From positions 22,010,860-22,074,859 of the forward strand of contig NC_135244.1 of assembly GCF_947623445.1 (NCBI RefSeq): a stretch of 64,000 nucleotides of DNA, given 5' to 3'. This DNA comes from Clavelina lepadiformis. Its lineage: Eukaryota; Chordata; Ascidiacea; Aplousobranchia; Clavelinidae. The notes under the pieces are model-generated. The model did no database searches, had not been told where the DNA came from, and saw only the letters and a list, made by a program, of their open reading frames with translations. The translations under genes were made by a program, and so were the position numbers. Positions within the stretch are counted from its first letter, which is position 1. Every line of letters starts with the position of its first letter. Shown in pieces: positions 1-64,000 of the stretch.

Positions 1-297
1 TGGCACGGCCTTATATGAGTTCATTGTCGATTGTTACTGCATCGATCGTCATTGTTTCACCATAATCACTCATAATGCAATTGCATCTTGTCTTAAAACG
101 AACGAAGTACTGTTTATTGTGTCATACTCATAACCTAACGATGGAATTGCGAACCTCTGTCCGAATTAAGCGGAGAATTGTCCGAATTAACAGGAGTTTT
201 TTAAGTTCAATTTTTACTTTTGTTCCGTCCTGAGCATTTTGGCCGAATAAAGCGGTTGTCTGGGTTATCCGGTGTCCGAATTAAGCGGATTCGACTG
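1..297. mobile_element. pogo-like MITE, right part (cut by window edge)
   Basis: This is nearly identical to the right half of the element at 11061-11652. It carries repeated 'CCGAATTAAGCGGA' words and ends in GATTCGACTG followed by TA, which matches the terminal inverted repeat and TA target site of pogo/Tigger-type elements. It has no coding capacity. The left end lies outside the window. Confidence 0.65.
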
Positions 298-707
298 TAT
301 AACAGATAACTTTTATTACGTTACCTTTTAGACATAATGTAAAATGCCTAATGTATTACAGGTCCATTAATTTTGCAGATAAATTGATTGTTGACAATTG
401 ATAGTACGAAGTGTATGTGATGTCATAAATAAAATTGAAGCTTGCTTTTTTTCATTCATTTTTCACTTTTTGAAAGGATGTCTCTTTTTTATATATTAAT
501 ATTCATTAATGTTGTGTAGCATTCACCTTACCATGTCTTTAACACATTGGGCAAAACACGCTTAAAACCAGTCTTTTTATAATTAAGCTCGCTGAAAACA
601 TGTTTTAAAAACTTTGATTGTTTAGTAACTCTAAGTGCTAAGTGATTATTTAGTACTCTAAGCTCACCACGTGCACTGGTAAAAGCCTTTATTTTGTATT
701 CCTGCAG

Positions 708-895
708 CTTAATGAAAGAGCTCCAGGTCTTTAATTTAGTTAAGAACGAACACGTGATGCGCATTCAAGGATTGCTTGAGTGGAAAGGATGTTTCTTCGG
801 GTTAGTCATGGAGCACATGCCAGGAGGATCACTTCAAGACTTGATCTTTCATCCTGTTCTTGACCGCATTCCACCTCCTCTTCTCTTGCGGATTG
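708..895 (+). CDS. Orphan exon of a RIPK-like protein kinase (N-lobe)
   Basis: The open exon follows a TTCCTGCAG acceptor and ends at G|GTTATG. Its translation contains KELQVFNLVKNEHVMRI, then LEWKGCFFGLVMEHMPGGSL. This is the pattern of the kinase alpha-C helix, beta-4 and beta-5 strands and hinge, with the 'MxxGSLxxLI' hinge typical of RIPK/ANKK kinases, which signal in cell death and innate immunity. Incoming phase is 2 and outgoing phase 1. I found no glycine loop or VAVK lysine upstream, and no HRD or DFG exon downstream in the window. The next plus-strand exon, at 10001, does not match in phase. It is either part of a gene whose other exons lie elsewhere or a stranded gene fragment. Other tyrosine-kinase-like families are possible. 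Confidence 0.55.
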
Positions 896-1640
896 GTTAT
901 GATTAGGGCCCGCAAAAGTCAACATAAAGTCAAAAATCTTTAAGGACCTCGTCAGACCACGAATCAAAGAATAAAGTTGTTTTTAGCACCTAGGGGATTG
1001 TTTCTAAGAAGTTAATAGGTCAAAATAAAGGCCAAAATTTTCAATAAAGTCAAAATTTGTCAAATTATGGCTTTTGACAAAGTTTTTGTGTTTCTTGAGA
1101 GTAATTTTTGTAAAAATCCTCTTGGAAGCATTGTAAATCACGAACTGCGACACAATTAAACCATATTAACCGATAAAAGCAGGAAATAAGTCACAATGCC
1201 CACTTGGATCAGCAGTAACTTTTATCGCAAATTGTCCATTGTTTATTCATTGTTACGTATTTAAGTAATCCTTATGCCGCGTGAAGGGTGTTACATTACT
1301 TCTTCCTTGTTTAATTTGCTGTTTATTAGAATTTACCATGCGGAGAAAATCGAGGCAAAGTGCCCTTTTCACAAGGACAAAATAACACAAGCTATACCTA
1401 AATCTATCGCCAAAAAACACGACGCACTTTTTATAATCCATAAAACACCTTGACTTTTCGACAAAATATTACGTTTGGGTCTGAAATCGACAAAATATTA
1501 TGTTTGGGTAACTGGAAGAAGAACTGTGGCCTCTACAAAAAATATGATTACGTCATGCAGTGTTATGCTTCGCTGATTCGATAGACGAGAATTCTATGTT
1601 TTAAACAATTTTATATTACATTAATTGATATATTTATCAC
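896..1640. other. Non-coding stretch with 'aaagtcaaaat' repeats
   Basis: No gene was found. From 905 the sequence begins TAGGGCCCGCAAAAGTCAA and repeats 'aaagtcaaaat' words, resembling the left end and interior of the TAGGGCAACC element at 13306. A matching right end was not found, so it may be a diverged or truncated relative. The segment 1564-1642 reappears inverted at about 13010-13080. Confidence 0.35.
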
Positions 1641-2360
1641 AATATAGTCAGAATTTAAGCAACTAACAGCATAATCACGCCGTTTGAGGAATAAGAACTC
1701 ATATCATGGAAGCAGAAGTAGGCCGAAAACAAGTTATCAACCATCAATATAGTCCTCGCTCATACTCCAACAATGGCCGCCAGTGTACGCGGTATTTATG
1801 ACAGATGTGTTCGTTTGTGTAATACTTCACCTAAGTAATACACAAACGAACAAAATTTGGTGCTTTGATAACTTCGAAATTGCTGAGTTAGTTGCACATT
1901 GAGAGAGAAAGAATGTTACCAGCTATTTATGAAGTTTTGATGACCAAATTTGAACAGCAAGATCAGCCAACTACGAACGCTATTCAACGAGGAAGCTTTC
2001 AGGAAATTGGCTGAAATTTGAAAAAGGCTATGTGACGGTTACGTCACTAGTCATGAGTTGTTTTTCGAAATGCTTGAATTTTATTTTGAGATCTTGCAAT
2101 TCAATTGTTGACCGGACTTGAATTCCCCTTAATGATGTTCAGTTAAATTAGCCTACCTCGATTGAACTGGTGTGTCACATATATATACCGATGTAATGTT
2201 TACAATTTTTCCTTTTACCGTTCTCACATGTTACTAAGCGCAATGTAACATTCAGTAAGCTTTGCCCGAAGGTGAAAACCTTTGTGTCTTGTAATAAATA
2301 AAATGAAAAATTTTAATTTAGTAATATATATAGACAGAAATTAAACAAACAGCATTATCA
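1641..2360 (+). mobile_element. Fossil LTR-type (TRIM-like) remnant
   Basis: Two blocks here, at about 1641-1854 and 2027-2340, match the copy at 31905-32363, but in the opposite order. That order fits the end of a left LTR, a short internal stretch of about 170 bases, and the start of a right LTR. The second block has a TATA-like run and then AATAAA, as LTR promoters and polyadenylation sites do. A purine run sits just before the second block. There is no coding capacity, the copies are diverged, and the element looks old and incomplete. Assignment to LTR elements is inferred from block order. Confidence 0.4.
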
Positions 2361-5300
2361 AACTGTTCAAGAAATGACAAAATACCATCGAGTCAGAAGA
2401 ACATCAATATATCAATTTTCAACCGTTCTCATTCTCGCTTTAATTTGTAATATTATAAATTTATAAGCATCGGGTTGGTGTTTGTTGTTGAGTTTGAAAT
2501 GTCTTTAGAAGTTTAGTTTAGGTGTATCATATGTGCAGTTTGTACGATGTTTCATGGTAGCGAGCTGAAAGCACCCGCAAGTACCAGGGTTATCCTTTGC
2601 ATGAACTGAAGCACCGGCAAGCAAAGGGCACTGCATGCTTTTTATATGCTTTTGCATTTTTAACGATCCTAATATAAAGTAAAAGTTGTTTTTTAGTTAC
2701 GTAAGTTGTTATATTGCGCACTAGGCTTACAATTGCTAGCAGACTGACGTATTTTTCAACGCACTTCACTACAAACAAGAAACAGAGATACTAGCGTTAA
2801 ACAATATTTTTCAGCGATCGAAATGTGTCAGCACACAATTCAAACTAAGGAAAGATTCAAAGAGCTCCTTCATAATAGTGCAGTGATCAACACTTTAGAA
2901 ATTCTCAACGTTTATTTGCCATGTTTAAGTCACCAATGTTTCTAAATGTTGTCAATTCTTTCATAATTGATTACCGTCGGTTTGAGAGAAAACTTGCAAG
3001 GTGAAAAACTTAACTTGCAAACAAGAAAACAAAACATGCAGGGAAGGTAAATCTTAAATCAGAAAATTTACACTTCATTAATATACTTGCGTATATAGTT
3101 TCCTTGTCCTTATATCCGCATATGCTTTCCTTGTCCGCCATTACTTTTACCATTTCGCTAAGCGAAGTAATGCATAGATTTTGTACAGAATTTACTGTAA
3201 CGAATATTTCAAATTGCGATTACAGTAAAAGAAAATATTTATCATAAAACTTGGACAGATATGAAAGCAGCTCTTGGACTAAAGCAACACTACGCGGACA
3301 ATCTCTCTGCTATTTCGCCAACATTAGGACGGTGGCTGTGATGAAAACATTCAATGCCTTAAACAAGGAACAAATATCTTGGGCGAATCGCTGGTTAGGG
3401 TTGTTCTAAAATACTTTAACATGGTTTTCGAAGAGAGTCTTACAATGAGTTTCAGAGGTGCTATTTAATTCTGCGTGACAAGTCCTTCGTATTTTTAAGT
3501 CTATTACATACGAAGCTGTATCTGATGCGGCCTCCAGTCAAACAGGGTAAAATTAAGATTTCTATGATTCTGTTGACGAAAACATTTAAATACCAGACTA
3601 GACCAATCAGAGAGTTGTATGGTTGTTCTTGTTTTCAATTCTGGGAATTACCCTACCAGTTGGAGTGCAAGAATGTCCAAAGTTCCAAACGTCCTAGTTC
3701 GCGTGCAAACTTAGGCTAAAAATTGCCATGAAATTAGCTAAAATTGGGTTTTTGAGTCAAAAAATCTGGTGTAGATTTTGCGCCACTATTACAATCTATC
3801 ACTATTAGTCAATCATCTTTTACTACAGGAATATTAAGAAAGTCTGACCAACGCGCTCACTAGATCCGTCGAAATGAGTTTTCCGACAGCAAGTTTTCAT
3901 TGATGCGATATGTACTTGAACCATGTTTGAAGACCATCCAGCTATGTGACGTCACATTATCAGCTCCCGGCGTAGCTTTTTGAAAATGGTTTTGCCAATA
4001 AATTGTTAACGAAAAAATATTAAGAAATTTGACTTATATTTTATAAGTAAGAAATTATCAGTGTTGTAGTTCGAAAATAAATTTCATTAGCATTCACATA
4101 TCTATGAAGTGTCTGCAACTTGATTTTCATGAAAATACTTTGACAATAGACAAAATTTTATCTGCAAATGATTAGCTTTATACATTAATGTATTTCCCTG
4201 CAGCTATATTGGTTTGAGCAAGTTCTTGGTAATTTGTACCTTCATAACCTCTTTTTATATCAATAATTACTTCTCAAACTACTTGTTATTTCAGTAGTTC
4301 AAAAGGTTTTTTCAGGGATAACAGAACTTCTACTTAAGTAAATTATGTGATTACTTTGACCACCACTGGTCATTGTTTTAAAAACATTCTCAACATATTG
4401 TAGTGTTGGACAAATACCACATGAATGACATCCCACAATTATATATGACATTGTTTATATTTGTAACCTATTTGCTGGGGAAAGAAAATGATCGCGCAAA
4501 ACTGTAAAATGAAGGGGATACAAATAAATTGCAAAACTATTACAAGTATTTAGAAAAAACGCATTCAACAAATGTGATGGCATTTCTATGTGCAGCAAAG
4601 AAGCAGTACTGATGAGAAAGCATTTTCAATACTAACATTACAATAACTCTGTATGTAAAGAAACACCAAAAATAAAAAGGTTCACTAAACAAAGTTTTTA
4701 TGATGGTATAGCATTACATTTAAAACAGGAATTAAGGCGTAAACTGAAAACATCAAACAAATTCCAAGGTAAAGTTTGACAGTCATTCAGCTTTGGAAGT
4801 AGTTGTAAGTAGTTTGGGATGGGTGCAAATTATTTTTGGTCTATTTCAATTGACTGCAGTAATATACCGACAACTTTGCTCTCTTTGGAGAATAATTTAT
4901 CTAATTCATAAAATAGTGTGGTCACTTTTACTCTTATTTTTCTTTGGGGCAAAGCAAAGTCCTTGTGATATCAGATCACTCATTGCTCGGGTTGACACTC
5001 CAAAGTTGAATGTGGTGCGATTTATACTTATGACCTAATTGCTAAGAAAATGAATGTGAATAGCAGGAAAATGCATATGATGTGAATACAGAATCATAAA
5101 GAAACTGGAAAATTTAATACATCAATTCAAAGACATTGAAATATGCAAAAATCAAACCAAAACGAGAAAAAAGTATTAAATTGATTCATAGTTTGTAATG
5201 TGACTTTTGCAAATGTTTAAAAATGAAACAAGATCTTTATGGAGCATAACATAACAATCATTGACATAAATGGCAAATCAACAAACTAGCTTTTTGTGGT

Positions 5301-5399
5301 GTAAGTAGTAATCTTAATGTTACTGTAACTTTAAATGTTAACAAATACCAAAACATTACCACATCTACACTTATAGTAGATCTGATTAACACCACAACT
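2361..5399. other. No gene recognised
   Basis: This is AT-rich sequence with only short, unsupported ORFs. The segment at about 4760-4900 resembles 7610-7700 upstream of the zinc-finger gene, suggesting that this region shares a segmental duplication with the zinc-finger locus. No other structure was seen. Confidence 0.4.
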
Positions 5400-5694
5400 A
5401 AAAACTTGATTAATTACGCTCTCCATCAGTGTGTACTTTCATATAACGCTGCAAGTGGCTGTTTCGTGAAAATGACTTCAAACGAACATCGCATTGATAG
5501 CGAAATTTTGCGTTGATAAGAACGCTCTCCAGTGTGAATTTTCATTAGATGCTGCAAATTGTTGTTTTACAAAATCATTTGCAGCGAACATCACATTAAT
5601 AAAAGCGCTGTCCAATTTTCACTTTCATATGACTTTGCAAACTGCAGTTTTCTGAAAATTATTTGGAACAAACTTTGCTTTGATAAGATCGCTC
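5400..5694 (-). pseudogene. Decayed C2H2 fingers behind the zinc-finger gene
   Basis: Read on the minus strand just past the stop of the zinc-finger ORF, the sequence still carries finger pieces such as LQSHMKV and SFSRNSHLQ at the normal 84-base spacing, broken by stops and small shifts. About three to four former fingers are visible. The ancestral array therefore extended further, and the present stop after finger 19 truncates it. Confidence 0.6.
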
Positions 5695-7443
5695 TCAAAT
5701 GTGGACTTTCATGTGACTTTTCAAATTGCTGCTTTGCGAAAATGATTTACAGCAAACATCGCATTGATAAGGGCGCTCTCCAGTATGGACTTTCATATGT
5801 TTCTGCAAATTGCCATTATGCAAAAATAATTTACAGCAAACATCGCATTGATAAGGGCATTCTCCAGAGTGGACTTTCATATGAGACTGCAAAGTGCTGG
5901 TTCGTGAAAATGATTTCAAACAAACATCGCATTGATAAGGGCGTTCTCCAGTGTGGACTTTCATATGTTTCTGCAAAGTGCTGGTTCGTGAAAATGATTT
6001 ACAGCAAACATCGCATTGATAAGGGCGTTCTCCAGTATGGACTTTCATATGAGACTGCAAATTGCTGCTTTGCGAAAATGATTTACAGCAAACATCGCAT
6101 TGATAAGGGCGTTCTCCAGTATGGACTTTCATATGAGACTGCAAAGTGCCATTATGCGAAAATGATTTACAGCAAACATCGCATTGATAAGGGCGTTCTC
6201 CAGTATGGACTTTCATATGACGATGCAAATTGCTGCTTTGCGAAAATGATTTGCAACAAACATCACATTGATAAGGGCGTTCTCCAGTATGGACTTTCAT
6301 ATGTTTCTGCAAAGTGCTGGTTCGTGAAAATGATTTACAGCAAACATCGCATTGATAAGGGCGTTCTCCAGTATGGACTTTCATATGACGATGCAAATGG
6401 CAATGCTGTGAAAATGATTTACAGCAAACGGCGCATTGATAAGAGCGTTCTCCAGTATGGACTTTCATATGTTTCTGCAAATTGCCATTATGCAAAAATA
6501 ATTTACAGCAAACATCGCATTGATAAGGGCATTCTCCAGAGTGGACTTTTATATGAGACTGCAAAGTGCTGGTTCGTGAAAATGATTTCAAACAAACATC
6601 GCATTGATAAGGGCGTTCTCCAGTGTGGACTTTCATATGTTTCTGCAAAGTGCTGGTTCGTGAAAATGATTTACAGCAAACATCGCATTGATAAGGGCGT
6701 TCTCCAGTATGGACTTTCATATGAGACTGCAAAGTGCCATTATGCGAAAATGATTTACAGCAAACATCGCATTGATAAGGGCGTTCTCCAGTATGGACTT
6801 TCATATGACGATGCAAATTGCTGCTTTGCGAAAATGATTTGCAACAAACATCGCATTGATAAGGGCGTTCTCCAGTATGGACTTTCATATGTTTCTGCAA
6901 AGTGCTGGTTCGTGAAAATGATTTACAGCAAACATCGCATTGATAAGAGCGTTCTCCAGTATGGACTTTCATATGACGATGCAAATGGCAATGCTGTGAA
7001 AATGATTTACAGCAAACATCGCATTGATAAGGGCGTTCTCCAGTATGAACTTTCATATGAGACTGCAAAGTGCCATTATGCGAAAATGATTTACAGCAAA
7101 CGGCGCATTGATAAGGGCGTTCTCCAGTATGGACTTTCATATGATGCTGCAAAGTGTAGTTTCGTGAAAATGATTTGCAACAAATCCGACATTGATATGG
7201 CTGCTCACCAGTGTGAGTCCTTAAATGAACATCCAAGTTTGATTTTTTTTTAAAAGATTTATTACAAATTGTGCAGCAAAAATGCTTTCCTTTGTCTTTT
7301 TCCTTAGTTGCCATCAAATAGCCAATATTGGTTTTAATGGTTTTGCAATTTGTCTTTTCTTTACCAGAGAATTTCAAAGCTGACAAAACTTGCTGGGGAA
7401 GTAAATGAATATGCAAAACTGTAAAAATTGTAGGTAATATCAA
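5695..7443 (-). CDS. C2H2 zinc-finger protein with 19 tandem fingers
   Basis: One long ORF of 582 codons. The first ~55 residues are finger-free, followed by 19 C2H2 fingers with classical linkers (HTGERPYQC), so a sequence-specific DNA-binding nuclear protein is expected. Fingers share the frame YQCDVCCKSFS and differ mainly at the DNA-contact positions (RTSTLQK, QSSNLHR, HNGTLQS, QHCHLHR). Fingers 4-10 and 11-18 have nearly the same order, so a block of seven to eight fingers was duplicated. No KRAB, BTB or SCAN domain is visible; such a domain could lie on an upstream exon. The first Met is at 7443, but Met44 at 7314 (MATKEKDKG) may be the true start, since residues before it look non-conserved. 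The protein ends directly after the last finger, and decayed fingers follow. The plus strand is also open across the repeats, as an artefact of the 84-base period. Confidence 0.8.
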   Translation of the reverse strand: MILPTIFTVLHIHLLPQQVLSALKFSGKEKTNCKTIKTNIGYLMATKEKDKGKHFCCTICNKSFKKKSNLDVHLRTHTGEQPYQCRICCKSFSRNYTLQHHMKVHTGERPYQCAVCCKSFSHNGTLQSHMKVHTGERPYQCDVCCKSFSQHCHLHRHMKVHTGERSYQCDVCCKSFSRTSTLQKHMKVHTGERPYQCDVCCKSFSQSSNLHRHMKVHTGERPYQCDVCCKSFSHNGTLQSHMKVHTGERPYQCDVCCKSFSRTSTLQKHMKVHTGERPYQCDVCLKSFSRTSTLQSHIKVHSGECPYQCDVCCKLFLHNGNLQKHMKVHTGERSYQCAVCCKSFSQHCHLHRHMKVHTGERPYQCDVCCKSFSRTSTLQKHMKVHTGERPYQCDVCCKSFSQSSNLHRHMKVHTGERPYQCDVCCKSFSHNGTLQSHMKVHTGERPYQCDVCCKSFSQSSNLQSHMKVHTGERPYQCDVCCKSFSRTSTLQKHMKVHTGERPYQCDVCLKSFSRTSTLQSHMKVHSGECPYQCDVCCKLFLHNGNLQKHMKVHTGERPYQCDVCCKSFSQSSNLKSHMKVHI

Positions 7444-7846
7444 GTACCTGTTAAGATAAAGATAAAATTTAAGTTAAAGATTAATTTTATGATTATAACA
7501 TCTTTATGATTATAACAACATTTTATGATTATAAGTTTTATAACATCAACATTAACATTATAACATTCATAACAGATCAAATTAACATGTTAACTGAAAA
7601 CTTTACATAAACTCAAACGAAAAGTTTGAAAGTCGGTCAATAGTAGAAGTAGTTGTGAGTTTGGGATTGGGTACAAATATTTTCTTAACCTTATTCAAAT
7701 TACGGCATTTATGCACCAAAATTTGAAAACAATCTTGAAATATTGCAGCAAAAATGGTGTAAAACCCACGATTCGCTCAAGAACAGATTCTGTTAAAATA
7801 ACATGGAAATGATTTTATAAAAATAGATTTATGTCCAAACAGCTTG

Positions 7847-8500
7847 TCAAAGTGTCATTATTTCTGAGGTCATGCTTTGTTGCGAACTTTCAAAAAAAAT
7901 ACAAATATAATGAGAAAAAAAAATTCGAAACAATTGTGCCTTCAACTTAAACGACTTCTCACAATTAGGACACTGATGTGGTAGCTTTATGCTGTGAATT
8001 GTCATGACACTGCAACCGTGTGCAACTGTGACACTGCAAATAACCGCTTTGTGTAAATGATTTGCAGCAATTGTCGCAAGTACTCTAAACACTGTGAAAT
8101 TTCATATAACACAGTCAATTGCTATTTTCTGAAAATGTTGTGTGAATATGATTAGCAACAAATTTGACATTGATAAATGCGCTCTTTAGTGTGGACTTTC
8201 ATATGACGCTGCAAACCGCTGTGTCATGACAATGATCTGTAGCTAACATTGCATTGAAAAGGGCTCTTTCCAGTGTGGACTTTCACATGATGCAATTAAA
8301 ACAACTTGCAACAAATCCGGCATTTTTATGGCTGCTTAACAGTTTGAGTCCTTCAATGGGGAATTCAAGTTTGATTTTTTTAGAAGACTTATCACAAATT
8401 GTGCTGCAAAAATATTGTCCTTTGTCTTTTCCCTCAAATATCCAATATTACTTTTAATTATTTTACAATTTTTGTTTTCTTTATCAGAAAACTTCAAATC
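7847..8500 (-). pseudogene. Decayed zinc-finger paralogue
   Basis: Segment 8340-8500 aligns by eye with 7228-7370, the start of the intact zinc-finger ORF, including the words for the TNIGYL-like leader. Segments 7940-8100 and 8110-8300 hold broken finger pieces on the same strand (HQCPNCEKSFKLKAQL and others) with stops between them. It is the remains of a tandem duplicate with most fingers lost. Confidence 0.6.
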
Positions 8501-8823
8501 TTATACGTTGCAATATAGTTGTATTTTTGTACAATCTTTTCCAAAACTGTGATAAAACAACACGAAATTGGTTACCGGTAGCAAACAAACAATTTTTTTT
8601 ATTTAACAATATCTAAGTCATTACTCATAATGATTACTTTCGTAGAACATCCAAATAAGTTTGAAAGGTATGGTATATATTAGATATGGTTTATATTAGG
8701 TTTCATAACATTTCTTTTGGTGTCTTTCACATTAACACCTGTTTTGTAAAAAATATGTATCAATCACTTGCATTGAATCATGCAACTCTTACACGAATGA
8801 AGGGCTACACTATTCCCTTAGGC

Positions 8824-9152
8824 CAGTGTTTCTCAAACTTTTTGCGATCGCGTACCACTCATTCGTTTTTTTTGCTACACTGCGTACCACCTGGCTCCTG
8901 AATGACTTATTTTACTCAAATGAACCGGTATTTATTAGTTATTACCGTTATTACTATACCATAACACCAATGAATAGCAAGAAAACACAATTTAATTTGA
9001 TAGATGCAACGGTTTCTTCTGCACGAGCTTGTCTATCCGGGGCAACACATTACTCACAGCACATCGAAAATCATGTTCAGCTGTACGCGGTACCACTTAA
9101 AAAGCTCTCGCGTAACGCTAGTCGTACGCGTACCACAGTTTGAGAACCACTG
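8824..9152. mobile_element. hAT-type MITE with perfect 8-bp target duplication
   Basis: Terminal inverted repeats are CAGTGTTTCTCAAAC at the left and GTTTGAGAACCACTG at the right. CCTTAGGC flanks both ends (8816-8823 and 9153-9160). The CAGTG ends and 8-bp duplication are diagnostic of hAT elements. The element is 329 bases with no transposase. The exact duplication suggests a fairly young insertion. Confidence 0.85.
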
Positions 9153-9224
9153 CCTTAGGCGGAACCGGTAGGCAATTAGCCTAGGCAAGCTTATTCATCG
9201 GGACCGGATAAAACCTGGACACGA

Positions 9225-9665
9225 CGCAATCCGCGGATCGTCCATGGACGATTCTTGTGTAAGCAGCCATGGACAATTTCATCATTTCCATTATTATAGG
9301 ATTACAATTTTAGGATAAGCTTAAATAGTACATATGATGAAAGTGTCCATGGACGGTTTTGGGATAGGCTTAAATAGTGGATATTATGAAACGATTTGTT
9401 CATAAGCTGAGCTGACAGGAGAGAAGTGACTATCATCGTCCATCCAATAAAAACTTTTTTAAAGCAGTAATTTCGAGATCAACCATGAACAATTTTAGGC
9501 TAAGCTTAAATAGGGTATACGAAAACTCGTCCATAGATTATTTCGGGATAGACTTGAATTAGTGGATATGATAAAAGTGTCCATGGACAGTTATGGAATA
9601 GGCTTAAATAAAGAAAATGATGAAATTGTTTATGGACGGTTTCGGGAAAGGCTAAAACAGTGAAT
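9225..9665 (+). repeat. Minisatellite-like tandem repeat ('tccatggac' unit)
   Basis: About six to seven degenerate units of roughly 55-60 bases, each with 'gtccatggac', a pyrimidine-rich 'gtttcggga' stretch, 'taggcttaaata' and 'gatatgatgaaa'. Inverted copies occur at about 12950-13010 and 14318-14412, so the unit is dispersed as well as tandem. Confidence 0.6.
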
Positions 9666-10000
9666 ATGATGAAACTTCTGGATATTGTAAGTGTAGGCTA
9701 TTTTAGATAATTGTTATGTGCTAATGGCAAAATCTTTCGTGACACTTGGGATGAATGGATGTTTCCGCATAGAAAACATGAAAAGCAACAAGACAGTTTG
9801 AATTGTGGCCCAATTGCTTTAAAGGTATTTTTAGACAGGATGTATCCAAAATTGTGAAGATTAAATATATAATCACTATTTGGCATCACAATGAATAATT
9901 GTGTATATTCCTAAAATTATATTGGATTATATATATGAATTGAAATTATATATATGAATTGTGAAAAATAGCTTTTCTATCTTTAAGTGGCATATTGCAG

Positions 10001-12590
10001 GAAGCTCGAAGAATTCTTAACAAGAGTTCTGTCGAGGAACAGATCGACTTCGATACTGATAGCGAGTCCTGCAAAAATTATCACATGGACTTTGGTAATT
10101 TACTGCTCTATTCCACCGGTGAGAGGTTGTTGGGTTTTTAATTAGAACTGCAGTATTTGTAGCATGTTAAAGTATACCACATAAATTTTCAGAAGAGCAC
10201 TAATCCATACTGGTATGTGCAAAGTTAGTGTAAAAAAGATTTATAGGAAAACGACCAACATTTTTAACCTGACTTTAAACAGATTGATGAACTATTTTGT
10301 TCGTTGTTGTATTTGTAACTGGCACATTGTGGATCTTGAAATTTGTTGACTAAATATTTTTAAAAATTGAATACTTCTGTTATTTTGTTTGCTTCTGTTT
10401 TCACAAGAAAAGGATTTTCATGTAAAAATGCAGATAGATTTATTTCATTTTGCAGACTATGATGTATTGCAGAGCTTTTGCAACATATGCCACAATCAAC
10501 ACCCATCTGAAGTTGACCAGCAAAAGACTATGGGTAAATCTTGCTCATCATATAATACATTAACTTGGGCAGATTTAACCATAATTGCATGCAGTTTAGT
10601 AGGTATTATTGGAAGTTTGTTTTCAGTTTTACTGTGGTCTTTGCCAAATTCTGAACTTTTCACTTTTAGCTTTGATACTTCAACATGACCATGATAATCT
10701 ATATTGTTGGACTGAAAAGTCTTCACACGAGTTAAACCTGGCACTGATTCCTTATCATTCGATCCCCTGGTTACCAAGCTAACCTTTGTGCAATTTTGAT
10801 TGTCACATATTTTTATTTGTTTTTATATCGTATTGCCCAAATTTAATTGTTTTGCTATTCCCAATAAACAGACCTAGCTTCGTTAATGCATTGCAACTGA
10901 GTATCGAACACAAGCCATGCACTAAAGTCAGTCTGCGTCTCTGTTTGCTCATTATTGTTTTCAGCTGATACACTATGTTTCTAAGTTCAGATAATTGTCT
11001 ACGAGTAAACAGGTCCAGCAAAACAAAATACGAATCCACTAAATACGAATAGTAAATTTACGGTCGACTTCGCTTAATTCGGACTCTTTGGTTCCGCTCA
11101 CTTTTGTCCGAATTAAGCGAAAAGTCAATTGTTCGTTTCATGGTCATGCATAAAGGCAAAAAACGCATTTAAAATACTGTACTGTTGCATAATAAATGAA
11201 TTGCAGCTGCGCTATACTGCAGTAACTGGCACTGATCGCACAAAACGTCTTCGTTTACTTTAGTGAGCAATTTCACTTTTTGTGCTAAACTTTTCTGTAC
11301 AATTTTGTCCTACAAGATGGACGCGATTGTACCGAAGTAAAAGCGACTATGAAGCTGGCACGGGGTTATATGAGTTCATTGTCGATTGTTACTGCATGGA
11401 TCGTCATTGTTTCACCATAATCACTCATAATGCAATTGCATCTTGTCTTAAAACGAACGAAGTACTGTTTATTGTGTCATACTCATAACCTAATGATGGA
11501 ATTGCGAACCTCTGTCCGAATTAAGCGGAGAATTGTCCGAATGAACAGGAGTTTTTTACGTTCAATTTTTGCTTTTGTTCCGTCCCGAGCATTTTGGCCG
11601 AATAAAGCGGTTGCCCGGGTTATCCGGTGTCTGAATTAAGCAGATTCGACTGTATTGGACATGCTTTAATTTTTATGGTGCTTTATTAATGAAAATGTAC
11701 TCTACAACATAATAATAACTTTGTAAAAGTCAAAAGTGAAGTGTGCTGCAGAATGGCAGCCTCAAACTTTTTTTCTGTTCAATATTTAATGCTTTCTTGC
11801 CTTTGTGTTTCTAATTGAACAAATATCTGCGTATCGACCAACAAACAATATCTACGTATTGACAGCCACGTGTTAACCCTATCCTAACCGGGCTCGTGAC
11901 TTTACTATTTTAAGTAGGTTGTGGCCGACCCTGCGTATACATTTTCAATCGTTAATTACTTGAAAATTATACGTAGTAAACTGATCGGATTTTGACAGGT
12001 TTGTAGCAAAAACATCTGGCTTCCTGTATATATCATAATTTTAAAACTAAAGAAAGAACATTTAGTATAAATTAAGTATTTCTACAAGTGATACATTTCT
12101 AGAAGTTTTTCTTGTTTCGCCAAATTATTTTTTTCAAGAAATTTCAGTCAGTCCCAGTACTCGTTAGTTGTCGCGTGAATAGTTAAAATTTTAACAAGTA
12201 TGTGTTCAAAAACACATTTTAATCCTTAACACCAATAGTAGTAACGGTTGATCTTTTTTAATCTAGAAATGTCAAACAAAAATGTAAACGAGTAATCTTT
12301 ACCGCAGCAAATATTGCATTTGCTACAGCATCTTTTACACAAAAAGTAACGAGCTATTTTAAAATAGTTACCAATGGTACTTTCAAAGTACCAACTTCCC
12401 ACCTCTGTGCTTAAGAGATCAATTTACAAGATTTGATGTATAAGTGTCTAGTATAAGTATATAATGTTCTTTTTTTCAGATTGAATGCAGTCTTTGTTGT
12501 CGATGGGTTAATCAGAATTGTTTACCATTGATAGAGCATTTTTCACAGGAATGCTTTTGCAGCACCTGCAAAAAAGAACAAAAAAACTAA
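10001..12590 (+). CDS. 3' exons of a PHD-finger-like gene
   Basis: Three exons with good splice signals: 10001-10118, 10456-10533 and 12480-12590 (stop TAA). They encode an acidic stretch (SSVEEQIDFDTDSESCKNYH), then SFCNICHNQHPSEVDQQKTM, then IECSLCCRWVNQNCL followed by CFCSTCKK. The C-x2-C ... C-x2-C-x-WVNQNC ... C-x-C-x2-C spacing resembles a PHD finger, a chromatin-reader fold, but the usual His of 'WxHxxC' is Asn. Exons 1 and 2 join in phase 1. Exon 3 needs incoming phase 0 to keep the cysteines, so the visible exons do not form one frame. A missing small exon, another donor, or decay could explain this. The 5' part of the gene was not found, and a link to the kinase exon at 708 is not supported by phase. 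A pogo-like MITE lies in the last intron. Confidence 0.5.
11061..11652. mobile_element. pogo-like MITE, full length
   Basis: The element runs from CGGTCGACTTCGCTTAATTCGG to GCAGATTCGACTG and is flanked by TA on both sides, as expected for the Tc1/mariner-pogo group. Its ends and interior repeat the word 'CCGAATTAAGCG'. It is 592 bases long with no transposase. A second copy starts the window at position 1. Confidence 0.7.
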
Positions 12591-12949
12591 TACAAATTTT
12601 TGTGTTTGACGTGAAAGTGAAGATAATAAACTTTAAGCAATATATGAAGAAATGAAATTGAGATTAAGTGTTACGCTGCTCACAGTTATACAATGTGTAG
12701 AGTTAAAAGTTTTTGGAATTGCACTTTATTCAGACCCAGAAAGGAAAGCTTGCTGTTCTTCGGTGAAAAATCCTCTGCGCAACAAGATGAAAGAATAGCC
12801 ATCATATGCCCAATTACTTTAACTTCACCCCCGCGTTCACATTCAAATATTGAGTTGACACAACGCCTTTCAAATACAGTACATTAAAATTGAGTTTTTG
12901 TAGGATGGACAATGATAATTAATTAATCATTTCTCTCCTGTCACCTCAG

Positions 12950-13140
12950 CTTATCACAAAAATTGTTCATGGACGCTCTTATCATATTCACTGTTTAAGC
13001 CTGTGATAAATATATCAATTAATGTAATATAAAATTGTGTACGACATAGAATTCTCATCTATTGAATCAGTGAAGCATAAGAAAGCATTAAGAAAAGCAG
13101 ACAACGACCTTGAGACTCACTTCGAGGACATTAAGCAATT
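12950..13140 (-). repeat. Inverted copies of two dispersed repeats
   Basis: 12950-13010 is a reverse-strand unit of the 'tccatggac' repeat. About 13010-13080 is the reverse complement of 1564-1642. The second match breaks off near 13080. Confidence 0.5.
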
Positions 13141-13196
13141 CAACAGACAAAATTGTAATTGAAGTGGTTGTCCTTACAGGATAAGGAACGATAAAC

Positions 13197-14292
13197 CAGG
13201 GCTTCTCAAACTTTTTTGCTCGCGACCCCTTTCAAACTTCTTAAGTTTTCCGCGACCCTTCACGTTTAAATTGATTAGCAGCGCAAAATATACATTAGTC
13301 ATTAGTAGGGCAACCAAAAGTCAATATGGTCAATTTTTTTTTACCTGCTCAGAATGCTATGAAACAAGCACAAAACAAGTTTCAGCTTTGTACGACGTGT
13401 GGTATAGAAGTTATTAGGTCAGATAAAGTCAAAATGTTACGTTAGGTCAAAATACGGTCAAATTGTTTCGTTAGGTCTTTTTTTTAGGTCAAAATCTATT
13501 AAACTTGTAATTTTGTAACCATTTTGTAATATTATTCTTCTGTTTTTCTCTTTTCTTGTACCGCAAACAATTCCAGTCCCGCAAATTTTACTTAGAACCA
13601 AAGCCACAAAGAGAGGGAAGGCTTTTCAGCGCGTTTGGTGACGTCACGATGTGACGTCATTGCATTTGAAACTGCAAGTTGTCAATCTTAATACGCAGAA
13701 ACGAAAAAAAAGTCAACACTAGAAAAGCATTTTGTCATTTTTAAATGCAGCTTTAGATTAGAAAGTTGCTGTAGACAGTGTAGAGACTATCAGTATAGCG
13801 TTTTTCAAAATGAGGTCAAAATCTAAACTTTTTAGGTCAAAATAAGGACAAAATGTTAATTTTTTAGGTCAAAATAAGGTCAAAATATAAACTTTTAAGG
13901 TCAAAATGAGGTCAAAATTTAAAATTTTTAGGTCAAAAAACTGGTTGCCCTAGTCATTAGTGACATTTATTGAGATGCAAAGACTGAATTCAAGCAACCA
14001 GTACTCAAAGCCTACTTACTACTTTACACATATGTAGGCTACTGGAAACAAAAAAGCACACACATTTATTCTGTGTGATTGGTGCGACTGCTTTCTGCTA
14101 CAAAGCAAGTCCAGCCGTGGCTCAAATCTGTTAATGCTGGTCTCAAGGCGGTTTCAATATTGATTAGGCTGGAACGATATTTTGTTTTGATTGTATTTTG
14201 TACTTCGTGTAAAATTGGTATACACTCTGCCAACCCTGAAGTTCGTTACGCGACCCCTTGCGGGGTCGCGATCCCCAGTTTGGGAAGGCCTG
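13197..14292. mobile_element. hAT-type element carrying a nested MITE
   Basis: The ends are CAGGGCTTCTCAAAC and GTTTGGGAAGGCCTG, flanked by CGATAAAC (13189-13196) and CAATAAAC (14293-14300), an 8-bp duplication with one mismatch. The interior has no ORF resembling a transposase. After removing the nested insertion at 13306-13952 the element is about 450 bases long. Confidence 0.75.
13306..13952. mobile_element. TAGGGCAACC MITE nested in a hAT element
   Basis: Terminal inverted repeats are TAGGGCAACC and GGTTGCCCTA. The perfect 8-bp duplication GTCATTAG lies at 13298-13305 and 13953-13960. The ends carry many 'aggtcaaaat' repeats. A copy in opposite orientation lies at 53851-54452. The 8-bp duplication suggests a hAT origin. 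No coding capacity. Confidence 0.8.
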
Positions 14293-14317
14293 CAATAAAC
14301 AATCATTTCATTACAAG

Positions 14318-14412
14318 CCTATCCCAAAACCATCCATGGACAATTTCATCATTTCCATTATTTAAGCCTATTCCATAACTGTCCATGGACACTTTTATCA
14401 TATCCACCAATT
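14318..14412 (-). repeat. Inverted 'tccatggac' repeat units
   Basis: Two reverse-complement units of the repeat at 9225-9665, containing 'aaaaccatccatggacaatt' and 'ataactgtccatggacactt'. Confidence 0.5.
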
Positions 14413-16019
14413 TAACCTTTTGTGGTCCTATTTTTTTACTGTTTCAGGCACCACAGGTATGATTTTTTATTAATGCATTTTTGGGTAGTTTTATATGCGT
14501 AGATAACGTTTGTGAACTTTTTTTGTCGAAATTCTTTAAAAAATTTTTTAGTGTTTTTATAAGAGCTACTTTACGCAATTTTTTGCTTCATGGTTTTTTT
14601 AGATAAAAGGTTTCACAACTTTTAAACAATTCTGACATATATTCAAACACAAATGCAGATTGTACTATTTGTACACAAGTCAAAGTATCACACTGTTGAA
14701 TTTTTCCGGTGAATTCCTGTGTGACACCTGGTCTACGGTCAGTCTTTGTAGGTCACCCGGATGTAATATTTTTTGAAAAATTTTCCTTTAACTGTTTGTA
14801 AAACTATTACAAAGCTGCAGTGAAAACCAATCAATCAAATCAAAACTGTCGTCTGTAAGGTAGTAATAAAATATAGTAACAAGCAAAATTCCATATTGCT
14901 GTGTGCAAGAAATACTACTGGCTTATAGGAAGTTATAGCCACTCAAAAAAAGAAATTAACCTTACCAGCACACCTAAAAAAAAACTACATCTTCCTATAC
15001 GCAGTTTGAACAAAAAATATAGAAATTTTGGAAGTTTAATGGCACTTTATAGCTACTTTAGTTTCAGTTCAAACGCACCAGAACTAAAGTAGTTTAACAT
15101 TTACTGTATCTGATTCTGAACACAATAGTATTAATCGGAAATATTGGTAAATTAGATCTTAATCACATGGCTAACAATATATACGCATTACAACAGGTTC
15201 ACTGACAAGTAACTCATAATTAGTACTGCATGCAGATGCAACACTCACTTAAACAAGTTAGGCTAACAGCTGTAATACACTAAATTAGCTGGGATAAACT
15301 GATACGATAACACAAACACTTGGCGTTAACAAGTTACAGGTCATCGGCTCTAATTGAACACGACGCTAGACAAAGAAGCACGACGCTATAGTCGTCATTG
15401 GTTCATATAAATCATTATCACAAATCATATAATTTGACTATACAATACTATACGCATTTGCATGGTTCGTTTATCGATTACTGAGAAGTGAGGTTGCTGT
15501 TTACGTTGTTTTTGACGATTCAAACGTATGTAACCTATCAGTTGCCAACATGTACTTGCAGTTTGTGAAGATTGACTACCTATCTTTAATATTTCTATAC
15601 AGTAAATAGTGTAATACTAGTTCTAGTGGAAGTAAAAAAAATGTATTCGTTTATAATTACCATCCATATGTCTGGCAAATGATACCAAACAAAAGAATGA
15701 CAGTTATCCTAGCACTGACAACAGTAATATACTTTTGGCCCACAATCTCCACCACAAATTATGTTGACAACTTCTTTAAAGCAGACACAGCAACGGTGTC
15801 GCTCAGGTGATTAAAGGGTTATGGAAAACTTAAACAACTTTTTTTAAGTGATCGCCAATATGAAAACCACTTCTCTGATTTTGTAACTCAAGTTTTCTTG
15901 CAACCCTGTGATAAAATGAATGTTAAGTGAATATTTCCAGTAAAAATATTGAATAGAAATGTCAAATATACTGGAAATCTCTTTTCGTAAATTGGCGCCC
16001 AGTAAAAAAAGTGTTTTCT
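14413..16019. other. No gene recognised
   Basis: AT-rich sequence with poly-T and poly-A runs and short ORFs without recognisable domains or splice support. Confidence 0.4.
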
Positions 16020-18592
16020 TCAACAGCCACAGGCTAGTCTGTCTACAAACCGCCCCCCCTGCCAGGCTACTTAAAAATTCCATCCCCACCTTTAGCAGCC
16101 CATGTGTTTATGCTGGCGATCTCAACTGCCACAGTACTACCTGGGGCTACAGCGCTACAAACCACAATGGCGCAGCATTTGAAGAATGGGCTTCGGCTTC
16201 CGATGTCCACCTTTTGTTTGACACCAAACAGCCAGGCAGTTTCTGCTCAGGCATATGGAACACCACCTCCAACCCTGACCTGGCTTTCACAAACCTCAAC
16301 ACTGGTTCTAGCCCGAGACGTTTTATTCTGGATAAATTCCCAAGATCTCAACACAGACCATCACTAATAAAACCAATGAACCCAATAGAACCTTTGAAAA
16401 CAAAACCAGTCAAAAGATGGAACTTCCGGAAATCCAGATGGCAACAATACACTCGATTGGTCGAGTCTGGATCTGAAAAGCTACCAGACCCCAACTTGAA
16501 TGTAGCCTACTCTGCATTCTGCCAATTACTCACTGACGCTGCAAAGAAGTCCATACCACGTGGCCGTCGTCAACACTACATCCCCACATGGGATGATGAA
16601 TGTAATAACCACTATGACGCATTCGTGAGTGCTGAGCAACCTAATGATGTTGCCTCCAAGGCCACATACCTGCTAAACTGCCTCGACAAAAAACGTAGGA
16701 AGCGCTGGGAGGATACTGTAAACTTGTAAAGGACATTGATTTCACGCATTCCAGCAAAAAAAGCGTGGAAGATCTTTAACGACCTCACTAGACGAAACTC
16801 CCAATCAAAACCATGCCCAATTACAGCATATTCCATAGCCGGACAGCTCCTAGCCAATGGCCGTTGTAGTAATGCAGACATGAACCATGCACGCCAGGTA
16901 AAGCAGGAACGCAGTGCACTATGGAAGGCACCTGGACCAGACGGACATCTTTCCCTGCCATTCACCATCCAGGAACTCTCCAGTGCTATCAAGCAGCTGA
17001 AGAATGGGAAAGCCCAAGGACCGGATAACATTCCCCCCAGAGTTCCTCAAGCAGTGTGGCCCCAAATGTCAAACATGGCTGAACAACCTATTTTCATCCT
17101 GCTTCCGCTGCATGGCGATCCCGAAGATCTGGTACAGGGCCAATGTTATCGCCTTGCTAAAACCTAACAAACCCGAAAACAACCCCAAGAGTTATCTTTC
17201 TACTTTGTGTCCCCTACAAAGTCATGGAGAGGCTCCTGATTGCCCGGCTTGACCCACAGCTTCCACAACAACTGGATTCCGACGGGGACGATCAACTGTA
17301 CAGCAGGTGCTGAAGCTCACCGACAACATCGAGGACTGCTTCGAGCGAAAACAGAAAGCGGGTTTTGTCCTGGTGGACCAGCGAAGCAGCAAAGCAGCCG
17401 CCTGCGACGTCTGAAAAATGGCATACCCCAGGGCTCTACCTTGTCGCCAATGCTTTTCAACATCTACATCAGCGACTTACCACAAACAACATCACACCAG
17501 TATGGCTACGCCGACGACCTGGCCCTTCTCTACGCCAACACAAACTGGAAGAATGTGGAGGAGGCGCTGACAAAGGACATACAGTACATCGCGGACTTTC
17601 TTGAAAAATGGAGACTAAAGTTGAGCATTACAAAAACAACAACTACCGCGTTCCACCTCAACAACCGTGAGGCGAACTGTCAGTTAGCTATCTAACTGAA
17701 CGTAACTGTGTTGCCTAATATCCGGCAACCACGGTACCTGGGAGTGACACTGGACCGCTAGCTAACGTATAGACCCCATATTGCAGCCCTTCGAAGCAAG
17801 ATATCGGCAAGAAACAACCTTCTAATATGTCTGTTTGGGTCCTCATGGGGAGCATGCACCTCCACCCTTCGTACTGCAGCGCTTGCGATTGTCCACAGTG
17901 CTGTAGAGTACGCTGTTCCAGTCTGGTGTAGAAGTGTGCATGCGAAGAAACTGGACACCATCCTACATGAGACCCTCAGGATCATTACTTGCTGCCTCCG
18001 CCCCACTCCTGTTGCGTTTATACCAGTATTGGCAGGCATCGCTCCGTCCAATTACCGGAGAGTACAAGCAACACACAAGATTGCTTGCCAAGCCATGGAC
18101 AACACCAATCATCCCCTGTACGGAACCCTAAGCAGCCAACTTCACAGTGGCCGTCAACAACTGGTTTCTCGCCGCCTTTTTAGCAGACACGCTACGGCAC
18201 TTGTAAACACCCGCTTTAACATCAACACTGCATGGTGCAACGACTGGAAAGAAGTGTCCCCCCCAGTTCAATGTGGAGCCCTCCACCACCTCCCCTGCTG
18301 GCGCAGACCTTCCTCGAAAGGTCTGGACAAACCTGAACCGCCTCAGAACTGGAGTAGGCCGTTTTGGCGAATGCATGCACCGCTGGGGTCTCAAAACATC
18401 ACCATCATGCATTTGCGGTGCAGAATCACAAACAGCAGAACACATCATCTTCAACTGTCGTGTCCTACACCCACCCATAGGCCAAGAGAACCTGAAGACC
18501 CCTGACGAAGAAGGGAAGAAATGGCTGCAATTGGTAGCTGAATATACTTGAGCCGACCTCATACGAAAGAAGAAGAAGAAGAAGTGAAGTGG
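16020..18592 (+). mobile_element. Dead, 5'-truncated LINE (R1/jockey-type)
   Basis: An AP-endonuclease piece comes first, with AGDLNCHSTTWG and SNPDLAF (the GDxNxHxxxWG and DL motifs). It is followed by reverse-transcriptase blocks, GIPQGSTLSPMLFNIYISDL and YADDLALLY, and then a C-terminal Cys/His segment (CICGAESQTAEHIIFNC) near 18400. The coding sequence is spread over several frames (15959-16729, 16736-17167, 17240-17695, 17936-18505 and others), so several frameshifts and stops have accumulated. The N-terminal endonuclease is cut off near 16020, consistent with 5' truncation at insertion. The 3' end is a short (GAA)n tail at about 18570-18585 rather than poly-A. No RNase H or gag-like ORF is present. 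Clade assignment is from motif style only. Confidence 0.8.
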
Positions 18593-18800
18593 GCTAGAAA
18601 AATACCAATAGCGTAACAGGCTAGGCATGTACTGTAGTAGCTTTTCCTGATTTTAGAATCCGGCCAGACTGGAAATCATGGCACTTTTCGACAAGATATT
18701 AAGGGTGCAAGATGGCCAGTAATGGAAAGGCGGTTGAGTAATATTTGGGTGCACTTTGCCGTTGGCTGTATGTAGGCCTAGCGCCATACCTTATGCGATA

Positions 18801-19484
18801 CAGTAGAATTCGCCTATAGTGACTTCGGCTATAGTGACACTTCGCCTATAGTGACACCTGTTGCAAAGTCCCGTTTGCAAACCATAAGTTTTACGTAGAA
18901 ATGACTTCGCCTATAGTGACATCGTGTATAAGAACACTTTGCTTACAGTGACACCACATTTCTGTCCGTTGGGCTCAAAAATTTCCGTATAAGGACACTC
19001 GTTAGTTTGTGATGCAATAATATATACTTTATACATGCGCAAGCAAGATGATAGAAAAGGTTTATGAGCAGGCTTCATAATAGTGATGTAATAAAAGCGT
19101 AGGCTACTGTGGCTGCTAGCCTTGTTCTAGGCTTTTGTTCTTGTGAGTTGTGATCAGGTTGATTGTCATTGTATAGTTTGTCGATCTAGCAACAATCGCT
19201 ATGTACAATAGAACTTGCATATAATGGACACGTGTATCACGAATAACCGTATACAACGGACTAATTCTCCAGTCCCTTTGAGGAAAACAATGTAAAACAC
19301 CTCGTATAAAACGGATATCGCATATTACGGACAAATTTCGCTGGTCCCGACTGGTCCGTTATATGCGAGTTCTACTGTAGTCATCTGCGGCCATTTTACC
19401 TTTACTTCGTCTATAGTGACACTTCGCTTATAGTGACACTTTTTCCGCGGTCCCTTCAGGTGTCACTATAGGTGAATTCTACTG
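18801..19484. mobile_element. pogo-like MITE (outer)
   Basis: The ends are CAGTAGAATTCGCCTATAGTG and CACTATAGGTGAATTCTACTG, flanked by TA. The word 'cgcctatagtgacac' is repeated near both ends. A second MITE is inserted inside at 19206-19377. No transposase. Confidence 0.75.
19206..19377. mobile_element. pogo-like MITE (inner)
   Basis: The ends are CAATAGAACTTGCATATAATGG and CCGTTATATGCGAGTTCTACTG, flanked by TA. It is 172 bases long and lies inside the element at 18801-19484, so it is the younger of the two insertions. Confidence 0.75.
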
Positions 19485-22400
19485 TATAACCCAATTTCTT
19501 ATAGATTCACTGAAGTCAAGTCAAATTCGTGAACCGTATGTTTTCTACACAGGTCCTACCAATATATCATGTGAAAAAAGGGATTACTCATTCGAACACG
19601 ATTAGCCTTACAACTATTATACTTTAAAAGATGGAATTATTCCTTTCAGCTCATACGAATGGCTAATCCGTGCATTCCTTTTTCCCTTTCCTATGGGCTA
19701 ATCCTTGACGAATGGGGTGTTGTAATATAAAATTAGTGTATATTGTATATGTATTGTGTTATAAAGGCATTGATTTAAACGTATCAATAGACTGATTGCC
19801 AATAACATCTTATTATTTGCGTTTTTAAAAGTTCAATAAATTACTATCACTTCCATTTTTCGCCCATAAAGTTAGGCAAAAGTTTTGAGAAAAATTATAT
19901 GGAAATATTTAACTATACGATAATGAAACGCAACAAACACTGCGATTGTTATCATGATAAAGTAAATACAGTCAAACAAAAATGACTTTGCAAAATCACA
20001 GACAAAGGCCATGTATGGCCCTTGTTTGGCACGTAATGATTTGGCCATTCCTAAGCTAGCCCACACATAAGCTATACATGCTACTTCGTAGCCATGTAAG
20101 GCCCATAGATAAAACCTACATAATTTTTGACTGGAATAAAAACATACACACACTGGTATATGACATCAACTGCCTCCTCTACCTGTCAAAATAAAAAAGT
20201 CCCAACTTTCATTCACTGTAAGTCTTTACAACGGTGCATTTCTTTTCTTATTAAACGTTGTCGCCATATAATTTGTTCCTCGTTTGCTTTGATAAAATGA
20301 TTTTGTGCGATAACTATCGCGTCTAGGCTCAGCAATGTTACGTCACCTTTATGCAAAGGCACATTTGGAAGACACTGTTTCCAATGTCTTCCAAGTTGTG
20401 TTGTTATAATCATATTTGTGACGTTTACCACGCTATTACATAACGTCATATTTGCCATAAGTCAATCACAGTTCACGGTAAAATTACAGATTTACCGAAA
20501 TGTAGTTGATTGACAGTTGATTCCGCGAGCTTACCTCTGCTTGCACTTTTGAACTTATTGCATTTTGATGACTTCTGTGTGATTGACAGCTTATTAGTAA
20601 ACATGTTTATCTGTACGATTGACCTCGTATTAACAGCAGCGTTATGATAAAATAGACGTTGATTGATTGACATATTGTTTCCTGTATCCATCACCTGACT
20701 TGTAATACGTCACGTTTAAAGTCCGAATCATTTCCGTGTGGAAAAACGCATTACTCTTCAAGTGGAACTCTCTTTCTTTATTATCTTTTCGTCGTATAAA
20801 TGTACCTTGCATGCTATGTATTAGCAGAGGGGTTTATTTAGAAATGGTATTAGAGAGATTAATGTTGTTGTTCAAACATTAGTCCTCCAATGTTCACCTT
20901 AGAGTTTAAAGTGAAATTAATGATAAAATATAGATTGTAATAACCCTGTGGATTATTCCTTAATCCAAAAATGAAATTTAGTGTGATACGCTCTTGCTGT
21001 TAAATAATTCTTAAAGAAATCCTTCTGTATAATAATAATGTTGTTGTAAATTTTCAGTGTTGTTAAAGTAATAATGAAGAATATTAAAATCTACTTTAAT
21101 CAGATTCTCAGCGTTTAAAATTGTATAAACTATTCAACTGAAGTTTAGGAGTTCCAAGACAGAATTCGCAACCTTCTAATCATTCTTAAGAGTCAGATAA
21201 CAATATATCATAATATCCATAATTTGGCAGTGTCCGAATTGTCTATGTTACAAAACTACAAAACAGAGACCCCCACATTAATTAACAGCTAGCCAACAAA
21301 TACACAAGGCTGAGTAAAACTGAACTCGTTCTACCTCGGAGTTTAAGCAACTTCTGAAACTTTGGTATAATTAGACGGGTGGGTGATAACCACGGCACTT
21401 CCTACGGTCCTTTTCGAAAGACAGGAAGATGTTTGAAGGTAGCCAGGGGTGGGCGCCAGTCAGCAAGAAAAAGTAGTGAGACGAGCAAGAGGCCAAACAA
21501 CACATCATTCATAACATTCTTAAAAATAAACTTGTTGTTGACAAATTATTAATGAACTTGACCGCATTAATATTTGCATATATTAAGACGCAGTAACCAT
21601 AACCTATAAAGCACTAATCTCATCGAAAGCAGAAGGAAGGTAACTAACAATATGCGCAAAAGCATGATGCGAACATGCCAACAATAGGTAAAACCAAAAG
21701 ATAATGGTGAGAGTCGTTTGCCTTCGCAGCAGGGTTTATGATTAAGTGGAATACAACGTCTACTGCCAAGACATCAGGCTTGGGTACCAACTAGCCTAAG
21801 CCAACTGGGCGAGATGAAAATTAACCGAAATCTACTGCCCACTCGAAATGCCTTGGTCCATAACCATTGCGAAAAAGGTATAAAACTGACAAAATGAAAC
21901 AAAAGTCTAAATGCCTTCAAGACAGAGTTGACTTTGAAACCATATATCGCCTGCTGGAATAAACTAAAACCAACAGGAGTGGAAGCGAAAAGGAAACCGG
22001 CAACTACCATCGTCTACAAACCGATCAAGTTAGGAATCGATTGCTTCCGGGACCAAAGCAAATCTGGAAACTTTGCTGCCTACACAGCATGCTTTTGAAG
22101 GTAACCAACTTACGACTAGAATTCTCCAGACCGTGGTAAAATTTCCAATTTGTCTGCAATTAGAGGACGAAAGGATCATCTGATCCCAAAATCCGCTTCT
22201 ATGAACAAAATCTCAAGCTTATCGCGCAAAATAATCTGTAAACTAAATTATGGTAGCCAAAAGGTTGTTGTAATCGCTTCGTGTCTCAGTTCACGCCACA
22301 ACTGAACATTCAACCAAAACACATGAAATGATCTCACAATCAACTGACGTCACGCTTAGGTACAATTTCAGTAACCACGATTAGAGGTGCTTGATGTTAC

Positions 22401-23290
22401 AGAATACAGATTATAGCTACAGTTACAGTTACTGTTACTGTTACAGAATACATTTGCTGATGTTACAGATTATAGCAGGTAGAAACGCAAAGCGTTTTGC
22501 GGTCATATGTGTGCACGGCGGAACCTTGTAACTGAAATGCAAATATCTTTTCTTTTAATTAGTTTAGCAAACTTTAAAAGCTTGCAATGAGTAACAATAA
22601 GCATTAGTTATTTACTATAATGTTCTTCGACGGTACATATGATGGGCAAGGTCAAGAAACCACGTCACCAAAGTTCAAGTTTCAAAACAGGAAACGTTTA
22701 AAATTTTCCACCAATCAAGTCAAAGCAAAGTAGCGAATACCTTGTGAACAACAAACTTCACTCGAAACAAAATGCCCAACTACTTCCAGACTTTTCTTTT
22801 TTGTTTGTTTCATGCGGTTTGGCGATATAACATAAAAGCGCATAACGGCTCATTCTGCAGTCATATTTACACGGATAAAAATACAAAGATAAAGTTTATT
22901 ATGAGCTATAAGTTGGTGATAAACCAAAGCAAAAGATTTACATGTTATGTTGATGTGACAGCATTTTGGTATGAAAAAATTATACTTAAAGTCATAGTTT
23001 AGTGTTGGTAGCATTATGTGAGGTGTTTTGTTATTGCATGAGGAACTTTAAAACAATGTTTCCTTTTTAACTCTTGAAGCAGTTTTCATGCTTACCGCGC
23101 TAAATACGAGAGTTTTGCTTTACGTAGCAAATTACGGCAGCATTTCTTTGTTTCATCGTTTGGTGTGGCCCGTCCATTGTTTTCTTTCTGTTAAGATTTA
23201 ATCACATTTGAAGTTTAAAGAAATGTTTTATGTCGACCTCTTCAGAGCTTTATATTATTGTGTTCCAAGAAATCTGTTCATTAGTTTAAG
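19485..23290. other. No gene recognised
   Basis: Short ORFs only. 21360-22330 is richer in G and C than its surroundings and lacks a clear ORF, so it may be an old element. A small inverted repeat, 'acagttacagt' / 'actgttactgt', lies near 22420-22450. The proximal promoter of the collagen-galectin gene presumably lies just before 23291, but no clear TATA box was recognised. Confidence 0.35.
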
Positions 23291-24861
23291 ATGATCGCGG
23301 TTTTATTTATTTTCTCGGTCGTCGCAACTCTCTCTCATTCTGATGAGATTCTGACTTGCACGAGACCGGACTTGCAGATCAACGCTTTGCAAAACCCAAA
23401 CAATAGCAATTTCACCCGGGGATTTCCCGGACGACGGGGTCCTGCTGGGTTAAAAGGTGAACAAGGGTCAAAGGGTGAGAAAGGCGACCCAGCACATGAC
23501 GTTGATGTCTCGCAACTAAGAGGTACCACGATTTCAAGTTTAATTCCGTTTTGATCGATTATTTAGTGCTGACGTTGAAAGCGTTGTGTTTGACTTTTAA
23601 TGGCTGTAATGATATGCTATGTTTTTATATTTTTTGTAATATTTTATCTTTTTGTAAGATATATGTTTTGAAGTTTATTTTAAAAAAAACATTGATTTAA
23701 AAAAAAACAGGTTATTTTCGGAAGTTTTGTTGTTTTTTTTTAGAGCGTTTGGCGAGATTGGAGGAACAGTTACAAGATGTCACATCCTGTAGGCAAACAT
23801 CTCCATCAATAAACAGAAATTAAAATAAATCTGCACAAAAATAAACATATGTTATAAGCTTAGAATGTAGACAATGAATTTGATTATTACCAGCCATCCA
23901 GCATGTTTCTGGATCACTAATGTCTGTCTTTTTTTAAAGACCGACCCTACGAAAATTGTTCTCAAATTTTTCAACAAAATCTTTCAAGTGGATTCTATGA
24001 AACAGCGTCTCTCTCCCGATACATGCGCAAGTTTGAATATTGCGATTTATCCGACAACGCCAAAGGGAAGTATGTGGTATCTGATTATATATTCATAACA
24101 TTTCATTGATATAAAAAGATATTTACATTATGGAAGCAAGATTGTGCCTATGATGCAAGCTCATTTTTCTTCTTTTCAGAGGGTTCCTCACGCAGTACAT
24201 TTTCCTGTAAACACAATCGAAGGGTATTCAGTGGTAGTCACAGGTGAGCCTATTCGAGGCTCTCCTGATTGGTGGGTTGAGAAGGAAACAAATGACGTCA
24301 TAACACGAAAACATATAATCATTTTTGTACAAAATTGATTTGCAGGTTTGAAATTAATTTCAAGACTGACACTGACATTGCGTTAATATTCAAGTCAAGA
24401 TTTGATTTAAATCGTTTGGAATTTTTGACTTATATTGATGGTCAGTTTAAGCATTTTGATTTTCGTGCTCTCCCATTTGCCCATAACAAATATTTCAAAG
24501 TAAGTAACATGCCTACTAGTTTTAAAAGAAAATGTTTGTTTAAATAGCCTACTATTTTAAGTAGCCTACATAATATTATTTCAAAAATACGTTATAAATA
24601 TATAACCTACGTTACTATATCATAACAACAATACTTTTGCAAAATTACTGTAAAAGTAAACAAGTCATTTAGCTTTTATTTATGTCTCTCATGTTATTTA
24701 TTTCAATTCAGTTGAAATTCTACATTGACAAGAACGCTTTCCACGTGTTTCTTGATGATCGCCATCTTGCAGATTACAATCATCGATACCGTCCTATATC
24801 GGACATTCGGAAAATGCTGATTTACAACAGCGTATCTATAAACCGAATTTGGATGGAATAA
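23291..24861 (+). CDS. Secreted collagen/galectin-domain protein
   Basis: Six exons: 23291-23522, 23744-23788, 23940-24069, 24182-24271, 24346-24499, 24712-24861. All phases agree and give 266 residues. Order: signal peptide (MIAVLFIFSVVATLSHS); eight Gly-X-Y triplets near residues 45-68 (GFPGRRGPAGLKGEQGSKGE...); a heptad-like neck (ERLARLEEQLQDV); a Cys-containing segment (NCSQIFQQNLSSGFY) recalling the start of fibrinogen-like domains; then a galectin-like beta-sandwich (GEPIRGSPDWFEINF, DIALIFKSRF, VFLDDRHLADYNHRY, SVSINRIW). Collagen plus coiled coil suggests trimers, as in collectins and ficolins, so an extracellular lectin role is plausible. The usual galectin sugar-binding residues are mostly absent: the HFNPRF position reads IFKSRF and no WGxEER is seen. 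Classical galactoside binding is therefore doubtful. The exon-4 acceptor reads CAGAG; the second AG keeps the frame. AATAAA follows at 25130. It converges on DNAJC21. Confidence 0.8.
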
Positions 24862-25119
24862 CGCCGCTTATCTTTAACGAGGGTTACTAATACTGGCAAG
24901 AACTTAGCCTATGAAGAAATAACAATATTTGTAAATATGTCTTTATATAATTAATCAAAGGAAAATTTCAACGCTTGCATTGGCCTATTCTTCCAGTTCC
25001 GTAAAACTAGATTTCGCTTCATCTTTCTTAAGCGATTATGTGGTTGATATTTATTCCTCATTCGTTGCATAAGATTACGAGGTAAATGCTATTTCGTGAT
25101 TTCGATCGATTCTCGTCTT

Positions 25120-25135
25120 TTTATTGTCGAATAAA
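25120..25135. promoter_or_regulatory. Back-to-back poly(A) signals of two convergent genes
   Basis: AATAAA on the plus strand (25130-25135) serves the collagen-galectin gene, which stops at 24861. AATAAA on the minus strand (plus-strand TTTATT, 25120-25125) suits DNAJC21, which stops at 25349. The two signals lie within 16 bases, so the mature 3' ends probably overlap. Confidence 0.55.
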
Positions 25136-25348
25136 AGTGAACAACCAAACGTGTCATTTATCTTGCTTTTAGTTCGGATCGTGATGGTCACAGTGATGCT
25201 TAAATTGGTTTTGCTTGAACCCCAGCGGTTAAGCGAAGATCAGGATACAAATGACGTGAGTTTCTGAATTTCAACGAAGGAATTTTGAAACCTGCATCAA
25301 CTTTTGAGTCAGCACACTTCAACCTGAACAGCAGGCAAAACAATTACG

Positions 25349-28300
25349 TCATTTCCGTTTATTTCTCTTAGTTTTCGCGCTTCCGGTCAACGGGAGAGAG
25401 TGACCAGTGTTTTTAAGGTGTTGAAACAACTTATTTCGCGATGGATACTCTCTCTGGCAAGTAACACAGAAATTAGGAGGCGTCGTCTCTGGGGAGGTGG
25501 CAGCGGACGGTTTTGATTTATTTTTGTTTTTTGATTTTTTGTTTTTGCTGCTTTTGGGGGCTGCAAGTACATCGTTTCTTTCGTCAATGATTGGGTTCTC
25601 GACGTCACCGGTCGTCACATCATCACCGGGGGTCAGAATGTCGTCATTAGCTTGCGTCGAGCTCGGCGTGACGTCACGTAAATCTTCATTCGATGACGTC
25701 ATTTCGTTGAAAAGTTTCGCTTTTTGCTTTCTTTGTTTTTTCTGTTTCTTCGTCAATCTGAAATTTCATATTTTCTTGTCAATGACGACGGTTCACAGCG
25801 GTGGAAATTTCAGCTAAAACTTTTAACAAAACTGGTAATCTTTCGTAGCAATTACATTTATTACTACAAAACGTTAAGGAGACGAAGGCTGTAATACGTG
25901 TGTATACTGTATAGGAAACAATACGTTTATTATCGCTCCATTGAAGACTCGGGAGACTATACCTTGGTTTGTTGACGTCATCAGGTGTTTCGTCATCGGG
26001 AATATTTTCACCATCTATGCAAATAAGATAAGATTTAAGATTATCCAGTTAAGGAGAATTATTGCAGCTTTACCAAATCATAACATAACTAACATAACGC
26101 AATCATAAGTTACTTAATTCAATAACTTCCGAAATGTCACTGAAATTTTATAGCATAGCCTGGAATCCTAGATGCTTAAACCATTTAAAAATAACGACCT
26201 TGGACTTCAAAAATGGATTTAGTCGTTTCTTCTTGTCGCATTTCCGTCTGCAACAACGTCATCTTTTCTTTGTGCTTCTTAGATTTTTCATGGTTTTTTA
26301 TCCTGAGTTAATCGGAGAATGAAAGAAAGATATGTTTAAGTTGAATGAAAGTGGTTTAAGCAAATTGAAACGCACTAATAATCTAAAGCAGTGGTTCCCA
26401 AACTTTAATCAGCTTGTGGAATTCTAGAAAAATTATAAAATGCTCGCTTACAAAAGAAGAAAAGTTGCTTTAAAAATTTTATTTTCACGTGTTAACGCTT
26501 ATTGGATGGACATGTGCTTGTCTGCATGACTTATTTTAAATATTTATACAGTTCTTTTCCAAAATTCGAAAAAGATTCGCGGCACACCTGAGAATCTGTG
26601 GCGGCACACACAGTTTGGGAATCACTGATCTAAAGTCTAAACTACATAATGTCACGACTAAAAATTACATCAAAGGCATGATTCATAAATAAAAATCTTA
26701 CGCCATTTGAGTTTTAAATTGCTTATTGCAGGCAATGCAGAAGAGGTCGTCTCGAAGATCGTCTTCTTCTTCTTCACTTTGTTGCTCCTCCACAACCTCT
26801 TCCTGATCTTCGCCAACATCTTCATCCGACGAAAAGCCAAATTCATCCTAGACCAAAAAAGAAGTATGTTTTCAACACAAGTGCCAACCCAAACTGGTTT
26901 AGAAGAACCTAGGCTATATTACCATCAGTAAAATCAGCATTTCCATATTAAGTGTAGAAGAAAAAATGCAAGTTTTAGGTTGAAAATTTTCACCTTGGTA
27001 TACTGACCTGGTTTTTATCAGACACTAAAATACCATTATAAAACTCCTTACATAAATTTATAACTGTTTGCAATGGAACGATAACTAAAACTGAAGTTTT
27101 CCAAAGTTTGAAATACAAAAAAACTTTTGCAGGCAACCTTCAGCATATCTTCCAATTGGGAGACTTTTTGGGCATGTGCGTCATTTTCTTCGCGATTCTG
27201 TTGTTCATATAAGGCAGTCTCTTCCACTCGAGCTCTGATTAAGTTAAATGCAATACAATTAAACATATGGTGGAATTTCAATGAATGACGTGATGAGTAA
27301 CAAAGAGGCACAATTTTACGGGTTGTGCTTGAGTTAGTTTTAGAACTAATAAGTAAACAATTCACTTTTGAAAGAGGAAAAACCCATGATAAATTCGAAC
27401 TTGGCCCATTTAAAAAAAGTTAACACTTCAATAACAAATTAATGAAGTATTGGCCTCAATCAGAAGGGAGTTATTGACATGCTCTTAGTAATTTAGTAAT
27501 CTAGTATTCACAGTGAATTATATTGTTGTAAGAAGCACAGCTTGACATTCATTCATGTTCATTTTATTCATCCTCACCTCAATATTTCAACTCTCTTCTC
27601 CTCAGCTTTCTCCTTTTGCTGGAGAGCAATTTGCTCAAGATTCTCTCGATGTACTTGAACTCGGGGGTCACGCTTCCTCACAAAACGAACAAGATCCTAC
27701 AAAGTGACACAAGAGAAATAAAATGCACAGATTCTATGCAAATACAACGCATGATTAAATCAAATACAAAGCGCAAAATATATTTCACTACAATTTAATC
27801 ATCAAACTTAACTTGAAGGTGAATTCCAACAAACTTACCCTGACAATTTCGTTTCTCTTTTTTTTCTCTTTGTCCCTTTCTTTTTTATTTTCTTTTTCTA
27901 TCAAACGAGCGATACGACGATCTGGAGCGTCGTGGACATCATATTTTTCTATCCACACATAGGATAGCTTTGTGAAGTAGGACTGCCAAAATGCATAAAA
28001 CGTATGCACGACCTGACAAAAAATTCAGCCTTGTTAGATCAGTTTGATTGTTGCCAGTTTGTAATCGAAGTAAAAATTTTCTTCAACCTCATCATAATCA
28101 CTCTCGCCATCTCCAAATTCTGGCATTTCCTCATCCGACGCGGAATCGTCAGAAGAGAAACGTTTGTCCTCCTCTGCTATTTTCTTAAACACATCTCGAT
28201 AAACTGCATAAAATCCCTGCAAAAATGTCAAAGTTAAGGAAAAAATCTCCATTTCTGAATCTGTGCTTAAACTTTGAGTGAAGTGGAAACGTTTTTCTCA

Positions 28301-29617
28301 AAAACCAACCTTCTGATCATTCCCGAACCCACGATAAACAGAAGGGGTGAAGAACTCCAACAAACTTAACGTGTCATCCTTAAATGAAGCGAATTGATTT
28401 TTATGAAGGATTTCAGTGCGATGACGGTCATACCTGGAATTAAAATTTGGTAACTGCGTAAATTTATTCTCACCAAATAGACATGCTTGCGCTTCACACT
28501 TACATTTACAGATTAAATTTAACGTCCCAATCACTAGCTATGATAAGGGAGTTTCAACAAAATGATCAGAAGGATAATTTAGACACGGGTATAGCTCAGA
28601 GCGGAATGTATGGCTGTGTTAGACAAAATACCATGCCCACAGAGGCTAAAATTGTGATGTGACGACATGCACTGTGGGCCTAATTCATTGTTTACAATAA
28701 ATTAATGCTTAATCATGCAAAGTGACCATAATTGTTTATTATACATCGGTGTGAATGTGATAAAAAGTGGAAGGTACATTACTCAATCTCATGTGTACTT
28801 GTGCCACACGTTCAATTACAGGAAATAGCATTTGCACAAACACTGAAATTAGCAATAAGCACGAATACTATGTGATCACACTCATTACACAGAAACACAA
28901 ACCATGCTTTTTCCTGGAGATCTGAAAGGACATCGTACGCAGCTTGGATCAGACGAAATTGTTCTGTTGCCTCTTCAGCACTGTCACGATTTTTATCTAA
29001 GATGTAATAAAATGAAACACTTTTAGGGTAAATCTAAGTTGAACACTACTAAGCTGCACAAAAAATTATATGACATTGTTATTTACGTACTTGACCAACA
29101 TTTTGCCTATAACCCTATCATTGAATATTATTAATAACGCAGCATGATGCAAATTAAGTTCTGGTTCCAGGTTGAAAAGTTTGCTGCGAGAAATTATAAA
29201 ACAGCGAGCATGAAGAACAGATAGCATAGATACATGTGCAAATTTTATATACACAAAGCTGATAAAATTTTCTATCTTTGAACCAAGTTCTGGTAAGTTG
29301 CTAGATTAACTATAGGTTCTGATAAATGCTCAGTTATCTGCCAAAGTTTTCTGCAGAGGATGAGCTTATGCCAAGCTTTGTACAAATCGATTACAATATG
29401 AAGATATTAAATACAATTTAGCAGACATGCACGTTACTAATTGTCTGCCGCTTGGGCATTTAAGCTACATTAAAGGATTATTTTTTATTATGGTCTCTAA
29501 AGGAGTATAAACCTACTGACCTGGATGCCACTTTAAGGCAAGTTTCCGATAAGCCCTTTTAATATCATCCTCACTCGCGTCCAGTGATATCCCCAGCACT
29601 TCATAGTGACACTTCAT
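25349..29617 (-). CDS. DNAJC21: DNAJC21 (Hsp70 co-chaperone of 60S ribosome biogenesis)
   Basis: Eleven exons: 29521-29617, 28903-28996, 28310-28433, 28088-28216, 27839-28012, 27578-27696, 27138-27234, 26702-26847, 26199-26302, 25963-26014, 25349-25757. Phases agree throughout and give 514 residues (human about 530). The N-terminal J domain begins [21 protein letters not shown] is split by intron 1. Then come the family's [10 protein letters not shown] and [10 protein letters not shown] segments, a charged helical region ([20 protein letters not shown]), an acidic patch, a first C2H2-type finger ([10 protein letters not shown] ... NHEKSKKH) and a second C-terminal finger ([19 protein letters not shown]) with a basic tail. 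In yeast the relative Jjj1 works with Rei1 to recycle the export factor Arx1 from cytoplasmic pre-60S particles, and the same role is inferred here. The start Met matches the family. A hAT MITE lies in intron 8. Confidence 0.93.
26389..26627. mobile_element. hAT MITE in DNAJC21 intron 8
   Basis: The ends are CAGTGGTTCCCAAACTTT and AGTTTGGGAATCACTG, with the perfect 8-bp duplication ATCTAAAG at 26381-26388 and 26628-26635. Its right half (CGCGGCACACCTGAGAATC) recurs inside the P-like element at about 43980-44040. It is 239 bases and non-coding. Confidence 0.85.
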
Positions 29618-29853
29618 AATGATAATTTCAAACCATTGACCTACAGTTGCCTAAACACGCTGCATGGAAAACTGGTATTTCAGCACAAGGATATTTACGC
29701 CAAAAATTAGGTTACTTATGTTTTACGCTACACCAACATTATACATCTTACTATTTTCCATCGCAACTAGGCCTAGCCTTAATCTTAGTATAATGAATAA
29801 AGCTGATTTGAAAGGTGTTGTCTAGCATTTACTTGACTTACAATCTAGAGGTG
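29618..29853. other. 5' flank of DNAJC21
   Basis: No ORF of note. This is the likely promoter region of DNAJC21; no clear TATA box was seen. Confidence 0.3.
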
Positions 29854-30171
29854 GGGAAGTGATCCAATTATCACCTGCAAGCCAGGCTTCTAATTCAGAA
29901 GCTTGGGTGGAGATTGCAGAGGTGATGGGTTCTGCAGATTGAAGCCTGGGTCGAGATTAGAAAGGTCACAGTCGGTTCGTAAAAAATGAAGCCTTGTTTC
30001 TTGCATCGTGGGTTGCAATGTTGGCCTGTAGATGATGTGACCTGTAAGTTGTGGGTCGTATAGAAAGTGGGTTGGCTCCTATGGAACAAGACCTTAGAAT
30101 AATGGCATCTTTTCAAATTTTCATGACCTGGGTTCGAAGTCATTAAATAATCACTTCCCCTATTGGATATT
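29854..30171. mobile_element. Probable MITE with GGGGAAGTGAT ends
   Basis: The left end is GGGGAAGTGATCCAATTATC and the right end, reversed, is GGGGAAGTGATTATTTAATG, giving imperfect inverted repeats of about 20 bases. The interior is non-coding and has repeated 'gcctgggtcgagatt' and 'gacctgggttcgaag' words. No clean target duplication was found. Confidence 0.45.
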
Positions 30172-30368
30172 TACGATCCTGACCTAAATATTTATATTAC
30201 GCATATTTTCTCCTTTGTCAAGCTGAAGATCTCCGGTGTCATACAAACTTTCCATACAGGCTAAACAACACTAAGAAACTTTTTTACTTTACCATGGCTT
30301 CTCTATAACAGTTTTAGTACCACTTTTTGATTCTAAGCACACCTATCTGCCTATATAGCCCAGTCTAC

Positions 30369-31034
30369 CAGTGCTTCTCAAACATTCTTCAACCTGCTGG
30401 CAGCTGCCAACTTTTAACTGGTGTAGCCCCAGACAGGAAATTTCCTGTTTTTCGGTGAGGGATCACCTGCTCCACAAGATGGAAAAATTGCCGTTATACG
30501 CTCAATTAATGTTGATGTTGATTTATAATAAACGAAGACAAGCTGGTTAGTTGAGCGCCATTTTACAATAAATAATCAACTGGGCCTTCCGTGCATGCTA
30601 TCAGGTCAAAACTTCAGTCTTTGCAAAAAGTGCTTTCCATGCAGTCGCAGGGAAGTGGCTGAAGCTATTTTTGAAACTCAACAATTTGGACGACTAGGCT
30701 GTAAGAAATAGGCTATAAATGTTATGATACCGGCAATACCATTTAGTCACGTAGGCTATAGACTATTTCAAATTACAAACGAATTAAATTACAAGCAATT
30801 TTTTTCAAAAAAATGTGCTTATAAATTTACGTTATGCGATATCAGAATATAACCTAGGTCCATTATTAGCTGCTAGCCCCCTAACCGCAGCACCTGTGAC
30901 CCTCAGTGCCGTCACACTTTAATATATGATTTGCTATTTGTCTGATTGTAACCATAGACTATAAGCCTAGTATTGACAGTATGGTAGCAGTAGTTTTTTG
31001 GCATATTTCGCGGCCCACTGGTTGAGAAACGGTG
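30369..31034. mobile_element. hAT-type element, non-autonomous
   Basis: It begins CAGTGCTTCTCAAACATTC and ends GGTTGAGAAACGGTG, the hAT end pattern seen at 8824 and 13197. Flanks 'ccagtcta' and 'ccagccta' resemble a target duplication but with an offset, so the boundaries are approximate. No transposase ORF remains. Confidence 0.5.
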
Positions 31035-31904
31035 ATCCAGCCTACACAAGCGACGCAAAATTCATTTTTTTTTTCACGCTAGCCTACTGTACAGTACGCC
31101 TAGAGCCCTAGGCCTATACTCTTTGGTGAATGTCATCGTCTCGTCAAGTCGTCACTCGTCATGTGCTATAAAGCCTATCTCATTCGGGCATCACTAACTT
31201 ACGGAATTAGAAAAGCAAGGAATCTACAAATCTGAGGAATGCCCCTTCGTTTACGGATAATGAGGAGTTGAAGAATTACGGTTTTTATCTTTTTGTATTT
31301 ATTACGGAAGCACATAAACAAGGTTAATCGTAAAGTTTAGTCTAGATTAGTTTAGTTTAATTTTTAGCGTAAATCGTGAGCAAGTTTTTTAATCAGGAAA
31401 TGCATGCAATGGGCTTGCAGCTGTTTTAAAGTCATAGAAAATTTTAACTGCTTGCTTAAAAAGTAAATTCATTTTATTGATTTTAATTAATTTTTATTTC
31501 ATTTCATTCATTAAGAAACCCAGCTGGGTAAAATAATGCAAGGAATGAGAAATGTCAATCGCTACAAAGGTTGAAATAAAATACTCCGTATAATCTCCCC
31601 CTATTCGTAAATTTGGCACTGTATATCAAATTTTGTTTGATTACAGAAACAAAACGTCCACTACAACCATGTTTAAAAATATTTTGACTGCTTTATCTTG
31701 TTTTAAATTTGTGTTATTCCGTAGTTTCCCAGATGCAAGTGTGTATTTAAATCCTCAGGCCTTTTATTCCGTAAATTAATGTTGTCCTTTTGCAGCATTA
31801 CTTTTAAGCTGGATCGACGCAGAGATCTTTCGCGAAAGGAATATGCTTTTATTTTACTTAACAAGTGAGATAGCTGGCTAAGTTAAACAAGTATATGCAT
31901 AGAA
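31035..31904. other. No gene recognised
   Basis: AT-rich sequence with frequent 'aggcctac' words at its left and no supported ORF. Confidence 0.35.
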
Positions 31905-32363
31905 GCCTTGTGACGGTTACGTCACGAGTCATGAGTTGTATTCCAAATGCTGAAATATTATTTTGGGATCTTGCAATTCAGTTGTTGACCGGACTTGAAT
32001 TCTCCTTAATGACGTCAGACAAATTACCTTGCTTGAACTGGTGTGCCATATATATACTGTTGTATTGTTTAAAAATGTAATGTAACATTTATTAAGCTTT
32101 GCCCGAAGGTGAAAGCATTCGTGTCTGAGAATAAATAAAAATGGGAAATTTATAATTTAGTAATTTGTATAGACAGAATCAAGCAACTAACAGCATAGTA
32201 ACGCAGTTTGAGGAATGAGAACTCATATCATCGAAGCAGAAGCAAAGCAAGTTATCAACCATCAATCGTCCTCGCTCATATTGTAACAATTACCGCCAGC
32301 ATACGCGGTCATTATGACAGATGTGTTTGTTGTGTAATACTGCATACAAGTAATACACAAACG
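31905..32363 (+). mobile_element. Fossil solo-LTR-like copy
   Basis: It contains the two blocks of the repeat at 1641-2360, here joined in one continuous unit. Inside are GTGACGGTTACGTCAC, a TATATATA run and then AATAAA, an LTR-like promoter and polyadenylation layout. No target duplication is clear. It is non-coding and diverged from the other copy, so probably old. Confidence 0.4.
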
Positions 32364-32973
32364 AACTTTGATTTGTCATAGCCTAAACAACATCATAGAA
32401 AGTTTTTAAGCCTCCAATTACTTCTCTCTTACAGCCTTAATGTCTTTTCCAAGTATCAAAGCCTTTCAGCTGTGAATGATGATAGCAGCACAAAATGATC
32501 TGTTCCAATAGGCCTACGTGCTTTCTGAGTTACGGCCGCCATCTTGTTTAAGTGGCAACACTTTTCCGATCAATTATATTTAACAATGGAAATCATCGAC
32601 AATCTTCAATTCATTTTAAAATTACAAGCGCTCTTGGCAGTGGATTGTTAAGATTTCACTCTGATGAGTAACAAGCAAATTTCTTTACTGTACAAATAGC
32701 CTCATTTTTAGTTTATAACGTTTCGAATCTCACACACTCAACTTATTGATATAATATCACAGTACGTAGACAACGTCGCATGCAAGATACGACATGAAAT
32801 TCGCATTGAGTAGTATCAACTGCGTGTTGCATAACATTATTTACTTGTTTTCTTTGTGTTTTGAGCAAAAGTTTAAAGTAACTTGAGTAGGCTAGGCCTA
32901 CTAGATTGGAAACACAGATACGAATTAAAGTAGGCTATTATATTTACAATTGTCAACAACCATGTCAACAAAT

Positions 32974-33459
32974 TTAGTCAAAGTCATGCAAATATGGTGT
33001 TTGGAAGAAGCTGTTTAGTCGTTCAATGACGTTGCCCTCCCCATCCCCGGTCACCCCTTTCCCACCGATAGTCAGTTGGTGGCCAAGCCAAGCAAAAACC
33101 CCAGAAAACCAGGATTCGCAGTTTTTAAAATGTTTTTCACGCAGGTGCGTTATCATCGCTGCCATGGCAACTATAAGCAAAGACAACTTATACTGAGGTT
33201 GGCCGCTCTTTGACTTTGCCATTCTCCAGGCTATTTTCGTCATATCTTGGAAGTTCTTTTGGGATGTAATGGTGTTGGCAAGAGAAGCAAATCTTGTGTT
33301 CAAAGCAATTCCCTCTGAGTCTGTTTTAACAATCAATGGCAGTCGTTTTTGTATTTCATTTAAGACGAACTCGCTTTCCCTTTTGTTTTGAAACTTTGTT
33401 TTTTTCCATATTTCTTGCAGCGCAAAAACAGCTGCCACATCAGTAGCTGGGTCTGTCAT
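32974..33459 (-). CDS. Unrecognised single-exon ORF, 161 residues
   Basis: The ORF remains open upstream to 33624, but MTDPATDVAAVF at 33459 is the most natural start, since the sequence before it is Leu/Tyr/Ile-rich and unlike the rest. The predicted protein looks helical and soluble, with amphipathic stretches (VFALQEIWKKTKF, NFQDMTKIAWRMAKS) and a hydrophobic helix (YKLSLLIVAMAAMITHL), and ends ERLNSFFQTPYLHDFD. I do not recognise a family. A 'tttttag' acceptor in frame at about 33487 allows for an upstream exon. Amino-acid use looks like real coding sequence rather than a chance ORF, but no homologue can be named. Confidence 0.5.
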   Translation of the reverse strand: MTDPATDVAAVFALQEIWKKTKFQNKRESEFVLNEIQKRLPLIVKTDSEGIALNTRFASLANTITSQKNFQDMTKIAWRMAKSKSGQPQYKLSLLIVAMAAMITHLREKHFKNCESWFSGVFAWLGHQLTIGGKGVTGDGEGNVIERLNSFFQTPYLHDFD

Positions 33460-34645
33460 ACTTTCTTCCTCTATACAACCTTCAATGCCTAAAAACTTTA
33501 ACCTTAAACCGTTCACAGACTTATTTCTCGTTTCAAAACATAACAAGGGTATACTTGTGGTTGTTGCCAGTCTAAGATAATAAACAATGTAACAGGCTAA
33601 CCGTAACAGCAATGAACAAAACACAAAAAAACAGCCTACGTGTCAATTGTGAACGCCTAAAAGTGAACAATAGAAGATAATTTTTTAATCTGTTAAGTTA
33701 CTACAGTTTGATCTGCCGACATATAATAACCAGCTTTAATTTATTTGAAGATTTTATGGATTGGTTGTTACGACTGCTTTAGCCTAATTTTTATTTTCAG
33801 AATTAAATATTTCAAGTGGTACTTGTAAAGGGGATTTCTCCAAAACACTGCCTTTTTTAAACATAGACACTTTATAAACATGAGGTGAGTTTTTAGTTTA
33901 AAAATACATAGATGTTTAATAAATTAAATGTCTCATTTAAACATTTAAAAGAAGTCAGGATGTCAACTCCGCATTGGAATAAACTCCGAAGTTCTTAATG
34001 CATGGACGAGGAAACGAAAATTATCGGTCCCAAGCTCGTATGAAATAAAAGAGATGGCGGAAAAGCATCCGGCAGTAAAAACCTAAACAAATTACAAAAG
34101 ATTTGGAGAAGTGAAGATACGGAATATTTAAGTAGAATGGTCCAATACCTGGTCGTGGGAAAACAAAAGATGGATAAACTGGGTGGACGAAGATATGAGT
34201 GGGCGATATCAGCGGCGCATATTAGTGGTGTGAGTGCAGGAGAATAACTGACAAAAATCAAGCGTTTTGGAAGGATAGGAACATCAACGGTATCTGGTGA
34301 ACTCATAGGGGGGGAAAACAAGCCAGAAGAAGAAAATTGATGAGTAACATAACCTAAAGTTTAACCCAAAACTATAGGCTACGCCTACACGTCCGAACGG
34401 ACCTTAGGACTAAATTAACCATCAAAATTCTGAACAAGCTAATAAGTCTACTTTGTAGCAAACTAGCTACGAATGATTAGTTTCTCTTTAATGGAAAAGA
34501 AGAGGAGCTACGTGCGCACAAACAATTGAATCGCCCGCGTTCGCTTAAAGTCAGTCCCAGGAATTGTCTTTGTTAGCTAAATGAAAAACCTAATTAAAAT
34601 AGCAATAAATTACACAGTTATCAAGTTTTAAGACACTTCGCTGCG
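33460..34645. other. No gene recognised; one coding-like patch
   Basis: 34000-34330 is less AT-rich and reads open on the plus strand for about 55 codons (containing RRYEWAISAAHISGV) and on the minus strand for 108 codons. Neither resembles a known family. It may be a remnant of a gene or element. Confidence 0.3.
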
Positions 34646-34651
34646 TTTATT
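34646..34651 (-). terminator. Poly(A) signal of LARP6
   Basis: AATAAA on the minus strand, about 70 bases past the LARP6 stop codon. Confidence 0.6.
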
Positions 34652-34721
34652 GCATTTCTGATTAAATTATCATAGGCAATGCAGATACTGAGTTGAAACT
34701 CTTATCAAGCCCAACACAGCA

Positions 34722-37275
34722 TTAGCGCATATGTTTTCGAAATCCCGGAAAAAATCCTTTTATGCTGTTGTCTTTTGGTCCTATCGGTTGTCGAATTACT
34801 CCAAACTGAAGAAAAGAATTCTGTGGGGCACGCAAACCGCAACCATCGTTGCTGTCAGAAAAATCTTGCTGCGTTTGAGGCTGACTCGTTCGCTTTGGTG
34901 CTTTAACTAGGGATTGCCTCGACATTAAAAGTTTCTTTTCGTCGCCACTTGAATGGCTGTAGCCGCTGTCCCAAGCCGTATGCGTCGGCCGCAGTTTGCA
35001 TTTCTCTGCAGACACCGGACCATCGGAATCCGAGGCTGAACCGCTTGCGTCGTAATCTCTTGTCTGTTCTGGTGGTGACGCCATATTTACGCCACACAAA
35101 ACTTCCAAGTGCGCAGGTGTGTCGCTGGTTTCATCATGGCCTAAAACAATTAAAAAGTAAACTTTCGCGAAAGTTTCCAAGTCAACTATTCCGCCTCAAC
35201 ACCACTTTAACAGGAATCATGTATAATTGTATTCGTACGAAGAAATGTGGAAAATGCGGCAATACAAGTTATAAGTCGCATTTACTGTTAGATAATTTCG
35301 CAGAGATTCAAGTCAATCAGATAGCAAGGTGCGCCAAAAACCGGGAGCACTAATACCTTTGTATTTTCTATATAAGGTTCTTCTTAGACGAGCTCCCGGC
35401 TTCAACAGAGCGACCCTCAAGCTTTCATTCGTCCTGTTCTTCATGTTTATCTCCCTGCACGCGCGCTGTGCCTCGTCCTGGTTCTCGAATTCGACCAACG
35501 CGCAGTAGTTCTGTCCCAAGTCAGGGACCCACTACATTGACATCGAAAAAAGACAAATTTTACGAAGCCAAACGTGATGTTGAAGCACAATTTCTAAACT
35601 GAATTCACAGCACTGCAACTGATTGCAAATTAAACGACACACGAACACTTTGCATACAATCACTAACCGCTTGATATTCCTTTAGATAAGCCGGAACCTT
35701 TTTCCCCGGCTTCAAAACACGGACTTGCGTCAAATCGCCGTATGACACAAATAGTGACGTAACAGATTCGATGGTTGGCGTTTCTAAGGGCAGGTTGATG
35801 GCGATGACGGTTCGTATGAAGCGAGGAGCGTCCATGGACGTAGGAAGAGGAACTGTCCTGCGTATCTACGGACATAATGCAGTTTACGTTTTTAGGCTAC
35901 AACGGTTAATATTTTACATCATATATTGACGCTGACAAAGAACCAAATATCACTACAAAACATTCTCTTGGAAACTTAATTGTGCATGAAGAGTAAACTT
36001 AATCTTGTACTGGTAAGTTTTTGTACATGTGGCGATACACCAAACAAACTGGGGTATTTACGGCACTAACAAGGAAACTAAAACATAACTGAAAGCCAGT
36101 TTTTAACTCACCATTGTGCCATCTGGACTCAACTTGAGTTTTGTAGATTTCCGAACACATTGCGCCACCATGTGTTCATCTTTCGTCAAACATCTTAGCC
36201 GCTTGATGGAAGCAACTCTCTTAAGACTGACGTAACCGTCTTCACGCTGAGTGACCTACGTAATCAGCCTCGTGACAAACTGACGAAGCATAATTCACTA
36301 GGGCCTTGTTATTAGCACGTATGTTAAACCGCTCATTAAAATACCGAGTGAAGTCAGGGTGTGTTGTCAATAATTAATGAACTCAACCGCGTGTCACAAC
36401 CTTACAAAATCGATAAACAAAAGCATCCACGCCAAAACTTTTCCTTTATTTCGTTCGGGTTTGACTCGTTGCGAGAGCATTTATGGCAGCAGTAAAAAAA
36501 AAGTAACGCGGCCAGTTTATTGACTCTCGGCCACCTAATGTAAATAAATTATCGATAAATTGTATTTGGATGACGTGATTGCTATAAAAGATGAAACCAA
36601 ATGCACACATAATACAGTGTTGAAATTTACCTGTTTCAACAAATAGGGATTTTTCGACAGATTTTCATCGGAAAAATAAGATTCCAAAATCTCAACAATG
36701 GCGGTTTGTTTTTCCGCCAGATTAAGCGGCGTTATCGCCGTGTTGACGTATTCGCTCGTTATCGATGGTTTCTTAATCGGTGTTTCTGTGTATTCAGATA
36801 AGAGTTATCTATCACAATAGAATAAGCTGACCGACCTACACTGGAGCTATTTCCAGAAACTTCACTCACCGGCGACAAATTCCGCACTCGGCCTCCGCGT
36901 GGCAACCGAGCTCCCCCGTAAACTCCTTTCCGCCGGAAATCGCACCCCGATCGTGGGACGCCTCGGTACCAGAATAGGTCGAGTGGGGAGGGCGTTGTTG
37001 ACGTCATTCATATTTAAGCTGCCCCCTATAGGCGGGGGTTGCAGGGTGACGTATTGCAGAGGGGGTTGCATCACTTGGGGATACTCTTGCTGGGGTAGGC
37101 CATGCACAATGAAACCGTCCTTTATATAAACGGGAACTCCGATCAAATTTTCGGGGGCCAAAGTCTGTTGTATAAGGACCCCGGGGGGCTGGATCGCATT
37201 AAAGTAACTCTCCGATGGGGCTACAACTTCCGGCTGCCAAACTAATTGCTGCTGAACAGGTATATGGTGCTGCAT
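34722..37275 (-). CDS. LARP6: La-related protein 6 (RNA-binding)
   Basis: Six exons: 36870-37275, 36631-36785, 36112-36255, 35668-35865, 35357-35531, 34722-35140. Phases agree and give 498 residues (human 491). Exon 1 encodes a Pro/Gln-rich N-terminal region. Exons 2-3 encode the La motif (AIVEILESYFSDENLSKNPY ... DGYVSLKRVASIKRLRCLT). Exons 4-5 encode the linker and RRM-like domain (RTVIAINLPLETPTIESVTS ... YCALVEFENQDEA ... ARLRRTLYRKYK). Exon 6 encodes a disordered tail ending in the LSA motif (GVIRQPIGPKDNSIKGFFPG), the LARP6 signature. In vertebrates LARP6 binds a stem-loop in type I collagen mRNAs and tunes their translation; RNA binding is inferred here, collagen targeting is not shown. 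AATAAA (minus strand) lies 71 bases past the stop. An upstream non-coding exon is possible. Confidence 0.92.
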
Positions 37276-39814
37276 AGTTGGTCTGACTCGAAGATGTTCT
37301 ACGACATGTAAAAATATGTTCAGTTCACTTTGGCCTGAGTAATTGCAGGAATATTTATCCTAAAATTTCTATAAAGCAACGCGGAAAATATTTATCCTAA
37401 AGCCCATCATTAATTATTCATCCCCGCTTGCCTTTTCAATAAATGACGACACTTTTTCTATGGTTAATTGCCCAACAAAACTATGCCTCTGAACAAGACC
37501 AACTATTGACTGTATGTAATGTAATATGAATCAGTCGCAATGGCTTAGGCTTTTTTGCGAAACCGCTTTACTTCCTTATATTGCGTCACAAACGGCGATT
37601 TTATTTCATCACAAATAACATTCAGAGGACTTCCTCCTTCACGTAAGACATTGATTCAATGCAAGCAGAACAAAGATTGTCCCATAAAATCATGGACTTT
37701 TAAGCGACTTTGACTAAACACTCATTATGAAATATGTTTGCTGAACTCAACAAGTTGATTTCGCCAAATTTGTGGACTTTGCGCCATAGATTAGAATTAG
37801 AGTTCATGCGGATATTTGACTGCTGCCTACCGCGATGGCAAACTCCTGTCGAACTGCTTGAACCAGATGACTTAATGGAACATATGATTGTAATTTTCTT
37901 TGCCGTCATAATACCAGCATTCTAACGTCACAATAGTGGGCTTCTATGACATAATGCGACCGCGTGAAGCGTTCTAAACTACGTGAACGGCTGAGTTTAA
38001 ACTTATTTCTTCTGCTAATCTTGAATATAGAGGCGGTAACATTAAATTTCTAATGGTAAATGGGTAAACAAAGTGAACTCGCTTTCTCAAACTTAGCGCT
38101 GACTTCCCGCTTTGCTGAAATTCCCTTGTCGCAGGCGTCAAATAACCTGGGTATAAGCAATCAACGTCGGACTTGAGCAAACTAAGAACATGTTTCGATT
38201 TGATTGTTCCCGTGACGACTGGTCAATATCTGAACAATGGCGGTGATAGTGTCGTCACAATCGCAAGCGGAGAAATTTTTTTTATTACAACACTGTTAAG
38301 CATTGCGAGTGATCGCTTAAACCATTATATAGTGCAAATATTACTCGTTTAAAATATGACACCACACCATTCAAAATTAATTACATAACGTAATAATTGA
38401 ATAACAATTGATAAAACAAATAATAACAGAACCTACGCGGAAACGCCTTCAGATCGAAACAGAACCAGTGTGGGGAGAATTGCCTAAACAAAAAAGCTAT
38501 CACATCAAAATACCCCACAGAGAACACAAACTAGCATACCATGACTATGCTTCAGTGCGGAAAAAGCAATAAATTTTCCAAAATTTTCACCATATTTATA
38601 TGCAGCTAAACAGACGCTTCAGATAGCCAAGGGATTGTCGTACAAATGCAATAAATACGACCAATGTAAAGCTAACTCATACAGTATAATACAGGATTGT
38701 ACCAACAGAAGGCAAGGTTGAAAACACACAAATCGAAAAATCGTTCAAAATCTGACCGAAGCTACAGTGGTCCATGCTTAGTGGTTCATAATTAGTGTGG
38801 CGGATTATACGTTCAAAGCCCAGTGGAGCTCATGAAAGAAATATCCGTCTACTGATAAGTTTCGAATTAGACAACAAATCTAGCTTTATAGGGCAATATT
38901 CATCTACACGCTACAGAATGATAAATCAACAAAACACGCAAAATTGGTAAAACTAGGTAATCAATATAGGAACCCAATGCAAGTAGGTTTGGAACCAGTG
39001 TGGTACGCGATTGCATGGACAGCAACAACGCGTAAAAAGTTGACTGGATCTGTAACAGGATACTGGTTTAGTGCTGACTCGGCAATAATTTATCAAATGA
39101 CAACGCATTTGGTTGTGCGAACACAACGTCACGTTACGTGATGCAGAGGTAACTATAGGTCAAATGTTTCCCCCTTGCAACTCAAGCATAATAATTAATC
39201 AGTAAAACGAAGCTTAATCCTGATTCATAGACATATGCATCAGGGCATTAGGATTCCATTTGCTCTTTGGCTGTAAGCGATTAATTATTATTAATCCTTC
39301 TACGATGCTTGGTGAATAAACTCGCGTACGTAATGCTGAGGTGTTGGGATACAGCAGAGAATATGACAATGTTGACAATTTTATGGGTATTTTTGGAAAT
39401 TAGACTTGGCTTTATTTGGAAGTATGGCGCGTTGGTGATATCTAGGCTTTAATTGAAATCATGCAAACATCACAAAATAGTTCATAAAACATTGCAACTT
39501 CTGCAAACGAGAAAAAATTTTCTCTACGACAGCTTAAATCTGTAATAATAATCATTCAGTACTTATAAAAATAAAAGCAGGAATTAACTGTATTTCGTCA
39601 CAATGACGTCATTATGACAGAAAGCAATTGACAAAAAATACTTCATTGAATAACGCAAGAAAAATCATAAACATGAAAATAATAAAATTCTAACACACAT
39701 ACTAATGCATTTATAATAAATAAGTAAGACGAAAAAAATAAAACGAATCCAGAAAAGTACCTAAAAGTGGTCACTACAAACGCAAAAGCCTCTCTAAGAA
39801 GAAAATGCATATCT
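37276..39814. other. Intergenic, no gene recognised
   Basis: It holds the promoter side of LARP6 and the 3' side of TTC39. The short ORFs lack domains or splice support. No obvious transposon ends were found. Confidence 0.35.
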
Positions 39815-42800
39815 TTACTTAGAAGTACTTGAAGACGTGTTTGAATCAATCACAGCCTGGGCCGCGTGCATACGAAAATGGATCCTGGATTCCAATGAAT
39901 AATGGGAGTAAGTTTTACTGAAAAAAAAAATACAACAGCTTATAATAGGAGAGTGGTATCTTGGAAAAAACTTTCAACACATGACGTATTTGTTCTTTTC
40001 TATTCCGTACAATGGGTCGCACGGTCTGTAGTTCTATGAGCGGATAGAAGAGGAAAAATTTGAGTGTGTGAATGGAAATACCCGCTGAAGTTAAGCAAAT
40101 GTGAAGTTAAAAATAGGCTAGTATCAATTGTTTTGCGACCGCATTGTTTTTTGAAACACATTGTGAAGTGGTTACAGCAAAATCAAGTGGCAGTTTTGGC
40201 AAAAAGCCAAAACGAAAATGAAATGACAAAAAAAAATGTGATTTTAATGAACAGGCTTGTTTACTGCGCATGGGGAAAATTTGCATCTCACACAACGGCA
40301 GTTACGGCAGCCTCTGTTCAAAGTTGCGCCATCGCCAATGTGTTGTCGTAATGTTTCATTTTAAACGTCGCCTACCTGCGTTTGCAAGGTTGACCAAACT
40401 AGACTGAAAAGGACAACGTATGTTGCGCGGTAACGCAGTGGTGGTTTTTACTTGTCGATAAATTTCCTCCAATTCTGCGAATATCTAGCAGACCGATTCA
40501 GATTTAAAAATCAATTTTCTCCATCAGGGACCATCGCATTCGACCACAGGACTGTTTGCGCAGACTGTTCTTAAATGTAATAAGTTAATAACTTTTAACG
40601 ATTTGCACACAATCGAAACGGCGCATCAATTCCCTCATAAAACCACGTCGAATAGGAGCCGTTATTGAAACTGGGTAACTGGGTATTATGTTAGTAGAAA
40701 GCTTGTAAATAGAGAACGCTTGAAGTCACACGATGGCGAAGTTTACGAAAACTCCATTCAATTCAACAAATTCTTATCACTATAGCGACACCATCCGGAA
40801 ACATAAGAAGATCGATTTGACAATGGCTCAAATTTCGATTTTAGCCGAACATTGGGACAAAAGTGGACTGTAAAAAGCTTCAAAATGCTTGTGGCATTCT
40901 CGCGCAATAAACATACGTGGGCCATTAATTGCGAGAGTTTACGGAACGAAGCTTACCGGACATATTTGAGGAGGTTTCCGGCTTCCTGGTGCTTCCCTTC
41001 TTCCACCCACATCCAAGCGAGGTCCGAAAGAGCGGCAGGAGCAAGATAATGATCTTTGCTGATCCCCTTGTAGCTGGAATGAGAAGTTTGGAAAATTAAG
41101 TTATTTGACCGTGAACCTGGTTAGAGTCCAATTCAACCTACGGACGAATAAACCCATGAGGCCCAAGCAATGTCCGTTGGTTGAATTGTCTTGGGTTTAA
41201 TCGTCCATGGGTTGAATTGACTAACTACTGGTGAATCCATTTGTGATAGTTATGCTTTGTGTTGGCGCCCATATACATACATTTCATCGAAGGATTAAAA
41301 AAAATTTACGATGAAACCCACAATCTATTGAATGAACTATAACAAAGCAAAGATACGTGAAGTTGTTTTGTTGATGAAACTATTTTGGTGGTTTTGATCT
41401 TGCTACGTTGATGACAACATTCTGTGATTGGTGTAAAAATACAGGCCTTTATAAAGATATCTATCATTAATTTTATGTTACAATCATAGACACCTTAAAT
41501 AGAAGGACTGGTAACTTCTATGCTCGGTATCTGGAACTTGGGTCCCATCATAATTTGTGTCAAATACATGGTAAAACCTTCATTCTGGTGTCTCTTGGGG
41601 GGTTTTGAAGGGTGAGGAATTACTTTTTCATACTTTTAACCTTCTACAAGGTCATCTGAAGGTCATCTAAAGGTCAAATCACGAAAAAATAGTCCAAAAT
41701 CACTCAAAATATTGCATATTTTCCCACTTAAACAACTGAAACACACAGTATGTTCCCCTGTGACTGAATTAAAATGTATTCATGGACAGTTTAGCCTGAA
41801 TATTTCAACACGAACAATGAAATTTGTGAAACAACAATGAAAAACAACAACAAACAACAATGAAATTTGTGAAACAACTATGAAAAACAACAACAAACAA
41901 CAATGAAATTTGTAGAAATGAGTAATCAAAATACTTGTTGGCATACTAAAGATACTTGTTCAGTTTTTAGTAGAGAGTTTTTCTTTTCTTCTCAAACAGC
42001 CGAGTTGTCTTTCTTGCATGACCATGCATGACCATGACCATGCACAAGAGGATATAATGTCACAAGTTTCATTAAGTTTCTTGAAACTAGTGCAGTTCTT
42101 GGTCCATGGTTGACGACACTCATCACGCATGTTAATACCAGAATATCGATCTTTCACATTCATCATGTGAAACCAATCAGTGATGAGTTTGACAAAAATG
42201 ATGGTGCCCTCGTTAATGCCAAGTTTATCCTTTAGAGTTGAAAGAGCAGCAACTGTCTTGTCATTGAAGATCTGGCATACAAAAGGCACGCTTTGTCTCT
42301 GCAAAGATTTTGGGTACACAGCTGTGTATGTGATCTTGGTAAGACGGATGCTGTTTTTCCGATCTTCATTGTACAGTGCTTCTATGTCCTTCCATCGTGC
42401 AATATATGTGTTTCCATCTTTTGTGAAAGAAAGTTCCTTATCATGCACCGTTATCCAGTTATTTCTTATATTTTTAAAAGAATGAACGTAGTCAAAAACA
42501 AGGAAAGCATAAGAATTTATAGCGTCAATAAAGACTTTACCAGGGCCATGTAATTTACCATAAACTGCAACATTTGTATTGCAATTATCACCTACACAAG
42601 AAATTATACTACCACCAGCATTTTTTACCGCTACTAGAGCTTCCAATAGAATTTTCTTTGGGTTGATCTGAATTAAGTTTTGCAACAGGGTAAATGCGTA
42701 GTATATATCTAGGGCCACCAAAATGGCAGACAACTTCAATCACCAAAGCATGTGTTGCAAGAACTTCGGTATCACCAGAACCATTTTGCGCATAACCAAC

Positions 42801-45800
42801 AACACGACCACCTGAGTACCTAAGTGTTTCTGTGAGCTTTACTTCATCAAAAAGAATGTTGATAAGACACTGCTGAGGTTGAAGCTTTTGGAAAAGTTGC
42901 TCTAAGTTTTCATCATGGAAACTACAGGAGAGTAGTTTTTTCAACAGTTCCACTCTCGGTAAAACAATTGAACCGGACTTTCGTATCATTTTATATGCAG
43001 CTGGAGAAATGTTATGAAGTTCGGCAGCAAGAATATAAAGATTTTTGTCAAAACGTCGACCTTCTGGAGGAGTGAGCAGTAAGTACAGCAGCAGTCTGTA
43101 TCTTTGAACTCATACTCAGTAATGCATGACAGAATTTTGCCTAACTGTGACCACTTACTAAGAAGGCTATTCTTTTGCAGACAACCAGCTTTGAAAAAAT
43201 ATGTTTTAGGTATGTCCTTTCCATTTTTCTCAACACATTTAAGATGCAAAAATCCAAATGACGATTGAACGCGTTGAAAATGAAGAAATTGAATAACAGA
43301 ACGTCCTTTTGCATCAGTTTTAGAAATGTAAATGTCATCACTATCACAAAAAAAAAGATGATCCTTTGAGAAATGCTGCTTGATTTCATTACAAAAAGAA
43401 GAAAAGTCAGCTATCTTATCCAGGCCTTCAGTACGGAATCGTTCCTTTTCAGCTCTCGCCTCTGCTGAAGCAGTTCTAGGCCTAGTTCTGGGTGCTGAGG
43501 AGACCTGCTTTAAGCATGACTTTAAAACTCCAGGGAAAATGGACGGTGGTTGGCTTGGTCTTTTTCCACCTTTAACTGAAATCCATTTACAGTCAAAATG
43601 ATTAGCACAAGCATAGATCTGCTTAAGCTGTAGCAAACTAGAACGTTCATTTGGCATGGCATCAATCCAGCGGTTTCGTTCTACTTCATCAGTTGGAAAT
43701 GATACCACTTTAGAGTACGGTTCCTCCCTGTAATTGCCTCGACAACCATATACATTACATTTCTTAGGCATTGTGTGTTATTAACAGAGACCCCTGAAAA
43801 AACTTTGTTCCGATTATGAAATAGAAAAAAAGAAAAGTTGCTTTAAAAAATTACCCTACTCTATCGGCATTGCCATAGCCTATAATTGGTTTCATCGTCA
43901 CATGTGCTTATTTATCAGCTATTGAAGCAGTTAGAAAGCTTTAAAGTCACATATGCTTGTCTGCATGCCTTATTTTAAATATTTATACAGTTCTTTTCCA
44001 AAATTCAAAAGATTCGCGGCACACCTGAGAATCTGTGACGGCGCACTAGTATCTGTGATTGGGACCCAAGTTCCGTAACCCGAGAGTGCGAGTTACTAGT
44101 CCTTCTATTTAAGGTGTCTATGGTTACAATACACCAGCGTATAGTTATATGCATATACAGAACCACAATAACCGTAAGAAAAACGGCCTTGCTAACAAAG
44201 CAAGGGATTGAGTGATGCGTTCACAGTTATCAAAATTAATTTCTAGCTGAATTGCTTAAGCTCTGTTTAACACAACTATCGGTCAAAGTACGACCAGTCC
44301 AAATAAGAAAACAAGTTTACGACAAACGGCTGAATACCATCAAAACAAAGCGGCTTGAAAACGAAAAAGTGTCAATAAGCTATGTTAAAGGTTTCGGCAT
44401 AGCGCCGCATAACACATCAACAAAGCCACTCACTTCTCTCTGATGTCCGTATAACAAAGTTCGGCCTGAAGGAGCTCGTTGTTATGCCGCAAGCAGGCGC
44501 CCTTGAGCAACTGAAGAAGGCAATAGTCGTCGTAGTAGCACGCCACCTTGCGGTTAGAAGTCGCTGCACATACAACATTATGAGGGTCTACCTTATGCAC
44601 CAGTCAATACCATCAAGAGAGAGGGGAAAATAATACGTAAGTACGACAGAACCAGAGTCAATTTAAAGCAATTTACCGTTTTCAGAAGCTTTCCGCGTCT
44701 CTAAACTCTCCTGTTCCGCGACGAATATGTCAAGATGCTGTTTTCGCAATTGGGAATTCCCCTTCAACATGAGCAACCCGTTCCAAGCATACATCATCTC
44801 CTGCGACCAATGAAAGGGTAAATGACGACTGCAATGCAATGTCCTACATTTGGCCAGCTACTAGCAATTTATAGCTACTGGATATAAACTTAAAGGACCA
44901 TGACCGCCGATGTATTCAGCAGATCTGGGACCTAGCCCACTGTATCAGCAACTTTAAGTTTGTTCACAGAAACTGAACACAACATCGCTCTATCGCCGCA
45001 GTTTTAACCGTATAAATCATAGCAAGTGGCCCATACACAGACAACGGGATGCTGATGTGCATATTCAGGGGCTTTTTCTGATGCGTAAAAATTGCTGTTT
45101 TTGATTGTCAGTCGGTGGTAGGACAAGAAGAAAACTATCGACGAACTAGGGCACGATCAGTTTATTGTTTAGCTGGACTTACATGAGCAGGTAGGACGAG
45201 ATACTCCCCTTGTTCAAGGTACTTGCGCGCTTTTCGGGCGATGAACTTCTCGGTGGGAATGCTCTTCCCGGCGAACTTCTGCTTTAGGGAATTCACCTCG
45301 CTTCAAACAAAGACGGCAGGTCATGAGATAGAAATAAAATAGAGGCCGTAAGAAGGTCATTTCTGGAGATTACGGTCAATACGAGCTTTGTTCATTGATT
45401 GTGCGTAGCAATATAAAAGATTAAATAGCAATCTTTATGCGCCATATGAAAATGATAATAAATTTGGGCAATACAATATAAAAAATCAAAAATATTAATA
45501 AACAATGCTTGAAAATCTGAATCACCGCCGGATTAAAGTCGTGCCAAAACTTTCCACCGTCCGAGGATAAAGATCGTACGATACAATAATATTCACGCCG
45601 TTTAATCGCGTCCATATTACCGCAGCAGTCCACCGAGCTCCCGAGCCTATATTTTCACGAGTTTAAAACAGGCTCATTACGGTTAAATCACTGCGCTTTG
45701 GCCCGAATAAAGGCTGATTTATTGCGCTTGCGCAAAAAATGCAAAATCTTTCGTCAAATATATCCACTGTTGCGGGGATTGAGAGATGTAGCAACCCTTC

Positions 45801-48800
45801 AATCGATACCAAGCATTGTGAAAAATAGTTTGTCAACGAACACTTTGTTTCCGGCCAATGGTATGACGTACAATCGCACATGTTTGATTTATCTCAGTAT
45901 TTGTACTGAACGTTTAAACTTATGAAGTAAAATCACGAAAAAAAAGCGAAAGAAAAGTCATATCCCTGAAATGCGCCAAGAGCATGTTTCTTTGAAATCA
46001 ATACATTTAACTCCAAATAGACGTTGCAGATTTATTTAAAAACTGAAACACAGCATGATACCTCATTAGTTTTTTAATTTCAGCGGCGAACTTCTTGCGG
46101 TCGTCCATGAACAGAAAAGTGGCTCGTAGGTAGGTGTAGACACATTTTGACCAATTGCTTTCAACTCTGTAGGGCAAAAGAAAATTTAGTACAAAAACAC
46201 AAGCAACATGAAACGGTACACAAAAAACGGCAAATAAGAAATAAGTAAGTTTTTGTAACCATGTCGTACATACTATCCAGTATCATTGGGCAATGCTACA
46301 GTACGTTCAAACGTTTAGTTACGATATTATGAGAGACTGGGAGTACAGTTCAGTCAATAACACGGAAAACAGTAGAACTCGCTTTCAACTTGTCTCTTTA
46401 AGTTTTAACAAATGCAATGTCAGTCTCTGTGCATCGATAATAATGAACACCAACATCCGCGCGTTAATGCAATGTATGGGAATGTGCGGTCCTGCTGCAC
46501 AGAGTCGACTTCGCGTTATTTTATCAGTAGGAGTGTTGTAGAATGAAGCCTTACAATAGTTAATTACCGCAAAATCTCCGCGTATTCGGCCGCTTCTTTC
46601 CAGTTGAAAAGAAACGCGTTGCACCACATCAGTTCCCAGTAGCACAGATGAGAGAATTGCTTCCATTCGGTTTGAAGCTTGGCTGCTTTTTTAAGGCTGA
46701 TAATCGCCTAAAGAAAAAATAATGACACTAAAAAGCGGGGGATTTTCTTGGAAAAAAAGTGAATTGATTTATGATGAAGAAACAAGTCAAGGAAATGCTT
46801 TAATTTGCAGGTTGTCCAAAGTGACCGTGCTGGTAGCATTGGCATCAAGTGATGTGATCTTTTTTAACCTCAAGCCACTTACAGATTCGAAGTCTCCTTG
46901 AAGCTGCAAGAGCCTGCCGGTGAGTAAGTGAAAGTACACTCCGTTGGGATACTTGGACATCATTTCGCCGAGGATTTTTTCACAGTGAGGTAAGTTTGCG
47001 TCGTGCGTGCCTTGAAATTTGGAAAAAAGCATGTTATGAATGTTTGCTGAAAAATTTTGTTCTTGTTTGTCAAGATACTCACTTTACACTGCTGCAAACA
47101 CTCAATGTCTGTATGTCATTGTTGTTAAAAATTACTGTATAAAAAACTTTCAAAAAGATACAGCTTTTTACACAACATATTACATTATATAAAAAATAAA
47201 CACGTACATTTCTTATGTATCATAAGTTCATAACCTATTGATGTGCCATTGCACTTACCTAAATGTACACTAATGAAAAGATTGTAGCCAAGAATAATCA
47301 AGGATATTATGGTGCTTCGAAGGTTTGACCTCGTGTAACCTTCGTTCAATTGCTGCATGCCTTTCATTTTATCGGATGTGAAACCAATCCATTCCAACAG
47401 GAGCAAGACCCGAGGGGGCAACAAAGACAACGACTAAAAAGATTCAATATGATGTTTATTTTCATCTGGTTCGTGTCGTCTAATATTGATTTGACATTTA
47501 AGTAAGTGGTAGAAGTTCAGGTTTGGAAGGTAATGCAGGTAATTTGTTGAAGTGGAAAAATAAACACCGGTATATACATGAACGCAAATTTACATTGCCA
47601 TCAATATGATCAGGAACAGTAACGGCTTGGACATTAAAAGTTGATGAATGAAACTAGGATTAGGGCCGCATGAAGATCTTACAATGTTAAATGCTCCACA
47701 ACCGAGTAAAACTCCCCCGATAAAATGTAAATTCTTCGGCGTTTGTTCCATTTTCTCACTCAACTTGCTACAATGATTGTAAGTCTGGTAACAAAGACGG
47801 ATCTTCAACGCACCTTTGATAAAGTTGATCAAATTTTCATCCTAGGGGAAAAAATATGAACAAAATGTGAAGATTTGTGAGAAATAAAAACAGCGTAAAT
47901 TACGTTGCCAGAAAAACCTGCAGTAATTGCTGTAAATTCATACTCAATGCTGCTGAAGCAGCAAACATTCAAGCCATAAATAAAGGTCAGACAAAGTTGA
48001 TCAAACAACACAGGAAAAAAAAGCAAATATTTTCACTTCAACTACCTGTATAAACGTTAGCGCTGCCCTATACAGGTTGAGCTCGGCAAAAATCAGTTCA
48101 GCATGAAGTTCATCTATATTTCATGCAAATATTTACAAACTGATTAAGCTGTAATCTGCTGACACAAAACCAGATATAATGCACACAGCAGAATTTATTT
48201 TAAAAGCAATAAATCTAAATTTATGGTAAACATCACACCGACCTTCACTTAAATCATTTTGACTGGAATTTGATATCCCGAACATCTTGCCAATATTTGC
48301 TGCAATATTTTGCTTTCGGCGACAACTATTTTACCGATAAAAAATAATTCAAAGTTTGAATTAAATATTTATACATTTGCCGCAATATCACATCCCTGCA
48401 AAGCACATGAATACAGATATGCCAAACTCACCGATTGCATATTTGTAAAGAAGATTTGATGCTTTGCATAGCGATGCTGATATCACACTGTAACAGATCA
48501 AGCAGGTACAGTATAAACACATAAAGAAGTTTTGCAAGCTCGTTCACAAATTAACGCACCAAACCAATGCATAATGCAGACAACAAATGGTCTGAGAGTG
48601 GCAAAATTACCACATGCAATTTTCAGGCGTAACAGCTCACATAATCAAGTAAAAGCATTATATGCTACATACACTTACACTTTCAAAAGTCATGATTGCT
48701 TCCATGACAAGTAGAGTAGAATAGCCAAGTGCATGATACATACTTGATGCTGACCTATAACCAATATGCATATATACTATGCAATTTAGCAGAAAACTGC

Positions 48801-51410
48801 AATAATGGGTGTGGCATACTGGATTTTAAAATTAACCCAAGTAACGCATAATTACTTAATAGCTTGAACAAGAAAACGTATATATTTCAGGTCATATTCA
48901 CTCTTTGCGTTACATAGCAAAAAAAATCCGGTTGAAAATATACTGACTTCTCCTTCATGAGCTGCTTGGCATCTACAAACTGGTTGTTGAAAAATAAATT
49001 GATGGCAACATTGACCTCCGACATAGCGCTTGCTAAATCAAGCAAGTCAAGACTGGACAACTGATTGGAGGCGTCTTCAAACTACAACAACATTCTTATC
49101 AATTGACAAAAGAAATGTAAATCAATTATAACCAAGCAAATTGAAATCATTTGTACAGACATAGTTCACATAGCATGGAGCTTTGTATAATTTTGTATCA
49201 TTCACTTTGATGTATTTTCAATAACAAACTACCGAAGTGTCAATTTAGTAACACCATCTACCACCAATAAGGGTAATACAGTGACAACTACTATTCATTT
49301 CGGTGAAAATCAAAATTTTATATCAATCAAGGAAGTGCTTTAGATAATTACTAGCTACTACATAAGCACACTGATGTATCTACAAGTACACCAGCAATAA
49401 AAGTATTAAAACTAATGACATAAGAAAAAGCCTACCAAGAAATCCTAAATTAACTCATGTTAGCTATTTAAAAAATGTTAGTTATATGAACCATGTTATA
49501 TAAGTTTCTATATAACATAGAAAAAAAGCATGCTAAAATCAATTCAGCTTGATTCCATGTAATGTTTATTGACGAACATAAAACATTGTGTTTGAAACTT
49601 GTAGAACTTGTACATAAGATGATGATACGTATGTGATAATTAATATTATTTATAAAACAGTATAAACACTAAACAGCAGACAGCGGCCAGCAAGACAAAC
49701 ATAGCACAGCTTACAATGGATTGATTAAGTGTAGGTGTGTAAAAACTGATAATGATGAGCAGTGTGCAAGAAAATAATCTATGTATACGGTGTGTAATAC
49801 AGTTGGCTTTAACCATTCCACTTTTAAAACTACTACGTCCTTGAGTTATAATTCTCAAGCACTTCAATCAAGCGTGTTGATAAATATTATTTTAGTTAGA
49901 TTTTGCGCACATATCTTTATAGGCTCGTTAGCACTCAGTCTGCGCAGCATTAGTCAGTCTTGGATACTACGCTTAAAAGAATATAAAAAAGATTGTACTA
50001 GCGTATATCACGGAAAAATTAATCCGAGTCAAATTTTCAAAGGGACAACATCAATCTCGCAAATGTTTAATGCTGTTGATTAGTGGCCATGGAAAAATGC
50101 ATTGCTGTTACGTTACTTACGTACACCTTGTAATGCTTTGCCATGCAATCCTTTGTGTTTATCCTTTTACCAGTGTTTAATGTCAGTGTACAAACTACAT
50201 AATATTTCAAACAACTTTTGCACCCAAGACACAACGCAACCATATTAATGAAACTAATTTAAAATCACCAAGCAAACAAACAAACAACAATGCTAGTTTC
50301 ACCTTTTCTTTCTTTTTTCGCTGAAATGCAGTTAAGTATGTTTGTAAATCACCATATTACAGTATTTATACGATATTACATAATTTATAATTATGTATGT
50401 TAATGCATGGATATACAGTATAAGCTCATTAACTCAATTTTTTTAACAAAGTTTCCGATAACTCGAAGCAATTTTGTGAATTCAGATCAAGCACCTTAAA
50501 ATGCATGCGAACAACTATGGTTTAACTTAAAGGTTTTCAAGATGAAGTTTCGGTTAAATCAAATTTTTGGGGTCCACAAGTTTGCTTAAAATTCTGTGAA
50601 AAAATGTTTATTATAACGCAAACACCATTGTGGTTATCTTCATTAACTAGTTGTTAGGGCTCTGTAGGGTAGAAATGTCGACTATCTACTTTCAGTTTTA
50701 TGATTTAACACCCTTTCACAGACATTAAAATCCAACAACTTGAGTAGTATATAATATAACTATCACAAATATTATGTTTCTGTCAAACACTTTTTTGCTG
50801 GCAATTTAATCTTGTAAATCTTGTAATCTTGAAACTTTGTATAACTCAAAATTATCTAGTCCGTCCTTTAAAAATCAAGTTAACAAGCTTCAAGTGCATA
50901 TATTGATATAATGTATGTGTATAATTATTTATAGTAAAAGCCTATAGGCTAATTATTTGCAATAGTCTAGTTAAACAGTTGCCTAAAGATTTATTATGTA
51001 ATTACTGTATATAATAATTTGAATATATGACTATAATAACAGTACCAAAAATTAACAGCTATAGGAACAATGTAAATTTGCATTGAACAAGATAAATTCA
51101 AAAAAGCAGAAAGGCATTTCCTTTAACAAATTTTTTTTTGAATTTGTTACAATCTAATATTCTCAGATCACTGTAATAGTCATGTTATATAGTGTACGCA
51201 TATATACATTTAAAAAAAAAAAATTACAAAATAATGTTAGAAGTTTGGCAAATTTTAATTGCAAAACTTACAACAAGGAAACATGAAATCACCAAATCAC
51301 TTTTCGGGTTCATAATTATCAATGCTTGAGTTAACTCAAATCTTACTAATGGATTCCATACACACCTCGTCATCTGAATCATCCCAACAATTATTATCAG
51401 CGTTATCCAT
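39815..51410 (-). CDS. Tetratricopeptide repeat protein 39 family (TTC39)
   Basis: Sixteen exons: 51366-51410, 48948-49081, 48679-48754, 48432-48487, 48243-48325, 48046-48113, 47683-47841, 47259-47433, 46883-47010, 46568-46707, 46062-46166, 45183-45300, 44677-44800, 44434-44563, 40957-41073, 39815-39917. All phases agree and give 586 residues, the usual family length. Diagnostic stretches: VAINLFFNNQFVDAKQLM; SMYHALGYSTLLVMEAIMTF; LLPPRVLLLLEWIGFTSDK; WKQFSHLCYWELMWC; DHYLAPAALSDLAW; and the C-terminal YSHYSLESRIHFRMHAA. The family (DUF3808, related to yeast Iml2) forms TPR-like helical repeats; vertebrate members affect lipid and HDL levels or ciliary function. Which paralogue (A-D) is uncertain. 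Exon 1 encodes only an acidic 15-residue start (DDSDDE). Intron 1 is about 2.3 kb with a degenerate MITE, and intron 14 holds a whole P-like transposon in the same orientation. Confidence 0.9.
41815..41915. repeat. 43-base tandem repeat, about 2.3 copies
   Basis: Units begin at 41815, 41858 and 41901 with 'caatgaaatttgtgaaacaa' and continue with 'aacaacaacaaa'. It lies inside the P-like element, past the end of its coding sequence. Confidence 0.7.
41960..43771 (-). pseudogene. THAP / P-element transposase, broken
   Basis: It starts with a THAP zinc finger: MPKKCNVYGCRGNY, then FPTDEVERNRWIDAM, ACANHF and PSIF, the C2CH module that binds transposon ends. It continues into a P-element transposase region (ILFDEVKLTETLRY, SCVGDNCNTN, FDYVHSFKNIRNNW), where the acidic residues fit the RNase-H-like catalytic fold. 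The frame shifts near 43060, after YCSLL, and again near 42670, after RIYPVAKL, so three overlapping ORFs carry one protein. The ORF stops at 41960 with only about 470 bases left before the transposon end, so the C-terminal third of a full P transposase is missing. THAP9-type relatives are the nearest family. Confidence 0.85.
43825..44050. mobile_element. hAT MITE fragment nested in the P-like element
   Basis: It shares 'agaaaagttgctttaaaa', 'atttatacagttcttttcca' and 'cgcggcacacctgagaatct' in the same order with the MITE at 26389-26627. Its own CAGTGGTTCCCAAAC end is gone and the middle is rearranged. Confidence 0.6.
50416..50894. mobile_element. Degenerate MITE in TTC39 intron 1
   Basis: The left part reads 'aagctcattaactcaatttttt' and the right part reversed reads 'aagcttgttaacttgatttttaa', an imperfect inverted pair reminiscent of pogo-type MITE ends. 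The interior repeats 'taactcgaa'/'taactcaaa' words. Boundaries are uncertain. Confidence 0.4.
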
Positions 51411-52897
51411 CTTGGCACAGCTTTAAAGTAGCACACTGTAATGATACATATAACCTAATATACAACTGGCTTTACTGCATAAAATTAACAACTATAAGCT
51501 CATATGCTTAGGCCTACACGAACTGAAAAATTAATCAGTTATTAGGCTGAGTATAGGTGGTAGCAGGCACCGAACTAGCCTATAAGCCTGTATACGAGTA
51601 TATTTTTAAGCTAATCTACGGAAATAAATCGTATCTACTGCAACAGTTAACCTAAAATGTTGAAAAAAATTAATTAACAGGAATTTCCTCTGGTGGAGGT
51701 AAGTAGGCTGCTGTAAACTTTAAACTTAAAGGTCTGCTCGGCTGTACCCTATGATTCATTTTTGTAAGCAGCAGACATCGATCAGCTGATGAGGTAGACC
51801 ACGAAGTTAGGAAGTTAAAATATCTTTCTGCGGTCAGATTCTGTGACATCACTATGATCGCATTGTTATCTCACAATATACATAATTCTTTCATGCCTTG
51901 GGCGTTAATTACTTGCGTGCATGCTTTACCTGAGCAAGATAAAATATATCGATGCACTGAAGCAGTGTCATTTATTAGTCTGCGCTTGTTCATTACTGCA
52001 TGCTGCATGGCGTTCTAAAACACATTCAAAATACAAACCATGACACAACCGCCGTTGGTTGGATTGTTGAGTGTGGTTTGGGTTTGCCCTACATATTATA
52101 ACTCGGCAGCGACACTTCGCGGTGAGTAATTTTGCTCATGTATTATTACCGTCAGTCTAGGTCTGCGACAAATCGCATGTACCTGGGCCAATCTTTCCAG
52201 AACTTTATAACTAAAAATAAAATAATTTGTATCTTTCACCCCACTAAAATTGTTTTCTAGAAGCTGCGCATAGACTTGACGAACAACTAAATATACATTA
52301 ATTATGGTTTTATAGCATTTTATTTCATATCGGCGGAAGAGGAGAGAACATGAACTCGCAGTTACATGCAACACAATAAAAACACTATTCGTATGAACGG
52401 CGAATGATGCACTTGAAGGAGGTTAAACGAGGATTAATATCAATATGAAAATACTATAAGACAGAGTGCGGCATGTAATGATAAAATAAATATGGACGCT
52501 TGATATCGCATTAAAAACAGTAGTGAAATTGATCGCGCAAATTCTGTTGTATGGAAACAAAATTAGGTCTATGGCCGAATGTATTTAAAACAGTACATGG
52601 TGTATACTGTAACAAATTAAGTTTTAAAAACACTTGCCCGAAATCAAACGAAGAACACACGACAGATAATTAAAACAAGCCTATGTTACCGACACCATAG
52701 CTAACATCTGGGGCAAGTATTCACACCAAGGAAGCAAATCAATTGAATATTTAACGCATTAATCATTTCAATACACCTTATATGTCGAAGTTATTGCTAG
52801 AGTGACAGGTAGCTGAATCACCTCTTGTCCATTCTCATTCCATCCACGATCACCTATCTGTACCCTGACCTGCTGTGGCAAGCAACTTGAGGCAGAA
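51411..52897. other. Intergenic between TTC39 and the DNAJB gene
   Basis: No gene recognised. It includes the TTC39 promoter side (51411 onward) and the 3' flank of the DNAJB gene. Short ORFs here have no domain. Confidence 0.35.
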
Positions 52898-52903
52898 TTT
52901 ATT
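52898..52903 (-). terminator. Poly(A) signal of the DNAJB gene
   Basis: AATAAA on the minus strand, 37 bases past the stop codon at 52940. Confidence 0.65.
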
Positions 52904-52939
52904 GCACACTTGATAAAACGTTCTCAGCATGGTCAATGG

Positions 52940-55320
52940 TCACGGCAAGCAGTCTCTTAAACCACTCTTTTGGCTAGAGGTTAAATAATCTGGAAACTCG
53001 ACGTCAAATTGTACAATGAGGTCTCCTCGTCGATTGGGCTGCTTGGGAAGAGGAAGACCTTCCCCTTTAAGCCTCTTCTGCGCTCCAGGTTTGATGATAT
53101 CGAAACAGGGAAGAGTCAGTGGAGGACCTTCTAATCTAGGTATCTTTGTTGTGACTCCAGTCAACGCCTGAAAAGTAAAAGAATAACATGAAGAGCAAAA
53201 TTACCACTACAGATATCAGCGTCTTTGCAAGAAAAAACAGTCTGTAGGTTTCAAACTATCGTTTAATACTAAGTTATAATAGTATTTAAATTGTCTTACC
53301 TCCCGTAGCGTAACCTTCTTATTACAGATTATGTTACTCCCATCACGTTTGAAGTCCTTGTGTGGTAAGTCTTTGATGGTGAAGACAATATCAGATGGAA
53401 TTGTTCCAGACCTTTCATCTCCCTCACGGGGAAATGTTATCTTTGTCCCTTCCTGCAATAATAACAATCATATGAAATAATCAGCATCTAATACAGCGTG
53501 GTCCAACTGCAGGCCCGCGGGCCAAAGTTGGCCCGCGAGCACCGATTTTTTGGCCCGCGAACTGATAGTCAGCTTTGATAGTCGCTCTTGTCGAGGAAGA
53601 ACCTCGACCGCAGATGTCACATTGATCAGCATTTAATAGCTAAATTTTGAACTATTCTAATTTCAGTTCTAATATCAATGTCACATTGTTCTTCAGTTCT
53701 AATTTCATATTTCTACAGTTCTAATTTAAAAACATTGGCCCACAAGATAAAAAATTTTTTTGATTTTGGCCCGCGATGAAAAGAAGTTGGACCACGCTGA
53801 TCTAATAGAATAGCAAAACTTAACCAAAACGATATTATTAGTAATTATTATAGGGCAACCAGTTTTTTGACCTAAAAAGTTTAAATTTTGACTTTTAAAT
53901 TTTCAAATTTTGACCTCATTTTGACCTAAAACGTTTAAATTTTGACCTCATTTTGAAAAACGCTATACTGATAGTCTCTACACTGTCTACAGCAACTTTC
54001 TAATCTAAAGCTGCATTTAAAAATGACAAAATGCTTTTCTAGTGTTGACTTTTTTTCGTTTCTGCGTATTAAGATTGACAACTTGCAGTTTCAAATGCAA
54101 TGCCGTCACATCGTGACGTCACCAAACGCGCTGAAAAGCCTTTCCTCTCTTTGTAGCTTTGGTTGTAAGTAAAATTTGCGGCACTGGAATTGTTTGCGGT
54201 ACAAGAAAAGAGAAAAACGGAAGAATAATATTACAAAATGGTTACAAAATTACAAGTTTAATAGATTTTGACCTAAAAAAAAGACCTAAAGAAACAATTT
54301 GACCGTATTTTGACCTAACGTAACATTTTGACTTTATTTGACCTAATAACTTCTATACCACACGTCGTACAAAGCTGAAAATTGTTTTGTGTTTGTTTGA
54401 TAACATTCTGGGCAGGTTAAAAAATTGACCATATTGACTTTTGGTTGCCCTAGTAATTAACTATAAAGTATGATTAGTCTTTTTGGTTAAGTTTTACATT
54501 ACATTTATCAACAGAACAGCAATGTAACGCTCACCTTCCAACCTTTCTTCACATCTATTGTTAGGATTTTGTCCTCACGCACTGAATAGCCATCGTGGCC
54601 AAGTCTTTTTCGAGTTATTTTCATTTTCTTTGTACAACCTCGGTTAATGTCTTCCAACGAAACCTATAAATGTGTGAACAAAATAAATGATTAAAAGCAT
54701 GAATGTAGCTGTTGAAAATGTTAAAAGCTTCAACAAAACTAGAGTGCAAATGCAAAGTATATACTGTATGAGCATAGCCCAAGTAACTTATGTAGAGCAG
54801 TGAAGTGAATTACCTTTAAGTCTCTTTGTATCGGAGGGTCTTGTTGCAATGGGCGTTTAAAACTACGTTGTTCACTCACATGTTGTGGCATGTGATGGGG
54901 ATGGAAACTATGGTTACCGAACATACCGAAACCGCCTGGATGAAAAGACTCGCCGTCGTCAAACATCATTTCATCATCCATGCCACCGCCAAAGAAGTTA
55001 GAAAATGGACTTGCATTGCCAAAAAACGCTTCGAATGTTGCTCTCGGATCTCCGTGAAACATGTAGTTAAAATCTTCAGATCCACCACCATCAGCGCCAT
55101 TGCGCAAGCCTTGTTCACCTCGAAGATCGTAGATTTTACGTTTGTTAGGATCGATTAAAACTTCATATGCCTCCGCAATTTCCTTAAATTTTTCTTCTGC
55201 CCCGGGGCTTTTGTTCTTGTCAGGGTGATATTTCAAGGCCATTTTGCGATAAGCCTTCTTGATCTCGCTCTCTGAAGCATCGTTTGAGATTCCGAGAACC
55301 TTATAGTAATCTTTGCCCAT
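52940..55320 (-). CDS. DNAJB1/4-type Hsp40 chaperone
   Basis: Four exons: 54814-55320, 54535-54663, 53300-53452, 52940-53167. All junctions are phase 0, giving 338 residues, the same size as human DNAJB1, B4 and B5. It has an N-terminal J domain ([23 protein letters not shown] in KYHPDKNK) and a Gly/Phe-rich linker ([14 protein letters not shown]). The two C-terminal substrate-binding beta domains and dimerisation tail follow ([73 protein letters not shown]). The protein delivers unfolded clients to cytosolic Hsp70 and stimulates its ATPase. Met at 55320 is chosen because MGKDYY is the family start; a second Met precedes it in frame. No EEVD-like tail is present. Intron 2 contains two unrelated MITEs side by side. 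The exact paralogue (B1, B4 or B5) cannot be decided by eye. Confidence 0.93.
53494..53799. mobile_element. hAT MITE in DNAJB intron 2
   Basis: The ends are CAGCGTGGTCCAACT and AGTTGGACCACGCTG, with the perfect 8-bp duplication ATCTAATA at 53486-53493 and 53800-53807. GGCCCGCG words lie near both ends. It is 306 bases and non-coding. Confidence 0.88.
53851..54452. mobile_element. TAGGGCAACC MITE, second copy
   Basis: A 602-base copy of the element at 13306-13952, in reverse orientation, with the same ends and closely matching interior (for example 'gtgacgtcaccaaacgcgct'). Flanks contain 'gtaatta' on both sides, but the duplication is not exact. Confidence 0.75.
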
Positions 55321-58300
55321 CATTTGTATAGAAACTAGGATCACAGAAGTATACAAATAGACAGAAAATATTGAACACACGGCAATAAGCTGTACGCTTT
55401 GAAAATTATCTAAAAATACAAGAAATCAAATCCAAGTGTTAACCACTGTCCAAAAAATAAGGTTTGAGTAAAGAGGAAATGTTTTCTACAAGGCTAATGC
55501 CTTGCTACCTAATTGTGACAGTATATTTCATTTTTTGTGCACTTTTGCGTCGGACCAAATAAATACAACCTAAAGCAGAACAGTATTCAGTTAATTGAAA
55601 AATGACAAAGACCAAAATCGTTCAGGAAAATATCAGAGCTGAGCTCCACCTACAGTAGTCCAGCTCCACAACAAAGCACTGTTATTATCATAGTTTTTTT
55701 GCTAGGCTGTCATCACAGGCTAGCGTATTTCACTGGAAACAACTTACAGACCTAGGCTGTGGTATTTAAGTTACAGTGGCTAATCCTATTCTTCCAGTCT
55801 GATATTAATATTTCAAGCATATACCAGAAGGTCCTGGTCTCAGCTGAAGTTATTACAGCAAAAGTTTGACCAAGCTAAACATAGCTCTAGCAAAATGCTT
55901 GCCTAATGTAATTAACAGCTGCCGCTTCGAATATTATCGTAACAACTGCAGCGTGCTCTTTTCTTTCTGTCTGCTTAGCTCCAGAATGACCTCTCAAGAG
56001 CCAGAAGTTTCGAGAAGATGTCGTGACGTCGAGTTTGCGTCATAATTGTAAAACGGTTCATAGATTTTCACCATAAACAAAATTATTACCGCGGTCACTC
56101 GGGCGTAAATACATAGAAATTAAACACTAAGAAACAAAAGACGAACTTATTGACGCTTGCTTTAATAAACAAAAATACCTAATTCAACATTTGAACATAC
56201 AGTATACATACGTTCAGCATATAAGTGAATTAAACGAATGGAAATAATTCAATCTCTAAAATTACATTTCTTGAAATAAATGTATGATGAGCAAAATTCG
56301 CCACTGCGAGGATTTCATTAATTTTAGGCAACTTTAAATGCCAAAATGCAACAAATGTAGATAATCGTAATTGGGTATTTTTTGTTACTTTTGCTAATTA
56401 CATTAGTTGCATTAACTATATTTTCTACATTAGTTACACTTGCCACATTTTGATACTGAATGTAGCCTACATTCAACAAACGCTTTGGCATGGCAGTTGG
56501 ATAGCGGTAAAATTTCAGGTCCCTTTCTTGATCAACTGTGCTTAAAAAAACTTTGATTTGTATTTCTTAGTATTTCTTGATAAAAATGGCTGCGATTATA
56601 TGACTTTTTCTGAAATTTAACGGGCTTGGCAACTTTGATAAAATTCGGTTTTGTATTTTGTGAAATATTTATATCAAAGTGCTGCTTGCTGCCTTCTACG
56701 TTGACCTAGCTTTAATTATTCGCTTGTTGATATTTAGGTCGTGTTGTCAAAATTAATAATTGCCGCTAGCTTTCGCGAGAGAAGAGATCTATTCATCGCA
56801 TTTCACACAGGAGGCGGTTTCTCTCTGGGCAGTTGTATGCCGCGCTCTCGCATTGATCTACTTTCTCATTTTTCTTTTCCAGATTTTATGCTGCTCCTAA
56901 CACGCATAAAATGCAAACCAGCGGGAGCGCGTCAAGATAAAGATATAAAGGAAGACCTGAACTGGGTGTACAGTTTGGCGTTTTGGACAAGGTGTGCTTT
57001 CCACAACATATTAGTGTCGTGCAACGAACCAAAAGCCAAAGAATTTTTCTGTTTTCTCGTAAAAACCCAGTTTTTTACGACGTGTAGTTTTCGAGTGATA
57101 TGCGCTATAAGTATAACCAGAGGTGCGTCGCTGTGTCAACACACATGTGCCTGGGAACGACATGGTGAACTGGTGGATATAGAGAAAGTACTTGTAAGAG
57201 TCGATTTACACCACTTACAGTGTAAGTGATAGTAAGCGATAGAAATGCAGCAGAATATTGTGCTTATACAATCCTCTGCTTTATTTCAAACTTACAATCG
57301 TAATCTTTATGCCGATCTTTACATAATAATACAAATATAGCTTTGCGTAACATAATGACTCCGTTATACATTACGATCCGGCCGATCAAAGCCGCAAAAA
57401 AACAATTAAACGTAAAACCAAGAAATCAAAATAGGGCGAGTCCTTTAGTGCAGTTGTTCCCAAATTTTATCTACTCGAGTACCATGTTTAGGTTCATGCA
57501 GCGTTCTCTACATTGTAGGTCCGACAAAACTCCAGAATTCACAAATAAAAAATGATAGGCAAAATGTTTAATGAATACAGCACACATAAAGATGTGGCGC
57601 GTTGTCATGACTGTGTCGTAAGCACGATCATACGGAAAACATAGTCTATTCTATAAGCTATAAGAATTAGGCGCAACCATGCGTGACGAATTTTACGGCA
57701 TATAAAAACAGACACCTATGAGCCTTTTATGGTTGTTAGCATTCTATGGTTTTATTACATTTGAGCATATTTACGAACTTTAATGATAATTACAAACAAA
57801 ACGCACAATCAAAATATTCACTTACTAGTCCACACAAAATCCAACCCCGATGTTCTGTACGCAAGCAGTATACATTAGGTTTTGCATGCTTCTGCAATGC
57901 CTGCTGCATTAGGCTACATGATTACGTAATGCACACATACATATCAGTACTGCGAGGTAGGCTACATGTTGGGCGGTGGTGCAATGGTGGGGGATCACCC
58001 GTTTTTTGTTTGGGAATCGCGATGTCTTACTTTTTTTTGCTTTGTCTCATTTAATTACCATTTTTATATACATTTGGATACAACTCCATACCAACTTGAC
58101 AGCAAACCCCCATTTATTCTTTCAGAGATACAACACTGATGTTGGATCGATGCAAATGCTGTATGCGCATAATAATACAAACATACATGAAATCTCGAGT
58201 CGCGCTGTGTAGCTCAGTAGGTTACTGCTTTGGTTGATACGTGAGTTAACTACAATAATCAATGTGACGAAATAAGTTGTCGTTACACATATATTCGTTA

Positions 58301-58764
58301 TAAGTTATACAGTTACACAAATCTGGAACTTCAAACGGAAAGACACGGAAAGTCTGGGCCTTTGCTGAGAAACAAGCATAGGCTACAGAATTCTCATTCA
58401 AAATGAAACAACTTTAATATGAACTAGAAAGTGGCAGAAAACTCTAAAAAAGAGAAAGAACTCTTTATCTGCAAAGAAAAAAATAACTTATTTTCCTTTA
58501 AAACTGTCCCTATCATAAAATTTCACACACTGCATGTTCAATTAGGTATCTCCAGCTTGGCCACGCAGCACAAACAGAGAGGAATGTAAAATTATTAATT
58601 AGTATCACAATTAGTATCTCCAGCACAGCATTCGAAATTGCCTCCACACTTTTGCTTGAGTAATTTTGGAACATTTAAGTACACTAGCAAATATATAAAA
58701 AAAATCAAACTCTTCCTTTTTCTGGTAAGGGTGTAACCATGGTGACGTGTGACGTCAGCGCTAG
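55321..58764. other. Intergenic; promoter side of the DNAJB gene
   Basis: No gene recognised. The longest ORF (56741-57229, plus strand, 162 codons) has no domain and an uneven composition, so I do not call it. An 'AGCTCAGTAGG' word at about 58210 resembles an RNA polymerase III A box but no B box follows. Confidence 0.4.
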
Positions 58765-61700
58765 TTAAGGCGAATGAGAGCTGCCTGGAAAGAATTTAAC
58801 TTGCTTGGAAAGAGTGGACTCAAACTGAGTAACTTGTACGATGGTCTTGTTCTTTTGGCGAACTTCTTCATTGACCTAAAAATTTAAAGTATTTGAAAAC
58901 ATATTCAGCTTTACACTCAAAATTAAAGCATTGTGAGCATTGCTTTGGAGCCGGAGCCCCGGAACCATGCATTTTCAACGGAGCTGGAGCTGGGACTGAA
59001 GCTCAACGAGAAATATTCAAATGGAGCTGGAACAGTAGCTGGAGCCAGTTGTTTTAAAAATAGCTCAGCGTCCGATGTATTTCATAAGATGCTATATGCT
59101 ACTACTATTGGCTGAATTCACATAATTTAACAGAAACTCTTCATAAAATTAAGAATTGTTGCCTCTTTGGCGCCAGCAGATATGATATGACAGATTTGAC
59201 AGCAGAGCAGTCACATGTTCATAGCTGCAACCGACGGTAAATGAAATGTTTTCTGTTCATTAATTGTGTTGTTTTGTTTGTGATTATTTTGAAACGTTGG
59301 ATATTCCAAATTGAGCGTTCATCATTAAACCTCAGTTTTTGATGTAATGGAGCCGGAGCAGTGGTATCAATGAGCTCCGGAGCTGGAGATGGAGCTAATT
59401 TATGTTAAAAGGGAGCTCCGGAGCTGGAGTTGGAACAATTTAACATTTACGCCTGCTCCAAAGCCCTAATTATGAGGATTTATATAGTTTATATAGCTTT
59501 AAGGTATATAGGCCTAGTAGACTCGCCTTACAAAGCATATCTGCCAAATCTTTCTGTTTGGCATATTTCATCATAACTTTACATAACGCAGCTGTATACC
59601 AAGAGCCGTTCCCATCTCGGTACGCTTTGTCACCTTAAACAAATTTACTTTAGGAAATAAATGTTTTGCCAAAACGTAATGAAAAGGTGAAATACAGTTG
59701 ATTATTTGTTTATCTTACCAAACTAGCCCCATACTTATTGATTAAATACAGGCGAAAAACTTTTTGCAAATAAGTACACTGGTCGGTTTACCTTTAGCAG
59801 TTGCAAAAGAAAGCAAAACATCAGCTTTATCCAGTGCAGTGCTGTCATCGTCTGCTTCCGTTTCATTCTTTAACCATTCTGAAAACAATACCTTTTGAAG
59901 AAATTGATTTGTAGACAAAGTCTACCATACAAACTCAGCCCAAATAAATTCATGGCAAAATTAGCTTATTTGGTCTTGAAGAAGAACTTGAGATTGTAAA
60001 CAAATATCACTGCATTAAATTACAAGTGAATAGTAACTTACTCAATGTGTTGAACTCGTAAGCACCGTCACAATCTCCATCTTCATCGGAGTCACGTGAC
60101 TGTGGAGAATCTATGACAAACAAAGCAAAAATATTTCTGTTTTCCATTTGCAAATTATTCTTAACACCTCAGAAATATTAGCAAAAATAGATAAATGATT
60201 TAAACCCCAGCAGTATCAATTTTTTGCTTGTTACGTTTTTGTACATACTACGGCAAAACTGAAGAAAGAATATCTTTGGTTTCCCGGCAAACTCGTGGCA
60301 CACCATAAACTTTTTGCACAAGTCTTCCATGAAAATTTTTTCCTCGTCTACGGATCGAAAATAATCCCTGTTGTTTTCTAAGAAAAATACACGTTTTAAC
60401 AGCTACAAAAACGTGGAAAATACGTTTCGTTACTTAAGTACGGACAGCTGATGAAGCAGCTCGAAATAGTTATTATTGGTTTCAATTTAATTTATAATTA
60501 TTAATTCAGTTTTTTAAAGACGAATTACAAAAGCACAAGTTCTCATTAACCTTGTCCGCCATGAGATCCAATATACACCAAGCTCATTGCTGCATCATTG
60601 TGCTTCGATAAATCTTTGATGAAATTGGTTACTACTTCCTCAATTTCCTTGATGAACAACATAACCAATTAATATCCTTAACACACCGTTGATTAAGCAA
60701 ATGATTTCTATGGTACACCCCAACGTTTCCGCACTTGAACGTGAACAAGCATTGAACATTGATTGAGAGAGGTTATGCAGCGGCATAGAAGCATGCTTTT
60801 GATAGTTATAAGGAAAAGAAATTGCTACAATAACACCTTCCATTTGTACTGAATACGAGTCTATAACGTAAAAGCTTTTAAATTTAAACATTATAGCCAA
60901 ATATGTTATAAAGACTAAATTAGACACTTACTTCTTTACAAAGATCTTCATTTAAGTCCACTTGAAATCCAAGTTGTTGTAGAAGTCTATCAACCATCGT
61001 TGTGTCTTTATTGGCTCCATTCCTGATTCGGTTTTCAAAATTTATGTTGTTTATAATCAACGCTCGGCTTTTACCACGATGTCGAACCGGGTATATCTAA
61101 AATCATCAAATGGCTATATTTTAGGAAAGTTTAAATTAACAAGCCTAACACCACGAAAGGAAAACAATAGTTCACATCATTATCTTCGAAGTGTTTCTGG
61201 TAAGAGGGGTTCGTGCACGGTTTGACGTCAATGTCGTCCGGTCCAGGATAGGAACCATCCAGAAATTTAAAATCTGCAGAAGATTCAAAATAATAAATTA
61301 AAATAAAATAACAAAAATAAATGAAAATAATAAACTTTAACTAAAATTTATTTTTTAGTTTTTTATGAACAAAATGTTTTCCATAAATAGCCTATAGCGT
61401 CAAAAACAAGAAAGGCAAGAAATAACTGAACAAAATTTTGCTCTCGACAATAAATAAAAGTTTAACTTGATATGTTTTAAAGCATATGTTTCAGTTTTAC
61501 CTTCACTCAACTTTCTTTGCTTCGTCGACCTTGATTCAGATGACCCTAATCCATAAAATGTAAGATTTAATTCAACTAAAAATAAAATAAACCTGCGGTT
61601 GATGATTCTCGAAGATGTCGCTTCCCAAAAGGAACTGGAGTATTTTTTAATTTACTTTTGGGGAAATAAAAACTCATGGTTAATAAAATAAGAGGGAAAC

Positions 61701-63980
61701 TTTTATTTAACGTTCAAACTACAAATGTTTTTACATGGTGTGTACTGTGTAGTATAGGGAATCTTCCAGAAAACTTCTTCCACACTCGAAAACAATTAGA
61801 GCTTGGATTATTTATTTTTAACTACTACAATAGACACCTTTAAAATAAATTTACTCTGTCAAAATGGTTGAATGGACGTGTAACAGGCATTTGGAAATCA
61901 GTGGTTAGTAACTCGAAAGGTACCATTAACAAACATTAGAGCGGTTGTGGCAACTGCCCTAAATTCATAACTCTTCAGTTGTTAGCATTATCCTTCTGAT
62001 CGATGACTCTTTTGTTTTTGAATTATCATTATATACTGCAAAAGAAAATTTTCCAGGTTTTGTGTCGCTTTTATGTCAAAATTAATCACTACTTTGAAAC
62101 ATCATCCAACTGACACATCAGTCAAACAGAAATGTTGCTGGATTGGTCTCCATGCTTATCAGTATAAAAAGGAGCCACAAAAACTGCTGTATCTTTGTAA
62201 CAGTCAATATCATGTTGTAATTACAGTGTAAGTACTGTACTGTATGTATGTAGACCTACACTACAGTTATCAACAGTTTTTTGACCCAATTTCATTTATA
62301 CATGTTTCAAATTCAAATCCTCACCAGAAGCAGCAGAATTATGTATTGAGACATCACGTGACGATCCCTCCTGATAGTAACTACCCGCCCCTTGCTTGAT
62401 GATCCTTTTTCCTGTTGTATAAAAATGTTTCGTATTTACATACAAAGTCCTAACCCTAGGTGAAGAAATATCGAAATATCCAAAACTTCCGTTTTCTGAT
62501 AAGTTTTCGCCGGGCTGGGCAAGTCGCACCGCGGGCCTCCAGTAACATGGATGCCAGCAAATGTGTTGTGCTGAACAAGGTTATTACTTCGTATATATAC
62601 ACGTCATGTACGTCATGCGTCATAGATACGCAGCAGTCAAATAAAATAAATCAGATGAAATCAGAGATTCCTGAACTTTCATGACCGTAAACTTTTATTG
62701 AACATAAATTTTTTCAACGCGGTGAGACAAAAATCTTTGCAAGTTCCCGGCGTTAAAATTAAGTTAATTAAATTCATTTGTTATTTTCTAAAATTAAAAG
62801 TTGTTTTTATAATTACTTGAGTTTCCTGCTATTACATCACCGACAGTCATTTTACCAGAATTGTTGATATCAACTCCGCTTCTTTTGCTTTGGTCTGCAA
62901 AACAACAATCACCAGTCACAAGAATGAAACGAAGAATAGCGAAAGTGGGAAGTCTTATTATGTATGTAGCCTAATTTATGCAAAAACTCACCGATAGTAA
63001 CAGGGCCATGTGCGCCAGCTATAATGTTGGAGTTATCGCAGACATTTCCGCTCACTTTGACTTTAGGTTTGTTACTGCAGTGAAAATAAAGCAAGTTATC
63101 AAACTTGAAAAACTAATGTCGATTTACTTTATGAATCTTCTCCAAGGACCCAAAATAAAACTGAAGCGAGACTTTCTGCATATTCTTTCTTGTATTTTGT
63201 AGTCCATGATTCACATGATTTATGGCATATAGGTATACATATGTTTTACAAGCTGTCTTGAGGATTGTAACCGCATTTATAAGGAGAAGCATCGACCTAA
63301 TAGCGTTTGAATGAGCGATAAAGTGACAAGCGCCCTGATTTGCATATAAGCTTGAAATAAAAGCTAGCAATGAATTACCAGGTGCCTTAGCCTTTTGTGA
63401 ATCGAGGATTACGTTTGTGACGTGATACTATAGCGACGTATAGCTAGCTAACATTTCTTTGCTTTGGCTTGAAGTACCCAGGAAACAAAACTAAGAATTT
63501 AGAACATACCAAACCCATGGGCCGTACATGAAGTATTCAGTGCGGTTCTTAAGCGAGCTGTTTAGACAAGAAATACAATCACATGTTACTTACTTATTAA
63601 TAGTGCTACCGGTTTAGCAAATTCATATTGAACAAAAACAACATGCTAGCACTTTATTGTCAAGTTATCATCTGTAGCTGTGCTCGCGACCGTTGCCACT
63701 CTTTAAAATAGTTTTCAATACATGGCAAATTTTTTTCAGAGGGACCTTTTATTGTTGATTCAATGTTTAGATGCGCTACCGACAAAACATTTTTGCATTT
63801 CGTGCGCCTCCAAAAAGCGCGGCGTCCAATGCGGTGGCATCGCTTTCATCAGCCTTAGGGTTGCCCTGGCTGCTACAGCAAATATGATCTATATTTACAG
63901 TTACGATACAGAAAATAAAAATTCAGCAATGAATGTAAACAGGACAACGAAATAAGTCAAATAATGTTTTTTTACCTCAT
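58765..63980 (-). CDS. Caspase with an unusual prodomain
   Basis: Fifteen exons: 63976-63980, 63510-63557, 62992-63074, 62817-62894, 62325-62411, 61501-61545, 61176-61273, 60932-61096, 60551-60647, 60249-60377, 60042-60110, 59792-59878, 59527-59633, 58765-58875; an optional 42-base exon at 61593-61634 keeps frame. Without it, 402 residues. Caspases are cysteine proteases cutting after Asp in cell death or inflammation. The p20 part has RGKSRALIINNINF, the S1 Arg (RNGANKD), the catalytic His (VYIGSHGGQG) and the catalytic Cys in PKIFFLQFCRN (usually QACRG). An acidic linker (SRDSDEDGDCDG) follows. The p10 part has YRDGNGSWYTAALC and ends VKFFPG. The ~120-residue prodomain shows no CARD or DED but has Gly/Asn-rich beta-like stretches (VKVSGNVCDNSNIIAGAHG, INNSGKMTVGDVIAG). 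The last intron uses a GC donor (AAG|GCGAGT), needed to give the conserved CKVNEEV. The start rests on ATGAG|GTAAAA at 63980 and is less sure. Confidence 0.87.
58942..59464. mobile_element. Probable MITE rich in GGAGCTGGAGC words, in the last caspase intron
   Basis: It begins GCTTTGGAGCCGGAGCC and ends GCCTGCTCCAAAGC, giving inverted ends of about 10-14 bases. 'ggagctccggagctggag' is repeated inside. The ends resemble CAGGGCTTTGGAGC hAT elements, but no target duplication was found. Confidence 0.5.
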
Positions 63981-64000
63981 TGCAGATAACTTAAAAGCTT

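Follow-up and report, generated by a model that had tools for sequence, protein, structure and literature searches.

In the window (the whole stretch of 64,000 nucleotides analysed here), a caspase gene was found whose N-terminal part is made of short Gly/Asn-rich units, and a unit homologous to those preceding its paralogs is encoded ahead of the NACHT domain in a set of NLR genes of the same genome. By analogy with the amyloid signalling motifs of fungi and bacteria, we consider it probable that NLR sensors and caspase effectors have a short homotypic motif in common that acts in a similar manner. This judgement applies jointly to the whole reading, in which the window gene is an initiator-type caspase whose prodomain strings together short homotypic motifs prone to beta structure.

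The window gene was modelled from splice signals and phase in genomic DNA. It lies on the minus strand and comprises 13 exons spliceable in phase, running from position 63980 to a stop codon at 58765 and encoding 386 residues (see the table). Every junction carries AG/GT signals and is in phase, except for a GC as the last donor. The protein belongs to the caspases, as the Peptidase_C14 profile (residues 142-376, E=2e-42; the sole Pfam match above cut-off), the catalytic His (SHGG) and the catalytic Cys (QFCR) are all present. The Gly/Asn-rich units had been predicted to lie one per small exon at this place, and minus-strand exons A, B and C were indeed found there, joined to the caspase in what splice signals and phase predict to be a single gene. 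The short beta-like repeats of the original prediction were recovered, but their extent of ~120 residues was not: units A, B and C make up residues 1-85, followed by a linker of ~56 residues before the Pfam caspase domain. Likewise, the segment PVTIGD listed there is absent from the spliced protein, because the end of exon A (ATC-G) joins AC-CAA to give PVTIDQ. For exon C the paralogs fixed the reading frame, and the alternative (KGSSSKGRVVTI...) was discarded.

Table. Exons of the window caspase gene and copies of unit D found outside the C5 cluster
Feature	Position	Strand	Remarks
E0, start micro-exon ATGAG, 5 bases	63976..63980	-	Met-Ser, completed by the first base of exon A
Unit A exon, NKPKVKVSGNVCDNSNIIAGAHGPVTI(D)	62992..63074	-	homologs: L013, L015, L016, L020, L023, L045
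Unit B exon, QSKRSGVDINNSGKMTVGDVIAGNS(R)	62817..62894	-	core GKMTVGD, alignable with that of NLR-shared unit D
Unit C exon, KRIIKQGAGSYYQEGSSRDVSIHNSAAS(G)	62325..62411	-	homologs: L013, L015, L020, L023, L045
Linker exon L1, SSESRSTKQRKLSE	61501..61545	-	phase 1-1
Linker exon L2, DFKFLDGSYPGPDDIDVKPCTNPSYQKHFEDND	61176..61273	-	similar stretches precede the caspase exon in L013, L020, L023, L024
Caspase exon P1, large subunit, SRALIINNINFENR	60932..61096	-	
Caspase exon P2, catalytic His (GSHGGQ)	60551..60647	-	
Caspase exon P3, catalytic Cys, QFCR replacing QACR	60249..60377	-	QFCR also in L013, L015, L020, L023, L024
Caspase exon P4, acidic inter-subunit linker, SRDSDEDGDCDGAYEF	60042..60110	-	
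Caspase exon P5, small subunit, ADVLLSFATAK	59792..59878	-	
Caspase exon P6, small subunit, NGSWYTAALCKVM, GC donor	59527..59633	-	
Caspase exon P7, C-terminus and stop	58765..58875	-	
D copy	C2:632415		E=1.1e-5
D copy	C2:303876		E=6.4e-4
D copy	C2:602959		E=0.12
D copy	C4:3464402		E=0.0011
D copy	C4:1627888		E=0.0079
D copy	C4:2648122		E=0.079

The units are more than a chance pattern, since homologous exons precede paralogous caspases 0.7-1.1 Mb distant (the C5 cluster), with order and phase unchanged. An initial tblastn search of the genome with the window A-B stretch returned the self-match only, and paralog-based queries were needed for the rest. Gene models extend through the first caspase exon at L013 and L020 (starting at ATGAG) and at L015 (starting at unit A), while L023 gave matches to units A, B and C and to the caspase. 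An ATGAG/GT site was present upstream of unit A in all six genes examined (window, L013, L020, L015, L016 and L023), in L015 at a distance of 1513 bp. L015 and L020 possess an extra unit D, in the order A, B, D, C, and the A-B-D order recurs at L016; the window gene carries units A, B and C, and the D profile sees no D there. At L016 and L045 the units are present and no caspase was found downstream. With L013 as the reference, L020 and L023 each show 4 differences over the 254 sites of exons A-C, and the remaining sites differ at 64 of 1010 (L020) and 57 of 1004 (L023). Among the 16 units measured, lengths are 26-29 residues for A, 22-26 for B, 30-39 for C and 35-42 for D, in line with the roughly 20-40 residues of NLR-associated amyloid signalling motifs. 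The caspase might instead start at a later ATG at 61677 (MSFYFPKSKLKN), which is the start of 29 codons running up to a GT, with the units belonging to another transcript. This is very unlikely, as L013, L015 and L020 join units to caspase in a single in-phase chain and the MSFYF stretch matches the compared loci at chance level only (E 0.35 or worse).

No match to the CARD, DED or Death profiles was found in the prodomain or upstream of the C5-cluster caspases. When the genome was searched exon by exon with these profiles (matches at E<=1), 27 matches were obtained, none within C5:20.9-22.1 Mb, and the same profiles picked up death folds at or close to five further caspases (C2:21520916, C5:2904176, C9:682370, C3:234091 and C3:239673). 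These searches, whose positive controls come from this very genome, disfavour a hidden CARD or DED, and the prodomain would stand outside the CARD/DED scheme, as originally proposed. RHIM, named in the original prediction as an example of amyloid signalling motifs, was not supported. The hydrophobic rhythm of unit B looks RHIM-like by eye against the consensus, e.g. GIQLDKFDTLNL in L015, which could point to a true RHIM prodomain and a caspase in a RIPK/TRIF-like pathway. Against this, Pfam RHIM (PF12721) matched neither the proteins nor the DNA near these genes, its two weak genome matches (C8 and C4:9.1 Mb) both being under cut-off, and the V/I-Q-V/I-G core, as given in the original prediction, is missing from every B unit read (VDIN, IRLD, IQLD, VRVG), so that a true RHIM is extremely unlikely. 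The units gave no Pfam match above cut-off, and four proteins gave no NCBIfam match at E<=1. Sub-cut-off Pfam matches (phage tail tip, FtsK N-terminus, TruB, Thioredoxin_8, CooC_C and META) differ between paralogs and were judged to be chance, as was the PDB match 2qv5 (15 profile positions, E=0.007).

A genome search for relatives of the prodomain, a kind of check called for by the original prediction, uncovered the homologous unit D near the N-terminus of NACHT-domain genes. With the L016 and L015 prodomains as genome queries, six D copies were found outside the C5 cluster (E 1.1e-5 to 0.12), each with a NACHT match 0.4-3.8 kb downstream on the same strand; they form two sets of duplicates and hence are not six independent cases. 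In reverse searches with the NLR D units, nine of nine matches at E<=10 each fell on the same six places or on C5-cluster places. The best reverse cross-matches had E=1.3e-4 (L016) and 5.5e-4 (caspase gene L015), the strongest thus falling on a locus where no caspase was found downstream, and others ranged up to E=2; several D matches with E of ~0.1-2 count only because of their location. A YYQEG codon pattern was also tried and gave 12 genome matches, with only 6 real copies, versus 10 for the reversed control; the pattern by itself is therefore meaningless. Two NLR genes, L047 and L048, were read at the DNA level: in both, the D exon (phase 1-1) can be spliced in frame to the NACHT exon and follows a leader of 27 or 24 residues, and no Pfam match was found in the N-terminus. 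Where they align, the NLR and C5-cluster units are 33-62% identical. Within one genome, the same short motif is thus present at the NLR N-terminus and on an effector, through the L015 and L020 caspases and the six NACHT genes. The D-bearing NLRs lie on C2 and C4 and the caspases on C5, so sensor and effector genes are not adjacent; seven NACHT matches at which D was not detected sit among the C5 caspases (20.88-21.58 Mb).

Among the unit types, B and D reached a profile score of 17.65, which was equalled in none of 600 column shuffles; hhalign itself rates the pair at only 36% probability (E=0.00037), and when B was compared with just the two NLR units its score was equalled in 5 of 300 shuffles. 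The core of unit B is common to D at the level of these alignments. The C-D comparison falls short of significance (8 of 600 shuffles), overturning an earlier result of 0 in 60, and A-B, A-C, A-D and B-C comparisons were at chance level. The window caspase is linked to the NLR motif solely through unit B and paralogy, and we infer that, with A, B and C but without D, it would use the same NLR partners as its D-bearing paralogs.

The presence of the motif on both caspase and NLRs suggests an amyloid-like wiring of alarm to executioner. Some NLRs would display a single unit D near the N-terminus, ahead of NACHT, and oligomerisation upon ligand binding would gather these single units as a seed. 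The caspase motif row, presumably expressed, soluble and disordered, would then contact the NLR seed and join it through homotypic beta stacking, the stacked assembly being most likely cross-beta or beta-solenoid (amyloid-like), and crowding of the caspase domains would drive their dimerisation and activation.

The units could also be a homotypic interface common to NLR and caspase that folds into a small beta domain or builds a defined oligomer rather than an amyloid-like fibre. The sharing evidence is silent on fibre formation, and residues 1-85 of the window protein contain 11 Lys+Arg, 6 Asp+Glu and neither Leu nor Phe; yet units of 22-42 residues, with few large hydrophobics and variable length, are small for an autonomous fold, and at least some known NLR/effector motifs near this size adopt a beta-arch amyloid fold according to the available portion of PMC8086366. 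We regard this as rather unlikely. Exon shuffling between immune genes, with the common exons being flexible linkers or regulatory tails without homotypic function, is more unlikely still. It would fit zebrafish NLRs, in which several ~30-residue N-terminal peptide repeats have been shuffled between groups, as far as the accessible text of PMC4852459 goes, and the finding that, of 97 scored NACHT matches, only 6 (a lower bound) have a D unit detected upstream. However, in both protein classes the unit occupies the signalling position near the N-terminus, its exons are better conserved than surrounding sites in intact caspase copies, and every genome match outside the C5 cluster is at a NACHT gene.

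For the amyloid-like coupling of NLR to caspase, a broader proposal is offered tentatively, at somewhat less than an even chance: an animal inflammasome in which an undescribed amyloid-type motif family replaces the death fold and couples NLR directly to caspase. To our knowledge, the known signalling amyloids of animals are RHIM and RHIM-like motifs, and recruitment of initiator caspases has been described via CARD or DED. A short motif common to NLRs and caspases in a tunicate would bear on both and would allow amyloid wiring from NLR to caspase to be tested in an animal. If true, such coupling would explain caspase access for CARD-less NLRs, for example ascidian NLRs reported without CARD. 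In the openly licensed PMC literature, no paper was found that combines caspase prodomain, amyloid and RHIM, nor, among the matches listed, any report of a short motif common to NLRs and caspases.

RHIM proteins include RIPK1, RIPK3, TRIF and ZBP1, and RHIM-like motifs occur in Drosophila. Like RHIM, the units are short, beta-prone homotypic motifs in an animal death-signalling setting; unlike RHIM, they lack the core, and the C5-cluster proteins lack a profile match. As in CARD/DED caspase-NLR inflammasomes, one homotypic N-terminal module would be present on both NLR sensor and caspase effector, whereas the module here is not seen by death-fold profiles that do detect death folds at or close to other caspases in the same genome. 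Compared by description, the N-terminal repeats of zebrafish NLR-B30.2 proteins are also exon-shuffled units of ~30 residues, several per protein, before NACHT, but are not described on caspases in the available part of that source (PMC4852459). The bacterial amyloid signalling sequences BASS1-10 link NLRs with Bell, CHAT or TIR effectors, CHAT being caspase-like proteases, and, likened by description within the accessible portions of these sources, consist of a 20-40-residue motif common to NLR N-terminus and effector (PMC7889193, PMC8086366); in contrast to the genes here, they occur in neighbouring bacterial gene pairs. In the NLR-controlled amyloid signalling of Podospora anserina, NWD2 has one repeat and HET-S two (PMC4344463, available text). 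Different from that system, the effector here is a caspase instead of a HeLo pore former, its motifs are N-terminal instead of C-terminal, the units match no known profile, the host is an animal, and the D-bearing NLR and caspase genes are non-adjacent on separate large contigs. As in that system (PMC4344463), one short motif precedes NACHT at the N-terminus of the NLR and the effector carries several related ones, with moderate identity between NLR and C5-cluster units. The single NLR motif would seed the multi-motif caspase row as NWD2 seeds HET-S.

The caspase gene in the window (C5:22010860-22074859) lies on the minus strand and forms a single 13-exon chain by splice signals and phase (table), with GT-AG introns throughout except for the last, which is GC-AG. 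Its predicted product of 386 residues carries a Peptidase_C14 domain at residues 142-376 (Pfam, E=2e-42), in which both the catalytic His (SHGG) and the catalytic Cys were found; the sole other Pfam hit, Thioredoxin_8 (E=0.15), was below its cut-off and was discarded. Against PDB sequences, the best 60 of 222 matches were all caspases, led by caspase-6 (E=3.5e-20). The Cys motif reads QFCR, not QACR, here and in the C5-cluster loci L013, L015, L020 and L023 as well as in the sister caspase locus L024. The original observation, Gly/Asn-rich units on small exons of their own before the caspase, stands and is borne out by the in-phase model, with two corrections: the repeats span 85 residues instead of about 120, and unit A ends after splicing in PVTIDQ instead of PVTIGD. 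Residues 1-85 comprise 11 Gly, 8 Asn, 13 Ser and 16 Ile plus Val, with no Leu and no Phe. Within intron 1 (63790-63890, minus strand), outside the gene model, there is an open stretch, GNPKADESDATALDAALFGGARNAKMF, that is ankyrin-like by eye.

Exons of the window caspase and copies of unit D at NACHT matches (positions without a contig prefix are those of the window)
Feature	Position	Strand	E-value	Evidence or neighbour
Exon 1, ATGAG	63980-63976	minus		splice signals and phase
Unit A exon	63074-62992	minus		splice signals and phase
Unit B exon	62894-62817	minus		splice signals and phase
Unit C exon	62411-62325	minus		splice signals and phase
Linker exons (2)	61545-61501, 61273-61176	minus		splice signals and phase
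Caspase exons (7)	ending at stop 58765	minus		splice signals and phase
D copy	C2:632415		1.1e-5	NACHT 2.7 kb downstream, same strand
D copy	C2:303876		6.4e-4	NACHT 1.1 kb downstream, same strand
D copy	C2:602959		0.12	NACHT 3.8 kb downstream, same strand
D copy	C4:3464402		0.0011	NACHT 0.4 kb downstream, same strand
D copy	C4:1627888		0.0079	NACHT 0.4 kb downstream, same strand
D copy	C4:2648122		0.079	NACHT 0.4 kb downstream, same strand

Across the genome (209 Mb, 95 contigs), profile matches at E<=1 numbered five for CARD, 17 for Death and five for DED. A CARD at C2:21.52 Mb and two DEDs at C5:2.90 Mb lie within a caspase open frame, and a CARD at C9:0.68 Mb and Death folds in two genes at C3:0.23-0.24 Mb lie 1-5 kb upstream of a caspase on the same strand. 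None of the three profiles matched in C5:20.9-22.1 Mb in this search, which runs exon by exon, so that a death fold spread over small exons may escape it; the spliced proteins scanned gave no CARD, Death or DED match either, in agreement with the prediction of a prodomain without a hidden CARD or DED. Membership of the units in the RHIM family is rejected: the RHIM profile matched none of the spliced proteins, the tetrad core is missing, and the two genomic hits were both sub-threshold and away from these genes. By eye, unit B gives the impression of a RHIM-like rhythm.

The same units were found 5' of other C5 caspases by low-stringency tblastn across the examined loci. In L013 (order A-B-C) and L020 (A-B-D-C), the in-phase models start at ATGAG and reach the first caspase exon. 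L015 reads A-B-D-C-linkers-caspase in phase, with a candidate ATGAG/GT exon 1513 bp upstream, and L023 shows matches to A, B, C and caspase in that order, with an ATGAGGT site ~0.6 kb ahead of unit A. L016 (C5:21086000-21095999; 7638-5826, minus strand) carries A-B-D and an apparent short last exon, ENVFVNDERNKSTKENV, with a stop at 5826, and no caspase match in the examined stretch downstream of the units; it may be an adaptor or decoy made up of motifs alone, or else a pseudogene. In L045 (C5:21390369-21393382; A-B-D-C), similarity to L020 ends at the linker exon in a by-eye comparison. Relative to L013, exons A-C differ at 4/254 sites in both L020 and L023, against 64/1010 and 57/1004 of the other aligned sites, respectively; in L045, exon divergence (11/254) nearly equals that of the surrounding sites (64/1009). 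These counts suggest constraint on the intact copies but not on the truncated copy, L045.

Upstream of the L024 caspase (C4:18070000-18079999; ~6490-6585 and 7940-8089), a different Gly/Asn-rich beta-like stretch, e.g. SNVNITGGTFVQSSILSS, gave no match to the unit profiles, hinting that such prodomains are more widely diverse. Elsewhere, three equal-scoring caspase matches spaced ~12.6 kb apart (C9:442489, 455103 and 467716) and four spaced ~4.5 kb apart (C7:2033027-2047243) reflect either recent tandem duplication or repeats in the assembly.

When the genome was searched with the prodomains of L016 and L015, six copies of unit D, each upstream of a NACHT match (table), came up beside C5-cluster places. 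The NACHT search yielded 137 candidates, of which 97 were scored and all 97 matched. A random place would fall within 4 kb upstream of any of these, on the right strand, with a chance of ~0.0009, the six D places being not independent and falling into a C2 and a C4 set of duplicates. When the NLR units of C2 and C4 served as queries in turn, 9/9 matches each fell in the six D places or the C5 cluster only (L015, L016, L020 and L045), the top cross-matches having E=1.3e-4 and 5.5e-4 and the weakest E about 1-2. The chain at the C2 NLR locus L048 comprises a leader (MQDHQ...), the D exon, one further exon and the NACHT exon, and that at the C4 locus L047 a leader (MLETT...), the D exon and the NACHT exon; the leader start codons are putative choices of ours, with exons farther upstream possible. 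Phases are compatible in both, the last exon is in the frame of the NACHT match, and a Pfam scan of the two N-termini gave no match. C4:0.3-3.7 Mb holds a big NACHT gene array (dozens in the NACHT search), with unit D detected at only three.

The four unit types were compared profile to profile, with column shuffles as the control. B-D scored 17.65, equalled by 0/600 shuffles (hhalign probability 36%, E=0.00037), and C-D 13.52 (8/600). Against the two NLR units alone, B scored 13.63 (5/300 shuffles as high) and C 8.25 (103/300), and A-B (16/60), A-C (9/60), A-D (12/60) and B-C (24/60) were at chance level. B and D have in common a core of about G-[TVK]-[ML]-[NT]-x-[GR]-[DGE]. Since this core is similar and the unit-profile comparison revealed no D unit in the window caspase, its link to the NLRs is through unit B and the paralogs, not a D copy of its own.

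Gene structure (by phase), conservation, the occurrence of D in both caspase and NLR gene models and the lack of a known death fold are directly supported, and the amyloid reading gains independent support that was beyond the reach of the original prediction. In the proposed mechanism, NLR oligomerization would present D units as a seed, the unit rows of the caspases would co-assemble with it, and the caspase domains could then be activated by proximity. The assembly would likely be amyloid in nature.

Among the matches listed from openly licensed PMC literature, none described a motif of this kind, whether in tunicates or on caspases. According to the passages available from each source, zebrafish NLRs have several N-terminal peptide repeats of ~30 residues (PMC4852459), ascidian NLRs reportedly lack CARD (PMC11508797), and Ciona has one DED-caspase plus CARD-caspases, with no CARD identifiable in Ci-caspase X (PMC10923776). 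In the available text of Kaur and colleagues (2021), the word amyloid is confined to the references (PMC8195603). Metazoans show less diversity of signalling amyloids than fungi and bacteria do, according to excerpts of a 2025 review on fungal cell death (PMC12881547). Excerpts likewise describe how, in Podospora, a single NWD2 motif templates the HET-S repeat row (PMC4344463), and how motifs of 20-40 residues are common to bacterial NLRs and their effectors (PMC8086366).
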